Shown here piece by piece: positions 1 through 56,816 of a stretch of DNA of 56,816 bases. The stretch's first letter is position 1. The number at the start of each line of letters is the position of its first letter. The translations under genes were made by a program, and so were the position numbers. A model generated the notes under the pieces. It saw nothing but the letters and a program-made list of their open reading frames with translations, did not search any database and was not told the origin of the DNA. This stretch comes from Streptosporangiales bacterium (GTDB taxonomy: Bacteria > Actinomycetota > Actinomycetes > Streptosporangiales > WHST01): positions 1 through 56,816 of the forward strand of contig WHST01000031.1 in assembly GCA_009379955.1 (NCBI GenBank), read 5' to 3'.

Positions 1-6
1 CACCCG

Positions 7-78
7 CGAAGTGCCTTTCTCCAAGAGCAACAGGACCGTCGACAAGTCCCAGTTTCCCTTGCAGACAAGGCACTTTCG
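7..78. repeat. Imperfect inverted repeat near window edge
   Basis: The outer arms are CGAAGTGCCTT at 7-17 and AAGGCACTTTCG at 67-78, complementary apart from one bulged base. An inner GGAC/GTCC pairing is also possible. It lies downstream of the minus-strand operon that ends at 133. It could be a terminator or a member of an interspersed hairpin family. No second copy is visible in this window. Confidence 0.45.
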
Positions 79-132
79 CATCACCACACCCCGTGTCGCC
101 CCACCAGGTGTGAAAGACCGAGGTTAACGTGA

Positions 133-1344
133 TCAACGGGGCGAGCGGGCAGCCGTGAGGGCGGCGCGGAGGCGGCGGCGGAGGCCGGCGAGGGCGGCGC
201 TCACCGCAAGGCGCAGAGCGCCGGCGCGGCGCGGCGGCGGCGCCTCACCGGTGGCGGCGGAGGAGTCAACGGCCGCGCAGAAGTCCTCGAACAGTCGCCG
301 GCTGACGTCGCCGGCGAGTGACCGGCCGAACTGCGCGACGCGACCTGACAGATAGACGTCGGCCTCGGCGCGTAGCCGGGTGCCCGTGCCCGCCGGCTCG
401 GCGGCGAGGGTGATGACCGCCTGGGTGGCACTGCCGCCGGTGTCCTCGCCGCGGGCGAGCACGCGCAGCCGGCGTGCGCCGGCGTCGCGCTCGACGACCT
501 GGGCGACACCGTGGAACGCCAGCCGCACCGGGCCGAGCGACACCTTGGCCCGGCCGCGGTACCTGTCGTCGCCGAGCACCTCGGTCAGCTCCGCACCTGG
601 CAGGCACCCGGCCAGCCGCTCGATGTCGTCGAGCACCTGCCACACCGACTCGACCGGGGAGCCGAGGTCGCTGGTGACGTCGACGGTGGTGGTCGGCTCG
701 CCGGCGGGCATGGCGAGTCCGGCGGACGCAGCATCGGGCGCGGACGCCTCCTCGGCACCGCTGTTCCCCGGTGCACCCGCGACGGCTCCGCGCCGGCCGA
801 CGAGCGTCCGCTGACCGCACGCGCGCGGACCCGGCACACCGTCCGGGTACGCCTGCGCGACGTCGGCGACCGCGGCGACGATGTTGCGGTAGCCGGTGCA
901 GCGGCACAGCACCCCCGACAGCTCGACGGGGAGGTCTTCGGCGTCGATCGCGGTGCCCGCCTCGCCGTTCGCGAGCAGGTCGTACGAGCTGACCACGAAG
1001 CCCGGCGTGCAGAACCCGCACTGCAGCGCGTGGTGGTGGGCGAACGACCGCTGCAGCGGATGCTGGTCGTCCGGCGAGCCCATGCCCTCGATCGTGACGA
1101 TCTCCGCGCCCTCGCACTGCACGGCGAACAGCAGGCACGACCGCGCCGCTTCGCCGTCGACGAGCACCGTGCACATCCCACAGACACCGTGCTCGCAGCC
1201 CAGGTGCGTGCCGGTGAGGCCGACGTGGTCGCGCAGCGCGTCGGCGAGCGTGACGCGAGCCGGCACCGCGACGGTGACGTCGCTCCCGTTGACGGTGAAC
1301 GAGACGGGGATCGTCTCGTCACGCGCCATCCGCACGGCCGTCAT
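133..1344 (-). CDS. Fused 2Fe-2S subunit (CoxS type) and CoxG/SRPBCC domain protein
   Basis: This 403-residue protein is much longer than the usual CoxS of about 160 residues. Residues 1-165 form a complete two-cluster iron-sulfur subunit: plant-type ferredoxin cysteines at 50, 55, 58 and 70, and the second cluster at 109, 112, 147 and 149 (CGFC and CRC). A linker of about 45 residues leads to a CoxG-like SRPBCC domain (about 221-365) with the typical 'CLPGAELTEV' segment. A basic, Leu/Ala-rich tail (about 375-403) looks like an amphipathic membrane-binding helix. The ATG follows GAAGGAGG closely, and it overlaps the end of the FAD-subunit gene by ATGA. Role: electron transfer from the Mo site, probably on to membrane quinone through the CoxG domain (inference). 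Last gene of the operon. Confidence 0.9.
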   Translation of the reverse strand: MTAVRMARDETIPVSFTVNGSDVTVAVPARVTLADALRDHVGLTGTHLGCEHGVCGMCTVLVDGEAARSCLLFAVQCEGAEIVTIEGMGSPDDQHPLQRSFAHHHALQCGFCTPGFVVSSYDLLANGEAGTAIDAEDLPVELSGVLCRCTGYRNIVAAVADVAQAYPDGVPGPRACGQRTLVGRRGAVAGAPGNSGAEEASAPDAASAGLAMPAGEPTTTVDVTSDLGSPVESVWQVLDDIERLAGCLPGAELTEVLGDDRYRGRAKVSLGPVRLAFHGVAQVVERDAGARRLRVLARGEDTGGSATQAVITLAAEPAGTGTRLRAEADVYLSGRVAQFGRSLAGDVSRRLFEDFCAAVDSSAATGEAPPPRRAGALRLAVSAALAGLRRRLRAALTAARSPR

Positions 1345-2186
1345 GCCACCTCCTTCGCCGCCGCGTACGCCGCGGCGGTCTCGCGGGCCGCGAGCACGGC
1401 GAACAGCCGCCGCCGGTACCCGGTCGACCCGTGGCCGTCGCCCGCGGTGTCGACGACGTTGCGCGCGAGCTCCCGGAACGCCGCGGGGTCGTCGAGGATG
1501 TCGCGCACGTCGCGGGTGACCGGCCGGTCGGAGACGCCGAACGCGGTGACGACCGCCTCGACCACGTCGTCGCCGTCGGTACGGACCCGCGTAGCGACAC
1601 CGGCGAGCGCGAAGTCGCCGTGCCGCCTGGCGATCTCCGCGAAGCCGAAACCCTCGCCCCTACGCGCGGTCGGGAACTCCGCCGCGACCAGCACCTCGTC
1701 GTCGGCGACCACTGTCGTCATCGCGCCGGCGAAGAAGTCGGCGGCGCCGACCGTACGGCTGCCGCGCGGACCGGCCAGCTCGAGCCGCGCGCCGAGGCAG
1801 CACGCGACCGCGGGCAGCTCGGCCGCCGGGTCGGCGTGGGCGAGGCTGCCGCAGACGGTGCCGCGACTGCGCAGCTCGCGGTGCCCGACGAACGGCAGCG
1901 CCTTCGTGAGCAGCGGGACGGTACGGGACCGCGGGTCGCGCTCGACCCTGCGCTGGCGCACGGTCGCGCCGACGCGGAGCACACCGTCGACCTCGTCCAT
2001 GGCGTCGAGGCCGTCCACCTCGTTGATGTCGACGAGCACCCCAGGACGTCCCAGCCGCATCGCCAGGACCGGCACCAGCGACTGGCCGCCGGCGAGCACC
2101 TTGCCCTCGTCGCCGGCGTCGGCGAGCTCGGCGACCACGTCGTCGAGCGTGGCCGGCCGGACGTAGGCGAACGGTGCTGCCTTCAC
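1341..2186 (-). CDS. FAD-binding subunit of molybdenum hydroxylase (CoxM type)
   Basis: This 281-residue protein is the medium, FAD-carrying subunit of a xanthine dehydrogenase-family enzyme. Residues 31-38 hold the FAD pyrophosphate loop AGGQSLVP, and residues 105-120 hold the second FAD motif (LRSRGTVCGSLAHADP). The length agrees with the family's 280-290 residues. I chose the GTG at 2186 because the family begins with MKxxPFxYxRP and a GGGGGCGG stretch lies upstream. A longer in-frame start would run back through the crotonase gene. It passes electrons between the iron-sulfur subunit and its acceptor, working in a complex with the products of the genes at 133 and 2973. The spacing of 7 nt from the crotonase gene shows co-transcription. 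Confidence 0.93.
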   Translation of the reverse strand: MKAAPFAYVRPATLDDVVAELADAGDEGKVLAGGQSLVPVLAMRLGRPGVLVDINEVDGLDAMDEVDGVLRVGATVRQRRVERDPRSRTVPLLTKALPFVGHRELRSRGTVCGSLAHADPAAELPAVACCLGARLELAGPRGSRTVGAADFFAGAMTTVVADDEVLVAAEFPTARRGEGFGFAEIARRHGDFALAGVATRVRTDGDDVVEAVVTAFGVSDRPVTRDVRDILDDPAAFRELARNVVDTAGDGHGSTGYRRRLFAVLAARETAAAYAAAKEVA

Positions 2187-2193
2187 GCGCGCG

Positions 2194-2973
2194 TCACCGC
2201 CCCCGGAACGTCGGCTTGCGCTTCTCGGTGAACGCGGCGACGCCCTCGGCGAAGTCGTCGGTGGAACGCAGCATTGCGTACGCCTTGCGCTCCAGCTCGA
2301 TGCCCGTGTAGAGCGGCCCGTCGACACCCCTGTCGAGCACCTCCTTCGCCGCGCGCAGCGCGAGCGGGGAGAACCCCAACAGCGTCGTCACGAGATCCTC
2401 GGTCGCGGCGTCGAGCGCCTCCCGGTCGTCGCACAACCGCGCGACGATGCCCCAGTCGGCGGCCTGCTCCGCCTTGATGCGCGACGCCGTGAGGACGTGG
2501 TACTTCGCGCGGCTGAGCCCGATCAGTCGCGCGAGCCGTTGCGTACCACCGCTACCGGGGATCATGCCGAGTCGCATCTCCGGGAGCGCGAACTGGCTCC
2601 TGGTCGTCGCGAGCCTGATGTCGCACGACAGCGCGAGCTCCGTACCGACGCCGAAGCAGTAACCGTCGACGGCCACGACGACGGGCTTCGGGCTGCGCGA
2701 CGGCGCCGTGACGTTGTGACCGAGGTCGGTGAAGTCGACCGGGTCGACCTCCATGAAGCCGGCGATGTCGCCACCGGACGAGAAGTGCTCGCCCGCCGAA
2801 CGGATGACGACCACCTTGACCCCGTCGTCGCGGTCGAGCTCGGCGAAGTGCCTGCCGACCTTCTCACGCATCTCCCAGGTGATGATGGTCATCGGCCCGT
2901 TCGACAGCGTGAGGTACGCGACCCGGCCGTCATGGCCGCGCTCGACGGTGACTTCGCCACCGGTCAGTGCCAT
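2194..2973 (-). CDS. Enoyl-CoA hydratase/isomerase (crotonase) family protein
   Basis: This 259-residue crotonase-fold protein acts on acyl-CoA thioesters. The oxyanion-hole region FSSGGDI is at 64-70. Both acid/base glutamates of the classical hydratases are present: Glu112 in GTELALSCD and Glu132 in LPEMRLGMIPG. The ATG shares one base with the TGA of the Mo-subunit gene, which fixes the start. Lying inside a Mo-hydroxylase operon together with a CoA ligase, it probably handles the oxidised CoA ester. In the known furoate pathway the equivalent gene (hmfE) is proposed to act after 2-furoyl-CoA hydroxylation. Whether this protein is a hydratase or a thioester hydrolase cannot be decided from sequence. 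Confidence 0.9.
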   Translation of the reverse strand: MALTGGEVTVERGHDGRVAYLTLSNGPMTIITWEMREKVGRHFAELDRDDGVKVVVIRSAGEHFSSGGDIAGFMEVDPVDFTDLGHNVTAPSRSPKPVVVAVDGYCFGVGTELALSCDIRLATTRSQFALPEMRLGMIPGSGGTQRLARLIGLSRAKYHVLTASRIKAEQAADWGIVARLCDDREALDAATEDLVTTLLGFSPLALRAAKEVLDRGVDGPLYTGIELERKAYAMLRSTDDFAEGVAAFTEKRKPTFRGR

Positions 2974-5408
2974 CAGTGCGTACCTCTTTCCGTGGGTTCC
3001 GATGCTCGTTCCAACAGCTCGTGCAGCACGTTGCCGTGCAACGGCAGCGACGTGATCTCGACACCGGCGGGCGCGACCGCGTCGGCCACCGCGTTGGCCA
3101 GCGCGACGGGGAAGCTCATGCTGCTCCCCTCGCCGCATCCCTTCGCGCCGAGTGGTGTCAGCGGCGACGGGGAGACGACGTGGTCAGCGACGAGGTCGAA
3201 CGACGTCTCCGCCGACGTCGGGCACAGGTAGTCGAGGAAGGTGGCCGATGTCGGCTGCCCGCTGTCGGCGTACGTGAGCTCCTCGTAGAGTGCGCCGCCG
3301 AGCCCGTGTACGAGCGCGCCGTGCACCTGGCCGTCGAGCAGGCGCTGGTTCAGCACGGTGCCGGCGTCGTGCACAGTCGACAGGCGGTCGACGGTGATCT
3401 CGTATGTCTCGGGATCGATGCGCACGGCCACGATCTCGGCGACGAAGCCGTAGCAGAGGCTGGAGTTGATGCGGTCGTCCGGCGTCGCGGCCGAGGCCTG
3501 CGGCGGGCTGAACGCCGCCTCCTCGTTCAGCCGCGCGGGCACGTCCGGCGGCAGCGACCCGGGGTCCCAGTGCACGAGCCCGGCCGCGTGCCGGAACGCG
3601 ACCGCACGCTCGTGGTCGTCGCGGTGCCGCACCGTGCCGTCGGCGAGCTCGAGGGCGTCGGCGTCCGCGCCGAGCATGACGCCCGCCGCCGCGCGGATCG
3701 TCGCGCCGATCCTGTCGGTCGCCTTCACCACCGCGCTCGTCACCAGTGGTGCGAACCGCGACGAGTAGCTGCCGGAGGTCACCGTCCACGACGTGGTGGC
3801 GGTGTCCATGGCGACGACGACGCGGACGTTCGACTCGGGGACTCCGAGCTGCTGCGCCGCGACCTGCCTGGCGGTCGTCGCGTGGCCCTGGCCCTGCGGC
3901 ACGCTGCCGAGCTGGACGGTCACGACGCCCTGGAGGTCGACGGAGACGCGGACGTGCTCGGTCGAGCCGGACTTGTCCCGGCCCGGCCTGCGGTCGGCGG
4001 CGGGCGTGGCGAGGCCGACGTACCCGATGTTGGTGCCCGAGGGGTCGACGATCGTCGCGATGCCGATGCCGAACATCTCACCGCGCGCGCGTGCCTCGCG
4101 CTGCCGCTCGCGCAGCCCCGCGAGGTCGGCGTTGTCGACCGCCAGTTGCAACGCCTTGTCGTAGTCGCCGGAGTCGTACGCGCCGCCGGTCGGCGTCACG
4201 TAGGGGAACGACGTGATGAGGTTGCGCCGCCTGATCTCCACGACGTCGACGCCGGTGCGCTCGGCGACGGCGTCCATCAGCCGCTCGAGGCCGAAGTAGA
4301 GCTGCTGACCGCCGAAGCCGCGGTTGAGACCGGTCGGCGCCTTGTCGGTCACGACCGCCCGCGCGCGGATCTCGACCGCCGGGATCCGGTACGCGCCGGT
4401 GATGTTGCCGAAGCAGCGGTACAGCGTGCTCGGCTCGGGCGGCCTGAGGTACGCGCCCACGTTGTCGACGAGGTCGACGCGCAACGCGGTGACGATCCCG
4501 TCGGCGTCGACGGCGGCGTCGAACCACATCACCCGGTCGGCACCGGCGGAGCTCGCCAGCAGGTGCTCGACGCGGTCCTCGGTCCACCGCACGGGCGTGC
4601 CCGCGTGCTTGCTGGCGAGCGCCATCAGCACGACGTACGGGTAGATGCCCGCCTTGATGCCGAAGCTGCCGCCGATGTCGGCGGGCACGTGCAGGCGCAT
4701 CCGCGAGACGGGCACGCCGAGCGCGCCGGCCATCACCGGCACCATCGTGAACGGGCCGTGGAAGTTCGCCCACGCCTCGACCGATGGGCCGTCGGCCTCG
4801 TCGCGCCACTGCGCCACCACGCTGTAGCACTCCATCGGCACGGACGAGTAGCGCGGGAAGTCGTACTCGCCCGACACCCGGTACGCCGCGGCGTCGAACG
4901 CGGCGTCGACGCCGCCGAAGCTGAACGTGCGGTCGGTGGCGACGTTGGACCCGGCGTCGTCGTGCAGCCGCGGCGCGTCGCCGGCCAGCGCCGCGCGCGT
5001 GTCGACCACGGGCGGCAGCTGTTCGTACTCGACCTCGACGAGCTCGGCCGCGTCCTCGGCGGCGTAGCGGTCACCCGCGACGACCACGGCGACCGGCTCG
5101 CCGACGTACCGCACCTTGTCGACGCCGGTCGGGTAGTAGGGCATCGGCGTCGGCACCGACAGCGGGAACGGGCGCAGCGCAGCGCGTACCTCGTCGGGCC
5201 CGACCACCGCCGCGACGCCGGGATGGCGTCGCGCGCGCTCCAGATCGACGCGCACGATCCGCGCGTGTGGGTGCGGGCTGCGCACGACCGCGGCGACAAG
5301 GCTTCCGGGTAATGGGTCGAGGTCGTCCAGGAAGCCGCCGCGTCCGCAGACGAGCGGGCCGTCCTCCACGCGGCTCGCGACCCATTCGGGCACGGTGGCC
5401 TCAGCCAC
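2973..5408 (-). CDS. Molybdopterin-binding large subunit of a xanthine dehydrogenase-family hydroxylase
   Basis: This 811-residue protein has the a/b-hammerhead N-domain (about 15-125) followed by the Mo-binding domains. The cofactor-contact motifs are GGSFGIK (247-252), GQGH (506-509) and KGCGEGSS, with the expected catalytic Glu at 760. The active-site loop reads TGLNRGFGGQQ (359-369). It lacks the Cys of the AYRCSFR motif that defines aerobic CO dehydrogenase form I, so this is a hydroxylase or dehydrogenase of another substrate. The GTG start overlaps the ligase gene by 8 nt. Neighbouring CoA ligase and crotonase genes suggest a CoA-thioester substrate, with 2-furoyl-CoA the closest described precedent (inference). 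It needs Mo-pterin maturation genes that are not present here. Confidence 0.92.
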   Translation of the reverse strand: MAEATVPEWVASRVEDGPLVCGRGGFLDDLDPLPGSLVAAVVRSPHPHARIVRVDLERARRHPGVAAVVGPDEVRAALRPFPLSVPTPMPYYPTGVDKVRYVGEPVAVVVAGDRYAAEDAAELVEVEYEQLPPVVDTRAALAGDAPRLHDDAGSNVATDRTFSFGGVDAAFDAAAYRVSGEYDFPRYSSVPMECYSVVAQWRDEADGPSVEAWANFHGPFTMVPVMAGALGVPVSRMRLHVPADIGGSFGIKAGIYPYVVLMALASKHAGTPVRWTEDRVEHLLASSAGADRVMWFDAAVDADGIVTALRVDLVDNVGAYLRPPEPSTLYRCFGNITGAYRIPAVEIRARAVVTDKAPTGLNRGFGGQQLYFGLERLMDAVAERTGVDVVEIRRRNLITSFPYVTPTGGAYDSGDYDKALQLAVDNADLAGLRERQREARARGEMFGIGIATIVDPSGTNIGYVGLATPAADRRPGRDKSGSTEHVRVSVDLQGVVTVQLGSVPQGQGHATTARQVAAQQLGVPESNVRVVVAMDTATTSWTVTSGSYSSRFAPLVTSAVVKATDRIGATIRAAAGVMLGADADALELADGTVRHRDDHERAVAFRHAAGLVHWDPGSLPPDVPARLNEEAAFSPPQASAATPDDRINSSLCYGFVAEIVAVRIDPETYEITVDRLSTVHDAGTVLNQRLLDGQVHGALVHGLGGALYEELTYADSGQPTSATFLDYLCPTSAETSFDLVADHVVSPSPLTPLGAKGCGEGSSMSFPVALANAVADAVAPAGVEITSLPLHGNVLHELLERASEPTERGTH

Positions 5409-6942
5409 GAGGGCTCTCCGCGGACGTCTCGGCGAGCGCCTCGTACTCGCCGGCCACGAGCGTGCGACGCAACGTCTTGCCCACCGCGGACCGCGGCACT
5501 GCCGAGATCGCGACGACGCGCTTCGGCCGCTTCAGCGACGGCAGACCCGACCCGCCGCGGGCGTACGTCAGTGCGCGCTCGACGGCCTCGGCCGGGGTGA
5601 GCCCGTCGGCGGGGACGACGAACGCGGTGACCGCGCTCCCCCACCGCTCGTCGGGCAGGCCGACGACGCAGACGTCGGCGATCGCGGGACACGTGAGCAG
5701 CGCCGCCTCGATCTCGTCGGGGTAGAGGTTCTCGCCGCCGGAGTTGATCATGTCGTCGACGCGGCCGCTGACCCACAGGTCGCCGTCCTCGTCGTACGTG
5801 CCGAGGTCGCCGGTGAAGTACCAGCCGTCGCGGATCGCCTTGGCGTCGGCATCGGGCCTGCGCCAGTAGCCGGCGAACGCCTCGGGACTCTCCATCGACG
5901 CGCACACCTGCCCCTGCTCACCGCCCGCGACGAGGTCGTGCGGCGACGCGCCGGGCTCGGGCGAGACGAGGCGGACCCGGGAGTAGATGCCAGCGCGGCC
6001 AGCGCAGCCCGGCTTCGCCGCGGAGTCGGGGCCGATGGTGAAGGTGTAGATCTCGGTGCTGCCGAAGTGGTTGACGAACGCGTCGGGACGTACGGCGTCG
6101 GCGAGCTCGGCAGCGAGCGCCGGTGCCATGGCCGCGCCCGCGTACGCGAGCCGGCTCAGCGACGGCAGCGAGCCGAGCCGTCCGGTGCCCGCGAGCGACC
6201 AGAAGATCGTCGGCACGAGGTAGAGCGCGCCGATGCCCTCCCGGCGGATCAGCTCGACCGACTCGTCGGCGTCGAACCGCGCCTGCGGCACCCAGGTGCC
6301 GGCCGCGAGGATGCTGGCGAGCAGCGTGCGCAGGCCCATGGTGTGGAAGAGCGGCATGACGCCGAGTGTGACCTCGCCCGGGCGGTGCTGGGTCTGGATC
6401 AGGTGGGCGCTCGCGGCCGCGTGCTCGGCACGGTGCGAGCGCGGCACGCCCTTCGGTCGCCCGGTCGTGCCCGAGGTGTAGAGCATGACGCTGACGTCGG
6501 ACTCCGACGGACGCTGGGGCAGGTCGTGGTCGACCTGGTCTGCGGCGAGCCGCGCGATCTCGTCCACGTCGCGCCTGACCACGCCGGTGGCCTCGCGCAT
6601 CGCCTGGTCGGCGCGCTCGGCGCTGTCGTCGTCGGTGACATACAGGACGGGCTCCGCGTCGGACAGGCAGTACCCGAGCTCGGCCGCACCGAACCGCGTC
6701 GACAGCGGGACGGAGACCGCGCCGAGCTTCTGCGCCGCGAGGTGCAGGCTCGCGAGCGGCTCGCCGCCCACGAGCGAGAGCGCCACCCGGTCGCCACGGC
6801 GGACGCCGAGCGACGCCAGGGCACGGGCGAGCCGGTTCACGTGGGCGTCCCACGCCGCGAACGTCATCGGGGCGGGGCCGCCCACGGCCCGGCGCGCCGG
6901 ATAGCGCTCGGCCGTCCACGAGAGGGCGGTGGCCAGGTCCAC
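5401..6942 (-). CDS. AMP-forming acyl-CoA synthetase (acid:CoA ligase)
   Basis: This 513-residue ANL-superfamily enzyme activates a carboxylic acid with ATP and CoA through an acyl-adenylate. The P-loop YTSGTTGRPKG lies at about 155-165. The hinge and C-domain motif GRVDDMINSGGENLYP follows, and the catalytic lysine is in AVGKTLRR (about residue 489). I start it at the GTG at 6942 because GGGGAG lies 6 nt upstream; a TTG 27 nt earlier has no such site. It is the first gene of the Mo-hydroxylase operon, divergent from the PadR gene, so it most likely makes the CoA ester that the downstream enzyme oxidises. The natural acid is unknown; 2-furoate or another aromatic acid is plausible. Confidence 0.9.
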   Translation of the reverse strand: MDLATALSWTAERYPARRAVGGPAPMTFAAWDAHVNRLARALASLGVRRGDRVALSLVGGEPLASLHLAAQKLGAVSVPLSTRFGAAELGYCLSDAEPVLYVTDDDSAERADQAMREATGVVRRDVDEIARLAADQVDHDLPQRPSESDVSVMLYTSGTTGRPKGVPRSHRAEHAAASAHLIQTQHRPGEVTLGVMPLFHTMGLRTLLASILAAGTWVPQARFDADESVELIRREGIGALYLVPTIFWSLAGTGRLGSLPSLSRLAYAGAAMAPALAAELADAVRPDAFVNHFGSTEIYTFTIGPDSAAKPGCAGRAGIYSRVRLVSPEPGASPHDLVAGGEQGQVCASMESPEAFAGYWRRPDADAKAIRDGWYFTGDLGTYDEDGDLWVSGRVDDMINSGGENLYPDEIEAALLTCPAIADVCVVGLPDERWGSAVTAFVVPADGLTPAEAVERALTYARGGSGLPSLKRPKRVVAISAVPRSAVGKTLRRTLVAGEYEALAETSAESPRG

Positions 6943-7013
6943 GGCGGCTCTCCCCTGCAGGCGTCCCAATGATCTGTAGCAGACGATACGCTCCGTACGT
7001 TACGCTGGCAAAC
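6943..7013. promoter_or_regulatory. Divergent promoter region, ligase operon / padR-like gene
   Basis: These 71 bp separate two divergent starts. On the plus strand TACGCT at 7001-7006 lies exactly 7 nt before the GTG at 7014, the layout of a leaderless promoter. TACGCT also occurs about 15 bp upstream, in GATACGCTCC, so the pair could be a direct-repeat binding site. The PadR product probably binds here and controls the operon (inference). Confidence 0.45.
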
Positions 7014-7559
7014 GTGGTGACCGGGAGGCTGTCGACGACCTCGTACGTCGTGCTCGGCATGGTCGCGCTGCGTGGCCCGTCGACCTCGTACGACCTCAAG
7101 CGCGCCGTCGGCAGGTCGATCGGCTACTTCTGGCACTTCCCCCACGCCCAGCTGTACTCCGAGCCGCAGCGGCTGGAGCGGATGGGCCTGCTCGAGGCGT
7201 CGACCGAGGAGTCGGGCCGCCGCCGCCGCACGTACCGCATCACCGACGACGGACTCGCCGAGGTGCGGACCTGGCTCGGCACACCGACCAACGAGCACTT
7301 CCAGCTGCGCGACGAGGCCGAGCTCAAGCTGTTCTTCGGCGAGCTCGGCGACTCCGCACACGTGCCCGAGCTCGCGCGGCAGCAGGTGGAGCAGCACCGC
7401 CATCGCATCGCGGTGTACGAGGACATGCAGGCGCGGTACGGCGACGTGCCGGGCGTCGCGGGCCGCATGGTCACGCTCCGCCTCGGCCTCGAGATGGAAC
7501 GTGCGGCCCTGCGCTTCTGGAGCGCGTTGGCCGAGCAGAGCGGCCAGCCCTCCCCGTAG
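7014..7559 (+). CDS. PadR-family transcriptional regulator
   Basis: This 181-residue protein has the PadR N-terminal winged helix. It includes 'GPSTSYDLKRAVGRSIGYFW', the LYSEPQRLERMGLLE recognition segment and the wing RRRRTYRITDDGLAEVRTWL, then a C-terminal helical dimerisation domain (about 95-175). PadR proteins are repressors, often of catabolic operons for aromatic acids. The start is a GTG at 7014; a second GTG follows immediately. No Shine-Dalgarno sequence is visible, and a -10-like TACGCT lies 7 nt before the start, so the mRNA may be leaderless. The divergent arrangement suggests control of the Mo-hydroxylase operon. The inducer is unknown. Confidence 0.88.
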   Translation: MVTGRLSTTSYVVLGMVALRGPSTSYDLKRAVGRSIGYFWHFPHAQLYSEPQRLERMGLLEASTEESGRRRRTYRITDDGLAEVRTWLGTPTNEHFQLRDEAELKLFFGELGDSAHVPELARQQVEQHRHRIAVYEDMQARYGDVPGVAGRMVTLRLGLEMERAALRFWSALAEQSGQPSP

Positions 7560-7569
7560 GTTGGACGCC

Positions 7570-8391
7570 GTGCGCGTCACTTACCTCGGCATCCATCCGC
7601 TGAAGTCGACCCGGAGCATCGCGGTCGAGTCCGCCGTGGTCGAGCCGTGGGGACTGGCCGGCGACCGGCGGTGGGCGGTGGTCGACGCGGACGGCGGCAA
7701 GGTGACCGCGCGGGAGGAGTCCGCACTGCTGCGCGTCACGGCCGCCCCGGAGGCCGGCGGCGCACTCACGCTGACCGCACCCGACACCCCGCCGCTGACC
7801 GTCAAGCCGCCGGAGTCGGGCGAGCGGGTGCCCGTCGGGTTCAGGAACCTCGACCACGCGCTCGCCGCGGGCGACGACGCCGACGCGTGGCTCACCCGGC
7901 AGATCGGCCGCCCCGTACGGCTGGTCTGGCTCGACGACCCGTACCGCCGCGCGGTCGACGGCGCGCACGGCGGGTTGCCGGGCGAGGCGGTCACGCTGGC
8001 AGACGCCACACCTCTGCTGCTGACAGCGACGGCGTCGCTCGACCGGCTGAACGAGTGGGTCGCCGAGACCGCCGCCGGTCGCGGCGAGTCGGCTCCCGAC
8101 CCCCTGGTGATGCGGCGCTTCCGGCCGAACGTCGTGGTCGACGGCGAGACCCCGTTCGCCGAGGACGACTGGACCGGCCTCCGCATCGGCGAGGTGGACT
8201 TCCGCGTCGCCTCGCTCTGCGACCGCTGCGTCATGACCACGATCGAGCCCGACACGCTGGCGCGGGGGAAGGAACCCCTGCGTACCCTCGCCAAGCGCCG
8301 TCGCTGGGACGGCAAGACGTGGTTCGGCGTCCGCCTCGTCCCTCGCACCACGGGCGAGATCCGTGTCGGCGACTCGGCCAGGTCCGGGTGA
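7570..8391 (+). CDS. MOSC-domain protein
   Basis: This 273-residue protein has an N-terminal MOSC_N beta-barrel (about 1-120, beginning [13 protein letters not shown]) and a C-terminal MOSC domain (about 130-270) with [10 protein letters not shown] and the conserved cysteines in [14 protein letters not shown] domains bind the molybdenum cofactor or carry persulfide sulfur on cysteine; relatives include YcbX, YiiM and the mARC reductases. It is unclear whether this protein is a reductase or a cofactor carrier. It starts 11 nt after the PadR gene at a GTG preceded by AGGTTGGA. The location beside a Mo-hydroxylase operon may be functional, but MOSC genes are also common as standalone genes. Confidence 0.88.
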
Positions 8392-8464
8392 CCGATGCGT
8401 TTCGCCGCGCCGACCGGTCTGTACGGCTGACGTTCGACACACTCGCGATGGCAAGGACACGACG

Positions 8465-8770
8465 ATGACAGGAAGCGATCGCACCCCACACGGCAAGGGC
8501 GCGTTGGACACGGAGTTCACGGCACCACTGACGAAGAGTCCCAGCGAGGGCGGCTGGACCTACGTGGTGATGCCCGGGTCGGCCGACTACTTCGGCACCC
8601 GGGGCCTGGTCAAGGTCCGCGGAACCGTTGACGGGCACCCGTTCCGGAGCTCGTTCATGGCCCTGGGCGACGGCACCCACAAGCTGCCGGTGCGGGCCGA
8701 CGTCCGCAAGGCGATCGGGAAGGACACCGGCGACGAGGTCACCGTGCACCTCGAGGAGCGGATCGACTGA
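8465..8770 (+). CDS. DUF1905 domain protein
   Basis: This 101-residue protein is built almost entirely of a DUF1905 domain: FTAPL...WTYVVMPG, then [30 protein letters not shown] and a final [13 protein letters not shown]. The family is a small beta-barrel of unknown function, often fused to a YdeI/OmpD-like domain, which is absent here. The ATG at 8465 was chosen because conserved sequence begins soon after it; upstream in-frame sequence looks non-coding. A perfect hairpin follows at 8812. Function unknown. Confidence 0.8.
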
Positions 8771-8811
8771 GGCCGAGCAGGACCCGGCACGGCTCGGCCG
8801 CCCCGAACGCG

Positions 8812-8859
8812 GTGAGGGGCACCCTCACCGCGTCGTGGCACGGTGAGGGTGCCCCTCAC
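8812..8859. repeat. 48-bp perfect hairpin repeat, copy 1 (probable two-way terminator)
   Basis: The arms are GTGAGGGGCACCCTCACCG (8812-8830) and its exact reverse complement (8841-8859), with a 10-nt loop. Each arm is itself nearly palindromic. A second copy with the same arm sequence lies at 23113-23160. Both sit between convergent genes, here the DUF1905 gene and the response regulator, which suggests a two-way transcription terminator. Confidence 0.75.
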
Positions 8860-8891
8860 GGGTTCAGACCCGGCCGCCCCGGACCCCGCTC

Positions 8892-9584
8892 CTACGCCCC
8901 AGGCGCTGCGGGGTCGGGTTGCCGGCCGGGACGGACCGTGCCGGTCTCGTAGGCGAGCACCACCAGCTGGGCCCGGTCGCGCGCCTCTGTCTTGGTGAGG
9001 ATGCGGCTGATGTGCGTCTTCACCGTGAGCGGGCTGAGGACGAGGTCGTCGGCGATCTCGTCGTTCGAGCGGCCGAGCCCCACCTGCCTCAGCACCTCGC
9101 GCTCCCGGTCGGTGAGCATCGCGACCCGCTCGTGCGCTCTGTCGTTCGGGTCGGGCTGGTCGAGGAAGCGTGTGATGACGGCGCGGGTCGCCCCGGGCGA
9201 CAGCAGCGCCTCGCCGCCGGCGACCGTGCGGATGGCGTCGAGGAGGACGTCGGGCTTGACGTTCTTCACCAGGAAGCCGCTCGCGCCCGCACGCAACGCG
9301 CGCACGACGTACTCGTCGATCTCGAACGTGGTGAGCACGAGCACGCGCACACCGGCGAGCGTCTCGTCGGCGGCGATGCGCTCGGTCGCCTCGAGGCCGT
9401 CCATCACCGGCATCCTGATGTCCATCAGCACCAGGTCGGCCCGCCGGGTGCGCGTCAGCTCGAGCGCCTCGAGGCCGTTGCTCGCCTCCCCCACCACCTC
9501 GAGATCGTCGGCGGAGTCGACGAGCACCCGGAACCCGGCGCGCACGAGCTCCTGGTCGTCGACGAGCAGCACTCTGATCGTCAC
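8892..9584 (-). CDS. NarL/LuxR-family response regulator
   Basis: This 230-residue protein has an N-terminal receiver domain: acidic pair in LLVDDQ, phospho-acceptor Asp in LVLMDIRMPVMDG and the conserved Lys in GFLVKN. A C-terminal LuxR helix-turn-helix (about 160-220) follows, with LTDREREVLRQVGLGRSNDEIA and TVKTHISRIL. The GTG at 9584 is preceded by GGAGGGCGGCTC, which lies inside a repeated intergenic element. The partner kinase is encoded just upstream. The pair stands back to back with an RND efflux gene, so that gene is the first candidate target (inference). Confidence 0.93.
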   Translation of the reverse strand: MTIRVLLVDDQELVRAGFRVLVDSADDLEVVGEASNGLEALELTRTRRADLVLMDIRMPVMDGLEATERIAADETLAGVRVLVLTTFEIDEYVVRALRAGASGFLVKNVKPDVLLDAIRTVAGGEALLSPGATRAVITRFLDQPDPNDRAHERVAMLTDREREVLRQVGLGRSNDEIADDLVLSPLTVKTHISRILTKTEARDRAQLVVLAYETGTVRPGRQPDPAAPGA

Positions 9585-9690
9585 GAGCCGCCCTCCGAAG
9601 TGAGCATCGCAGCGAGAACGAGAGCCGCACGCCGCGCACCGACCGCGCGTGAGCGAGGAGCGGAGCGGAGGAGGGCGGCGGGGAGTACAG
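9585..9690. repeat. Intergenic repeat carrying an RBS, copy 1
   Basis: The element fills exactly the gap between the kinase stop and the response-regulator start. A related copy fills most of the gap at 51309-51420. Shared blocks on the plus strand are GAGCATCGCAGCG next to the start codon and GAGCGAGGAGCGGAGCGG further away. The ends are inverted: GCCGCCCTCC (9587-9596) and GGAGGGCGGC (9670-9679). On the minus strand the first arm reads GGAGGGCGGC and is the ribosome binding site of the regulator gene. Confidence 0.7.
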
Positions 9691-10893
9691 TCATCGTCGC
9701 TTTCCCCCGGACAGGTGGACGGCGACGCGGTAGCCGGGATGGGCGGGCCCGTCGTCGACGGTGCCGCCGAGTGCGTGTACGCGTTCACGGATGCCGATCC
9801 GTCCATGTCCTTCGGGCGGCGGGTCGGTCGAGCCGACTCCGTCGTCGCGCACCTCGAGGTCGAGGCCGTCGTCGTCGACGTCGATCCGGACGTCGACGGT
9901 CTGCGCGTGCGCGTGCTTGAGCACGTTGGTCAACGCCTCCTGCAGCACGCGGTACACCACCAGGCCCACCTCGGCCGGCACCTCGGCCACCGTTCCCGAC
10001 ACGTTCGACGTCACCTCCAGGCCGGACGACCGCAGGCCGTCGAGCAACTCGGCGACGTCGCGCAGGCCCGGCGCGGGTCTCGTGGGCGCGGCCTGGTCGC
10101 CGTCCTGGCGCAGCACGTCGAGCGTGGCACGGAGCTCGGTGAGCGCGGCATCGCTCGCGTCGTTGATGTGAACGAGCGCCTGCTTCGCCTGCGCGAGGTC
10201 ACGGTCGATGACGTGCGCGGCGACACCGGACTGCACATTGATGACGGCGATGCTGTGGGCGAGGATGTCGTGCAGCTCGCGGGCGATCCTGATGCGCTCC
10301 TCGGCGACCTGACGCCGCGCCTCCTCCTCCTTGGTCTCCTCCGCCCTGCGTGCGCGTTCCTCCGCTTCGGCGAGGTACGCCCTGCGGTTGCGCACCGCCT
10401 CCGCGAGCGCGGGCGGGAGCGCGATCCAGATCAGCACGCCGATCGTCTCCGGCCACCTGCCAGGCGACAGGACGAACATGGGCGTCACGAGCACGGCGGC
10501 CGTCGCGGCGGTGGACACGACCCACGTCCGGCGATCGGTGACGAGCGAGAGGTTGAACAGGGCCATCATGATCGGCACGGCGGTGACCCCGCTCTCACCG
10601 GTCGCGACGACCGCGACCACGCCGGTCGCGACCACGAACGCGAGCACCGCTCGCGGGTAGCGCCTCCTGCACGGCAGTGCCGCGATCGCCAGGAGCGGCA
10701 GCACGACCGTCCAGCCCGGCAGGTCGAACGGGCCGCCGTCGAACTTGTGCGGTGGCCGCGCCTCGAAGGCGCCCGCCGGCAGCAGCGCGGCCAGGACGTA
10801 CGGCGCGACGCACGCCACGGCGACGACGGGGAGCAGGACGGCGTCCCGCGCCCGCCCGTCGAGCAGGCGTGACGGTCGCGACGGTGTGGCCAC
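9691..10893 (-). CDS. Two-component sensor histidine kinase (HisKA_3 type)
   Basis: This 400-residue kinase has several N-terminal membrane helices (about 15-150) and a charged coiled-coil stretch rich in Glu/Arg. The HisKA_3 phospho-acceptor box is ARELHDILAHSIAVINVQSG, and the C-terminal ATPase domain carries VLQEALTNVLKHA and the G-boxes DGVGS and GRIGIRERV. There is no large extracellular domain, so the signal may be sensed in the membrane. The GTG at 10893 is preceded by TACCCT with a 6-nt gap and no clear Shine-Dalgarno sequence, which fits a leaderless mRNA. It phosphorylates the regulator encoded downstream. Confidence 0.9.
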   Translation of the reverse strand: MATPSRPSRLLDGRARDAVLLPVVAVACVAPYVLAALLPAGAFEARPPHKFDGGPFDLPGWTVVLPLLAIAALPCRRRYPRAVLAFVVATGVVAVVATGESGVTAVPIMMALFNLSLVTDRRTWVVSTAATAAVLVTPMFVLSPGRWPETIGVLIWIALPPALAEAVRNRRAYLAEAEERARRAEETKEEEARRQVAEERIRIARELHDILAHSIAVINVQSGVAAHVIDRDLAQAKQALVHINDASDAALTELRATLDVLRQDGDQAAPTRPAPGLRDVAELLDGLRSSGLEVTSNVSGTVAEVPAEVGLVVYRVLQEALTNVLKHAHAQTVDVRIDVDDDGLDLEVRDDGVGSTDPPPEGHGRIGIRERVHALGGTVDDGPAHPGYRVAVHLSGGKRR

Positions 10894-11068
10894 GACGCCA
10901 GGGTAGGCGCACCGTGCGTCACCGCCATCGTCCTGTGCGTGTAACACGAGGCGGCCGCGTACTCCGAGGGATGTACGTGCCGGCGTTCCTGATCATCCCG
11001 TGCGCAGACGCGCACCCACGTCCACCGTCTCTAGCGTCGTGGGCACCGTCGCCGTCGAGAGGGAACCC

Positions 11069-14000
11069 ATGTTCAAGCTGGCTCGGCTGAGCCTCGCGAA
11101 CCGCGCCATCGTCGCCCTGGCCTCGCTCGCGATCATCGCCTTCGGCGTGTTCGCGACCTTCGCGACCAAGCAGGAGCTCATCCCCTCGCTCGCCATGCCG
11201 AGCGCGACGGTCACCGCCGCCTACCCGGGCGCGTCGCCGCAGATCGTCGAACGCGAGGTGACCGAGAAGGTCGAGGCGGCGATCAGCGGCGTCGACGGAC
11301 TCGAGTCGCGCACGTCCACGTCGAGCAACGGCGTGGCGATGGTGCAGGCGGAGTTCACGTACGGCACCGACATCGAGGACGCGACGAGGGACCTCACCGA
11401 AGCGGTCGACAGGATCCAGAACGACCTGCCCGAGGACGTCGACCCGCAGGTGCAGTCGGGCAACACCGACGACTTCCCCGTCGTGCTGCTCGCGGCGTCG
11501 TCGGACGCGGGCGAGCGCGCGCTCGCGCAGCGGCTGGACGACATCGCCGTCCCCGAGCTGCGCGGCATCGACGGCGTCCGGGACGTCCAGGTCACCGGCG
11601 CGAGGGACGAGCGGCTGCTCGTCACGCTCGACCAGGACGAGCTGCGGAAGAAGGGCCTGACCGCCGACGCGGTGAGCCAGGCGCTGCAGGCGAACGGGGT
11701 GAGCATCCCGGGCGGCGAGCTGACCGACGACGGCACGACGCGGTCGGTCGAGATCGGGCGGTCGTTCGACACGCTCGGGGAGCTGAGGGACCTCGAGATC
11801 ATGCCGGCGTCGGCACCTCCGCGGGCCGAGCCCGGTCGGCAGCAGACGCGACCGACACCCGTACCGCTGTCGGACGTCGCGACGGTGGCGGAACAGCTCG
11901 AGCCGACGTCGACGATCACCCGCACCGACGGCGACCGGACGCTCGGGTTGATGGTGACCAAGACGAGCGATGCCAATACCGTCGACGTCGCGAACGCGGT
12001 CAAGGACGAGCTCGCCGACCTCGAGGACCGGCTGGGCGACGGAGCGAAGCTGACGGTCGTCTTCGACCAGGCACCCTTCATCGAGGACTCCATCGAAGGG
12101 CTCGCGACGGAGGGCGGCATCGGACTGCTCTTCGCCGTGCTGATCATCCTCCTCTTCCTGCTGTCGTTCCGCTCGACGATCGTCACCGCGCTGTCGATCC
12201 CGTTCTCGCTGCTCGTCGCGGTGGGCGGCCTGTACGCGGGCGGGTACTCGTTCAACATCCTCACCCTCGGCGCGCTCACCGTCGCCGTCGGTCGCGTGGT
12301 CGACGACTCGATCGTGGTGCTGGAGAACATCAAGCGGCACCTCGGCTACGGCGAGGAGAAGAGACGCGCGATCCTCGACGGGGTGCGCGAGGTCGCCGGT
12401 GCGGTGACCGCGTCGACGCTGACGACCGTCGGCGTGTTCCTGCCCATCGCGATCGTCGGCGGGCAGGTGGGCGAGCTGTTCCGCCCGTTCGGCGTGACGG
12501 TGACGATCGCGCTGCTCGCCTCGCTGCTGGTGTCGCTGACCATCGTCCCGGTGCTCGCCTACTGGTTCCTGCGGTCGAGCACCGCCGCTCCGGAGGAGCA
12601 GGCGCGGATCGAGGCGGCGGCGGTCGAGAAGGAACGCCGCAACCCGCTACAGCGCGCGTACGTGCCGGTCATCACGTGGGTGACGAAGCACCGCGTGACG
12701 ACGATCGCCGCCGGCCTGGTGGTGTTCGCCGCGACCGTGGCCGCGGTGCCGTTGTTGCAGACGAACTTCCTCGGCTCGATGGGCCAGAACTTCTACCAGG
12801 TCACCCAGACCATGCCGGTCGGCACCTCCCTCGCCGAGACCGACGAGGCCGCGAAGAGGGTCGAGGGCGTGCTGTCCGACCTCGACGACGTCGAGTCGTA
12901 CCAGGCGACCGTCGGCGGCGCGGGCGACTTCGGCGGCTTCGGCGGCGGTGGCGCCACCAACGAGGCCACGTTCAGCGTCACCACCGGCGAGGAGACCGAC
13001 CAGGAGGCGTTCAAGGACGACCTTCGTGAGCGGCTCGACGACCTCGACGGTGTCGGCGACGTCCAGCTGTCCGACGCGGCCGGGCCCGAGGGCGGGTCGA
13101 GCGGCATCGAGGTGGTCGTGCACGCACCGGACGACGACGCGTTGCGCACCGCCACCGAGCGGGTGGAGAACGCGGTGCGCGACACCCCGGACACCACCGA
13201 GGTCACGAGCAACCTCGCCGCGGACCTCCCGACCGTCCAGGTCGACGTGGACCGCACGGAGGCGGCGGAGCGGGGCCTCTCGGAGGCGCAGATCGGTCAG
13301 GCGATCAGGGACGCATTCGAGGGCAAGGAGGCCGGCAGCGTCGTCATCGGCGGAGAGGCCCGCGACGTGCTGCTGCGCGACACCAAGGCGCCGGGATCGG
13401 TGTCGGCGATCCGCGACTTCGAGGTCACGAGCCCGGCCGGAGGGGACGTGCGCGTCGGCGACGTCGCGACCGTGCGCGAGATCGAACGTCCCGCCGAGAT
13501 CACCCGTACCGACGGCGAGCGGACGGCGACCGTCACGGCGACGCCGGTCGCCGACGACACCGGCGCGGTGAGCACGGCCGTCCAGGAACGGCTGGACGAC
13601 GTCGACCTTCCGGAGGGCGCGAGCTGGGACCTCGGCGGGGTCAGCCAGGACCAGGACGAGGCGTTCCAGCAGATGCTGCTGGCGCTCGCCGCCGCGATCC
13701 TCATCGTGTTCATGGTGATGGTGGCGACGTTCCGCAGCATCGTGCAGCCGTTCATCCTGCTGGTCTCGATCCCGTTCGCGGCGACCGGCGCGATCGGGCT
13801 CCTGCTGGCGACCGACACCGCGCTCGGCGTGCCCGGCCTGATCGGCCTGCTGATGCTGGTCGGCATCGTCGTGACGAACGCGATCGTGCTCATCGACCTG
13901 ATCAACCAGTACCGGCATCAGGGGATGACAGTGCGCGACGCCGTCGTCGAGGGCGCACGCAGGCGACTGCGGCCCATCCTGATGACCGCGCTCGCGACGA

Positions 14001-14461
14001 TCTTCGCACTGCTGCCGATGGCCTTCGGCCTCACCGGCGGCGGGGTTTTCATCTCCCAGCCGCTCGCGATCGTCGTGATCGGCGGGCTGGTCTCGTCGAC
14101 ACTGCTGACCCTGGTGCTCGTCCCGACGCTCTACACGATGGTGGAGGGCGCCAAGGAACGCCGGCAGCGACGTCGCGCCGAGCGCGGCCGACACGGCGAC
14201 GGCCGAAAGGCGGCGACGCGCGGCGACGAGGCGGACCTGTCCATGGCCGATCTGACGGCACCGCGACCGGACGACGACCCCGTCCCTGCGCCGCAGGTCG
14301 TGGTCGCGAACGGCCGCGCGGAGACGGAGCCCGGGGAGACCAGGCACGAGGCGACCGTCCCGGTGCCGACGTCGCGTGACGACGACGGCGACGGCACCGT
14401 CAGCGTCGGCGTGCTGCAGGTCGAGGTGCTGGTCCGCACGACGAACAGCACCCGTCACTGA
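11069..14461 (+). CDS. RND-family efflux transporter (HAE1/SwrC-like)
   Basis: This 1130-residue protein has the duplicated RND layout: a helix near residue 15-35, a large extracytoplasmic loop, a block of helices, a second loop and a second helix block. The proton-relay acidic pair is kept in VGRVVDDSIVVLENI, the TM4 equivalent of Asp407/408 in AcrB. The TM10 segment reads GIVVTNAIVLIDL, so the AcrB Lys940 position is not Lys, as in SwrC-type pumps. The C-terminal 120 residues are charged and cytoplasmic. The ATG at 11069 follows GAGAGGGA. No membrane-fusion or outer-membrane partner is encoded nearby. Substrate unknown; the divergent two-component system may control it. Confidence 0.9.
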   Translation: MFKLARLSLANRAIVALASLAIIAFGVFATFATKQELIPSLAMPSATVTAAYPGASPQIVEREVTEKVEAAISGVDGLESRTSTSSNGVAMVQAEFTYGTDIEDATRDLTEAVDRIQNDLPEDVDPQVQSGNTDDFPVVLLAASSDAGERALAQRLDDIAVPELRGIDGVRDVQVTGARDERLLVTLDQDELRKKGLTADAVSQALQANGVSIPGGELTDDGTTRSVEIGRSFDTLGELRDLEIMPASAPPRAEPGRQQTRPTPVPLSDVATVAEQLEPTSTITRTDGDRTLGLMVTKTSDANTVDVANAVKDELADLEDRLGDGAKLTVVFDQAPFIEDSIEGLATEGGIGLLFAVLIILLFLLSFRSTIVTALSIPFSLLVAVGGLYAGGYSFNILTLGALTVAVGRVVDDSIVVLENIKRHLGYGEEKRRAILDGVREVAGAVTASTLTTVGVFLPIAIVGGQVGELFRPFGVTVTIALLASLLVSLTIVPVLAYWFLRSSTAAPEEQARIEAAAVEKERRNPLQRAYVPVITWVTKHRVTTIAAGLVVFAATVAAVPLLQTNFLGSMGQNFYQVTQTMPVGTSLAETDEAAKRVEGVLSDLDDVESYQATVGGAGDFGGFGGGGATNEATFSVTTGEETDQEAFKDDLRERLDDLDGVGDVQLSDAAGPEGGSSGIEVVVHAPDDDALRTATERVENAVRDTPDTTEVTSNLAADLPTVQVDVDRTEAAERGLSEAQIGQAIRDAFEGKEAGSVVIGGEARDVLLRDTKAPGSVSAIRDFEVTSPAGGDVRVGDVATVREIERPAEITRTDGERTATVTATPVADDTGAVSTAVQERLDDVDLPEGASWDLGGVSQDQDEAFQQMLLALAAAILIVFMVMVATFRSIVQPFILLVSIPFAATGAIGLLLATDTALGVPGLIGLLMLVGIVVTNAIVLIDLINQYRHQGMTVRDAVVEGARRRLRPILMTALATIFALLPMAFGLTGGGVFISQPLAIVVIGGLVSSTLLTLVLVPTLYTMVEGAKERRQRRRAERGRHGDGRKAATRGDEADLSMADLTAPRPDDDPVPAPQVVVANGRAETEPGETRHEATVPVPTSRDDDGDGTVSVGVLQVEVLVRTTNSTRH

Positions 14462-15420
14462 CCGGCATCGAGGCGCAGGATGCCTTCCACCACGTCGCTG
14501 TCGGCCACCAGGATGGTGCACATGCCGCTGGTGAGGGCGGCGTGTGCGACCGCCGCCTTCTCGACTCCCGACGCGACCGCGATCGTCACCGGTGCCTGGC
14601 GGATCTCGTCGAGCGAGAGCGCCACCGTGCGCGCGCTGAGCTCGTCGGACACCTCCCTGCCGTCGGCGCCGATGAAGCGACCGAGCACGTCACCGACGGC
14701 GCCGACGGCGCGGAGTCGTGCCACGTCCTTGGCGGACAGGTAGCCGGACTCCACGAGGACGGAGTCGGCGGACAGGGCGCCGAGGGAGAAGAGCAGGACG
14801 TCGGCTCCCCGCGCCGCCTCGAGCACCTGCTTGACCGAGTCGTCGGCCTCGATCACCTGGCGGGTGGCGGCCGACCCGACGATCGCCGGCGCAGCGAGGA
14901 GCCGCACCGAGCCGGGGCCCTGCCGTGCCAGCTCCGCGGCGACCGCTCCGCCGGAGGGGTTCCGGCCACGCGTGACCGCCCCGTTGACCTGCACGACCTC
15001 GACACCCCTGGCCCAGCCGGGTGCGACGACCGCGGCCAGTTCGTCCATGGTGCGTCCCCAGGACACGCCGACCATCGAGGGAACGGGTCGCAGGTCGCTG
15101 AGGCAGTCCGCCGCGGCCTTGGCGACGTCCCGCCGCTGCGTCTCGCCGTCGCCGTGGGCGGGCACGACGATCGCCTGCCGCACCGCGTACCTCGACTGCA
15201 CCTGCGCCTCGAGGTGCCGCAGACGCGCGCGCGGGTGGACGATCTCGATCTTGACGATGCCCTGGTCGCGCGCCTCCTTCAGCATCCGCCCCACCTTCCA
15301 CCGGGTCAGGGTGAGGTGCTTCGCGATCTCCTCCTGCGTCATGGCGTGCTCGTAGTACAGCTCGGCCACCCGCAGCAACTCGAGGCCGTCTGAGGTAGCG
15401 CCCTGACCGTTCACACGCAC
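14455..15420 (-). CDS. SorC/DeoR-family sugar-binding transcriptional regulator
   Basis: This 321-residue protein has an N-terminal helix-turn-helix (about 20-50) with MTQEEIAKHLTLTRWKVGRMLKEA. A C-terminal SorC sugar-phosphate-binding domain (about 65-315) follows, with VGVSWGRTMDEL, the phosphate-loop region. Such proteins control sugar and polyol operons and sense phosphorylated intermediates. The start is a GTG at 15420. Its 3' end overlaps the convergent RND gene by 7 nt. It lies beside two zinc dehydrogenases and a sugar ABC system, whose divergent promoter holds two matching palindromes that are good candidates for its operators. Confidence 0.9.
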   Translation of the reverse strand: MRVNGQGATSDGLELLRVAELYYEHAMTQEEIAKHLTLTRWKVGRMLKEARDQGIVKIEIVHPRARLRHLEAQVQSRYAVRQAIVVPAHGDGETQRRDVAKAAADCLSDLRPVPSMVGVSWGRTMDELAAVVAPGWARGVEVVQVNGAVTRGRNPSGGAVAAELARQGPGSVRLLAAPAIVGSAATRQVIEADDSVKQVLEAARGADVLLFSLGALSADSVLVESGYLSAKDVARLRAVGAVGDVLGRFIGADGREVSDELSARTVALSLDEIRQAPVTIAVASGVEKAAVAHAALTSGMCTILVADSDVVEGILRLDAGQ

Positions 15421-15455
15421 GATGATGTCTCAGTCTCCTGCCGTGGACCACCAGG

Positions 15456-16502
15456 TCAGTCGTCGTCCGACCTGGGCAGGAAGAGCACCTTCGAGCTGAA
15501 GATCGATCGATCGCCCATGGCCGGGATGAGAGTGCCCACCTGGTCGAGGCCGGCCTCGTGGGTGATCATGAACTCCCACTTCAGGTCACCTCTGGCCAGG
15601 AAGCGGGTCGCGCTCGTCCACTCCTCCCCGGGGAAGGGAGCCGAGAACGAGTTCCAGGCGCCGTGCAGTGAGACCTCGAACCGCAGGAAGCGGTTGAACG
15701 TCGCCTCCTGGAGCGTCACCGGCGAGTTCGGGATGCCCACGAAGGTCACGTCGCCGTGGCGGGCGGCCAGGCTGACCGCCAGGTCGACGGCCGCAGACGC
15801 GCCGGCGGACTCCAGGACGACGTCGTACCCGTCGGGTGCGAACGCACGCGCCTCCTCGCCGTCGCTCACCGCGTGGTCGGCGCCGGCCTCGAGCGCCATC
15901 CTCGCCTTCTCCTCGTTCAGGTCCACCGCGACCACCGTGGCGGCTCCGCCGAGCCGCGCCCACTGCACGGCGAACAGACCGATCGGTCCGGCACCGACGA
16001 CACACACGTGCTGGTCGATGCCGAGCTTGGTACGACGCAGCGCGTGCAGCGCGATCGCCGCCGGGTCGATCATGGCCGCCGCCCGAGGATCCAGGCCCTC
16101 CGGCATCACGAACAGGTTGCTCTTCGGTACGCAGACGTACTCCGCGTAGGCACCGTCGCGGCGGCTGCCGAAGTAGTCGTAGTCCTCGCACAGGCTGAAC
16201 CGGCCGCGCTGGCACTGGTCGCACCGGAAGCACGGGATCATCGGCGGCACCGAGACCAGGTCGCCCACGCGCGCCTCGTGCACGTCCGCGCCGGTCTCGA
16301 CGACGTGGCCGGAGAACTCGTGGCCGCAGATGAGCGGGAAGCGGTAGGTGCCCTTGTGCAACATCCGCGCCAGGTCGGAGCCGCATACCCCGCAGGCCGC
16401 CACCTTCACCAGTGCCTCGTCGGCGGTCGGCCTGGGCACAGGCACCTCGCTGAGGGTGATGTCACCAGGCCGGTTGAGCACTGCTGCCCGCATCGTGGTC
16501 AT
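15456..16502 (-). CDS. Zinc-dependent dehydrogenase, galactitol-1-phosphate 5-dehydrogenase-like
   Basis: This 348-residue medium-chain dehydrogenase keeps the catalytic-zinc ligands in ACGVCGSDL and CGHEFSGHV, the structural-zinc cysteines in PCFRCDQCQRGRFSLC, and the Rossmann loop GAGPIGLFA. It resembles E. coli GatD along its length, with GSRRDGAYAEYV in the middle and GAWNSFSAPFPGEEW near the end. The likely reaction is NAD-linked oxidation of a polyol or polyol phosphate to a ketose. The ATG at 16502 has GGAGG 6 nt upstream. It is transcribed away from the kinase/ABC operon and shares its promoter region. The exact substrate cannot be read from sequence. Confidence 0.9.
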   Translation of the reverse strand: MTTMRAAVLNRPGDITLSEVPVPRPTADEALVKVAACGVCGSDLARMLHKGTYRFPLICGHEFSGHVVETGADVHEARVGDLVSVPPMIPCFRCDQCQRGRFSLCEDYDYFGSRRDGAYAEYVCVPKSNLFVMPEGLDPRAAAMIDPAAIALHALRRTKLGIDQHVCVVGAGPIGLFAVQWARLGGAATVVAVDLNEEKARMALEAGADHAVSDGEEARAFAPDGYDVVLESAGASAAVDLAVSLAARHGDVTFVGIPNSPVTLQEATFNRFLRFEVSLHGAWNSFSAPFPGEEWTSATRFLARGDLKWEFMITHEAGLDQVGTLIPAMGDRSIFSSKVLFLPRSDDD

Positions 16503-16574
16503 GGTGCCTCCGTGTCTCGCCGAGCGAAACGCTAGGAACCACGTCAACCGGCCGTCAACACCTGCGCAGAACCT

Positions 16575-16660
16575 TGCTCGGATGAGCAGTGGGTATTCGC
16601 TGGGGCGCGCCGACCAGCAGGCGGACGACGAGGAGCCACCTATCACTGCTCACATGAGCA
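16575..16660. promoter_or_regulatory. Divergent promoter with paired palindromic operators
   Basis: Two 14-bp palindromes, TGCTCGGATGAGCA (16575-16588) and TGCTCACATGAGCA (16647-16660), lie between the divergent dehydrogenase genes. Read outward in opposite orientations they extend to the same core, CTTGCTCNNNNGAGCAGTG. A half-site TGCTCAT follows near 16700. The pattern is that of a regulator binding two sites, possibly with looping. The SorC protein encoded at 14455 is the natural candidate. Confidence 0.7.
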
Positions 16661-16769
16661 AGATTCACGCGATCACGGCTCAGCTGTTGACGGGACCTGT
16701 GCTCATTCGTTGGACTCCCTTCTGCGACGCAACGCACGCGTCCGGGCCTGCGAGAGGAGGCGCGACCGC

Positions 16770-17813
16770 ATGCTCGCCTACGCCTTCCAGCCCGGTGGCG
16801 CGATGGATCTCGCCCGTCACGAGGAGCCCCGCCTCCGCGCCGGCGACGTCCTCGTCGACGTGATCTCGGCGGGTGTCTGCGGCACCGACCTCAAGATCGC
16901 GCGGGGCGAGCACCGGCGCTTTCCTCCCGGGACGCATCGGATCCCGGGCCACGAGCTCGTCGGACGGGTGGCCACCGCCGGTGGGACGCCGACCGGTCCC
17001 GCCGTCGGCGACCTGGTGGCCGTGGCGCCGAACATGGCCTGCGACACGTGTGGTCCCTGCCGGCGTGGTCGCGGCAACCTGTGCGCGTCCTACGAGGCGT
17101 TGGGTCTCACTGTCAACGGCGCGTTCGCCCAGCGGGTGAGGATCCCGGCGAGAGCGGTCGCCCAGGGCAACGTCGTCCCGCTCGCCGCGGACGTCGATCC
17201 CGACCTGGCCGTGCTGATGGAGCCGGTAGCTGCCGTCCTCCGGGGTCTCGACGCCGTCGCGCTCGACAAGGGCGACACGTTGGTCGTCGCCGGGGCCGGT
17301 CCGACCGGGCTGATCGCGCTGCTGCTCGCCAAGCGGCGCGGCGTCGAGCGGGTGATCGTCAGCCAGCCCTCCGCCCACCGCAGGCACCTCGCCGGTGAGC
17401 TCGGCGCCGACCACACCCTCGACCCGACCGCGTGCGACGTGGTGGCGGAGGTCCGCCGCCTCAGCGGAGGCGAGGGCGCCGACGTCGTCATGGTGACCAC
17501 CCCGGTCGGTCACGTCTTCGCGCAGAGCCTGGAGATGGCGGCCGTCGGTGGCCGGGTGAACTTCTTCGCGGGCCTGCCCCCTCGTGCCGGACGAGTCGAG
17601 CTGGACGCCAACCTGGTCCACTACCGCGAGCTGACCGTCACCGGCACCACGGCGAACACCACCGAGGACTGCCGTCGCGCACTCGACCTGCTGCTCGCCG
17701 ATCCGGCGGTCTTCGCCCCGCTCGTGACCCACCGGTACCCGCTACGGGACGCAGAGCGCGCGTTCGCGGACGCCGCGGGCGGTGGTGCGCTGAAGGTGGT
17801 GTTGCACCCATGA
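16770..17813 (+). CDS. Zinc-dependent alcohol (polyol) dehydrogenase
   Basis: This 347-residue medium-chain dehydrogenase has catalytic-zinc ligands in AGVCGTDLK and PGHELVG, structural-zinc cysteines in NMACDTCGPCRRGRGNLC, and the cofactor loop VVAGAGPTGLIAL. It differs clearly from the GatD-like enzyme encoded in the opposite direction, so the two probably act on different substrates or steps. The ATG at 16770 follows GAGAGGAGG. It is the first gene of the plus-strand operon and overlaps the kinase gene by ATGA. Likely role: oxidation of a sugar alcohol to a ketose, which the next gene's product phosphorylates (inference from order). Confidence 0.88.
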   Translation: MLAYAFQPGGAMDLARHEEPRLRAGDVLVDVISAGVCGTDLKIARGEHRRFPPGTHRIPGHELVGRVATAGGTPTGPAVGDLVAVAPNMACDTCGPCRRGRGNLCASYEALGLTVNGAFAQRVRIPARAVAQGNVVPLAADVDPDLAVLMEPVAAVLRGLDAVALDKGDTLVVAGAGPTGLIALLLAKRRGVERVIVSQPSAHRRHLAGELGADHTLDPTACDVVAEVRRLSGGEGADVVMVTTPVGHVFAQSLEMAAVGGRVNFFAGLPPRAGRVELDANLVHYRELTVTGTTANTTEDCRRALDLLLADPAVFAPLVTHRYPLRDAERAFADAAGGGALKVVLHP

Positions 17814-19348
17814 GCGAGCCCGTCTTCGTCGCGTGCGACATGGGGACCACGCTCGTCAAGGCCGGCGTCGTGGACCTGTCGGGTACCGTCCTCGCCCAGG
17901 CCTCCGAGGAGTCCGACCTCACGCGTCCCCGGCCCGGCGTCGTGGAGCAGGACCTGCTGCAGATCGAGGCCGAGGCACATGCGGCGATCGGCCGCGCGGT
18001 CGCCGAGTCGGGGCGTGCCGCGGACATCGCCGGAGTCTCGTTCTCGAGCCAGATGTCGGGCATCGGCGCGGTCGGCGACGACTTCCGGCCCGTCGCCCCC
18101 TTCGACTCCTGGCTCGACTCCCGATGTGCCCAGGACATCTACGAGATGGCCGAGCACGCCCGGCGGGTCACCCAGCTGTCGGGCTGCCCACCGACGTACA
18201 GCCACGCCCCCAAGCAGCGCTGGCTGAAGCGGACCCACCCGGACGTCTACGCCAGGACACGGGCCTTCCAGGTGCCCGGCCCGTTCGTGGCCGCCCGGCT
18301 CGCGGGCCTCGACGTCGCGGACGCCTACATCGATCGCACGAACCTGTGCTTCGCGAACCTCTCCGACACCGAGCACGGCCGATGGGCCGACGAGCTCGTC
18401 GACCTGTTCGGCCTCGACCGCGAGAAGCTGCCGAGGATCGTCGCCCCGGAAGAGGTGATCGGCACCGTCACCCGCGCCTCGTCCACTGCGACCGGCATCC
18501 CCGAGGGCGTACCCGTCGTCGCCGGTGGAGGCGACCAGATCGTCGCCTGCCTGGGCGTCGGGGTCTCCAGTCCCGGTCGGGCGTCCGACTCCGCGGGGAC
18601 CGCAAGCCTGTTCAGCGTCTGCCTGGACAGGTGGGCCCCGGACACCGACGCGATGAGCCTCATCACCTCGGTGTCGATCGTCCCTGGGCGCTACCTCGCG
18701 TTCGCGTTCGTCAACGGCGGAGGTCAGGGCCTCGAGTGGGTCCGTCAGGAGATCCTCGGCACCTCCGCCCCGGCGAAGGACGCGTTCGCCGACCTCGAGC
18801 GGATGGCGTCGGCGGTCCCTCCGGGGTCGGAAGGACTGCTGTGGCTGCCGCATTTCCAGGGCGGTGTCACGCCGCCCAAGCCGCACCTGCGCAGCGGTTG
18901 GATCGGCATCACCGGAGGACACTCGACCGGCCACCTCTACCGGTCCGTGCTCGAGGGGATCGCCTTCCAGTACGCGTCGTGGTCGGCACACGCGTCCGCG
19001 GCGATGGGGCGTCCACTGGAACAGGTGCGCACCATGGGTGGCGGCTCGAAGTCCGATCTCTGGGTGCGGATCAAGGCCGACGTCCTCGGCATCCCGTTCG
19101 TCCGGACGGCCGAGTCCGAGGCCGCGCTGCTCGGCAACGCCCTGCTGGCCGGGTCCGCCACCGGCCACATCGACGACCTGGTGTCGACCGCCGACGCCTG
19201 GAACGACTTCACCTCTCCGGTCGATCCCGACGAGAAGAGGCACGCGCTCTACGACCGGTACCGCCGGGTCTTCGACCACCTCAGTGCCGCGGTCGATCCC
19301 GTGCTCCACGAGCTGTCGGCGCTGTCCCGCGAGGCACCCCCGTCCTAG
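17810..19348 (+). CDS. FGGY-family carbohydrate kinase
   Basis: This 512-residue kinase has the two-domain FGGY/actin fold. The N-terminal phosphate loop is ACDMGTTLVKAGVVD, followed by SFSSQMSGIGAV and FDSWLDSRC. The C-terminal ATP-binding part carries GGGDQIVACLG, DSAGTASLF and MGGGSKSDLW. The family phosphorylates xylulose, ribulose, fuculose, glycerol and related substrates; the sequence alone does not assign one. The ATG overlaps the preceding dehydrogenase by 4 nt. Placed between a polyol dehydrogenase and a sugar ABC importer, it probably phosphorylates the ketose produced from an imported polyol. Confidence 0.92.
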   Translation: MSEPVFVACDMGTTLVKAGVVDLSGTVLAQASEESDLTRPRPGVVEQDLLQIEAEAHAAIGRAVAESGRAADIAGVSFSSQMSGIGAVGDDFRPVAPFDSWLDSRCAQDIYEMAEHARRVTQLSGCPPTYSHAPKQRWLKRTHPDVYARTRAFQVPGPFVAARLAGLDVADAYIDRTNLCFANLSDTEHGRWADELVDLFGLDREKLPRIVAPEEVIGTVTRASSTATGIPEGVPVVAGGGDQIVACLGVGVSSPGRASDSAGTASLFSVCLDRWAPDTDAMSLITSVSIVPGRYLAFAFVNGGGQGLEWVRQEILGTSAPAKDAFADLERMASAVPPGSEGLLWLPHFQGGVTPPKPHLRSGWIGITGGHSTGHLYRSVLEGIAFQYASWSAHASAAMGRPLEQVRTMGGGSKSDLWVRIKADVLGIPFVRTAESEAALLGNALLAGSATGHIDDLVSTADAWNDFTSPVDPDEKRHALYDRYRRVFDHLSAAVDPVLHELSALSREAPPS

Positions 19349-19392
19349 GCCTCCGGCCGTCACGCACCGCACCCCATCCGAGGAGTCCGATC

Positions 19393-20334
19393 ATGAGCAC
19401 CGCACGTCTCCGCCGTACCGTCGCGGCGATCACCCTCCCGCTCGTCCTCGTCGCGCTCGCGGCCTGCAACACGGCAGGTGGGGGCGGCGACGGCGGCAAG
19501 AAGATGGGAGTCACGGTCTCCAACAGCACCAACCCGTTCTTCGTGATGGAGTCGAAGACGGCCAAGAAGACCGGCGAGGACATGGGCCTCGACGTGCTCT
19601 CCCAGGAGGCCAAGGAGGACGTCAAGACGCAGTCGGACCAGATCGACCAGTTCGTCACCTCGCAGGTGGACTTCATCGTGATCGACCCGGTCGACTCCGA
19701 CGGCGTCGGACCCGCCGTCAAGCGGGCGGTGGCGGCGGACATCCCGGTCGTCGGGATCGACTCGCAGACCGCGGGCGCCGACGTCTCGGTGACGACCGAC
19801 AACACCCAGGCCGGCAAGGTCTCCTGCAAGTCGCTGGCCGAACAGCTCGACGGCAAGGGCAAGGTCGCCATCCTCGACGGCACCCCGATCTCCGCGGTCG
19901 AGGACCGCGTCATCGGCTGCAAGCAGGTCTTCGAGGACTACCCCGGCATCAAGGTCGTGTCGCACCAGCGCGGCGACAACAGCCGGGACAAGGCGCTCCC
20001 CGTGGCCACCGACATCCTCACCGCCAACCCGGACCTCGACGCGGTCTTCGCGATCAACGACCCCACGGCCACCGGCGTCGAGCTCGCCGCCAAGCAGAAG
20101 AACATGAAGATCATCATCACCTCGGTGGACGGCGCGAAGGCGGCGGTCGACTCGATCGAGAAGGGCGGCATGATCACCGCGACCGCCGCCCAGGACCCGG
20201 CCGCGCTGGCCAAGAGGGGCGTCGAGATCGGCGCGAAGCTGGCCGACGGCGAGAAGGCCGAGAAGCCTCTCATCGAGCTGCCGACCGAGCTCATCGACAA
20301 GAGCAACGCGGCCGACTACAAGCCCTGGGGCTGA
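19393..20334 (+). CDS. Sugar ABC transporter substrate-binding lipoprotein (RbsB-like)
   Basis: This 313-residue protein is a periplasmic-binding-protein type 1 sugar receptor. A lipoprotein signal peptide ends in LVALAACN (lipobox, Cys about residue 28), then a Gly-rich linker leads to VTVSNSTNPFFVMESKTAKK and the two-lobed fold, with VDFIVIDPVDSDGV and VFAINDPTATG. It belongs to the ribose/xylose/polyol class. GAGGAG precedes the ATG. It delivers substrate to the ATPase and permease encoded next. Ligand unknown. Confidence 0.93.
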   Translation: MSTARLRRTVAAITLPLVLVALAACNTAGGGGDGGKKMGVTVSNSTNPFFVMESKTAKKTGEDMGLDVLSQEAKEDVKTQSDQIDQFVTSQVDFIVIDPVDSDGVGPAVKRAVAADIPVVGIDSQTAGADVSVTTDNTQAGKVSCKSLAEQLDGKGKVAILDGTPISAVEDRVIGCKQVFEDYPGIKVVSHQRGDNSRDKALPVATDILTANPDLDAVFAINDPTATGVELAAKQKNMKIIITSVDGAKAAVDSIEKGGMITATAAQDPAALAKRGVEIGAKLADGEKAEKPLIELPTELIDKSNAADYKPWG

Positions 20335-20339
20335 TCCGC

Positions 20340-21856
<1,517 letters not shown>

Positions 21857-21857
<1 letters not shown>

Positions 21858-22891
21858 TGAGCGACTTCGGATCGTCGGCGCCGCCGACCACGAAGCCGAC
21901 GGCGACCAACGCGCCCGCGGAGAGCTCCACCTCGCTGATGGCGACCGTCGGGCGCAGCAACCAGATCGGTGTCGCTCTGGCGCTGGTCGCCCTGGTGGCC
22001 CTGATGGCGTTCATCGCGCCCTACTTCTGGACGACCGGCAACCTGCTCGAGGTGATGCGCCAGGTCTCCGCGATCGCGATCCTCGCCGCGGGAGGCACGT
22101 TCGTCATCCTCACCGCCGGCATCGACCTCTCCGTCGGCTCGGCGCTCGGGCTCTGCGCGATGGTCGCGATCGTCGCCGCGGACAACGGCCTCTCACCGTG
22201 GACCGCGATCCTGCTCTGCCTGGTCGCGGGGGTCGCGATCGGACTGGTCAACGGCGTCGTCACCGCGTTCCTGGCACTCCCCGCGTTCATCGTCACGCTG
22301 GCCGCGTTGACCTACCTCCGCGGCTTCGTCTACGTCGGCACCGGCGGCACCACGGTGACCCCCAGCGAGGTCGCGTTCTCGTGGATCGGCCAGTCCAGCC
22401 TGCTCGGCGTGCCCGTCGCCGCGTGGATCATGATCGTGGTCTACGCGGGCGGCTGGTTCCTGCTCAACCGCACGATCTTCGGCCGGCAGATCTACGCCAT
22501 CGGCGGCAACGCCGAGGCCGCCAGGCTGAGCGGGATCAGCGTCCGGCGGGTCACGGCGATGGCCTACGTCATCTCCGGCCTGACCGCGGGCATCGCCGGG
22601 CTGATCATCGCCGCCCGCCTGCAGAGCGCCGTGCCCGACCTCGGCTCGGGCTACGAGCTCAACGCGATCGCCGCGATCGTGCTCGGCGGGACCTCGCTGA
22701 TGGGCGGCCGCGGCTCCCTGGTGGGCACGCTGATCGGTGCCCTCTTCATCGGGGTGCTCTCCAACGGCATGACGCTGATGAACGTGGAGTCGTTCTACCA
22801 GCAGATCATCATGGGCTTCGTGATCCTGCTGGCCGTGCTGGTCGACCGCCTGCGCCGCAGAGGCGGTCGGCGCCTCGAGGGCTCCGGTTGA
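21857..22891 (+). CDS. Sugar ABC transporter permease (RbsC-like)
   Basis: This 344-residue membrane protein has an unusually long hydrophilic N-terminus (about 38 residues) and then eight to ten helices. The RbsC-family signature FVILTAGIDLSVGSALGL is at about 90-107, and the coupling region YAIGGNAEAARLSGISV follows. I chose the ATG at 21857, which shares one base with the ATPase stop; a GTG 3 nt earlier is also possible. It forms the channel of the importer. It is the last gene of the catabolic operon; a perfect hairpin lies about 220 nt downstream. Confidence 0.92.
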
Positions 22892-23112
22892 CCGAAGGAA
22901 CGTGATCAACGTGGAGGACCCTGGCGGGCATCCCTACGGGTGAAGGGTGACCACCTCGGCTGGGTCCCCAGCGTGGGGAACCGGTCACGTCCGTTGGAGG
23001 TGACGCACCGCTGCACATCGCGATTCGGGGTCCCACCGGCTGCAGCATGTCCGAACCCCGACTCACGATGTCAACACCACGGCACCCGCCCGCAACGCCC
23101 GTGCCAGGACCC

Positions 23113-23160
23113 GTGAGGGGCACCCTCACCGTGCCTGGGCACGGTGAGGGTGCCCCTCAC
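23113..23160. repeat. 48-bp perfect hairpin repeat, copy 2 (probable two-way terminator)
   Basis: Arms of 22 bp (23113-23134 and 23139-23160) are exact reverse complements around a 4-nt loop, CTGG. The first 19 bases match the arm of the copy at 8812. It lies between the convergent permease and DUF4386 genes. The rest of the gap (22892-23112) shows no gene or recognisable motif. Confidence 0.75.
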
Positions 23161-23171
23161 GCCATCCTGGA

Positions 23172-23888
23172 TCAACCGCTTCTCGGGGTGCCTCTCACAC
23201 GCACTCCCTTCACCACCAGCCAGAGCGCCAGCGAGAGCTCGCCCACGAACGGGGGCAGCAGGATCCAGGGGAAGAGCACGTTCGACACCGAGGGCGCGAG
23301 GATCGACGCCAGACTGTTCACGAAGTAGCAGACACCCGCCGCGATCATCAACACGCCGATGAGGCGCGGCATGAGTCGCGAGCGCATGATCAGCACGCCA
23401 GTCAGCGTGCAGAAGCCCGCGAAGAAGAGGAGTGCGAAGCCGAAACCGGTCGCGAACTGTCCGATCTCGAGGTAGGCCAGCGCCTGCCGCTGCCCCTCGC
23501 CCAGCGCGCCGAGCGCGCCGCGCTCCTCGACCATCGCGAGCGGCACGTAGAGGTGGAGAAGGCTCACCGCCTCGATCGTCACGTCGACGAGCGTGAAGAC
23601 GAGCGCCGCCCGGGCGAGCGTCGCCTGTACCGGCTTGAGCAGCCCGTAGAGGATGACGCCCACCAGCGCGGCGGCGATGAGGTAGAGAAGGTGGACCGCC
23701 AACCCCAGGCGCCACAGCTGCTCGCCCGCCGCGATCTCCCGTATCGTCGCCGCGGCGTCACCCGCCACGATCAGCGGTTCCCGCACGAACCCTTCGACGA
23801 ACAAGCCGCCGGCGATCACGACGAGGTAGCAGAGGCCTGCGATCCGCGCCTGCCGCACCAGCGGTGTATGACGAGCCGGTTCACTCAT
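23172..23888 (-). CDS. DUF4386 family membrane protein
   Basis: This 238-residue protein has six to seven predicted membrane helices and the layout of DUF4386 proteins: RQARIAGLCYLVVIAGG at the N-terminus, an extracytoplasmic loop with AGEQLWRLGLAVHLLYLI, and a central YVPLAMVEERGALGAL...QRQALAYL loop. The family's function is unknown. The start is an ATG at 23888. Neighbours give no clue: it is convergent with the sugar permease gene and separated by a short gap from the tmRNA gene transcribed in the same direction. Confidence 0.85.
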   Translation of the reverse strand: MSEPARHTPLVRQARIAGLCYLVVIAGGLFVEGFVREPLIVAGDAAATIREIAAGEQLWRLGLAVHLLYLIAAALVGVILYGLLKPVQATLARAALVFTLVDVTIEAVSLLHLYVPLAMVEERGALGALGEGQRQALAYLEIGQFATGFGFALLFFAGFCTLTGVLIMRSRLMPRLIGVLMIAAGVCYFVNSLASILAPSVSNVLFPWILLPPFVGELSLALWLVVKGVRVRGTPRSG

Positions 23889-23976
23889 GCGCCGTCACTC
23901 CCTCGACTCACTGTTCGGCCTCACGTGGCGACGACGCTGGGTCCGATACGAGAGTCTCCGCAAGCAGCGACGGCTC

Positions 23977-24351
23977 GGTGGAGGTGGCGGGAATCGAACC
24001 CGCGTCCTTCGGTGACAAGGCAGGGCTTCTCCGGGCGCAGCCGGTATGTCGTGTTACTCGGTCCCGGCAGTCCTACTGGCAAGCTGCCGACGAACCCAGC
24101 CGCTGTGCGCTGTCCCGTGCATGTCCCGCGGCCGGGCTAGCACGGTGAGCCTTCTCGCTGATGCCAGGATCCGGGCCGAAGGCACTCCCGGGCTGACACC
24201 TTCGCTAGCTCGCTTTAGGCAGCGAGAGCGAAGGAGTTGCGCTGTGAATTGGCGCTTATCTTTAGTGCAGCGCGTGGTTTGCGAGCTCAGCGCTACCATC
24301 CTCGGCCCGCTTCCCCTGCTTCGACATCCGAAGTCGAAACCGTTCACCCCC
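23977..24351 (-). ncRNA. ssrA: Transfer-messenger RNA (tmRNA)
   Basis: The 375-nt gene reads 5' GGGGGUGAACGG... and ends ...UUCGAUUCCCGCCACCUCCACC. The 5' GGGGGUG pairs with CACCUCC to form the tRNA-like acceptor stem, and the T-arm GGGUUCGAUUCCC is intact. The encoded tag reads ANSQRNSFALAA followed by TAA (tag codons at 24218-24253, stop at 24215-24217), with the usual ALAA ending recognised by Clp proteases. The terminal A of CCA is not encoded (the next base gives G), so it must be added after transcription. It rescues stalled ribosomes with SmpB, whose gene lies at 36646 in this window. Confidence 0.97.
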
Positions 24352-24672
24352 TATGCAGTTGTCCCCCCACCCTACCCAGCCGAGCGCCCCAGGCGCACCG
24401 GGTATCCGGATGGTGATGAGGGAAGCCGGGGGTCTGGGGCTGGGCCCCAGAAGAGAGACCCCCGTGGCGACGAAGCACCCCGAACTGCTCCGCGCCACGG
24501 GGGTGTGGGCGCCCGCCGGTGCCTGTAGCAGGCACCCACCGACGTCCTCCCGGGAGGACGTCATTCACAGGCAGTTCATTGCCCCCAATGCCGCCTGCAC
24601 ACACATCAACGCGCCGGCGGGCCAATTGGTTGTCGCGTCGGAGGAAGATTTTTCGCTCTGGTGTTACCACGA
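24352..24672. other. 321-nt gene-free stretch upstream of ssrA with four successive hairpins
   Basis: No credible gene is present. Four inverted repeats lie in a row: CTGGGGC/GCCCCAG (24434-24450), ACCCCCGTGGCG/CGCCACGGGGGT (24458-24504), GGTGCCTG/CAGGCACC (24518-24536) and a perfect 22-bp palindrome at 24541-24562 whose half is GACGTCCTCCC. They follow the amidohydrolase stop and precede the ssrA promoter, so some could terminate transcription. TAGGGT near 24370 (minus strand) is a possible -10 for an ssrA precursor. Confidence 0.6.
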
Positions 24673-25572
24673 CTACGCACCGAGGCGGAGGACGCGCCGC
24701 GGATTGTCCCAGCACACGGACCGCAGCCAGCGGTCACCGAGGCCGAGCCGGGCCAGCGCCGCCAGCTGGTGGGCGTACGGGTACGGGATGTTCGGGAAGT
24801 CCGAGCCGAGCACGATCCGGTCGCCGTGGTCGGCCAACCGGGAGACGAGGCCGGCGGGGAACGGGGCGCCGAGCTCGGCGAAGAAGTCGGTGCAGGCCAT
24901 GGTGGTGTCGAGGTGGAGGCGCTCGAACCGGTCGGCGAGGTCCAGGAACGCCGCGTACTCCGGGGCACCGAGGTGCGCGATGACCGCGGTGAGCCGGGGA
25001 TGGGCGGCGAGCACCTCGGCGAAGATCTCGGGACCTGTGTACCTGCCGGGCCGCGGGCCGCTTCCGCAGTGCACGACCACGGGGACGCCGGCGTCGGCGA
25101 GCGCACCCCAGACGCCGGTGAGCAGCGGGTCCCTGGGGTCGTAGCCGCCGACCTGGACGTGCGCCTTGACCACCTGCGCGCCGGACGCCACCGCCTCCCC
25201 CACGTAGCCCTCGGCCCCGGGCTCCGCGAAGAACGTGGCACTGCGGAGTGCCCCCGGGTTACGGGCGGCGAACTCCGCCGCCCACGCGTTGAGCGAGACC
25301 GCCATGCCCGGCTTGTGCGGATAGCTCAGGGCCCCGAAGCGGACGACGCCGAGCTCGCCGAGGTGGGCGACCCGGGCGTCCTCGTCGAGGTGGCGGTAGT
25401 GGATGGGCCACGGGTGGTCGATCAGGGGTCCGGCGTTGTCGAAGTACTCCCAGACCCGCTGGTGCAGTCTCGGCGGCATGAAGTGCACGTGCAGGTCGAC
25501 CAGGCCGGGGAGCCCGAGCACGCGGAGGAAACCGGGCACCTCGGCGTCGGTCCGTGGGGAGGTGGTGGTCAC
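24673..25572 (-). CDS. Amidohydrolase family protein (amidohydrolase 2, TIM barrel)
   Basis: This 299-residue metal-dependent hydrolase begins GLPGLVDLHVHFMP, which holds the HxH metal ligands. Further expected metal or catalytic residues are in VPVVVHCGSG, TAVIAHLGAPEY and the late Asp in LGSDFPNIPYP. The amidohydrolase 2 family includes decarboxylases (ACMSD, gamma-resorcylate) and lactonases. The substrate is not evident. The GTG at 25572 overlaps the TetR-gene stop by 4 nt, so the two are co-transcribed and the regulator probably controls this gene. The final residues are NPRRVLRLGA, typical for the family. Confidence 0.87.
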   Translation of the reverse strand: MTTTSPRTDAEVPGFLRVLGLPGLVDLHVHFMPPRLHQRVWEYFDNAGPLIDHPWPIHYRHLDEDARVAHLGELGVVRFGALSYPHKPGMAVSLNAWAAEFAARNPGALRSATFFAEPGAEGYVGEAVASGAQVVKAHVQVGGYDPRDPLLTGVWGALADAGVPVVVHCGSGPRPGRYTGPEIFAEVLAAHPRLTAVIAHLGAPEYAAFLDLADRFERLHLDTTMACTDFFAELGAPFPAGLVSRLADHGDRIVLGSDFPNIPYPYAHQLAALARLGLGDRWLRSVCWDNPRRVLRLGA

Positions 25573-26174
25573 CCGGCGGATGCTACTGGCGCGGTACGCA
25601 GGATGCCCCGCACGCCTGCGCGGAAGTCGTCCTCGTCGACGTCGAGGATGGTGAGCTGCAGCATGAAGCCTTGGACGATCGCGGCGAGAGCCCTGGCGAG
25701 CTTCTCCGGCGCGACGTCGTCGCTCAGGACGCCCACCGCCTGGTACATGCGGGCGACCCGCGTCAGCCGCTCGAACACGATGCCCACGTTGGTGCGCAGG
25801 GCGTCGGCGACGGCGGGGGTGCGGATCGCCTCGCTCCACACCTGACCGATGAGGCGCGCGAGCCCCTCGAGCTCGTTCGCCTCGCGGATGGCGGAGAAGA
25901 GCATGCCGAACACCTCGTCGAGCGGCGGCAGGTCGTCGGGGTCGAGCTCCTCGAGTCGGTCGGTCACGGCCGAGATCTTCGTCTGCGCGATCGCCCCGAT
26001 GATCTCGTCCTTGCTCGTGAAGTAGCGGTAGACGGCGCCGGCGGACAGCCCGGCCTCGGCGAAGATGTGCTGCATCGACGTGGTGTGGAAGCCGTTGCGG
26101 ATGAAGCAGCGCCGCGCGGCGTCGAGGATCTGGCGGCGGCGCGCGTCGAGGTGCTCCTGGCTGACTCGTGGCAT
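25569..26174 (-). CDS. TetR-family transcriptional regulator
   Basis: This 201-residue protein has the TetR helix-turn-helix: RRQILDAARRCFIRNGFHTTSM then IFAEAGLSAGAVYRYFTSKDEI (about 14-60). The rest is the alpha-helical ligand-binding and dimerisation domain. The ATG at 26174 was chosen because MPRVSQEHLDARRR is the usual family beginning; in-frame sequence upstream overlaps the promoter. It is divergent from the membrane protein at 26273 and heads an operon with the amidohydrolase. Two GGAACATTC/CGAACATTC sites in the divergent region are candidate operators. Confidence 0.92.
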   Translation of the reverse strand: MPRVSQEHLDARRRQILDAARRCFIRNGFHTTSMQHIFAEAGLSAGAVYRYFTSKDEIIGAIAQTKISAVTDRLEELDPDDLPPLDEVFGMLFSAIREANELEGLARLIGQVWSEAIRTPAVADALRTNVGIVFERLTRVARMYQAVGVLSDDVAPEKLARALAAIVQGFMLQLTILDVDEDDFRAGVRGILRTAPVASAG

Positions 26175-26186
26175 GGGCACAAAATA

Positions 26187-26257
26187 GAACGAACATTCGC
26201 TCTTGACAAGAGCGGCGGCCGGGCGCACCGTGGTCACCGTAAAAGGAACATTCATTC
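26187..26257. promoter_or_regulatory. Divergent promoter with candidate TetR operators
   Basis: GAACGAACATTCGCTC (26187-26202) and GGAACATTCATTC (26245-26257) share the palindromic core GAACATTC. TTGACA at 26203-26208 is a good -35 box for the plus-strand gene, though no strong -10 is seen 17 nt later. A site at each end of the region fits repression of both divergent genes. Confidence 0.55.
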
Positions 26258-26272
26258 TCTTGGGAGGCGGTC

Positions 26273-27298
26273 ATGTCGGACCACGCAACCTCGGACCGCC
26301 GGCGCGGGCTACTGGGCTGGGCCGCGCTCGTCGTCCTCGTCCCCCTCGTCGTCGCCCTGGCGGTCACGGCGTTCACCTGGCCGAACGCCAGGATCGAACC
26401 GCGCGACCTGCCGATCGGGGTCGTCGGCCCGCCGTCCGCGACGGCACAGGTCACCGAGCGGCTCGCGGGCGAGCCTGGGGCGTTCGAGGCGCACCTCTAC
26501 CGGTCCGAGGCGGCCGCGCGCGAGGCGATCGAGGACCGGACGGTGTACGGCGCGATCATGGTCGAGCAGGGCAGCGCGCCCACCGTGCTCACCGCGACCG
26601 CCGCCAGCCCGATGGTCGCGAGCCTGCTGACCCAGTCGGTGACGGCCGGCCTGCCGCCGCAGCAGCGCGCGCAGGTACGCGTCGTCGACGTCGTCCCGAC
26701 CGCCGCGGGCGACCCGCGCGGGTCGCTGCTCGGCGCCTCGGTGTTTCCGCTGATGCTGGCCGGCCTGATCACCGGCGCACTGGCGTTCTACCTCACCAGG
26801 ACGTTGCGCGGCCGGCTGCTCGGCCTGCTCGCCTCGTCGGCCGTCACCGGTGCCGTGGTTGGCCTGCTGCTGCAGACCTGGTTGGACGGGCTCGCCGGGG
26901 ACTGGCTCGCGAACGCGGGCGTGTTCGCGCTCGTCACGTTCGCCATCGGCGCGACCGTCGCCGGGCTCACGGCGGCCGTCGGGCGCGTCGGGATCGGCCT
27001 CGCGAGCCTGCTCTTCATGCTGCTGGGCAACCCCGCCTCCGGCATGACGTCGGCGCCGGAGCTGCTGCCGCAGTGGTTCGCGGCCCTCGGCCAGCTGCTG
27101 CCGCTAGGCGCCGGCGGTGGGCTGCTCAGGAACGTCGCCTACTTCGACGGCAACGCGATCGGTGGGCACCTGGCGGTCCTGATCACCTGGGCCGTGGTCG
27201 GCTGCGTGCTCCTGACCGTGCCGACGCTCGTCCGCCTCGCGAAGCGGGCACGGGCCTCGACGCAAGCAGACGCGGGCACCAGGCTCAGCGCGGCCTGA
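26273..27298 (+). CDS. Membrane protein of the YhgE/Pip or ABC-2-like class
   Basis: This 341-residue protein has one N-terminal helix (about 13-35), an extracytoplasmic domain of about 120 residues (IGVVGPPSATAQVTERL...GAIMVEQG), and five to six C-terminal helices from about 150. This layout is shared by DUF3533/YhgE-type proteins and ABC-2 permeases. GMTSAPELLPQWFAALGQLLPLGAG is typical of the former. GGGAGG precedes the ATG. It is divergent from the TetR gene, a common pairing for efflux functions. There is no ATPase gene beside it. The function is unproven. Confidence 0.75.
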   Translation: MSDHATSDRRRGLLGWAALVVLVPLVVALAVTAFTWPNARIEPRDLPIGVVGPPSATAQVTERLAGEPGAFEAHLYRSEAAAREAIEDRTVYGAIMVEQGSAPTVLTATAASPMVASLLTQSVTAGLPPQQRAQVRVVDVVPTAAGDPRGSLLGASVFPLMLAGLITGALAFYLTRTLRGRLLGLLASSAVTGAVVGLLLQTWLDGLAGDWLANAGVFALVTFAIGATVAGLTAAVGRVGIGLASLLFMLLGNPASGMTSAPELLPQWFAALGQLLPLGAGGGLLRNVAYFDGNAIGGHLAVLITWAVVGCVLLTVPTLVRLAKRARASTQADAGTRLSAA

Positions 27299-27310
27299 CC
27301 GCCGGCCCGG

Positions 27311-28096
27311 TCAGCGCAGGGCTCGACGCAGTCCGACCGCGCGCTCGATCAGCACCACGAACAGGATCGAGATCGCGATGAGGACGACGGACAGGGCGGC
27401 GACCTGCGGATCGGTGCGGAACTGCACGTAGCGGAAGATCTCCACCGGCAGCGTCGTGGTGCCCGACCCGACGACGAACAGCGAGATGACCGCCTCGTCG
27501 AACGAGATGAGGAACGCGATGACCGCGCCGGCGAGCACGCCCGACCTGATGAGCGGCAGCGTGACCCGGCGGAACGTCGTGAACGGGCTCGCGCCGAGCA
27601 CCCGCGCGGCCTCCTCGCACGAGGTGTCGGCGGTCATCAGGCTCATCATCGTGGTGCGCACGACGTACGGGACCGTCACGCCCAGGTGGGCCACCACGAG
27701 TCCCGGGTACGTGCCCGTCAGGCCGACCGGCGTCAGCACGAGCAGCAGCGCGAGTCCGAGGGTGATGGTCGGCACCATCAGCGGCGCGACGAAGAGCCCG
27801 GTGACGACCCCGCTCCCCCGGAACCTGTGCCGCTGCAATGCGATCGCCGCGGGCACGCCGACGAGAGTGGCGAGCGCCGCCACGATCACGCCCACGATCG
27901 CCGACACCTTGAACCCGGCGAGGAAGCCGGCGTTGCGCGTCAGCTCCGCGTACCACTGCAGCGAGAAACCCTGGGGCGGGAAGCGCAGGTACGGCTGGTC
28001 GTCGAAGGAGATCACCAGCACCACGAGGATGGGTGCGAGCAGGAACAGGTACAGCAGCGCGATGAGCGCGCGCCAGGCGATCGCCGTCGGTCTCAT
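27311..28096 (-). CDS. ABC transporter permease (PotC-like)
   Basis: This 261-residue membrane protein has six predicted helices and the binding-protein-dependent permease signature EEAARVLGASPFTTFRRVTLPL (EAA loop, about 160-181). It resembles the second permease of spermidine/putrescine-type importers. The ATG has GGAGG upstream, and the gene follows the other permease after 13 nt. It is the last gene of the operon read from 32614 downwards. Substrate unknown: the neighbouring RraA-like gene hints at an organic acid rather than a polyamine (inference). Confidence 0.92.
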   Translation of the reverse strand: MRPTAIAWRALIALLYLFLLAPILVVLVISFDDQPYLRFPPQGFSLQWYAELTRNAGFLAGFKVSAIVGVIVAALATLVGVPAAIALQRHRFRGSGVVTGLFVAPLMVPTITLGLALLLVLTPVGLTGTYPGLVVAHLGVTVPYVVRTTMMSLMTADTSCEEAARVLGASPFTTFRRVTLPLIRSGVLAGAVIAFLISFDEAVISLFVVGSGTTTLPVEIFRYVQFRTDPQVAALSVVLIAISILFVVLIERAVGLRRALR

Positions 28097-28109
28097 GGCG
28101 CCTCCTCCC

Positions 28110-29009
28110 CTATCCCTCGAGTGCGCGCACCGCGCGCTGGTAGCAGGCGATCACGACGCCGAACAGCACGAGCAGCATGACCGACAGCGCGGCGGCGAGC
28201 GGCCAGTTCAGCGTCATGGTCGCCTGGTTGAAGATCTCGGTCGCCAGCACGAACAGGCGTCCGCCGCCGACCAGTCGCGGGGTCACGAACGACGAGATGC
28301 TCAGCACGAACACCAGCAGCGCGGCCGTGATCACGCCGGGCATGCTGAGCGGCAGCGTGACCCGCCAGAACACCTTGGCCCGGTTGGCGCCGAGCGACGA
28401 GGCGGCGTGCTCGAGCTCGGCGTCGATGCGACCGAAGCCCGCGAGCATCGCCAGGATCGCGTACGGCATCAGGATCTCGACCAGCGCGATGACCGCGCCG
28501 GTGAAGTTGTTCATCAGCCGCAGTGGGGTGTCGATCAGGCCGAGGCCGGTGAGCGCACCGTTGACGACGCCCTGGTCGGCGAGGATCGCCATCCACCCGT
28601 ACGTCCGCACGACCGCGGACGTCAGCAGCGGTGCGATCGCCAGCGCCACGAGCACGCCGCGCCACCGCGACGTCGTGCGGCTGAGGAACAGCGCGATCGG
28701 GTACGACACCAGGACCGTGAGGACGGTGACGAGCAGGCCGAGCTGCACCGTCCGCCAGATGACACCCCAGTAGAACGAGTCACCGATCGCGGTGGCGTAG
28801 GAGTCGAGCGTGAGCGTGTTGACGATCAGGCCGGACGACTCACCGCGGTTGAGCGACATCCTGATCAACCACGCCAGCGGGGCCGCGAACGTCAGGAGCA
28901 GCGCGGCGAGGCCGGGCAGGAGCAGCGCCGCGGCCGTGCGCCTGGCCGAGCGCCGCGCGACCCCGCGGTCCGGCGGCGCCGGTACCCGGGTGGCGTGCGC
29001 GGTGGCCAT
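28110..29009 (-). CDS. ABC transporter permease (PotB-like)
   Basis: This 299-residue permease has a basic N-terminus, six helices and the EAA loop LEHAASSLGANRAKVFWRVTLP. It forms the membrane channel with the following permease and is driven by the ATPase encoded at 29726. The ATG at 29009 lies 9 nt after the RraA-like gene. Family members import polyamines, iron, phosphonates or organic anions. Confidence 0.92.
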   Translation of the reverse strand: MATAHATRVPAPPDRGVARRSARRTAAALLLPGLAALLLTFAAPLAWLIRMSLNRGESSGLIVNTLTLDSYATAIGDSFYWGVIWRTVQLGLLVTVLTVLVSYPIALFLSRTTSRWRGVLVALAIAPLLTSAVVRTYGWMAILADQGVVNGALTGLGLIDTPLRLMNNFTGAVIALVEILMPYAILAMLAGFGRIDAELEHAASSLGANRAKVFWRVTLPLSMPGVITAALLVFVLSISSFVTPRLVGGGRLFVLATEIFNQATMTLNWPLAAALSVMLLVLFGVVIACYQRAVRALEG

Positions 29010-29018
29010 CGCGACGCC

Positions 29019-29693
29019 TCAGCCGCCGACGCCGAGGCCGGCGATGATCCTGCCGGCGGCGGAGATGTCGGGGAGCTTGGTGCCCGCGTGCAGCCGCTCG
29101 ACGGTGGCGGGCTCGGCCGCGTCCGACGCCCGGGCGGCGTCGAGCACCGCGGCGACGTCGTCGGCACTCGCCAGCAGCACACCGTTGTCGTCGCCGGCCA
29201 CCAGGAACCCCGGCTCGACGGGTGTGCCACCGCATGTGACGGGCACGTTGATCCCGCCGGTGTCGATGCCGTGCAGCTTCGTCGTGAGGGCGGACGTCCC
29301 CCGCGCGTAGACGCTCAGGCCGAGCTCGCGCAGCGTGGCGATGTCGGTGCACGCCCCGTCGATCACGACCCCGACCGCGCCGGCGGCGGCGAGCGCGTGC
29401 CCGACCACTCCACCCACGGGCGCGTGCCTGGTGTCGCCGCCGGTGTCCACGACGAGGACGTCACCCGGCGAGAGCATCGACGTGATCTGGTGCACGAGCG
29501 TCGAGTCGGGGGCGGTGATCCTGACGGTGAGGGCCCGACCGGTCATCCGGCCCGTGCCGGCGAGGCGCCGGATCTGTGGGTCAGGGAAACCGGACTCGAG
29601 GAAGTGTCCGAACGTCGGGACGTCGACGCCGGCGACGTCGGCGACGAGGCCGGCCGGCAGTTCCGCCACGGAGGCGTTGATGACCATGGGCAC
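29019..29693 (-). CDS. RraA-family protein (HMG/CHA aldolase-like)
   Basis: This 224-residue protein has the RraA swivelling-domain fold: FGHFLESGFPD, GRALTVRITAPDS, then SPGDVLVVDTGGDTRHAPVGGVVG and GAVGVVIDGACTDIATLRELGLSVYARG. Catalytic members split 4-hydroxy-4-methyl-2-oxoglutarate or 4-carboxy-4-hydroxy-2-oxoadipate to pyruvate plus an oxoacid with a divalent metal. The metal Asp of the usual R-D pair is kept, but the Arg is replaced by Thr (GACTD), so the substrate may differ. The GTG at 29693 has AAGGAG upstream; an ATG 6 nt later is the alternative. It is embedded in the ABC operon, so it probably acts on the imported compound. Confidence 0.85.
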   Translation of the reverse strand: MPMVINASVAELPAGLVADVAGVDVPTFGHFLESGFPDPQIRRLAGTGRMTGRALTVRITAPDSTLVHQITSMLSPGDVLVVDTGGDTRHAPVGGVVGHALAAAGAVGVVIDGACTDIATLRELGLSVYARGTSALTTKLHGIDTGGINVPVTCGGTPVEPGFLVAGDDNGVLLASADDVAAVLDAARASDAAEPATVERLHAGTKLPDISAAGRIIAGLGVGG

Positions 29694-29725
29694 GAAGGGC
29701 GCTCCTTACTGGGCTTCGCGGACGT

Positions 29726-30841
29726 TCATTCGGCGTCGAGCACGAGGGCGTCGGCGGGACTCCACCCGACCGACACGGACTCCCCGACCGGGAGCGACGC
29801 ACCCTCGCCGGTGAGGGCCTCGGCGACGATGCGGTGGCCGGCGACGTCGACGGTCGCCGAGACCATGTCACCTGTGTAGCTACGGGCGACGACGCTGCCG
29901 CGCAGGGCGGTGTCGCCGTCCGCGGGACCGAGCGTGACCCGGTGCGGACGGACCAGGACGGTGACGTCGCCGGTCATCGGCCGCGAGCACACCGCGTCGA
30001 CGTCGCCGACCCCGTCGATGCGTACCGTGGCGCGCCCGTCGGTGCTGTCGAGCACGGCGCCGGGCAGCAGGTTGGCCCGGCCGATGAAGTCCGCGACGAA
30101 CCGGGTCGCGGGCCGCTCGTAGATCTCCTCCGGGGTGCCGACCTGTTCGACCCGGCCGTCGGAGACGACCGCGACGACGTCCGCGATCGACAGCGCCTCG
30201 TCCTGGTCGTGTGTGACGAAGACCGTCGTGATGCCGGTGCGTTGCTGGATCTCGCGGATCTCCGCTCGCATCTGCTCGCGCAGCTTCGCGTCGAGGTTGC
30301 TCAGCGGCTCGTCCAGCAGCAGGACCGTCGGCTCGACGACGAGCGCCCTGGCCAGCGCCACCCGCTGCGCCTGGCCGCCGGACAGCTCGCCGATCCTGCG
30401 TCCGGCGAGGTGTCCCAGCCGCACCTGCTCGAGGGCGGACGCCACACGCCGTTCGCGTTCGGCGCGACCCACCTTGCGCATCTCCAGGCCGAACGCGACG
30501 TTGCGCGCGACGTCGAGGTGCGGGAAGAGCGCGTACGACTGGAACACCATGCCCATGCCACGCCGGTGGACGGGCGTGCGCGTCAGGTCGGTGCCGTCGA
30601 CCTCGACGGTGCCCGAGGTCGGGTCGACGAAGCCGGCCACCATCCGCAGCGTGGTCGTCTTGCCGCAGCCGGACGGGCCGAGCAGCGCCAGCAGCTGACC
30701 GCCGTCGACGGTCAGGCTCACCTCGTCGACGGCGCGCTCCTGCTGACCCGGGTAGACCTTGACGAGGTCGTGCAGGTCGAGCCGCGCACCCACGCGGGTG
30801 TGGTCCGCCGTGCCCTGCGTCGCGGTCGTCACCTCAGCCAC
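29726..30841 (-). CDS. ABC transporter ATP-binding protein (PotA-like)
   Basis: This 371-residue ATPase has Walker A GPSGCGKTT, Q-loop MVFQSYALFPHL, signature ELSGGQAQRVALARAL and Walker B VLLLDEPLSNLD. A C-terminal TOBE domain begins at about 270 with VTVLVRPHRVTLGP. The GTG at 30841 overlaps the binding-protein gene by 8 nt. It powers uptake through the two permeases encoded downstream. Confidence 0.94.
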   Translation of the reverse strand: MAEVTTATQGTADHTRVGARLDLHDLVKVYPGQQERAVDEVSLTVDGGQLLALLGPSGCGKTTTLRMVAGFVDPTSGTVEVDGTDLTRTPVHRRGMGMVFQSYALFPHLDVARNVAFGLEMRKVGRAERERRVASALEQVRLGHLAGRRIGELSGGQAQRVALARALVVEPTVLLLDEPLSNLDAKLREQMRAEIREIQQRTGITTVFVTHDQDEALSIADVVAVVSDGRVEQVGTPEEIYERPATRFVADFIGRANLLPGAVLDSTDGRATVRIDGVGDVDAVCSRPMTGDVTVLVRPHRVTLGPADGDTALRGSVVARSYTGDMVSATVDVAGHRIVAEALTGEGASLPVGESVSVGWSPADALVLDAE

Positions 30842-31913
30842 CGATGACCTTGCGCCGCCACTCCTCGGTCCACGCGTCGCGGCGTTCGGCGATCCAGTTC
30901 CAGTCGACCGAGATCATCTCCTTCTGCCGCTCCGGGCTCGTCGCCGTGCGGTCGGCGGCAGCGGCGGGGACCTTTGCCTTGCTATTGGTCGGGGCGTAGA
31001 ACATCGTCTCGGTGAACGACTCCTGCGCCTTCGGGCTCAGCGCGTAGTCCATGAAGGCCTGGGCCGCCTTCGGGTGCTTGCTGTTCTTCGTCAGGTTGAT
31101 CGTGTTGACCTGGAAGACGCTGCCCTCCGACGGCAACGCGACGCCGAGCTTGCCCTTGGACGTGTCGGCGTAGAGCTGGCCCCTGGCGTTCCAGCCGACC
31201 GCCACCGTGGCCGAGCCCGACGTGACGAGGGAGTACGGATCCGGCTGCGGGTCCCAGGTCTGCACCGCACCGGACAGCTGCGACAGGCGCTCGACGGCGG
31301 GGTCGATGGTCTTCTGGTAGTCGGCCCCCTCCATCTTGCAGACGATCATCGTGAGGGCGAGGCCCTGGATGTCGGGCGCGGCGGGAATGCCGATCTTGCC
31401 CTTGTGCTTCGGGTCCCACAGCGCGTCCCAGCTCGTCGGCGCGGGCTTCACCTTCGTGGTGTCGTACAGCAGCACGAGGTTGTCGTACGTCACGGCGGGA
31501 CCGAAGTTCTTCGGGGTCTTCCCCTGCTCGGTGACGTCTGCCACGTTGGGGACGGCCTTGGGGTCGAGCGGGGCGAAAATGCCCTCCTTGTTGCCCGTCG
31601 CCGACACCGAGGTGTCCATGATCGCGACGTCGTTGCTCGGGTTCGATTTCTCCGACCGCAGGGTCGCCAGCATCTCCGCAGAGTTCTGCGCCGGCCGGAA
31701 AGTCACCTTGATCTTCGGGTTCGCCTTCTGGAACGGCTCGATGACCGCCTTCTCGTAGTTGTCCTGGAACACGCCGGCGTAGCCGAGGATCGTCACCGTG
31801 CCCTCGGTCGCGGAGTCGGGACCGGCGCTCGACGTGCCGCAGCCGGCGAGCGGCACGGTGAGGACGGCGGCCACGGCGAGCGCGGGCACGAGGCGGGTAC
31901 GGCGGAGACGCAT
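30834..31913 (-). CDS. ABC transporter substrate-binding lipoprotein (PotD/AfuA-like)
   Basis: This 359-residue lipoprotein has a basic N-terminus and a lipobox LAGC (Cys about residue 25). The mature bilobal binding protein begins GTVTILGYAGVFQDNYEKAV and includes VAIMDTSVSATG and SWDALWDPKHKGKIGIP. It belongs to the spermidine/putrescine and thiamine/iron group. The ATG at 31913 has GAAGGAG 5 nt upstream; an in-frame GTG at 31919 overlaps that site and is less likely. The ligand cannot be inferred. Confidence 0.92.
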   Translation of the reverse strand: MRLRRTRLVPALAVAAVLTVPLAGCGTSSAGPDSATEGTVTILGYAGVFQDNYEKAVIEPFQKANPKIKVTFRPAQNSAEMLATLRSEKSNPSNDVAIMDTSVSATGNKEGIFAPLDPKAVPNVADVTEQGKTPKNFGPAVTYDNLVLLYDTTKVKPAPTSWDALWDPKHKGKIGIPAAPDIQGLALTMIVCKMEGADYQKTIDPAVERLSQLSGAVQTWDPQPDPYSLVTSGSATVAVGWNARGQLYADTSKGKLGVALPSEGSVFQVNTINLTKNSKHPKAAQAFMDYALSPKAQESFTETMFYAPTNSKAKVPAAAADRTATSPERQKEMISVDWNWIAERRDAWTEEWRRKVIGG

Positions 31914-31939
31914 GGGCACTCCTTCGGTCGAACGAAGGG

Positions 31940-32614
31940 TCAGCGGGCGGGTGTGAGCGACGTGGCGGGCAGGGACTGCAGCCGCAGTTGCCGTTCGTGC
32001 GAGATGAGGATGTGGTTGCGAGTCTCCGCCGCGGCACGCTCCGGGTCACGGGTGCGCAGCGCGTCGACGATGGCGCGGTGGTGCGCCGGGACCTCCTCGA
32101 GACCGATCCGCTCGTGCGCGACGTACCACAGGCGCAGCGAGCCGCAGTTGAGGTTGCGTACGGCATCGACGAGGAAGCGGTTCTCCGACCCCTTCGCGAT
32201 CGCCAGGTGCAGGGCGTGGTCGACCTCCACGGCCTCGTAGACCTTGCCCTCGCCGGCCGCCGACTCGAGCTCGTCGCAGAACCGGTCGAGCTCGGCGAGC
32301 CCCGCGTCGGTGATGCGCTCGGCGGCGAGCCGGGAGACGGGCTCCTCGAGGAGCAGCCGGGACTCGTAGAGCTTGTGCAGCTCGTACGCGCTCGTCTCCC
32401 TGACGTACGCCGTGCGGCGTGGCGGCCAGACCACGAACTGCTCGAGGGCGAGCCGCTTGAGCGCCTCCCTGATGGGGGTGCGCCCGGTGTCGAAGCGCGC
32501 CATCAGGTCGGCCTCGTCGAGCGGCGCGTTGGCCTCGATCTCGCCCACGATGATGCCGCGACGCAACGCCTGGTAGGCGTGGTCCGACTTCGTCACGGGA
32601 TCCCTCACTGCCAT
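31940..32614 (-). CDS. GntR-family regulator (FCD type)
   Basis: This 224-residue protein has an N-terminal GntR winged helix (about 10-75: AYQALRRGIIVGEI, TGRTPIREALKRLALEQFV) and a C-terminal FCD ligand-binding domain with RLLLEEPVSRLAAERI, DHALHLAIAKGSEN and a final HHRAIVDAL. FCD regulators respond to organic acids. It is the first gene of the ABC/RraA operon. The ATG at 32614 has TATATC (32621-32626, minus strand) 6 nt upstream, which could be a -10 for a leaderless mRNA; the intervening GGGGG is too close for an ordinary ribosome binding site. Confidence 0.92.
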   Translation of the reverse strand: MAVRDPVTKSDHAYQALRRGIIVGEIEANAPLDEADLMARFDTGRTPIREALKRLALEQFVVWPPRRTAYVRETSAYELHKLYESRLLLEEPVSRLAAERITDAGLAELDRFCDELESAAGEGKVYEAVEVDHALHLAIAKGSENRFLVDAVRNLNCGSLRLWYVAHERIGLEEVPAHHRAIVDALRTRDPERAAAETRNHILISHERQLRLQSLPATSLTPAR

Positions 32615-32701
32615 ACCCCCGATATATTTTGAATGTAGGCAGCATGCACCCGGCGAACCGGCGGGTCAAGACCGGCGGGGGTCGGAACGTCTGGGGATAT
32701 G

Positions 32702-32725
32702 CATCAAACCAGTTTGATGTATCCT
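32702..32725 (+). promoter_or_regulatory. ArsR-type operator overlapping a leaderless promoter
   Basis: CATCAAACCAGTTTGATG (32702-32719) is a perfect 8-bp palindrome with a 2-bp centre, matching the ATCAA...TTGAT pattern of ArsR sites. It is immediately followed by TATCCT (32720-32725), a -10 box 6 nt before the GTG start at 32732. Repressor bound here would block the promoter of its own gene. Confidence 0.75.
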
Positions 32726-32731
32726 GCGCGA

Positions 32732-33505
32732 GTGGCTGGCGACTCGGCACTCGTGGACGTGTCACCGCCGGTGTTCCTGCGCCTGGTGGGGAACCCGGTG
32801 CGGTGGCGGTTGCTCACCGAGCTGGCGGGCAGCGACCTGCGGGTCGGGGAGCTGACCGCCAGGGTCGGCCAACCGCAGAACGCGGTCTCGTACCACCTCG
32901 GACGCCTGCGCTCCGGTGGGCTCGTATCGATGCGGCGCAGCTCTGCCGATCACCGGGACAGCTACTACCACGTCGACCTGGCCCGCTGCGGCGAACTCCT
33001 CGCAGCGACCGGGACCGCGCTGCACCCCGGTCTGGCCACCGGCCCGGCCACCGCTGGTCGCCGCCGTCGTACCACCCCGACACGGGTGCTCTTTCTCTGC
33101 ACCGGGAACAGCGCCCGTTCCCAGATCGCCGAAGCCCTCCTCGCTCGCGCCGGCGGTGACCGTGTCGAGACCGCCAGTGCCGGCAGCCACCCCAAGGACG
33201 TGCACCCGCATGCGATCCGGGTGCTGCGGGAGTACGGCATCGACATCACGGGCCGGCGCGGCAGTCACCTCGCCGAGTTCACCGGACACCGCTTCGACTA
33301 CGTGGTCACCCTCTGCGACAAGGTCCGCGAGGTCTGCCCCGAGTTCACCGGCGGTCCCGCGTCGATCCACTGGAGCATTCCCGATCCCGCCGCCGACGGC
33401 ACCGGCTACTCGGCGTTCCGCCAGGTCGCCGCCGAACTCCACACCCGCATCGAGCTCTTCACCCGCCGCATCGACACACCACCGACGAGAGGTGACCGGT
33501 CATGA
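32732..33505 (+). CDS. Fused ArsR repressor and thioredoxin-type arsenate reductase
   Basis: This 257-residue protein joins an ArsR winged helix (about 10-95: RWRLLTELAGSDLRVGEL, QNAVSYHLGRLRSGGLV) to a low-molecular-weight phosphatase-fold domain (about 117-252). The catalytic loop is CTGNSARS (Cys123 to Ser130), and the acid is Asp218 in SIPDPA. Cys195 and Cys202 in LCDKVREVC have the 7-residue spacing of the Cys82/Cys89 pair in thioredoxin-coupled ArsC, so arsenate reduction is more likely than protein phosphatase activity. The ArsR part lacks an obvious CxC metal site. The GTG at 32732 was chosen over earlier ATGs that lie inside the operator. It overlaps the VOC gene by ATGA. Confidence 0.87.
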   Translation: MAGDSALVDVSPPVFLRLVGNPVRWRLLTELAGSDLRVGELTARVGQPQNAVSYHLGRLRSGGLVSMRRSSADHRDSYYHVDLARCGELLAATGTALHPGLATGPATAGRRRRTTPTRVLFLCTGNSARSQIAEALLARAGGDRVETASAGSHPKDVHPHAIRVLREYGIDITGRRGSHLAEFTGHRFDYVVTLCDKVREVCPEFTGGPASIHWSIPDPAADGTGYSAFRQVAAELHTRIELFTRRIDTPPTRGDRS

Positions 33506-33891
33506 CCGAGATCGACGACAGCATGGTCAGCGTCCGCTACATCGTTGACGACGTGCAGGCCGCGGTCGACTTCTACACCACCCACCTCGGCTTCACCCTG
33601 CGCTCCGCGCACCTACCCGCCTTCGCCGACGTCACCCGCGGCCCGTTGCGGTTGCTCCTGTCCGGATCGGCCAGCTCCGGTGCCCGCGCCACACCGACGG
33701 ACGCCGCAACCGCCGGGCGCAACCGCATCCACCTCACCGTCGACGACCTCGACGCCGAGATCGAGCGACTACGCCGGGCCGGGCTGCCCTTCCGCAGCGA
33801 CGTCGTCGCAGGTCCAGGCGGACGCCAGATCCTGCTCGCCGACCCTTCTGGCAACCTCGTCGAGCTGTTCACTCCCGCGACGACCGACTGA
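33502..33891 (+). CDS. VOC-family (glyoxalase/dioxygenase-fold) protein
   Basis: This 129-residue protein is a single VOC domain with two beta-alpha-beta-beta-beta repeats: VRYIVDDVQAAVDFYTTHLGF and IHLTVDDLDAEIERLRRAG, ending LLADPSGNLVELF with the metal-binding Glu. The position after an arsenate reductase suggests ArsI (C-As lyase), but there is no cysteine at all, whereas ArsI uses a vicinal cysteine pair. A glyoxalase-like or bleomycin-resistance-like role is possible. Co-transcribed with the fusion gene through a 4-nt overlap. Confidence 0.85.
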   Translation: MTEIDDSMVSVRYIVDDVQAAVDFYTTHLGFTLRSAHLPAFADVTRGPLRLLLSGSASSGARATPTDAATAGRNRIHLTVDDLDAEIERLRRAGLPFRSDVVAGPGGRQILLADPSGNLVELFTPATTD

Positions 33892-33925
33892 CCCGACCGT
33901 CGCCCCCGGCCGAACCTGACCTCCG

Positions 33926-34654
33926 CTACCTGAGCAGGCGAGGCTCGATCCTGGTCTCCTTGGCCGTGCCGCCGGCGTCGGGCTCGACGTGGTAGGCGTT
34001 GGCGCCCCGCACCTCGGCGACGACGTCGACGAGCTCGGTGCCGAGGTAGTGCAGGCCCACGCCGTTGTCGGTCGCGTAGCCGGCCGCGAGCGTGCCGCTG
34101 CCGACGAGTCGGTGGTAGAGCGGGCGGCGCTGCCGCTCGCTGTCGTAGTGCGGGCAGTTGGAGTACGGCAGGAAACCGAGGCAGTCGGTGATCGGCTGGA
34201 GGTCGAGGCCGAAGGAGTCGGTGGTGCCGCCGCTGTGCCAGCACAGCGAGCCGGCGCTCACCCCGGTGAGCACGACGCCGGCCTCCCAGCACTCACGGAG
34301 GATCTCGTCGATCCGGTGGACCCGCCACAACGCCAGCAGGTTGGCCGTCGACCCGCCGCACACCCAGATGACGTCCTGGGCGAGCAGGTGACTGCGGTAG
34401 TCGCGGTGGTTGGGCATGTCGAAGACGGTCACGTGGCTGGTGTGGACGTCGGCCTTGACGCCCACGGCGTCGTGCCAGCGCGCGATCGTGGCGGCGTCGT
34501 CGCCCAGCGCGGTAAAGAGGCCGCACACCTTCGGGACGGGGACCTCCGCGAGCCGGATCGCCTCGTCGAGGAGCTCGCCGCGGTCGAGGAACCGCACACC
34601 CGGACGCATCTTCAGGCCCCCGCTGGTGGCGAGGATCTGAGGGGGGCGAGGCAT
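33926..34654 (-). CDS. Peptidase E-like protein (peptidase S51)
   Basis: This 242-residue protein has the S51 fold, with LATSGGL at the N-terminus, VIWVCGGSTANLLALW, and the nucleophile elbow GVSAGSLCW whose Ser is the catalytic residue. A following YSNCPHYDSE segment supplies the usual His. Family members cleave Asp-X dipeptides (PepE) or cyanophycin. Here the length fits PepE. The ATG at 34654 follows GGAGGGA. It is convergent with the VOC gene. Specificity unknown. Confidence 0.87.
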   Translation of the reverse strand: MPRPPQILATSGGLKMRPGVRFLDRGELLDEAIRLAEVPVPKVCGLFTALGDDAATIARWHDAVGVKADVHTSHVTVFDMPNHRDYRSHLLAQDVIWVCGGSTANLLALWRVHRIDEILRECWEAGVVLTGVSAGSLCWHSGGTTDSFGLDLQPITDCLGFLPYSNCPHYDSERQRRPLYHRLVGSGTLAAGYATDNGVGLHYLGTELVDVVAEVRGANAYHVEPDAGGTAKETRIEPRLLR

Positions 34655-34781
34655 CGAGGCTCCCTCCGGACGAACGTGACCTACCCCGACGGGGCGACAT
34701 CCGAGTCACTCTAGGTGCAGATCGTGCCATCGGGACCGGCACTTCACAGCACGCGACGGTCATGCCACGTTCAGTTGCGGG

Positions 34782-36653
34782 TCAGGCGCGCCGGAGGAAG
34801 GCCTTCGCCACCGGGACGGCGTCCTCGCCGCCGACGCCGCCGTCCTCGATGAGCACCGCGAACGCGAGATCGCCGCGGTAGCCGATGAACCAGGCATGCG
34901 TGCGCGGCGGGTCGGCGGACCCGAACTCCGCCGTGCCGGTCTTGCCGGCGACCGCACGGCCGCCGCCGATCGACCGCGCCGTCCCCGATGTCACGACCGA
35001 GCGCATCAGGGACCGCAGGGTCGCGGCGTCCCCGGTGTCGAGCCTGACCGGCTTCGCGGTGCCCGCTGGTCGGGGCTGCGTGACGAGGGACGGCGGACGC
35101 CAGGTGCCCTCGCGGACCGCCGCGGCCACGAGGGCCATGGTGAGCGGGCTGGCGAGCACGCGGCCCTGACCGATCGACGCGGCCGCCTGCTCGGTGGCGT
35201 CGCGCGACGTCGGCACCTGGCCGGAGTACGCCGAGACGCCGAGCGCGTACTCGCTGCCGAAGCCGAACCTGGCCGCCTCGTCACCGAGACCGGTGTGGGG
35301 CAGCGACCGGGACAGGCGGATGAAAGCCGTGTTGCAGGAGATCGCGAAGTCCTTGCGGAAGTCGGGGCGACCTGCCGCCTCGCCCTCGAAGTTGCGGAAC
35401 GACTTGCCACCGGCGACGATCCGCGGCGGGCACGGCACGGTGGTCGTCGGGCGTAGGTCCGTACGGTCCAGCAGCGCGGCCGTGGTCACGACCTTGAACG
35501 TCGAGCCCGGCGGGTAGCGGCCTGCCAGCGCACGGTTGAAGCCGTCGTCGACGGGCCGGTTCGCCACAGCGAGCACCTCACCCGTCGACGGCCTGACCGC
35601 GACCAGGGCCGCGGGCTTACGCACCTTGTCGAGCGCCGCCTCCGCGGCGTCCTGGACCCGCGTGTCGAGGGTGGTGCGGACCGCCGTGCCGTCGCGGCCG
35701 GCGAAGGTCGCGAGGTTCTTCCGCGTGATCCCGCGCTCGTCGACCACGACGACGCGTCCCTCGGGCACACCGGCCAGCCGACGCTCGAACGCGCCCTGCA
35801 GACCGGAGGCGCCGACGTTGTCGACCGGGGTGTAGGGAGCGCCGAGCTCCTCGAGCCGGTCACCGGAGACGGCACCGACGGTGCCGAGCAGCTGGCGGGC
35901 GTATCCGCGCGACTTCGCCAGCGGAAGCTTGTCCGACCGGAAGTGCACGCCGGGCAGGTCGTAGATCTCCTCCTTGACCGCGAGGTAGTCGGACTGGCGC
36001 AACGTGATCAGCGGCAGGAACTGCTTCGGTGCGGCCTTCTCGATCCGGCGGAGCGCCTGCTTGGAGTCGATGCCCGTCGTGGAGGCGAGCGTGCGCAGGC
36101 TCTCCTCGCGGTCGGTCATCGCCTCGGGCACCACGCCGACGACCACGACGGACTCGTTGAGGACGAGGCGTCCGCCCTCGCGGTCGAGGATCGGCGCGCG
36201 GGACGGGAACTGCCTCGTGACGTGGAAGCGCCTGCCGTCGCCGAGCGCCGGGTGGACGACGGTGGGCGCCCAGACGACCCGCCACCTGTCGTCGGACTCC
36301 CGCAGCATGAACCGGCCCTGGTAGGTCCAGCCGACGCCGAGCGCGCCCAGCCGGAAGGTGGCGGTGAAGGTCGCCGAGGCGTGGTGCGCGCCCGTCTTGG
36401 TCACCCGGCCGAGGCGCAGCCGCGGCTCGCGGGCGTCGAGCGCGCGCGTCGCCGTGGTGAGCGTACGCGCCACGGTGGCGGGGTTCGTGGTGGTCAGCCG
36501 GCCGGCGTCGTACCCCTCACCGCGCTGCCATGCGGCGAGGAACGAGGTGGCCGTGTCCTTCTCGTCGGGGCCCCCGCAGGCGCTGAGCACTCCCACGGAC
36601 AGCGCCGTGGCGACGACGAATGTCGCGAGGTGTCGGCGCCAGGTCCTACGCAC
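34782..36653 (-). CDS. Penicillin-binding protein (MecA_N-type transpeptidase, lipoprotein)
   Basis: This 623-residue class B PBP starts with a lipoprotein-like signal (LSACGG). It continues with an NTF2-like MecA_N domain (about 33-145), a PBP dimer domain ([13 protein letters not shown] onwards, about 155-300) and a transpeptidase domain (about 335-620). The catalytic motifs are all present: STFK in [12 protein letters not shown] in AISCNTAF and KTGT in AGKTGTAEF. It cross-links peptidoglycan outside the membrane. The GTG start overlaps smpB by 8 nt; no strong ribosome binding site is seen, so translation may be coupled. MecA_N-type enzymes can be low-affinity for beta-lactams, but this cannot be judged here. 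Confidence 0.92.
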
Positions 36654-37140
36654 CGCGTGCGCGTACCCGCCGCGCCCGATCCATCTCGCGTTTTGCGTCG
36701 CGCTCCGCCATCGACTTGCGCTTGTCGTACGCCCGCTTGCCGCGGGCGACGGCGACCTCGACCTTCGCCTTGCCGTCCTTGAAGTACAGGGCGAGCGGGA
36801 CGATGGTCACGCCGGAGTCGTTGGCCTTGCCCACGATCTCGTCGAGCTCGTGCCGGTGCAGCAACAGCTTGCGCGCCCGCCGCGGCTCGTGGTTGGTCCA
36901 CGTGCCCTCGGTGTACTCGGGGATGTGGACCCCGAGCAGCCACAGCTCGTCGCCGCGGACCGCGGCGTAGCCGTCGACCAGCGAGGCGCGTCCCTGGCGC
37001 AGCGACTTGACCTCGGTGCCTGTCAGCACCATGCCCGCCTCGTACGTCTCCACCAAGTGGTAGTTGTACCGCGCCTTGCGGTTCTGGGCGACGATCTTGC
37101 GACCCGGGTCCTTGTCCTTCTTCTCCTTCTGCCTGGCCAC
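36646..37140 (-). CDS. smpB: SsrA-binding protein SmpB
   Basis: This 164-residue protein carries SmpB hallmarks: [38 protein letters not shown]-type segment ([10 protein letters not shown]), [11 protein letters not shown] and the basic C-terminal tail [21 protein letters not shown]. It binds tmRNA and accompanies it into stalled ribosomes. The start is GTG at 37140, 2 nt after ftsX, so the two are co-transcribed. The tmRNA gene lies about 12 kb away in the same window. Confidence 0.97.
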
Positions 37141-37142
37141 GG

Positions 37143-38051
37143 CTAGACCCGCAGATATCGGCGAATCGTGAGGAACGACGACAGCATCGAGAGCAGGACA
37201 CCGACCACGAGCAGCAGGAGCACGATCAGGTGCACGCTGTCCCAGCCGAGGAACGCGAACCGGAGGAAGCCCGGCTTGATCTTCCAGTCGACGAGTGCCT
37301 TGAGGCCGTAGACCGCACCGGACGCGACCACCCCCCCGAGGAACCCGGTCACGGCACCCTCGAGGAGGAAGGGCATCTGGATGGAGAAGTTCGACGCTCC
37401 GACCAACCGCATGATGCCCGTCTCGCGTCTGCGGGAGAACGCGGCGAGCCGGATCGTGTTGCCGATCAGCAGCAGCGCCGCGAGCAGGCCGAAGGCAGCG
37501 AGCATCAGCGCGCCGTTGCGCAACGTGTTGAGGATGTCGAAGAACTTGCCCAGCACGTTGTTGAAGTCGTAGACCGAGCTCACCCCCGGCCTGCCCTGCA
37601 CTGCGCTGCTCACGATCGGGTACTTCTCGGGGTCCTTGAGCTTGATCCGGTACGACGCGGGGATGTCACCGACCCGGGTGTTCTCGACGAGGACGGGCGT
37701 GTCCTTGAACTGCTGGGAGAACCGCTTGTGGGCCGTCGCCTCGTCCTCGTAGTAGACGTCCGCCACCTCGGGCATGTTGTCGAGCAGCGACCTGAGCTGC
37801 TCCCTCTGCTGGCCGGTGATGGGTCCGCTGGCCTGGCACGCGGGGACCTGGCTCTCCTTGCCGCACAGGTAGACCGTGACCTCGACCTTGTCGTACCAGT
37901 AGTCCTTCATCGTGTTGACCTGGGCCCAGATGAAGAGCCCGACACCGAGCAGGGTCAGGGCGACGGCGGTGGTCACCATGACGCCGAGCGTCATCGTGAC
38001 GTTGCGCCGTAGGCCGATCCACATCTCGGAGAGAATGAAACGCAGTCGCAT
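37143..38051 (-). CDS. ftsX: Cell-division ABC transporter permease FtsX
   Basis: This 302-residue protein has FtsX architecture: a cytoplasmic N-terminus ([17 protein letters not shown]), helix 1, a large extracellular loop (about 45-170) with EVTVYLCGK and a Cys pair, then three more helices with the FtsX-domain motif [15 protein letters not shown]. With FtsE it regulates cell-wall hydrolases at the division site; in mycobacteria the loop binds RipC. The ATG at 38051 has GAGGA upstream. An in-frame upstream extension is not conserved in style and was left out. Confidence 0.95.
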
Positions 38052-38127
38052 GGTGTCCTCGTGGTCGGGGCGCGTCGTGGCGCCGTCGTCCGCCTCGGTG
38101 GGGCCTTTCTCGTCAGTGGTTGCGCGG

Positions 38128-38817
38128 CTAGCTCGAGTAGCCGTAGACGCCGCGGGACTGGTCACGGACGATCTTGCCGAACTCCAGCTCGACCACCCGC
38201 TTGCGCATCGAGTCGACGATCGCGGCGTCGTGTGTCGCCATGACCACCGTGGTGCCCGTGCGGTTGATCCGGTCCAGGATCTTCATGATGCCGATGCTCG
38301 TCGCCGGGTCGAGGTTTCCCGTCGGCTCGTCGGCGAGCAGGATCATCGGCCGGTTGACGAACGCACGGGCGATCGCGACCCGCTGCTGCTCGCCGCCGGA
38401 CAGCTCGTCGGGCAGCCGGTCGGCCTTCCCGTCGAGGCCGACGAGCTCCAGGGTGTCCGGCACCCAACGGTTGATCAGCTTCTGGTTCTTGCCGAGGACC
38501 TCGAGCGCGAACGCGACGTTCTCGCGAACGTTCTTGTTCGGCAGCAGCCGGAAGTCCTGGAACACACAGCCGATCTGCCGGCGCAGCTGCGGGACCTTCC
38601 AGCTGGACAACTTGTTCAGCTCCTTGCCGGCCACGTGGATGTCACCGGACGTGGGCCGATCCTCCCGCAGCACGAGGCGCAGGAAGGTCGACTTGCCCGA
38701 GCCCGACGCACCGACGAGGAAGATGAACTCGCTCTTGTCCACCTCGACGGACACGTTCTGCAGCGCCGGGCGCTGCTGGCTCGGGTAGAGCTTGGTCACG
38801 TCTTCGAAATTGATCAC
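38128..38817 (-). CDS. ftsE: Cell-division ATP-binding protein FtsE
   Basis: This 229-residue ABC ATPase starts [12 protein letters not shown]. It has Walker [11 protein letters not shown]-loop [22 protein letters not shown], signature [15 protein letters not shown] and Walker [13 protein letters not shown]. It works with FtsX at the septum. It heads the ftsE-ftsX-smpB cluster that is conserved in many actinobacteria after prfB. Here a subtilase and a small membrane protein gene lie between prfB and ftsE. Confidence 0.96.
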
Positions 38818-39038
38818 AACGGCATCACGAGTCGCAGTTTAGGGGTCTGGTCATGGATCCCGTCGGCTACGGGATGTGCGTGCCGCAACGGGTCCGTCGA
38901 CTGTCACGGTACCCACCCGGGGCAGGTAGGTGGCACCATGGGAGTGTAAGCGGCGCGACGGCGACAGTGCCGGAGGGGGACCTCGCGCGAGTCGCCCTGT
39001 CGCCGTTCGCGGGCCGGAGTTCGACGAAGGGCAGCATC

Positions 39039-39224
39039 GTGAGCCATGATCAACTGATCTGTGCGAGCTGCTCAGGCCGTGTGCTCGAAGGTCGTTGCCC
39101 GGTGTGCCGCGAGGCGAGGGCCGACCTGCGCGACAGCACCCGCACCACCTCGCTCGTCTATCTCGTCCTCGCCGCCCTCACCCTCTTCGGCCTCGTCTTC
39201 GGCCTCGTCCGCTCCTTTGCTTGA
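39039..39224 (+). CDS. Small zinc-ribbon membrane protein
   Basis: This 61-residue protein has a CxxC...CxxC zinc-ribbon (CASCSGRVLEGRCPVC) near the N-terminus and one C-terminal membrane helix (TSLVYLVLAALTLFGLVFGL). I chose the GTG at 39039, preceded by GAAGG, since sequence before it is not protein-like. Similar tiny proteins near division genes have unknown function. It is divergent from ftsE with about 220 bp between them, which shows no other gene. Confidence 0.65.
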   Translation: MSHDQLICASCSGRVLEGRCPVCREARADLRDSTRTTSLVYLVLAALTLFGLVFGLVRSFA

Positions 39225-39371
39225 TCCGTACCGCCTGATCAGCGCCGCCTGATCGACACGACCGACCCCCGGCCGGCTCGCGCATGGCGGCCCTGTCCGA
39301 AACCGGACACGGCTCCCATGGGCCACGCCAAACCGTGGCCCCACCGCGCTGCAATCGGTTACAACGCCGTC

Positions 39372-42300
39372 ATGCCTCCTTTCGCCCTCGCAGTCCGCCG
39401 CCTCGTCGCCGCCGTGGCCGCCGCCGCCATGCTCCTCGCGGCGCAGGCCGCTCCGGCCGCCGCTGCACCGCCGGCCACGCCCGACCCGGCCGCAACCGCC
39501 GCCGCGACCCCGGTACGGATCACGCTGGTGACCGGTGACATCGTCACGCTCAGGCCGGGCACGCACGGCCGTCCCGACGTGCTGTTCGAACCGCGTCACG
39601 GCACGGACGGCCGTGGCGGGTTCCGGGTCCGGCGCGAGGGCGACAGCACGTACGTCGTGCCGTCCGACGTCTCCGCGCTGGTCCCCGCGGTGCTCGACCG
39701 CGCCCTGTTCGACGTCACCGGCCTCGCCGCCATGGGATACGACGACGCACGGCGCACCGACATGCCGCTGATCGTCGAACGCACGGCCGGCACGCGAACC
39801 CTCGCGGCGGCACCGGAGGAGCTCCGTACGCGACGGACGCTGGACAGCATCGACGCCACGGCCGCCGTCGTCGACAAGGCCGGGGCGGCCGGCTTCGGCG
39901 ACGACCTCGCCCGCCTGTCGCGCCGCGGTGCCCCGGACCGGGCCGGGGCCGCACGCGCACTCGGCGGGGTCGACCGGATCTGGCTCGACGCGAGGGTCGA
40001 GGCCGCGGAGCTCGACGGATACCTCGGCCTGGTGGACGCGCCGGCGGCCTGGGACTCCGGCCTCGACGGCGCCGGGGTGACGGTGGCCGTGCTCGACACC
40101 GGGATCGACGGCGGCCACCCGGACCTCGCGAATCAGGTGCGGGAGTCGAGCGACTTCACCGGTACCGGGCCCGGCGCCGACGACCGGCACGGGCACGGGA
40201 CCCACGTGGCGTCCCTCCTGGCCGGCACCGGTGCCCGCTCGGACGGCGCGCGCCGTGGGATCGCGTTCGGCGCCGAGCTGCTGGCCGGCAAGGTCCTGGA
40301 CGACACCGGCACCGGCCAGGCGTCCTGGGTGATCGCCGGCATGCAGTGGGCCGTGCGGCAGGGCGCGGACGTCGTCAACCTGAGCCTCGGCGGCACCGCG
40401 GGTGACACCGACGACCCGACGTCGCAGGCCGTCGACGCGCTCACCGCGTCATCGGACACCCTCTTCGTCGTGGCCGCGGGGAACCAGGGCGGCCTCGGCG
40501 TCGACCACTTCACCGTCGACACCCCGGGCACCGCGGCGTCGGCGCTGACCGTCGGGGCCGTACGCACCGACGACTTCCTCGCCGTCTTCAGCGGCGAGGG
40601 CCCGGTGCGCGGCAGCTACCGGCTCAAGCCGGACATCACCGCGCCGGGCGTGGACCTGCTCGGCGCCAGGGCCGGTGCGCGCGACGGCGATTTCTACCGG
40701 TCGATGTCCGGCACCTCACAGGCCACGCCCGTGGTCGCCGGGGCCGCGGCGCTGCTGCGGCAGCAGCACCCGGACTGGACCTGGCAGCAGGTGAAGTCCA
40801 CCCTCGTCACCTCCGCCCACGATCACGCGAACGCGACCGCATGGAGCGAGGGCGGCGGTCGGCTCGACCTCCGGCGTGCCGTCACCCAGACGCTGCACAG
40901 CGATCTCTCCGCGATCGACTTCGGACAGCTGAAGCATCCGGACGACGACGTGCGCACCCGCACGCTGACGCTGACGAACGACGCCGCGGAGCCGGTGGAC
41001 GTCACGCTCACCGACACGCTGGACGACGGCTACGGCACGTCCGCAGCCGAGGCCGCTCTGACCGTCTCCCCCGCGACGCTGACGGTGCCGGCCGGCGGCA
41101 GCGCGAGCACGACGATCACCTTCGAGCCCACGCTCGCGGACGACGGCCTGCTGCAGGGCATGATCGACGTCGCGACCACGAACGGCGACGGCCTGCACCT
41201 GCCGGTCAACGCGCACGACGAGCCGGAGCGCTACGACCTCACCGTCAAGGTCCTGGACCGGGCGGGCAAGCCGTACGCGAACGGCGTCGTGAACCTCGTC
41301 AACGCCACCGACCTGCGCGGCACCTTCTTCGACGTGCGACTCGACGAGCGGGGCGAGGCGACCGTGCACACGGCGCCGGCGCGCTTCAGCGCCTTCTCCC
41401 GCGTCACCACACCGGCCGGCGGCGGCGCCCCGGAGACCTTCACCATCGCGGGCTCGGCCGAGTTCACCGTCGACCGGGACACGACCTTCGTGGTCGACGC
41501 CAGGGACGCGCAGCGGGTGCGCCCACCCACCGTCCACGACCAGGCCACCAGGGTCGCGCAGGCGAGCGTCGCCTACTCCCGGTACGACGACGGCCGCCGA
41601 GGGGCCATCGAGTACGACTTCTTCGACCCCGCGGACATCGCGGCCGGGACGGTGTTCATCTCCCCCACCCGACCGGTGCGGCAGGGGATCTTCCAGTCGG
41701 CGTTCCAGTGGCGCCTCGAACCGACCGGGCACCGGAGCCCGACCACGCCGGACGCGTACGAGCTGGTCGTCATCACCCCGACGTTCGGCCCGTCCCCGCA
41801 CCTGGACCGCCACGACGTCGCACGGCTGGCGCGGGTCGACAACCGGTACGCCGGGATCGACGGCAGGCGAACCCTGACCGCGGGACGCGTCTTCGTCACC
41901 GACCTGTCGGGTGTCGGCCTGGTCCACCGGCGGCCGGTCGACGTCCCCACCCGGTCCGTCGAGCTCGTGACCCCGGCGCCGAACCTGCGCTGGACGCAGT
42001 GCCTGGCGGTGCCAGCGGTCCCGGTCGCCGAGCTGTGCGACCCGGACTGGGTCGTCCACGAGCGCGGCGAGCGGCGCACGGTCGACTGGGGTCGCGGACT
42101 CCACGTCGACGCGGCGTTCGCGACCCACAGCACCGGCATCTTCTCCGCGGGCGCCGGGCTCGCCGACGGGACGCACCACGGCCGGTTCCCCGGCACGACC
42201 GAGACCCAGCAGGTGCGGCTGTACCGCAACGGGACGCTGGTCGGGAGCCGTGACCAGAACGACGCGTCGGCGTCCGTCCCGCCGGAGCCGGCGGAGTTCC

Positions 42301-42836
42301 GGATGGAGCACCGGTACACGATGCCCGCGGACACGCTGCCGGTCGCGACCAGCGGGTCGACCGCGTGGACGTTCCGGTCGTCGCCGCCGGCCCCCCAGCA
42401 GGGCGGGCAGACCGTGCCGCCGCTGCTGCGCCTGCGCTACGACCCGCTCGTCGACGACCTCGGCCGCGCCCGCGCACACCGGCCGCTGCCGATCACCGTC
42501 ACCGTGGGGCATCTGGCGCGCGCGACCGGCGAGGTGCCGCGGCCGACGGCCGCACGCCTGGCGTACTCCACCGACGGCGGCGAGACATGGCACGCGCTGC
42601 GGACCACCCGGATCGGTATGTCCAGGTGGGTAGCGGTCGTCCCCGGGGTCGGCCGTACGTTCCGGTCGCGCGTTGTCGCTGCGGGCCACGGCGACCGACA
42701 GCGCGGACGGCACGATCGAGCAGACGGTGATCGGGGCGATCCCGGTGCGGTGACCCGCGCCGCGGCGGCAACGCGCCCTAGGACTGCGCCTCGGCCGTCT
42801 CCTGCTGGCGGCGCCAGCGGATCTCCGCCTCGATGA
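39372..42836 (+). CDS. Secreted subtilisin-like serine peptidase (S8), frameshifted at the 3' end
   Basis: The protein starts with a Sec signal peptide ([22 protein letters not shown]) and a prodomain (about 50-215). A complete S8 domain follows: Asp in [15 protein letters not shown], His in [11 protein letters not shown], Asn in VVAAGNQG and Ser in [14 protein letters not shown]. About 500 C-terminal residues look like beta-sandwich modules. After WVAVVPG the reading frame becomes Arg-rich and runs 59 nt into the 3' end of prfB. Moving to the +1 frame at CCCCGGGG (42641-42648) gives ...[17 protein letters not shown]... and a stop at 42750-42752, a normal ending. The ATG at 39372 fits the signal peptide better than one 54 nt upstream; TACAAC 6 nt before it may be a leaderless -10. 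Confidence 0.88.
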
Positions 42837-43902
42837 ACGAGTCGAGGTCGCCGTCGAGCACGCCGTCGGTGTTGGAGGTCTCGACCTCGGTGCGCAGGTC
42901 CTTCACCATCTGGTACGGGTGCAGCACGTAGTTGCGGATCTGCGTGCCCCAGCTCGTGGTCGACTCCCCGCGCAGGCCGGCGAGGGTGGCCGCCTCCTCC
43001 TGCCGGCGGCGCTCGAGCAGCTTGGCCAGCAGGACGTCCATCGCCCTGGCGCGGTTCTGCAGCTGCGAGCGCTCGTTCTGGCAGCTCACCACGATGCCGG
43101 TGGGCAGGTGGGTGATCCGCACCGCGGAGTCGGTGGTGTTGACGCTCTGCCCACCGGGGCCCGACGAGCGGAAGACGTCGACCCTGATCTCGTCGTCGGA
43201 CACCGTGATCTCATCGGTGGTCTCCACGACCGGCGCGATGTCGATCCCGGCGAACGAGGTCTGCCGGCGGTTCTGGCTGTCGAACGGGGAGATGCGCACC
43301 AGCCGGTGCGTGCCGTGCTCGCCACGCAGCGTGCCGTACGCGAACGGCGCGCGCACGGTGAACGTCGCGGACTTCAGGCCCGCGCCCTCAGCGTACGACG
43401 TGTCGTAGACGTCGACGCCGTAACCGTGCCGCTCCGCCCAGCGCGTGTACATGCGCATGAGCATCTCCGCCCAGTCGGCCGCGTCGACGCCGCCGGCCTG
43501 GGCGTTGATCGTCACCAGGGCCTCGCGCTCGTCGTACGGGCCGGAGAGCAGCGTGCGCACCTCGAGCTCGCCGACCTGGGAACCGAGCGAGCGGAGCTCC
43601 TCGTGCGCCTCCGCCAGGGTCGCGGCGTCGTCCTCGGCCGCGGCCAGTTCGAACAGCACCTTGAGGTCGTCGATCCGACTCCGCAGCGCCGTGACCTTGT
43701 TGATCACGCCCTGCAGGTACGACAGCTTGCTGGTGACCTTCTGCGCGTACGCGGAGTCGTCCCAGAGCCCGGGTGCGGCCGCCTGCTCCTCCAGGTCACC
43801 GGCCGTCTTCCGCATCTGCTCGATGTCGAGGACCGCCTCGACACTGCGCAACGTGCTGTCGAGGGTGTCGAGCGGTGCCTGAGCGTCGGAGTCGATGGCC
43901 AC
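42778..43902 (-). CDS. prfB: Peptide chain release factor 2
   Basis: This 374-residue RF2 has the stop-recognition motif SPF ([17 protein letters not shown]) and the catalytic GGQ in [16 protein letters not shown]. The N-terminal domain contains [25 protein letters not shown], typical of actinobacterial RF2. It releases peptides at UGA and UAA. The reading frame is continuous, without the internal UGA frameshift site of E. coli prfB. I chose the GTG at 43902; TACGCT 7 nt upstream and no Shine-Dalgarno suggest a leaderless mRNA. Upstream in-frame sequence to 43986 lies across this promoter. Confidence 0.95.
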
Positions 43903-44009
43903 ATCGTGCAGCGTAACAACACCCTGAGGTCCGGCCGCCGGGGAAGCGAAAGGGCGCCCTACGTGGTTCAGTTCCGGTATCGGCACCCGCCGAGGAGAGG
44001 ATGTGTCCC

Positions 44010-45530
44010 ATGACAGCCAGCGCGCTGCCGGCAGGAGTGCGTCTCGGTCAGCCGGCCGGGCGCTGGGTGGTGCTCGCCACCGTCCTCGGCTCGGGTGTCG
44101 CGATGCTCGACGCGACCGTGGTCAACGTGGCACTACCGGCCCTGGGCGAGGAGCTCGACGCGTCGATCGCGGGACTTCAATGGACGGTCAACGCGTACAC
44201 GCTCACGCTCGCATGCTTCATCCTGCTCGGCGGCGCGCTCGGTGACCGCTTCGGCCGCCGCCGGGTCTTCGTCGTGGGCGTGGTGTGGTTCGCGGTCGCG
44301 TCGGCCCTGTGCGGACTCGCCCAGGACGTCGCGATGCTCGTCGCCGCACGTGCCCTGCAGGGCATCGGTGGTGCACTCCTCACCCCCGGGTCGCTCGCGA
44401 TCATCCAGGCGTCGTTCCATCCCGACGACAGGGCGCGGGCGGTCGGCGCGTGGTCGGGTCTCGGCGGGGTGGCCGCCGCGATCGGCCCGTTCCTCGGCGG
44501 CTGGCTGGTCGCGACCGCCGGCTGGCGTTGGGTCTTCCTCATCAACATCCCGCTCGCCGCTGTCGTGGTGGTCGTCGCCCTGCGCCACGTACCGGAGACG
44601 ATCGACGACGAGGCGCACGGCAGGTTCGACGTGCTCGGCGCGGCGCTCGCCGCCCTCGCCCTCGCCGGCATCACCTACGCCCTCACGGAGATGCCGGGCG
44701 GGCGCATCGACGCGCCCGTGATCGCCGCCGGCGCCGTCGGCGTCGTGGCAGCGGTGGTCTTCGGCTACGTCGAGCGCGTCCGTTCCGGCGGACGCGGGCC
44801 GCGCCCGATGCTGCCGCTCGAGACGTTCAGGTCGCGGCAGTTCACCGCGGTCAACGCCATCACGCTGGTCGTGTACGGCGGGATGAGCGTGATGTTCTTC
44901 CTCCTCGTCCTGCACCTCCAGGTGGTGGCGGAGTTCTCGCCGCTCGCCGCCGGCACCGCACTGCTGCCGGTCACCGCGATCATGCTCGTGTTCTCGGCCC
45001 GCGCCGGCGCACTCGCCCAGCGGATCGGGCCACGGATACCGATGACGGTCGGCCTCGTCGTCGCCGCCGGCGGCATGCTGCTCGTGACGCGGATCGGCCC
45101 CGGAGCCTCGTACGTGCTCGATGTGCTGCCCGCGGTCGCGGTCTTCGGCCTCGGCCTCTCCGCCACCGTCGCGCCGCTCACCGCAACCGTGCTGGCGACC
45201 GCGGATCCGCGCCACGCCGGCGTCGCCAGCGGCATCAACAACGCCGTCGCCAGGGCCGCCGGCCTCCTCGCCGTCGCGGCCGTGCCACCCGCCGTCGGCC
45301 TGACCGGCGACGCCCTCTCGCGGGCCGGCGTGTTCGCGACCGGGTTCCGTACGGCCATGGTCGTGAGTGCCATTCTCCTGCTCGCCGGCGCGGTGGCCAG
45401 CCTGCTGACCATCCACGACGACGTGCTGCGGGTCTGCCCGCGCGAGTCGTGGCCACAGGCCAGGTCGCAGTGCGGCGTCGGCGCCCCCACCCTCGAACCG
45501 GACCGCCACCCGGCGGGCGTCGCGTCCTAG
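44010..45530 (+). CDS. MFS transporter, DHA2 (EmrB/QacA) family
   Basis: This 506-residue drug:proton antiporter has about 14 predicted helices. Family motifs are [17 protein letters not shown] (motif D1), [13 protein letters not shown] (motif A) and [19 protein letters not shown] (motif C region). The ATG at 44010 has GAGGAGAGG 9 nt upstream; an ATG at 44001 abuts that site and is less likely. Substrates are unknown; relatives export dyes, antibiotics and fatty acids. No regulator lies next to it in the same operon. Confidence 0.92.
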
Positions 45531-45540
45531 GAGAACCGCG

Positions 45541-46050
45541 TCAACCAGGGAACTCGGCGGCGTTGAACGCGTAGCCGATCATCCAGTGCGTGCGCATGCG
45601 GAAGTACGCGATGTCGTCGGCCCAGGTGGTGGGCGACGAGCCGTAGTGCTCCGTCAGGTGCTCGTCGATCCACCCATGGTCGGCGTGCTCGGGAGTGATG
45701 TCGTCCGCGGTGCCATGGGCGAACACCCCGATCCGCTCACCGTCGACGTGGGCGACGCTCACGGCGGGACGCGCGCGGAGGTGGTGCGCCTTGTGCGCCG
45801 TGCCGCTCGTGCTGAAGACCCAGTGGCCGCGCAGGAAGTGTCCGTCGACCGCGGACGTCCGCGGCTCTCCCCTCGCGGTGGTGGTCGCGACCACGAGCAC
45901 CTTCATGCCGGGCAGCGCGGCCACCAGCTGGCGTGCGGTCAGGGTGCGCTCCCCCGGCGTCACGATGCTGCGCAGGTGGTCGCCGGAACGGCCGATCGAG
46001 TCGTCCAGGAGGCGCTGTAGTTCGTCGATGTCGTCTGCTGTCTCGCGCAT
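45541..46050 (-). CDS. Pyridoxamine 5'-phosphate oxidase-like (split-barrel) flavoprotein
   Basis: This 169-residue protein has the split-barrel flavin/F420-binding fold: LVAALPGMKVLVVATTTARGEPRTSAVDGHF, HWVFSTSGTAHKAHHLRARPAVSVAHVDGERIGVFAHGTAD. It looks like the actinobacterial branch (FDOR type) that binds FMN, F420, heme or biliverdin, but the cofactor cannot be fixed here. The ATG at 46050 starts it; it is convergent with the DHA2 exporter after a 10-nt gap. Confidence 0.82.
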   Translation of the reverse strand: MRETADDIDELQRLLDDSIGRSGDHLRSIVTPGERTLTARQLVAALPGMKVLVVATTTARGEPRTSAVDGHFLRGHWVFSTSGTAHKAHHLRARPAVSVAHVDGERIGVFAHGTADDITPEHADHGWIDEHLTEHYGSSPTTWADDIAYFRMRTHWMIGYAFNAAEFPG

Positions 46051-46196
46051 GCCAGGAGTGTGCCACCACCCGCCGACACACGGGCGGCGAGAAAGTCCTC
46101 CGCGATCGCGTCATGATCGCGGCGTCACGCCGTCCCACCCACAAGACCGACCAACAGTGGACCCGGCCGTACCGGCCGGCGATCAGGGGAGTCGCC

Positions 46197-46409
46197 GTGG
46201 ACGCAGCGGACAAGGACACAGAGGACGAGGCCGAGCGGACACCGCAGGACGGGCAACCCGCTCCGAAAAGGCGCAGGAAGTCCAGGGTGAAGGGCACCGA
46301 GGCGCCGCGCGACGTCGACGGCAAGTGCTCTCGATGCGGACGGCCGTGGCCCTGCCTGCACTGCCTCACCAGCACGCCACCGTTCGTCCGCGTGCACAAC
46401 AACTTCTGA
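46197..46409 (+). CDS. Small zinc-ribbon hypothetical protein
   Basis: This protein of about 70 residues has a charged N-terminal half (DKDTEDEAERTPQD, then a basic PKRRRKSRVKG) and a C-terminal CSRCGRPWPCLHC motif that could bind zinc. I chose the GTG at 46197, preceded by GGGGA; an in-frame ATG at 46113 is an alternative. The function is unknown. Two strong hairpins lie downstream. Confidence 0.55.
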   Translation: MDAADKDTEDEAERTPQDGQPAPKRRRKSRVKGTEAPRDVDGKCSRCGRPWPCLHCLTSTPPFVRVHNNF

Positions 46410-46726
46410 ACGTCGGGGCCGCGCACGTGCGTCCGCTGGCAGTGCGCGGTCCCGCCACCACGTCCGTCCACGGTCTCGGCCACCGACGGTTCGGTCCCCA
46501 GGGGGGAACGGCTGACCGTCGGTGGCCGGGGCGGGCGCGGCGGGCCGGGCGACGCAAGGTCCCGCCCGGCCCGCCGCACCCGTCGACGTGGGACCTTTGC
46601 CGTTCCTATGCCGGCGCCTCCTACGATCGCGAGCATGCCCGAACCCGAACCGCGTGATCGCGGCCCGATCTCCCCACCGGTCCCGCCGGGTGGGGTGGTG
46701 TCCGGCGCCTAGAGGACGGCCCCTTA
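46410..46726. other. Gene-poor stretch with two strong hairpins and a possible truncated ORF
   Basis: Hairpin 1 (46482-46523) has arms ACCGACGGT/ACCGTCGGT. Hairpin 2 (46537-46577) has perfect 15-bp arms, GCGGCGGGCCGGGCG and its complement, and could terminate the zinc-ribbon gene. TACGAT lies 7 nt before an ATG at 46635 that opens a 25-codon frame (MPEPEPRDRGPISPP..., stop 46710-46712). It ends just before the MFS/MarR cassette and could be the 5' remnant of a gene cut by that insertion. This is speculative. Confidence 0.4.
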
Positions 46727-48168
46727 TCAGGCTGATGGTTCGATCTCGGGTTTGGGCAGGGCGAAGCACAGCAGGGCAGTTGCCACGAGGGCGGTGGTGA
46801 TCGCGAGGGTGCTCGCTCCCAGTCCGTTGTTGTGGCCGCTGTGGCCGGAAGCTGTGAAGAACACGACGCTCAGGCCGGCGGTCCCGATGGCGCCACCGAA
46901 CTGTTGGCTGGTGGTCCACACACCTGAGGCGGAACCGGCGTAACGGGGTGGGACGGCGGACAGGAAGATGGTGGTCAGGGTGGGCATGACGAGGTTCATC
47001 CCGATGCCGACGATGAACAGGCCGGGAACGACCACCCATGGGCTGATGCTGGTGGTCACCGACGAGGACGGCACGGTGATCGCGAGGGTGCCGACTGCGG
47101 CGGTGAGGGCGCCGGCACCCACGACGAGACGACCGAACCGGACGGTGAGGCGGCCAACGAAGGCGGTCATGGCGAGGCCGCCGGCGCAGAACGCGATGGT
47201 GACGAGACCGGCATCGAGAGGTGAGTAGCCCTGGCCGTCTTGGAGCCAGAGCATGAACACGAGCAGGAAGCCGCTGAACCCTCCGAAGGCGACGAGTTGG
47301 ATCACGAGGGCGACGGCGGAGGTGCGTTCGCGCACCAGCCCGAATGGGATCAGCGCCATCGCCCGACTGTCGGGGGTACGGTCTTCAGCCAGGACCACGG
47401 CGACCACGGCGGCGACCCCGGCAGCCAGGCACAGCCACACCCACGGCGCCCAGTCATAGGTGCCGCCCTCGAGCAGAGCTGACACGATCGCCACCAGTCC
47501 CGCCGACAGTCCCAGCAACGGGACAGGTCGGGGCGCCTGGCCGCCGGAGTGCGGCTCTCGGGGACCAGCCAGGCCCCGAGGACGACCAGGACGATCGCAA
47601 CGGGCAGGCTGATGAGGAAGATCGATCGCCAGCCGAGCCCGCCGATGTCGGCGGCGATCAGCACCCCGCCGAGCAGCAGGCCGCCCGCCTGGGCGGTGCC
47701 GGAGAAGACACCGAACAGACCGAACACGGTCGCCCGCTCTCGGCCGTCGAAGAGCCCATAGAGGCTGGCGAGAACCTGAGGCGCGAGCAGACCGGCGGCC
47801 ACCCCCTGGACGGCGCGAGCGGCGATCAGCTCGCCCGGCCCCGATACCAGTCCCGCCCACGTCCCGGCCGCGGCGAAGAGGACCAGCCCGGTCAGGAAGA
47901 CACGCTTACGGCCGACCAGGTCACCCATCCTGGCCCCGGTGATGAGCGAGGCAGCGAAGGCCAACAGATAGGCGGTCACGATCCACCCCGCCTCGGAAGG
48001 TGTGGCGCCCAGGTCAGCCTGAACGGTGGGCAGACCCACGTTGAGGATCGTGACGTTGAACAGATCGAGCATGAAGCCGCCGATCAGCACCGCCATAGCC
48101 GCCCACCGCCGCCTGGAACGCACCATGGCCTCAGTGGCCTCAGTGACGTCGGGGCCGGGCTCGGTCAT
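46727..48168 (-). pseudogene. MFS transporter (DHA2 type), interrupted by a frameshift
   Basis: Two frames together encode one 14-helix exporter. The N-terminal part (ATG 48168, GGGGGAG upstream) runs through FMLDLFNVTILNVGLPTVQ, RMGDLVGRKRVFL and GGLGWRSIFLISLPVAI to WLVPESRTPAARRPDLS. The C-terminal part resumes as PLLGLSAGLVAIVSALLEGG and ends at 46727. The break is near 47522: after GAC CTG TC one base is missing before CCG TTG CTG. One sequencing error would produce the same picture, so the gene may be intact in the living strain. It is divergent from a MarR gene, the usual arrangement for a repressed multidrug pump. Confidence 0.8.
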
Positions 48169-48190
48169 CTGCGCTCCCCCTCAGATATCA

Positions 48191-48255
48191 TCGTCGAGAC
48201 GAGTTACTCGCACGACCGTTTCTCTCGTTCTGTCGTTTATCTCGTTCATACGAGA
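48191..48255. promoter_or_regulatory. Divergent promoter region with candidate MarR operators
   Basis: TCTCGTTCATACGAGA (48240-48255) is a 6-bp palindrome with a 4-bp spacer. TCGTCGAGACGA (48191-48202) is a second palindrome nearer the MFS start, and CTCTCGTTC repeats between them. The layout fits one MarR protein binding both sides of the divergent promoters. Confidence 0.55.
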
Positions 48256-48277
48256 GACTATGGGAGGAGGTCACCCG

Positions 48278-48736
48278 ATGGCAAGCGCACCCGGCACGGA
48301 CGGCGATCCGCTGACCGTCGCGGCGGAGGCGCTGCGGACGTACGCCGCTGCCGCCGCACGACTCGAGCAGTCCGCAGGCAACGAGGCCGGCTTGGTCTGG
48401 AGTGCCTGCGAGGCCAGCTTCCTGACCCTGCTCCAACTCCACGGATCCCTCAGCCCCGGCGAATTGAGCGAAATGGCTCAAGTCAGTTCCTCAGGGACGA
48501 CCACCGGTGCGATCGATCGGCTGGAAAAGGCCGGGTACGTGCGACGAGACCGAAGCACCCACGACCGCCGCAAGGTCATCGTGACCCTGACACCAGAAGC
48601 TGCCGCGGGCCACCGCCGCGCCCGCCAGCAGCGGCTCACCGAACTGTTCGCCGACTACAAGCCGTCACAGCAACGACTCATCGCCGAGTTCCTCACCCGC
48701 CTCGCCGAAACCGAGACGCACGCCGCGACCACCTGA
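48278..48736 (+). CDS. MarR-family transcriptional regulator
   Basis: This 152-residue protein has the MarR winged helix: LLQLHGSLSPGELSEMAQVSSSGTTTGAIDRLEKAGYVRRDRSTHDRRKVIVTLT, where the helix-turn-helix and the Asp-Arg wing (DRRK) are clear. Dimerising helices flank it. The ATG at 48278 has GGGAGGAGG 7 nt upstream. It is divergent from the frameshifted MFS gene, which it probably represses until a small-molecule ligand binds. Confidence 0.92.
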   Translation: MASAPGTDGDPLTVAAEALRTYAAAAARLEQSAGNEAGLVWSACEASFLTLLQLHGSLSPGELSEMAQVSSSGTTTGAIDRLEKAGYVRRDRSTHDRRKVIVTLTPEAAAGHRRARQQRLTELFADYKPSQQRLIAEFLTRLAETETHAATT

Positions 48737-48828
48737 CCAAAGCCGACGCAACCCCGGTCGCCAGCGCGGATCGATTGGGGAACCCCCGTTCGTGAAGACA
48801 CACCGATGCGCCAGACCCCGGCTCAGCA

Positions 48829-49293
48829 CTAGGGCCGAACGGTCTGGCGGGCGGTGGCCCGGCCGACCAGGGGCACACCGTCGGCGTACGACGCCGAGAC
48901 GACGTTGGCGAACGGGATGCTCACTCGGCAGGAGACGGCGACGGTCACGGCGCCGTCGTCGACCGTCACCTCGTCGAGGGCGAACCGCTCGCACGAGCGC
49001 GTCGCGCCGGACGCCTCGAGGTGTGCCGTGGCGGCGCGGTCGGCGCCGTCCTCGGTCAACGGCAGCAGCCGGCCGGCGCCGTCGTCGTAGTACGCACCCT
49101 CGCGCACGGCCTGGACCGCGGCGATCGCCGCCTCGTCGGCGGCCGCGTCGAGCGCCCGCTGGGCGAGGAACACGCGGGACAGGTTGACCACGACGGTGAT
49201 CAGGAGGAGGGCGATCACCGCGTAGCCCAGGGTCAGCACGAGGGTCTGCCCGCTCTCACGCGGTCCGGCCCGCCGGCGCGGTGGCCGCCTCAC
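48829..49293 (-). CDS. TadG/TadE-like pilus-assembly protein
   Basis: This 154-residue protein has a basic N-terminus and one helix (GQTLVLTLGYAVIALLLITVVVNL) followed by RVFLAQRALDAAADEAAIAAVQAV. That is the pattern of Tad pseudopilins of the Rv3655c/TadG-like group, with an extracytoplasmic C-terminal part holding a Cys pair. The GTG at 49293 overlaps the preceding gene by GTGA. Last gene of the Tad operon. Confidence 0.75.
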   Translation of the reverse strand: MRRPPRRRAGPRESGQTLVLTLGYAVIALLLITVVVNLSRVFLAQRALDAAADEAAIAAVQAVREGAYYDDGAGRLLPLTEDGADRAATAHLEASGATRSCERFALDEVTVDDGAVTVAVSCRVSIPFANVVSASYADGVPLVGRATARQTVRP

Positions 49294-49760
49294 GGGTCGC
49301 CGTCCTCGCGAGGCGCGTCGCGGTAGGCGTCGACGACCTCGACGTGGGTGGCGCGCACGGCGACGGACGCGGGCTCGCGACCGAACAGGATCTTCGGCAG
49401 GTACGGCAGCGGGACGCGGACGGCGATGCGTACCTCCACCGTCGCACCCGGGGTGAGGCACGGCTCCTGCTCGCAGGTCACCCGTACCTGGTCGCGGGTG
49501 AGGGTGACACCCTGGTCGCCCGCGGCGATCTGCGCGGCGGCGAGGGCGCGCTGGTCGGGATCGGCGCCGTCCTCGCTCGTGACGAACGCCCGGCCCGCCT
49601 CCCTGGTCGCGGCCTCGACCGCGTAGGCGGCCCTCTGCACCTCGAAGACCGTCAGCATGAGGTAGACGAGAGGGACCATCAGCAGCAGGGCGAGCCAGCT
49701 GAACTCGACCATCGCGTTGCCGTCGTCACCGCGCCGCGTGCGCGGTCGCCGCGGGTTCAC
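49290..49760 (-). CDS. TadE-family pseudopilin
   Basis: This 156-residue protein has the TadE pattern: basic leader RRPRTRRGDDGNAMVEFSW with a Glu at the start of the helix, helix LALLLMVPLVYLMLTVFEV, then RAAYAVEAATREAGRAFVTS and an extracytoplasmic domain with Cys residues in VRVTCEQEPC. TadE proteins are processed by a prepilin peptidase and help assemble Flp pili. GTG starts and 4-nt overlaps link it to both neighbours. Confidence 0.85.
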   Translation of the reverse strand: MNPRRPRTRRGDDGNAMVEFSWLALLLMVPLVYLMLTVFEVQRAAYAVEAATREAGRAFVTSEDGADPDQRALAAAQIAAGDQGVTLTRDQVRVTCEQEPCLTPGATVEVRIAVRVPLPYLPKILFGREPASVAVRATHVEVVDAYRDAPREDGDP

Positions 49761-50155
49761 GGACCGACTCCCTCGCGCAACGCGTGACCGCGGACGGTGA
49801 TGCCGCCGACCGGACCGATCAGGCCGACCACGGGAAGCGGCGCGTCGACCTCGACCACGACGACCTCGGCGCCGTCACGCACCTCGACGCCCCCGGTCAC
49901 GTCGACCGCGTAGCGATCCGCGAGCGACCGCGCGACGAGCCGCTCGGTGTAGGCCGCACCGTCGGCGGGAGTGCGGTTGGCGTTGGCGCCGTAGCGCGCG
50001 CCGGCGGACGCGCAGGCGACGAGGGTGTTGCGGACGTAGAGCGCCAGCCCCACCTGCAGCACACCGAGGACGAGGACGGTCAGCAGGATCGACACCAGCG
50101 CGAACTCGACGACCGCGGCACCGCGGTCGCCTCGGGCGTCGGCCCGTGCGTTCAC
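49757..50155 (-). CDS. TadE-family pseudopilin
   Basis: This 132-residue protein has the classical TadE beginning DRGAAVVEFALVSILLTVLVLGVLQVG, with Glu at the fifth position of the helix, then ALYVRNTLVACASAGARYGA and a short beta-rich C-terminal part. It belongs to the same Tad operon and is coupled by GTGA overlaps on both sides. Confidence 0.88.
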   Translation of the reverse strand: MNARADARGDRGAAVVEFALVSILLTVLVLGVLQVGLALYVRNTLVACASAGARYGANANRTPADGAAYTERLVARSLADRYAVDVTGGVEVRDGAEVVVVEVDAPLPVVGLIGPVGGITVRGHALREGVGP

Positions 50156-50352
50156 CCACCCGGACCGGAGACGGCGTCGAGCGCGTTGACGAACAGGTCG
50201 ACGAGCCGGTCACCCGCGACGGCCCACAGCACCGTGACGAGCCCCGCGGTCATCAGCGTGACGAGCACCCAGCCGGGGACGTCGCCTCGCTCCGGGTCAC
50301 CCGCACGCAGCCGCCCGGCCAGGCGGGCCTGCAGGCCGTAGAGACGTCTCAT
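50152..50352 (-). CDS. Small single-helix protein, possible Flp-like pilin
   Basis: This 66-residue protein has a basic N-terminus, then GDPERGDVPGWVLVTLMTAGLVTVLWAVAGDRLVDLF, one hydrophobic helix and a short tail. Its size and its place between TadC and the TadE genes fit the Flp pilin or DUF4244 position of actinobacterial Tad operons. The usual Glu at position five after the cleavage site is not obvious. The ATG at 50352 has GAGAGGGGG upstream. Function as the pilin is inferred from position. Confidence 0.6.
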   Translation of the reverse strand: MRRLYGLQARLAGRLRAGDPERGDVPGWVLVTLMTAGLVTVLWAVAGDRLVDLFVNALDAVSGPGG

Positions 50353-50372
50353 GTGTCCCCCTCTCCGAACGA

Positions 50373-51308
50373 TCATGGCACGAACAGGTCGAGGCCGATG
50401 AAACCCGGGAACAGCGCGAACAGCACGGTGATGGGCAGCACGAGGAACACGACGGGAACCATCATCGCGATCTCGCGCTTGCCCGCCGTCTCGATGAGAG
50501 CGCGCTGCCGCGCGGCGCGGACGTCGACCGCCTGGTCGCGGAGCACGTCGACGAGCGGCGTGCCCCGCTCGATCGCGATGACGACGCCGTCGACGAATCG
50601 GCTGACCGCCGGCACGCCGGCGCGGGCGGCGAGGTCTTGCAGGGCGGCGGTGACCGGCGCTCCGGCGCGCACCGCCGCGACGGTGCGGCCGAGCTCGGCG
50701 GGCAGCACGCCGTCACCGGTGCGGCTGAGGCGCTCCAGCGCGGCGATCGGCGACTCGCCGGCGGCCACGGCGAGGGCGAACAGCTCCGCGATGGCCGGGA
50801 ACTCCTCGATGACGCGCTCCTCGCGGTGCCGCACCTGCTGGGTCAGCACCTGGTCGCGCAGCAGCACCCCGGACACCGCGGCGATGAGCGTGAGGACGAG
50901 CAGCGGGACGACCTGGTCGGCCACCCCCGTGACGAGCAGCAGCAGGCTCGCCGCCGCACCGACCAGCAGGCCGAGACCTCCCCAGACCACCTGCTCGATC
51001 CGGAACTGCTCGACCGTGCGGTCGGATCCGGTGCGGTGCAGCCGGCGGCGTACGGAGGCGCTGCCGCCGAGCAGCCGCTCCACCCGGGCGGCGAGGTCGG
51101 TGACGAGCGGCCCGGCCAGCCGCTGCACCACGGGGAAGGGCGACCGGCTCGCGTGGTCGCCGAGCAGCCGAGAGGGCGGGACGGCGTCGCGCAGGTAGGG
51201 CTCGAGCCGCTGGTCGAAGGTCGGCTGCCGTCGCAGCGGCACGCTGCGCACGACCAGCAGCAGGCCGAGGCCGGCGAGGACACCGAGCAGCGCGCCGGCG
51301 GCCGTCAT
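50373..51308 (-). CDS. tadC: Type II secretion system F domain protein, TadC
   Basis: This 311-residue membrane protein has an N-terminal helix, a cytoplasmic region, a helix pair (about 110-155) and the T2SSF domain (FPAIAELFALAVAAGESPIAALERL, about 180-290), ending in a helix pair with PVVFLVLPITVLFALFPGF. It forms the inner-membrane platform of the Tad pilus machine with TadB. The ATG at 51308 has GGAGG in the repeated intergenic element just upstream. Confidence 0.88.
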   Translation of the reverse strand: MTAAGALLGVLAGLGLLLVVRSVPLRRQPTFDQRLEPYLRDAVPPSRLLGDHASRSPFPVVQRLAGPLVTDLAARVERLLGGSASVRRRLHRTGSDRTVEQFRIEQVVWGGLGLLVGAAASLLLLVTGVADQVVPLLVLTLIAAVSGVLLRDQVLTQQVRHREERVIEEFPAIAELFALAVAAGESPIAALERLSRTGDGVLPAELGRTVAAVRAGAPVTAALQDLAARAGVPAVSRFVDGVVIAIERGTPLVDVLRDQAVDVRAARQRALIETAGKREIAMMVPVVFLVLPITVLFALFPGFIGLDLFVP

Positions 51309-51420
51309 GAGCCGACCTCCAAAGCGAGCATCGCAGCGGTTCGGAGCACACACCAGGCTCGCAGCACCACCGAGCGAGGAGCGGAGCGGCGGAGGGCGGC
51401 GGGGTACACGGCCATCACGC
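51309..51420. repeat. Intergenic repeat carrying an RBS, copy 2
   Basis: It shares with 9585-9690 the plus-strand blocks GAGCATCGCAGCG and GAGCGAGGAGCGGAGCGG and ends in the same GGAGGGCGGCGGGG. Inverted ends are GCCGACCTCC (51311-51320) and GGAGGGCGGC (51391-51400), with one mismatch. On the minus strand it supplies GGAGGTCGGCTC directly before the tadC ATG. The middle parts of the two copies differ. Confidence 0.7.
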
Positions 51421-51431
51421 GCGTGTGCCCG

Positions 51432-52283
51432 TCATCGGAGCACCCGGCGTTCTTCCGGCAGGCGGGCGATGCGCAGCATCAGCCGGTACGCCACGATCGA
51501 CACCCCGGCACCCGTGCCGAGGACGACGGCGCCCGCAGCACTGTCGTACGCCGCCACCGCCTCGGGTCGCAGGGCGAGCAGGCCGAGCAGCATCCACGGC
51601 GCGGCGACCGCCAGCCGGGCCGCGTTGACCGTCCACGACTGGCGGCTCTCGAGCTCGCCGCGGGTCCTGGCGTTCTCGCGCAGGAAGCCGGAGAGTGTGC
51701 GCAGCAGCGTGCCGAGCTCGCCGCCGCCCACGGCACGCGCGACCCGCAGCGACTCGGCGACACTGTCGCCGACCGGGTCGGCGAGTCGCTCCTTGAGCCG
51801 GTCGAGGCAGTCGTCGAACCGTCCCGTCGCGCGGTAGTCCTCCGCGAACCGGAGGAACGGCGGACGCAGGGTCTCGGGACCGCGGGTGGCGAGGCCCGCG
51901 ACCGCCTCGGGCAGCGACATGCCGGCGCGGACGGCGGAGGCGAGGTTGTCGACGACCTCGGGCCACAGCTCGCGCAGCTCGGTGCTGCGCCGACGGCGCC
52001 GCATCGAGACGAGTGCCCGCGGCGCGAGCGCGGCGATGCCGGCGAACGCCAACGCCACCACCCACGCCCGGGACAGGGCGAGCATGCCGAGCCCGCCGAC
52101 CACCCCGAGCACCACCGACGCCGCGACGAACTGCCGCGGCGTGACGCCCTCGATCCCCGCCTGCGCCAGCAGCTCGGCGGTGCGGGAGTGCCGCCGCACG
52201 CGCGGCGCCGGAGGCGGGGTGGTGAGGCCGAGGAACACCAGGACCGCACCCAGCCCGAAGGTCAGTCCGACGAGGGCCCCCAT
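51432..52283 (-). CDS. tadB: Type II secretion system F domain protein, TadB
   Basis: This 283-residue protein has two N-terminal helices and a cytoplasmic T2SSF domain (about 95-235) with LWPEVVDNLASAVRAGMSLPEAVAGLA and RVARAVGGGELGTLLRTLSGFLRENARTRGELE. Two C-terminal helices follow. The ATG at 52283 shares one base with the tadA stop. It pairs with TadC in the platform. Confidence 0.88.
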   Translation of the reverse strand: MGALVGLTFGLGAVLVFLGLTTPPPAPRVRRHSRTAELLAQAGIEGVTPRQFVAASVVLGVVGGLGMLALSRAWVVALAFAGIAALAPRALVSMRRRRRSTELRELWPEVVDNLASAVRAGMSLPEAVAGLATRGPETLRPPFLRFAEDYRATGRFDDCLDRLKERLADPVGDSVAESLRVARAVGGGELGTLLRTLSGFLRENARTRGELESRQSWTVNAARLAVAAPWMLLGLLALRPEAVAAYDSAAGAVVLGTGAGVSIVAYRLMLRIARLPEERRVLR

Positions 52284-53536
52284 CACCGCACCCCCGTCGG
52301 CGGCGCCGGACGCCGCGGCGCGAGCAGCGCACGCAGGTCGTGACCGGCCCGCTCGAAACGGTCGGGATGCGGCGGGTAGCCGTCGGCCCGGACGAGGCGA
52401 CCCTCGCGGGTGACGAAGACGTCGGCGGTCTCGATGACATCGCCCTCGACGCGGCTGGTGACCGCGACGACCTCGCGCACCCACCGCTGCCCGCCCGAGC
52501 CGAGCGCCATCGACACGACGAGGTCGACCGACCCCGCGACGGTCGGGGTCACGAACGCATGCGTGACGTTCTCGCCGGCAAGAAGTGGCAACGTACAGAG
52601 CTTGGTGATGGCCTCGCGGGCGCTGTTGGCGTGCACCGAGCACATCCCCGGGATGCCGGAGTTGAGCGCGATCAGCAGGTCGAGGCACTCCTCCTGACGC
52701 ACCTCGCCGACGATGATCCTGGAGGGCCGCATGCGCAGCGCCTCCTTCACCAGGCGCCGCAGCAGGATCTCGCCGCGCCCGTCGAGGTTGGCCTGCCGCG
52801 TCTGCATCGGCACCCAGTCGGCCAGGTGGCGCAGCTTGAGCTCGAAGACCTCCTCGCACGTGATCACCCGCTCGCTGGCGGGGATCGCGGCGGCCAGGCA
52901 GTTGAGCAGCGTCGTCTTGCCCGCCTGCGTGCCCCCGGACACGATCACGTTGAGGCCGGACGCCACGGCGGCCTCGAGGAACTGCGCGCACTGCGGAGTG
53001 AGCGTGCCGAACCCGACGAGCTCGTCGAGCGACGAGGCGGCGACGACGAACTTGCGGATGTTGACGGCCCAGGACTCCCGCGTGACGTCGGGGATGACGA
53101 CGTGGAGGCGGCTGCCGTCGGGCAGCGCGCTGTCGACGAACGGGCTCGACAGGTCGAGCCGGCGGCCGGAGTTCTTCAGCATGCGTTCGACGAGGTCGCG
53201 GACCTGCGCCTCGGTCAACACGGTCGTGGTCAGCTCGCTGCGGCCGTGCCGCGCGACGAACACCCGGCCCGGCTCGTTGATCCAGACCTCCTCGACCGTC
53301 GGGTCGTCGAGGTAGCGCTGCAGCGGGCCGAACCCGGCCACCGCGTCGAAGACGCTGCGCGAGACGCCGGCGGCGTCGCCCAGCCGGGGCAGGCCGCCGG
53401 CGAGACTGCGCTCCCCGTAGTCGGCGACCACCTGGTCGACGAGCGAGCGGACGAGACCCGGCTCCGCCACGGGATCGAGGCCACGGCGACGGACCAGCTC
53501 GCGGACCTCGTCCTCGACCACCGTGACGGCGTCCAT
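52283..53536 (-). CDS. tadA: Tad/CpaF-type pilus assembly ATPase
   Basis: This 417-residue secretion ATPase has an N-terminal domain (VFDAVAGFGPLQRYLDDPTVEEVWIN) and a RecA-like ATPase domain with Walker A GGTQAGKTT. An Asp box (CEEVFEL), a Walker B region (RIIVGEVRQEECLDLL) and a His box (GMCSVHANSAREA) follow. It drives assembly of the Flp pilus. It is the first gene of the operon tadA-tadB-tadC-pilin-tadE-tadE-tadG. No TadZ/CpaE-like gene or prepilin peptidase gene is seen here. Confidence 0.92.
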   Translation of the reverse strand: MDAVTVVEDEVRELVRRRGLDPVAEPGLVRSLVDQVVADYGERSLAGGLPRLGDAAGVSRSVFDAVAGFGPLQRYLDDPTVEEVWINEPGRVFVARHGRSELTTTVLTEAQVRDLVERMLKNSGRRLDLSSPFVDSALPDGSRLHVVIPDVTRESWAVNIRKFVVAASSLDELVGFGTLTPQCAQFLEAAVASGLNVIVSGGTQAGKTTLLNCLAAAIPASERVITCEEVFELKLRHLADWVPMQTRQANLDGRGEILLRRLVKEALRMRPSRIIVGEVRQEECLDLLIALNSGIPGMCSVHANSAREAITKLCTLPLLAGENVTHAFVTPTVAGSVDLVVSMALGSGGQRWVREVVAVTSRVEGDVIETADVFVTREGRLVRADGYPPHPDRFERAGHDLRALLAPRRPAPPTGVR

Positions 53537-53565
53537 CGCCCCCTCCCGTCCAGCCCGCTGCGAGG

Positions 53566-53731
53566 CTAGGGTCTGTCCCGTGGACCGCTCCGTCGCGAGC
53601 GGCGTCCAGGGCGGTCAATGGCGGCGGCGGACGACGAGCTCGTACTGGACGTACTTGCGAGCGAGGACAACGCCGCCAGTGGCCGCCCTGGGCGCCGCGT
53701 AGCAGGAGGGGTTCCGCGGGACAGACCCTAG
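53566..53731. mobile_element. MITE-like palindromic element of 166 bp
   Basis: The ends are perfect 15-bp inverted repeats, CTAGGGTCTGTCCCG (53566-53580) and CGGGACAGACCCTAG (53717-53731). Inner segments also pair, such as CCAGGGCGG against CCGCCCTGG, so nearly the whole element folds on itself. It encodes no protein. Terminal CTAG could be a target duplication. It sits about 30 bp upstream of tadA and may affect its promoter. The rest of the gap (53732-53983) holds no gene I can support. Confidence 0.7.
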
Positions 53732-53983
53732 TCACCGAACAGTGACCGCAGCAATACCCACCGCGAAGTTGTGGATGAGCAGCATGCCGCCTGGTGCGCC
53801 ACCGCGGTCGGCGGGGTCGCCGCACCGGCGGTGTTGCGCCGGGACCCGCCGGCACCGTACCGTCGTCGAGCTGCCATTCAGGCGGTACGCAACGGGGGGA
53901 CATCGGGGCGTGTGCGGTCCGCGGTCCTCCCTGCGGGCCGCCGGTGGTACGGACGGACCTGGCCCCGAGAGGTGACGACGACG

Positions 53984-54559
53984 ATGCGCACGCTACGACT
54001 TCCGCTGCTCGCGGTGGCGGCCGCAACCCTGCTGGCGGTCGGGCTGACGAGCCCGGCGCTCGCCGCTCCCGTGTTGGGCTCCCCCGCCTCCTCCTGCGTC
54101 GTCCGCGCCCAGCCGCTGGACGGCGCACCCGACCCCGTCGACGTCACGTGCTTCCGCAGCCTCGCGGCGGCGGTCGCCTACGCCACGAGCGGCGCGGTCC
54201 ACATCGCGCCGAACACCAACGAGCTCACCCAGGAGCAGCTCGACGGCGGCACGCGTGCGGTGAGCGCCAGGGGTGCGAAGGCGAACCGGATCATCGGCAT
54301 CGAGTACGAGGACCCGCGGTTCGAGGGAAGCACCAAGGTCTACAACGTCGCGGCCACCCCGTGCAACGACGGCGGCCGGTACACCGACACCGACCTGCGC
54401 GGCGACCCGATGGACGACGAGATCTCCTCGGCACGCACCTACGAGGGTTGCGTCAGCCGGCACTACCAGTACGCGGGGTTCTCCGGCATGAGTCACGACT
54501 GCGGCTGCGCCGTGATGGGCGACATGAACGACCGCACCACGTCGATCCGCTGGACCTGA
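53984..54559 (+). CDS. Secreted beta/gamma-crystallin or I36-like protein
   Basis: This 191-residue protein has a Sec signal peptide (LLAVAAATLLAVGLTSPALAA). Its C-terminal half looks like a beta/gamma-crystallin domain: IIGIEYEDPRFEGSTKVY, MDDEISSARTYEG, HYQYAGFSG and NDRTTSIRW, with paired Cys residues. The same fold is found in the I36 protease inhibitors of streptomycetes, so an inhibitor or calcium-binding role is possible. The ATG at 53984 has GAGAGGTGA upstream. It is convergent with the anti-sigma-like gene. Confidence 0.75.
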   Translation: MRTLRLPLLAVAAATLLAVGLTSPALAAPVLGSPASSCVVRAQPLDGAPDPVDVTCFRSLAAAVAYATSGAVHIAPNTNELTQEQLDGGTRAVSARGAKANRIIGIEYEDPRFEGSTKVYNVAATPCNDGGRYTDTDLRGDPMDDEISSARTYEGCVSRHYQYAGFSGMSHDCGCAVMGDMNDRTTSIRWT

Positions 54560-54588
54560 CCCGACGCCGCAACGGGGTGCTGGATGGT

Positions 54589-54633
54589 GGTCGCGCGGCG
54601 GAGGCCCACCCCGGCGGCCTCCGACGCGCGACC
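54589..54633. terminator. Two-way terminator hairpin
   Basis: Arms GGTCGCGCGGCGGAGGCC (54589-54606) and GGCCTCCGACGCGCGACC (54616-54633) pair over 18 bp with one mismatch and a 9-nt loop. It lies between convergent genes and could stop transcription from both sides. There is no T-run, as is usual in high-GC actinobacteria. Confidence 0.7.
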
Positions 54634-54645
54634 GTGACCCGCGCC

Positions 54646-55164
54646 TCAGCGTTTGAGGCGCGGGAGTCCGAGGGCGCGGCAGGTGTCGGGGTCGCCGCTC
54701 GGGTACACCGCGGCGGTGCCGTTCTCCAGCACGCACGCCTGGAGCGCGGGCACCCGGTGGGTGCGGCCGTCGGGGCCCTGCGCGGTACGGGAACCGCGGC
54801 GGATCACGCCCTGCCGCCAGATGTCCGTGCACGCCTGGATCGGGTCGGCGTCCGCGGTGCGGCCCGCCTGACCCTCACCCCGCGTGGTCACGGTCGTGCC
54901 GGGGAAGTCGTCGCCCTGCTCGTCGACGACCTTGCTGTAGCAACGCACGTCGGTCGTGTGCTCGGCGGGACGGAACGCGACGTAGGCGGTCGCGACACCG
55001 CCCGTGGTGAGCAACGCCGCCGCGACCGCGATGACGCCCGTGCGCGTCAGCCACCGCCGCCGCGGGCGTAGCGAGAGGCGTGCGGCGTCCTCCAGCAGGC
55101 GCCGGGTGTCGTCCCGTCGCTCGGCGGGGAACCGCCGCGCCGGCGGCAGCTCGGTCATCGTCAT
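54646..55164 (-). CDS. Membrane protein, probable anti-sigma factor
   Basis: This 172-residue protein has a charged cytoplasmic N-terminus (about 1-38, RRDDTRRLLEDAARLSLRPRRRW), one helix (TGVIAVAAALLTTGGVATAYVAF) and an extracytoplasmic domain with four cysteines. Overlap of its ATG with the ECF sigma stop (ATGA) marks it as the co-transcribed partner. No HXXXCXXC zinc anti-sigma motif is present. The regulatory role is inferred from position and topology. Confidence 0.65.
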   Translation of the reverse strand: MTMTELPPARRFPAERRDDTRRLLEDAARLSLRPRRRWLTRTGVIAVAAALLTTGGVATAYVAFRPAEHTTDVRCYSKVVDEQGDDFPGTTVTTRGEGQAGRTADADPIQACTDIWRQGVIRRGSRTAQGPDGRTHRVPALQACVLENGTAAVYPSGDPDTCRALGLPRLKR

Positions 55165-55787
55165 AGGAGCGTTCCTCCCCTGACCCCGTTGGGTGGTGTC
55201 GGGCGCGCGTCGCCGACCGCACCCTGGTCGCCGGTCAGTCTCTTGAGTTGTTGGCGCGCCCGCGCGAGCCGCGACCGCACCGTGCCCACCGGCACACCGA
55301 GCGCCACGGCCGCGTCGGCGTAGCTGAGCTCGGCCCACACGCACAGGGCGAGCGCATCCTGCTCGTCCGGCGTCAGCTTGCGGAACACGCGCAGGATCCG
55401 TTGCATCGCCCGCTCGTCGTCGACCCGCTCGGCGGTCTCGTCGGCCGGGTCGGGCTGGACGACCGCCGCCGGCAGCTTCGCGATGAGCCGGCGCCTGCGC
55501 CACAGGGCGCGCTGCTGGTTGCGGACGTCGTTGTTGGCGACGGCGAGCAGCCACGGCAGCAGGCTCTCGGTGGTCAAGCTGACCTCCCGGCGACGACGCC
55601 AGGCGTCGAGGAACACCGCCGACGTGAGGTCCTCAGCGGTGCTCCACGAGCCGGTACGCCGGAAACAGTGGTTGTAGACGGCGTCGGCATGGCGCTCGAA
55701 CAGCTCGCCGAACGCGGACGGGTCGTCCCTGGCGACCTGCGTCCACAGCTCGGCGTCGCTACGCCGGTCAGGCTCCGTTGCGCCCAC
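55161..55787 (-). CDS. ECF-type RNA polymerase sigma factor
   Basis: This 208-residue sigma factor has region 2 (FGELFERHADAVYNHCFRRTGSWSTAEDLTSAVFLDAW, about 25-65) and region 4 (LTPDEQDALALCVWAELSYADAAVALGVPVGTVRSRLARARQQL, about 138-182). The start is a GTG at 55787. It directs transcription of a small regulon, usually including itself. The co-transcribed membrane protein probably holds it inactive until an extracellular signal arrives. Confidence 0.92.
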   Translation of the reverse strand: MGATEPDRRSDAELWTQVARDDPSAFGELFERHADAVYNHCFRRTGSWSTAEDLTSAVFLDAWRRRREVSLTTESLLPWLLAVANNDVRNQQRALWRRRRLIAKLPAAVVQPDPADETAERVDDERAMQRILRVFRKLTPDEQDALALCVWAELSYADAAVALGVPVGTVRSRLARARQQLKRLTGDQGAVGDARPTPPNGVRGGTLL

Positions 55788-55851
55788 ACCTGTTCCATGT
55801 CCGGCAGTACGAGGGGAGTTCGGTCACGATTCGGTAAACCCCTCCGGTGGC

Positions 55852-56772
55852 TCAGCCCAGGTACTTGTTCGCCTCGACCTCCGGGCGGTCGACCCTCCTG
55901 GCGCGGCGGCCGGCCTGCGCGGTCACGCCCACGCTGGCCACCATGACGAGCACCACGGCGACCACCTGCCACAGGCCGAGGCGCTGGGACAGCACGGTGA
56001 CCCCGGCGAGCGCCGCGAGGGCGGGGTCGAGGCTCATCAGGATGCCGAAGACCCGCGGGGTGATCCGGCGCAGGGCGAACAGCTCGAGCGTGTACGGCAC
56101 GACCGAGCTCATCAACGCCACGAGCGCACCGACGCCCAGGATCGCCGGGTGCAGCATCGCCGTGCCCGCCGTCACGATGCCGAGCGGCAGGATCGCGATC
56201 GCCCCCACGGCCATCGCCAGCGCGAGACCGTCGGTCTTCGGGAACCGGCGCCCGGTCTCCGCGCTGAGCAGGATGTACGCCGCCCAGCACGCCGCGGCGC
56301 CGAGCGCGAAGGCGACGCCCACCCAGTCCAGCCCGCCGGTGGCGCCGCCGCCGAGCAGGACGACGCCGGCCGCCGCGCAGCCGACCCAGAGCAGGTCCCA
56401 CAGCCGCCGGGAGGTGACCAGCGCCAGGCCGAGCGGACCGAGGAACTCCAGCGTCACCGCGACGCCGATCGGCAGTCGGGCGATCGCCTCGTAGATGCAG
56501 GCGTTCATCGTCGCCAGCACCAGTCCGAACGCGATCATGACGCCGAGGTCGGCCCGGGTGCGCCCGCGCAGTCGCGGTCGGACGGCGACGAGCAGCAGCA
56601 CCGCGGCGACCACGAGCCGTATCGTCACGGCGCCGAGCGGGCCGACCCGCGGGAAGAGCAGCGCCGCGAAGGCCGCACCGAACTGCACCGAGAGCGAGCC
56701 GCCCAGGACCATCGCGACCGCGGTGCCGATCGACCGCGCGCCCTGCTCGTCGGTGGAGGTACGCGCGGTCAC
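55852..56772 (-). CDS. EamA-family transporter (RhtA-like)
   Basis: This 306-residue membrane protein has ten helices in two EamA repeats (about 20-140 and 150-285). Family signatures include GPLGAVTIRLVVAAVLLL, YEAIARLPIGVAVTLEFLGPLGLAL and SSVVPYTLELFALRRI. RhtA-type members export threonine and homoserine or related metabolites. The start is a GTG at 56772. It stands alone near the window edge. Confidence 0.92.
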   Translation of the reverse strand: MTARTSTDEQGARSIGTAVAMVLGGSLSVQFGAAFAALLFPRVGPLGAVTIRLVVAAVLLLVAVRPRLRGRTRADLGVMIAFGLVLATMNACIYEAIARLPIGVAVTLEFLGPLGLALVTSRRLWDLLWVGCAAAGVVLLGGGATGGLDWVGVAFALGAAACWAAYILLSAETGRRFPKTDGLALAMAVGAIAILPLGIVTAGTAMLHPAILGVGALVALMSSVVPYTLELFALRRITPRVFGILMSLDPALAALAGVTVLSQRLGLWQVVAVVLVMVASVGVTAQAGRRARRVDRPEVEANKYLG

Positions 56773-56816
56773 TCCTCGACGGTATTCCTCTCCCGGTGGA
56801 GGGCGCCCGCGGGTGG

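Follow-up and report, generated by a model that had tools for sequence, protein, structure and literature searches.

ArsR-ArsC (ArsRC) fusions as such are already in print, having been reported in L. ferriphilum, Microbacterium, Sinorhizobium and the actinobacterial clusters C4/C7 (PMC6205960, PMC6514093; here and below, citations refer to the parts of the papers that were available). In those parts of the two papers we found no biochemical characterisation of an ArsR-ArsC fusion, and for Actinobacteria only the C. glutamicum ArsC enzymes are given as characterised (PMC6514093). In L. ferriphilum, arsRC is reported to increase between 30 and 120 min following a shock with arsenite (PMC4443643). 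The ArsR core consensus site is ATCAA-N6-TTGAT, conserved cysteines of ArsR bind As(III), and the P. denitrificans ArsR is released from DNA by diamide as well as by arsenite (PMC9137774). CadI, a VOC protein, has been found in Frankia ars operons (PMC4531530).

We analysed a stretch of 56,816 nucleotides (the window) from a 6.6 Mb, high-GC genome of 225 contigs (G000). Like the published fusions, which the available texts report in Actinobacteria, one of its proteins joins an ArsR-type helix-turn-helix (HTH) and a thioredoxin-type ArsC in one chain. Clusters C4/C7, as far as the available part of PMC6514093 describes them, may or may not take in the clade of this protein. New here are a supported clade with a VOC gene next door (28/31 loci), the lack of As(III) cysteine pairs, and ChrA or APC neighbours. 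In a survey of mostly non-subscription literature, by listings, we found no description of an ArsR-ArsC and VOC cassette or of these transporter neighbours.

A two-gene cassette behind an ArsR-type operator

Two overlapping plus-strand genes, the fusion and then the VOC gene, sit between a GntR-type regulator gene and an S51-peptidase gene (Table 1). The VOC start codon overlaps the fusion stop by 4 nt (ATGA), and, going by coordinates, 9 more of the 28 loci with VOC show this overlap. As the original prediction had stated, repressor and ArsC lie in a single open reading frame: HTH_5 (32.4 bits), HTH_20 (33.6 bits) and LMWPc all match above their Pfam cut-offs. NCBIfam HTH_metalloreg scored 48.7, just below its cut-off of 55, and TIGR02691, the equivalog for thioredoxin-type ArsC, stayed at 85.3 bits against a cut-off of 174.3. 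The following gene was also as predicted, encoding a VOC protein (Glyoxalase, PF00903) with no cysteine at all. Elsewhere in the window, judging from the sequence, the minus strand at 27311-31919 carries genes of a polyamine-type ABC transporter with an RraA-like gene among them (29019-29693). The best NCBIfam match of the neighbouring GntR regulator is phnR_burk, below cut-off.

Table 1 Features of the cassette and its flanking genes, in window coordinates
Feature	Position	Strand	Remarks
GntR-type regulator gene	31940-32614	-	divergent from fusion gene
Operator, perfect palindrome CATCAAAC-CA-GTTTGATG	32702-32719		core ATCAA-N6-TTGAT at 32703-32718; binding predicted
-10 box TATCCT, leaderless promoter	32720-32725	+	directly 3' of palindrome, 6 nt before GTG
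ArsR-ArsC fusion gene	32732-33505	+	257 aa, GTG start; both domains by Pfam
ArsR-type winged-helix domain core	32789-32932	+	Pfam HTH_5/HTH_20; no CxC or CC..C
C86, single Cys of HTH half	32987-32989	+	beyond domain core; by Cys count
LMW-PTP/thioredoxin-type ArsC domain	33086-33454	+	Pfam LMWPc
C123 in CTGNSARS loop	33098-33100	+	ArsC domain
C195	33314-33316	+	ArsC domain
C202	33335-33337	+	ArsC domain
VOC-fold protein gene	33502-33891	+	129 aa, without cysteine; Pfam Glyoxalase PF00903
S51-peptidase gene	33926-34654	-	convergent with VOC gene

Relatives were drawn from the best 80 loci listed when 84,980 species' genomes were scanned at the protein level. Close relatives among the matches listed are L021-L047 and L049, with a best-segment identity of 50-61%; adding L017 (same genus), L014 (Nonomuraea) and the window gives the 31 loci considered below. 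An ArsC-domain tree, built on few columns and with many open forks, places the window protein and 48 others in one supported set (99/95), which spans Actinomycetota, Chloroflexota and Pseudomonadota and stands apart from the other fetched ArsC and ArsR-ArsC proteins. VOC adjoins the fusion in 28 of the 31 loci, window included, and is absent in L030, L044 and L047. A class sample of 394 genomes holds the fusion in 19 and VOC in 32; the two adjoin in 14 of the 19, the window's genome included, and in one more, G345, fusion and VOC are each at the end of a contig. From the places found in this sample 20 regions were fetched, some from the same genome twice and one (C50) from the window's own. 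The cassette is a compact two-gene unit conserved in scattered bacteria of three phyla, and its patchy spread suggests that it may have been transferred horizontally.

The full palindrome CATCAAACCAGTTTGATG (32702-32719) has no imperfect position and is the sole such site in the window at <=3 mismatches, for which shuffles give a mean of 0.01. The earlier description of a perfect palindrome abutting the -10 box of a leaderless promoter thus proved accurate (Table 1), and the operator core is the very ArsR consensus given in PMC9137774. Upstream of the fusion, the operator is exact in 25 of the 31 loci and within one mismatch in all, with TANNNT immediately behind it in 25/31; the layout of operator, -10 box and start recurs in relatives and is therefore not due to chance. 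Tandem pairs of the operator were seen in L023, L031, L032 and L042, the second of L042 having one mismatch. The frame of the fusion could also be entered from an ATG at 32699. Because it precedes both palindrome and -10 box, and relatives have a similar spacing (start mostly 13-15 nt past the operator and 6-8 nt past TANNNT), the GTG at 32732 is the likely, leaderless start and use of the ATG appears unlikely.

Across its 6.6 Mb the genome has three exact matches to ATCAA-N6-TTGAT and none to the reversed pattern used as control. The sites are the cassette operator, one on contig C67 and one in the arsR-acr3 promoter of contig C112. The C67 site (C67:23284-23299; L173:4785-4800) precedes a gene that, going by its sequence, encodes an LLM-type oxidoreductase, and is adjoined by two copies of a GTCAAG..CTTGAC palindrome before a divergent gene.

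Conserved residues of the fusion and the VOC partner

Counted from GTG 32732, the fusion has cysteines at 86, 123, 195 and 202. This confirms the positions of the three cysteines previously proposed as catalytic (123, 195, 202) and adds a fourth, C86, in the HTH half; D218 is a further noted residue of the ArsC domain. The AlphaFold2 model of this domain (pLDDT 88.9) has D. indicus ArsC2 (8p5n, E 8.6e-13) as its best fold match, and the protein carries the hallmarks of thioredoxin-type ArsC, namely an LMW-PTP fold, the Cys loop and two further cysteines. Fold and Cys-loop/Cys/Cys arrangement are shared with the thioredoxin-type arsenate reductases S. aureus pI258 ArsC and D. indicus ArsC2, but the window protein is fused to a repressor, and the third cysteine is missing in 11/49 of its relatives.

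These residues were counted in a non-redundant set of 49 relatives to which L048 and the window belong. L039, absent from alignments A1 and A3, was restored for the counts; L133 was dropped as a copy of L047; and L048 (Chloroflexaceae), although counted, falls outside the clade in the tree and is not one of the 31 loci. C123, N126, R129, S130 and C195 are invariant (49/49). C86 is kept in 43 and missing in 6, C202 is kept in 38, and D218 is kept in 44 with Asn in the other 5. In the comparison set (57 of 58 other ArsC domains, those spanning the sites), C202 is kept in 56/57 and D218 in 57/57. Placed on the tree, the members without C202 belong to Nocardia, Mycobacterium, Phytohabitans, Amycolatopsis and Nonomuraea (L014), and the residue was probably lost more than once in the clade. 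Since C202 is missing in 11/49 and D218 is Asn in 5/49, against 1/57 and 0/57 elsewhere, classical reduction is, judged by these residues, not conserved across the clade. We also considered whether C86 and C202 are lost in a complementary way. Not one member is without both; given 6 and 11 losses in the 49, however, chance alone would produce this with a probability of 0.20, and the idea was dropped.

Canonical ArsRs sense As(III) through CxC or CC..C cysteines. Neither pair nor triad was found in the HTH half of the clade, whose only cysteine is C86. The ArsRs of the window's own genome carry CxC (EACVCEL, EACVCDL, LCTCHL). An HTH profile, being narrow, found only six fused ORFs among the distant loci, and motifs were read by eye instead. 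Six other fetched fusions (L051, L073, L079, L080, L085 and L098) have CC or CC..C in their ArsR half, and for four of them, not L080 and L098, the stretch that was fetched also contains an Acr3 match, whereas the window's clade has neither motif and a VOC gene instead. The original prediction had suggested that the repressor half may sense the arsenite made by its own enzyme. This is weakened by the lack of a cysteine pair, by the absence of C86 in 6/49 and by the position of the invariant cysteines in the enzyme half.

The VOC model (AlphaFold2 pLDDT 88.7) resembles a large number of VOC folds, in most cases with a TM of 0.6-0.76 to the query; among them are the antibiotic-binding TnmS1, a bleomycin-resistance protein and FosA types. 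The likeness is generic, and bleomycin-resistance and antibiotic-binding VOC proteins such as TnmS1 share the fold at ~20-28% identity. ArsI C-As lyases use vicinal cysteines for trivalent organoarsenicals. With ArsI and CadI the window's protein shares the VOC fold and a place in an ars-type operon, but it has no cysteine, and the usual metal-ligand positions, judged by eye, hold no ligand residue except for the last Glu (E121). Lacking cysteine, it is probably not a C-As lyase of the ArsI type; nor do the 28 aligned VOC proteins, window's included, have a conserved cysteine column. Stand-alone relatives exist, one of them 84% identical (G403), which rules out VOC as a partner dedicated to the fusion only and makes the family wider than the cassette. 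A VOC paralogue without fusion, 57% identical, lies in the same genome (C50:37733-38104).

Transporters near and far

The original prediction saw no arsenite pump. This is true of the neighbourhood only: the window's contig has no Acr3 match and the genome no ArsB match over cut-off, but the genome search for Acr3 that had been proposed as a check returned two genes over the family cut-off on other contigs, C14 and C112. Both adjoin ArsR and ArsC-type genes. The order on C14 is ArsR-Acr3-ArsC; C112 carries Acr3 with an ArsR of the CTC type, a further ArsR, a second ArsR-ArsC fusion and, going by their sequences, an oxidoreductase and a phosphate-type transporter. This second fusion (C112:9249-10238; L016), placed between the Acr3/ArsR group and the oxidoreductase gene, is very different from the window's, with 329 aa, a longer linker and no CxC in its HTH half. 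A classical ars operon has an arsenite pump in the same operon, and the cassette has none. ArsB as a hidden pump was rejected, with 0 matches over cut-off in 30 genomes and ion-transporter matches below threshold.

Acr3 is found over cut-off in 12/29 cassette-bearing genomes. In the class sample it is hardly commoner with the fusion (9/19 fusion-bearing genomes vs 160/394 overall), and there is no clear association. We compared a selection of 40 acr3 upstream regions, 20 of other fusion-bearing genomes and 20 of fusion-lacking genomes of the window's order, and viewed L161 and L165 separately. The operator was exact in 0/20 regions of fusion-bearing genomes (relaxed 1/20) and in 1/20 of the fusion-lacking controls (relaxed 3/20). 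Shared control of acr3 is therefore not general, although the exact site in the C112 arsR-acr3 promoter makes it possible in the window's own genome.

Other transporters were seen beside the cassette. ChrA adjoins it in 9/31 loci (L022, with another ChrA type, L026, L033, L034, L035, L036, L041, L045 and L047) and an APC permease in 5/31 (L017, L024, L029, L043 and L044), never both at the same cassette. The Pfam check covered 3 of the 9 ChrA and 1 of the 5 APC proteins, and ChrA places were also located by PF02417. Of 20 ChrA genes counted in the 29 cassette-bearing genomes, 9 lie at the cassette; the window's genome has no ChrA match. In the mycobacterial-type loci L161 and L165 the fusion has no VOC, and its neighbours are a multicopper oxidase, an APC permease and arsR-acr3-arsC.

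Proposed mechanism and alternative readings

The reading we favour, with about as much confidence as doubt, is an autonomous, autoregulated arsenic-stress cassette whose ArsC half is the sensor and whose arsenite leaves by Acr3 encoded elsewhere. A dimer of the fusion would bind ATCAA-N6-TTGAT over the core promoter and repress its own gene and VOC; site, layout and conservation are observed, and binding is predicted from them. Arsenate would enter the CTGNSARS loop of the ArsC half and be reduced via C123-C195-C202. The reacted state, with As on C123/C195 or with their disulfide, may then loosen the HTH half from DNA, so that sensing would fall to the enzyme half and not to an As(III) site of its own in the repressor, and release would raise expression of fusion and VOC. 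Arsenite would exit through an Acr3 encoded elsewhere in the window's genome, a ChrA or APC transporter adjoining in some relatives, and VOC may act as an accessory by binding or modifying some small ligand. A link to arsenic is likely, because the operator equals the ArsR consensus quoted in the available part of PMC9137774 and L161 and L165 sit beside arsR-acr3-arsC.

The known arsenic repressors respond to arsenite, which is what the reductase produces. More tentatively, we propose that the fusion may be a trigger-enzyme repressor, in which arsenate or another tetrahedral oxyanion on C123/C195 drives the DNA switch directly. The pentavalent oxyanion, not the reduced product, would be sensed, reduction would be dispensable where C202 or D218 is lost, and VOC together with ChrA or APC, themselves interchangeable, would form the output of a new oxyanion-stress module that does not depend on a pump. 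If so, a repressor in which only the reductase cysteines are invariant would sense arsenate or other oxyanions, one chain being sensor, enzyme and switch. This would explain how a pump-less cassette works and spreads, might offer a compact arsenate biosensor, and would give this VOC family a concrete genomic context and hence a testable role.

The original prediction had allowed for a target other than arsenate. This doubt still carries weight, as a ChrA-type transporter lies beside 9/31 loci. On that ChrA evidence, including the nearly half of counted ChrA genes that lie at the cassette, the ArsC-like pocket could sense another tetrahedral oxyanion such as chromate, with ChrA as exporter, lost or never gained in the window's genome. 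We think this a serious alternative but an unlikely one, as 22/31 loci have no ChrA beside them and the window's genome has none, an APC permease takes its place at five other loci, and the operator is the ArsR consensus (PMC9137774, available part). Equally serious, and equally unlikely, is the alternative that the fusion is a thiol-redox or electrophile switch, operating by a C123-C195 disulfide with little reductase activity while VOC handles an organic toxin. C123 and C195 are the only invariant cysteines, the P. denitrificans ArsR also leaves DNA with diamide (PMC9137774, available part), and TnmS1 and a bleomycin-binding protein are among the many VOC folds that the partner resembles; a bare disulfide switch, however, would not need the arsenate loop with its invariant N126, R129 and S130, and two members (L161, L165) lie beside arsR-acr3-arsC. 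Ordinary arsenate detoxification, with ArsR and ArsC merely joined, Acr3 acting in trans and VOC without a specific role, seems the least probable. It would fit the known fusions of several genera (PMC6205960, PMC6514093, available parts), the two Acr3 genes of the window's genome and the stand-alone VOC relatives, one of them 84% identical, but it leaves a VOC neighbour kept across three phyla unaccounted for, and 10/19 fusion-bearing genomes sampled have no Acr3 match.

Two further arrangements were observed around the fusion. In mycobacteria it is followed by a multicopper oxidase gene, which comes after VOC in L045 and takes the place of VOC in L044 (5067-6539), L161 and L165. In Sphaerisporangium (L022:2697-6292) two ArsR-LMWPc fusions lie back to back, one followed by a different ChrA type and the other by VOC.
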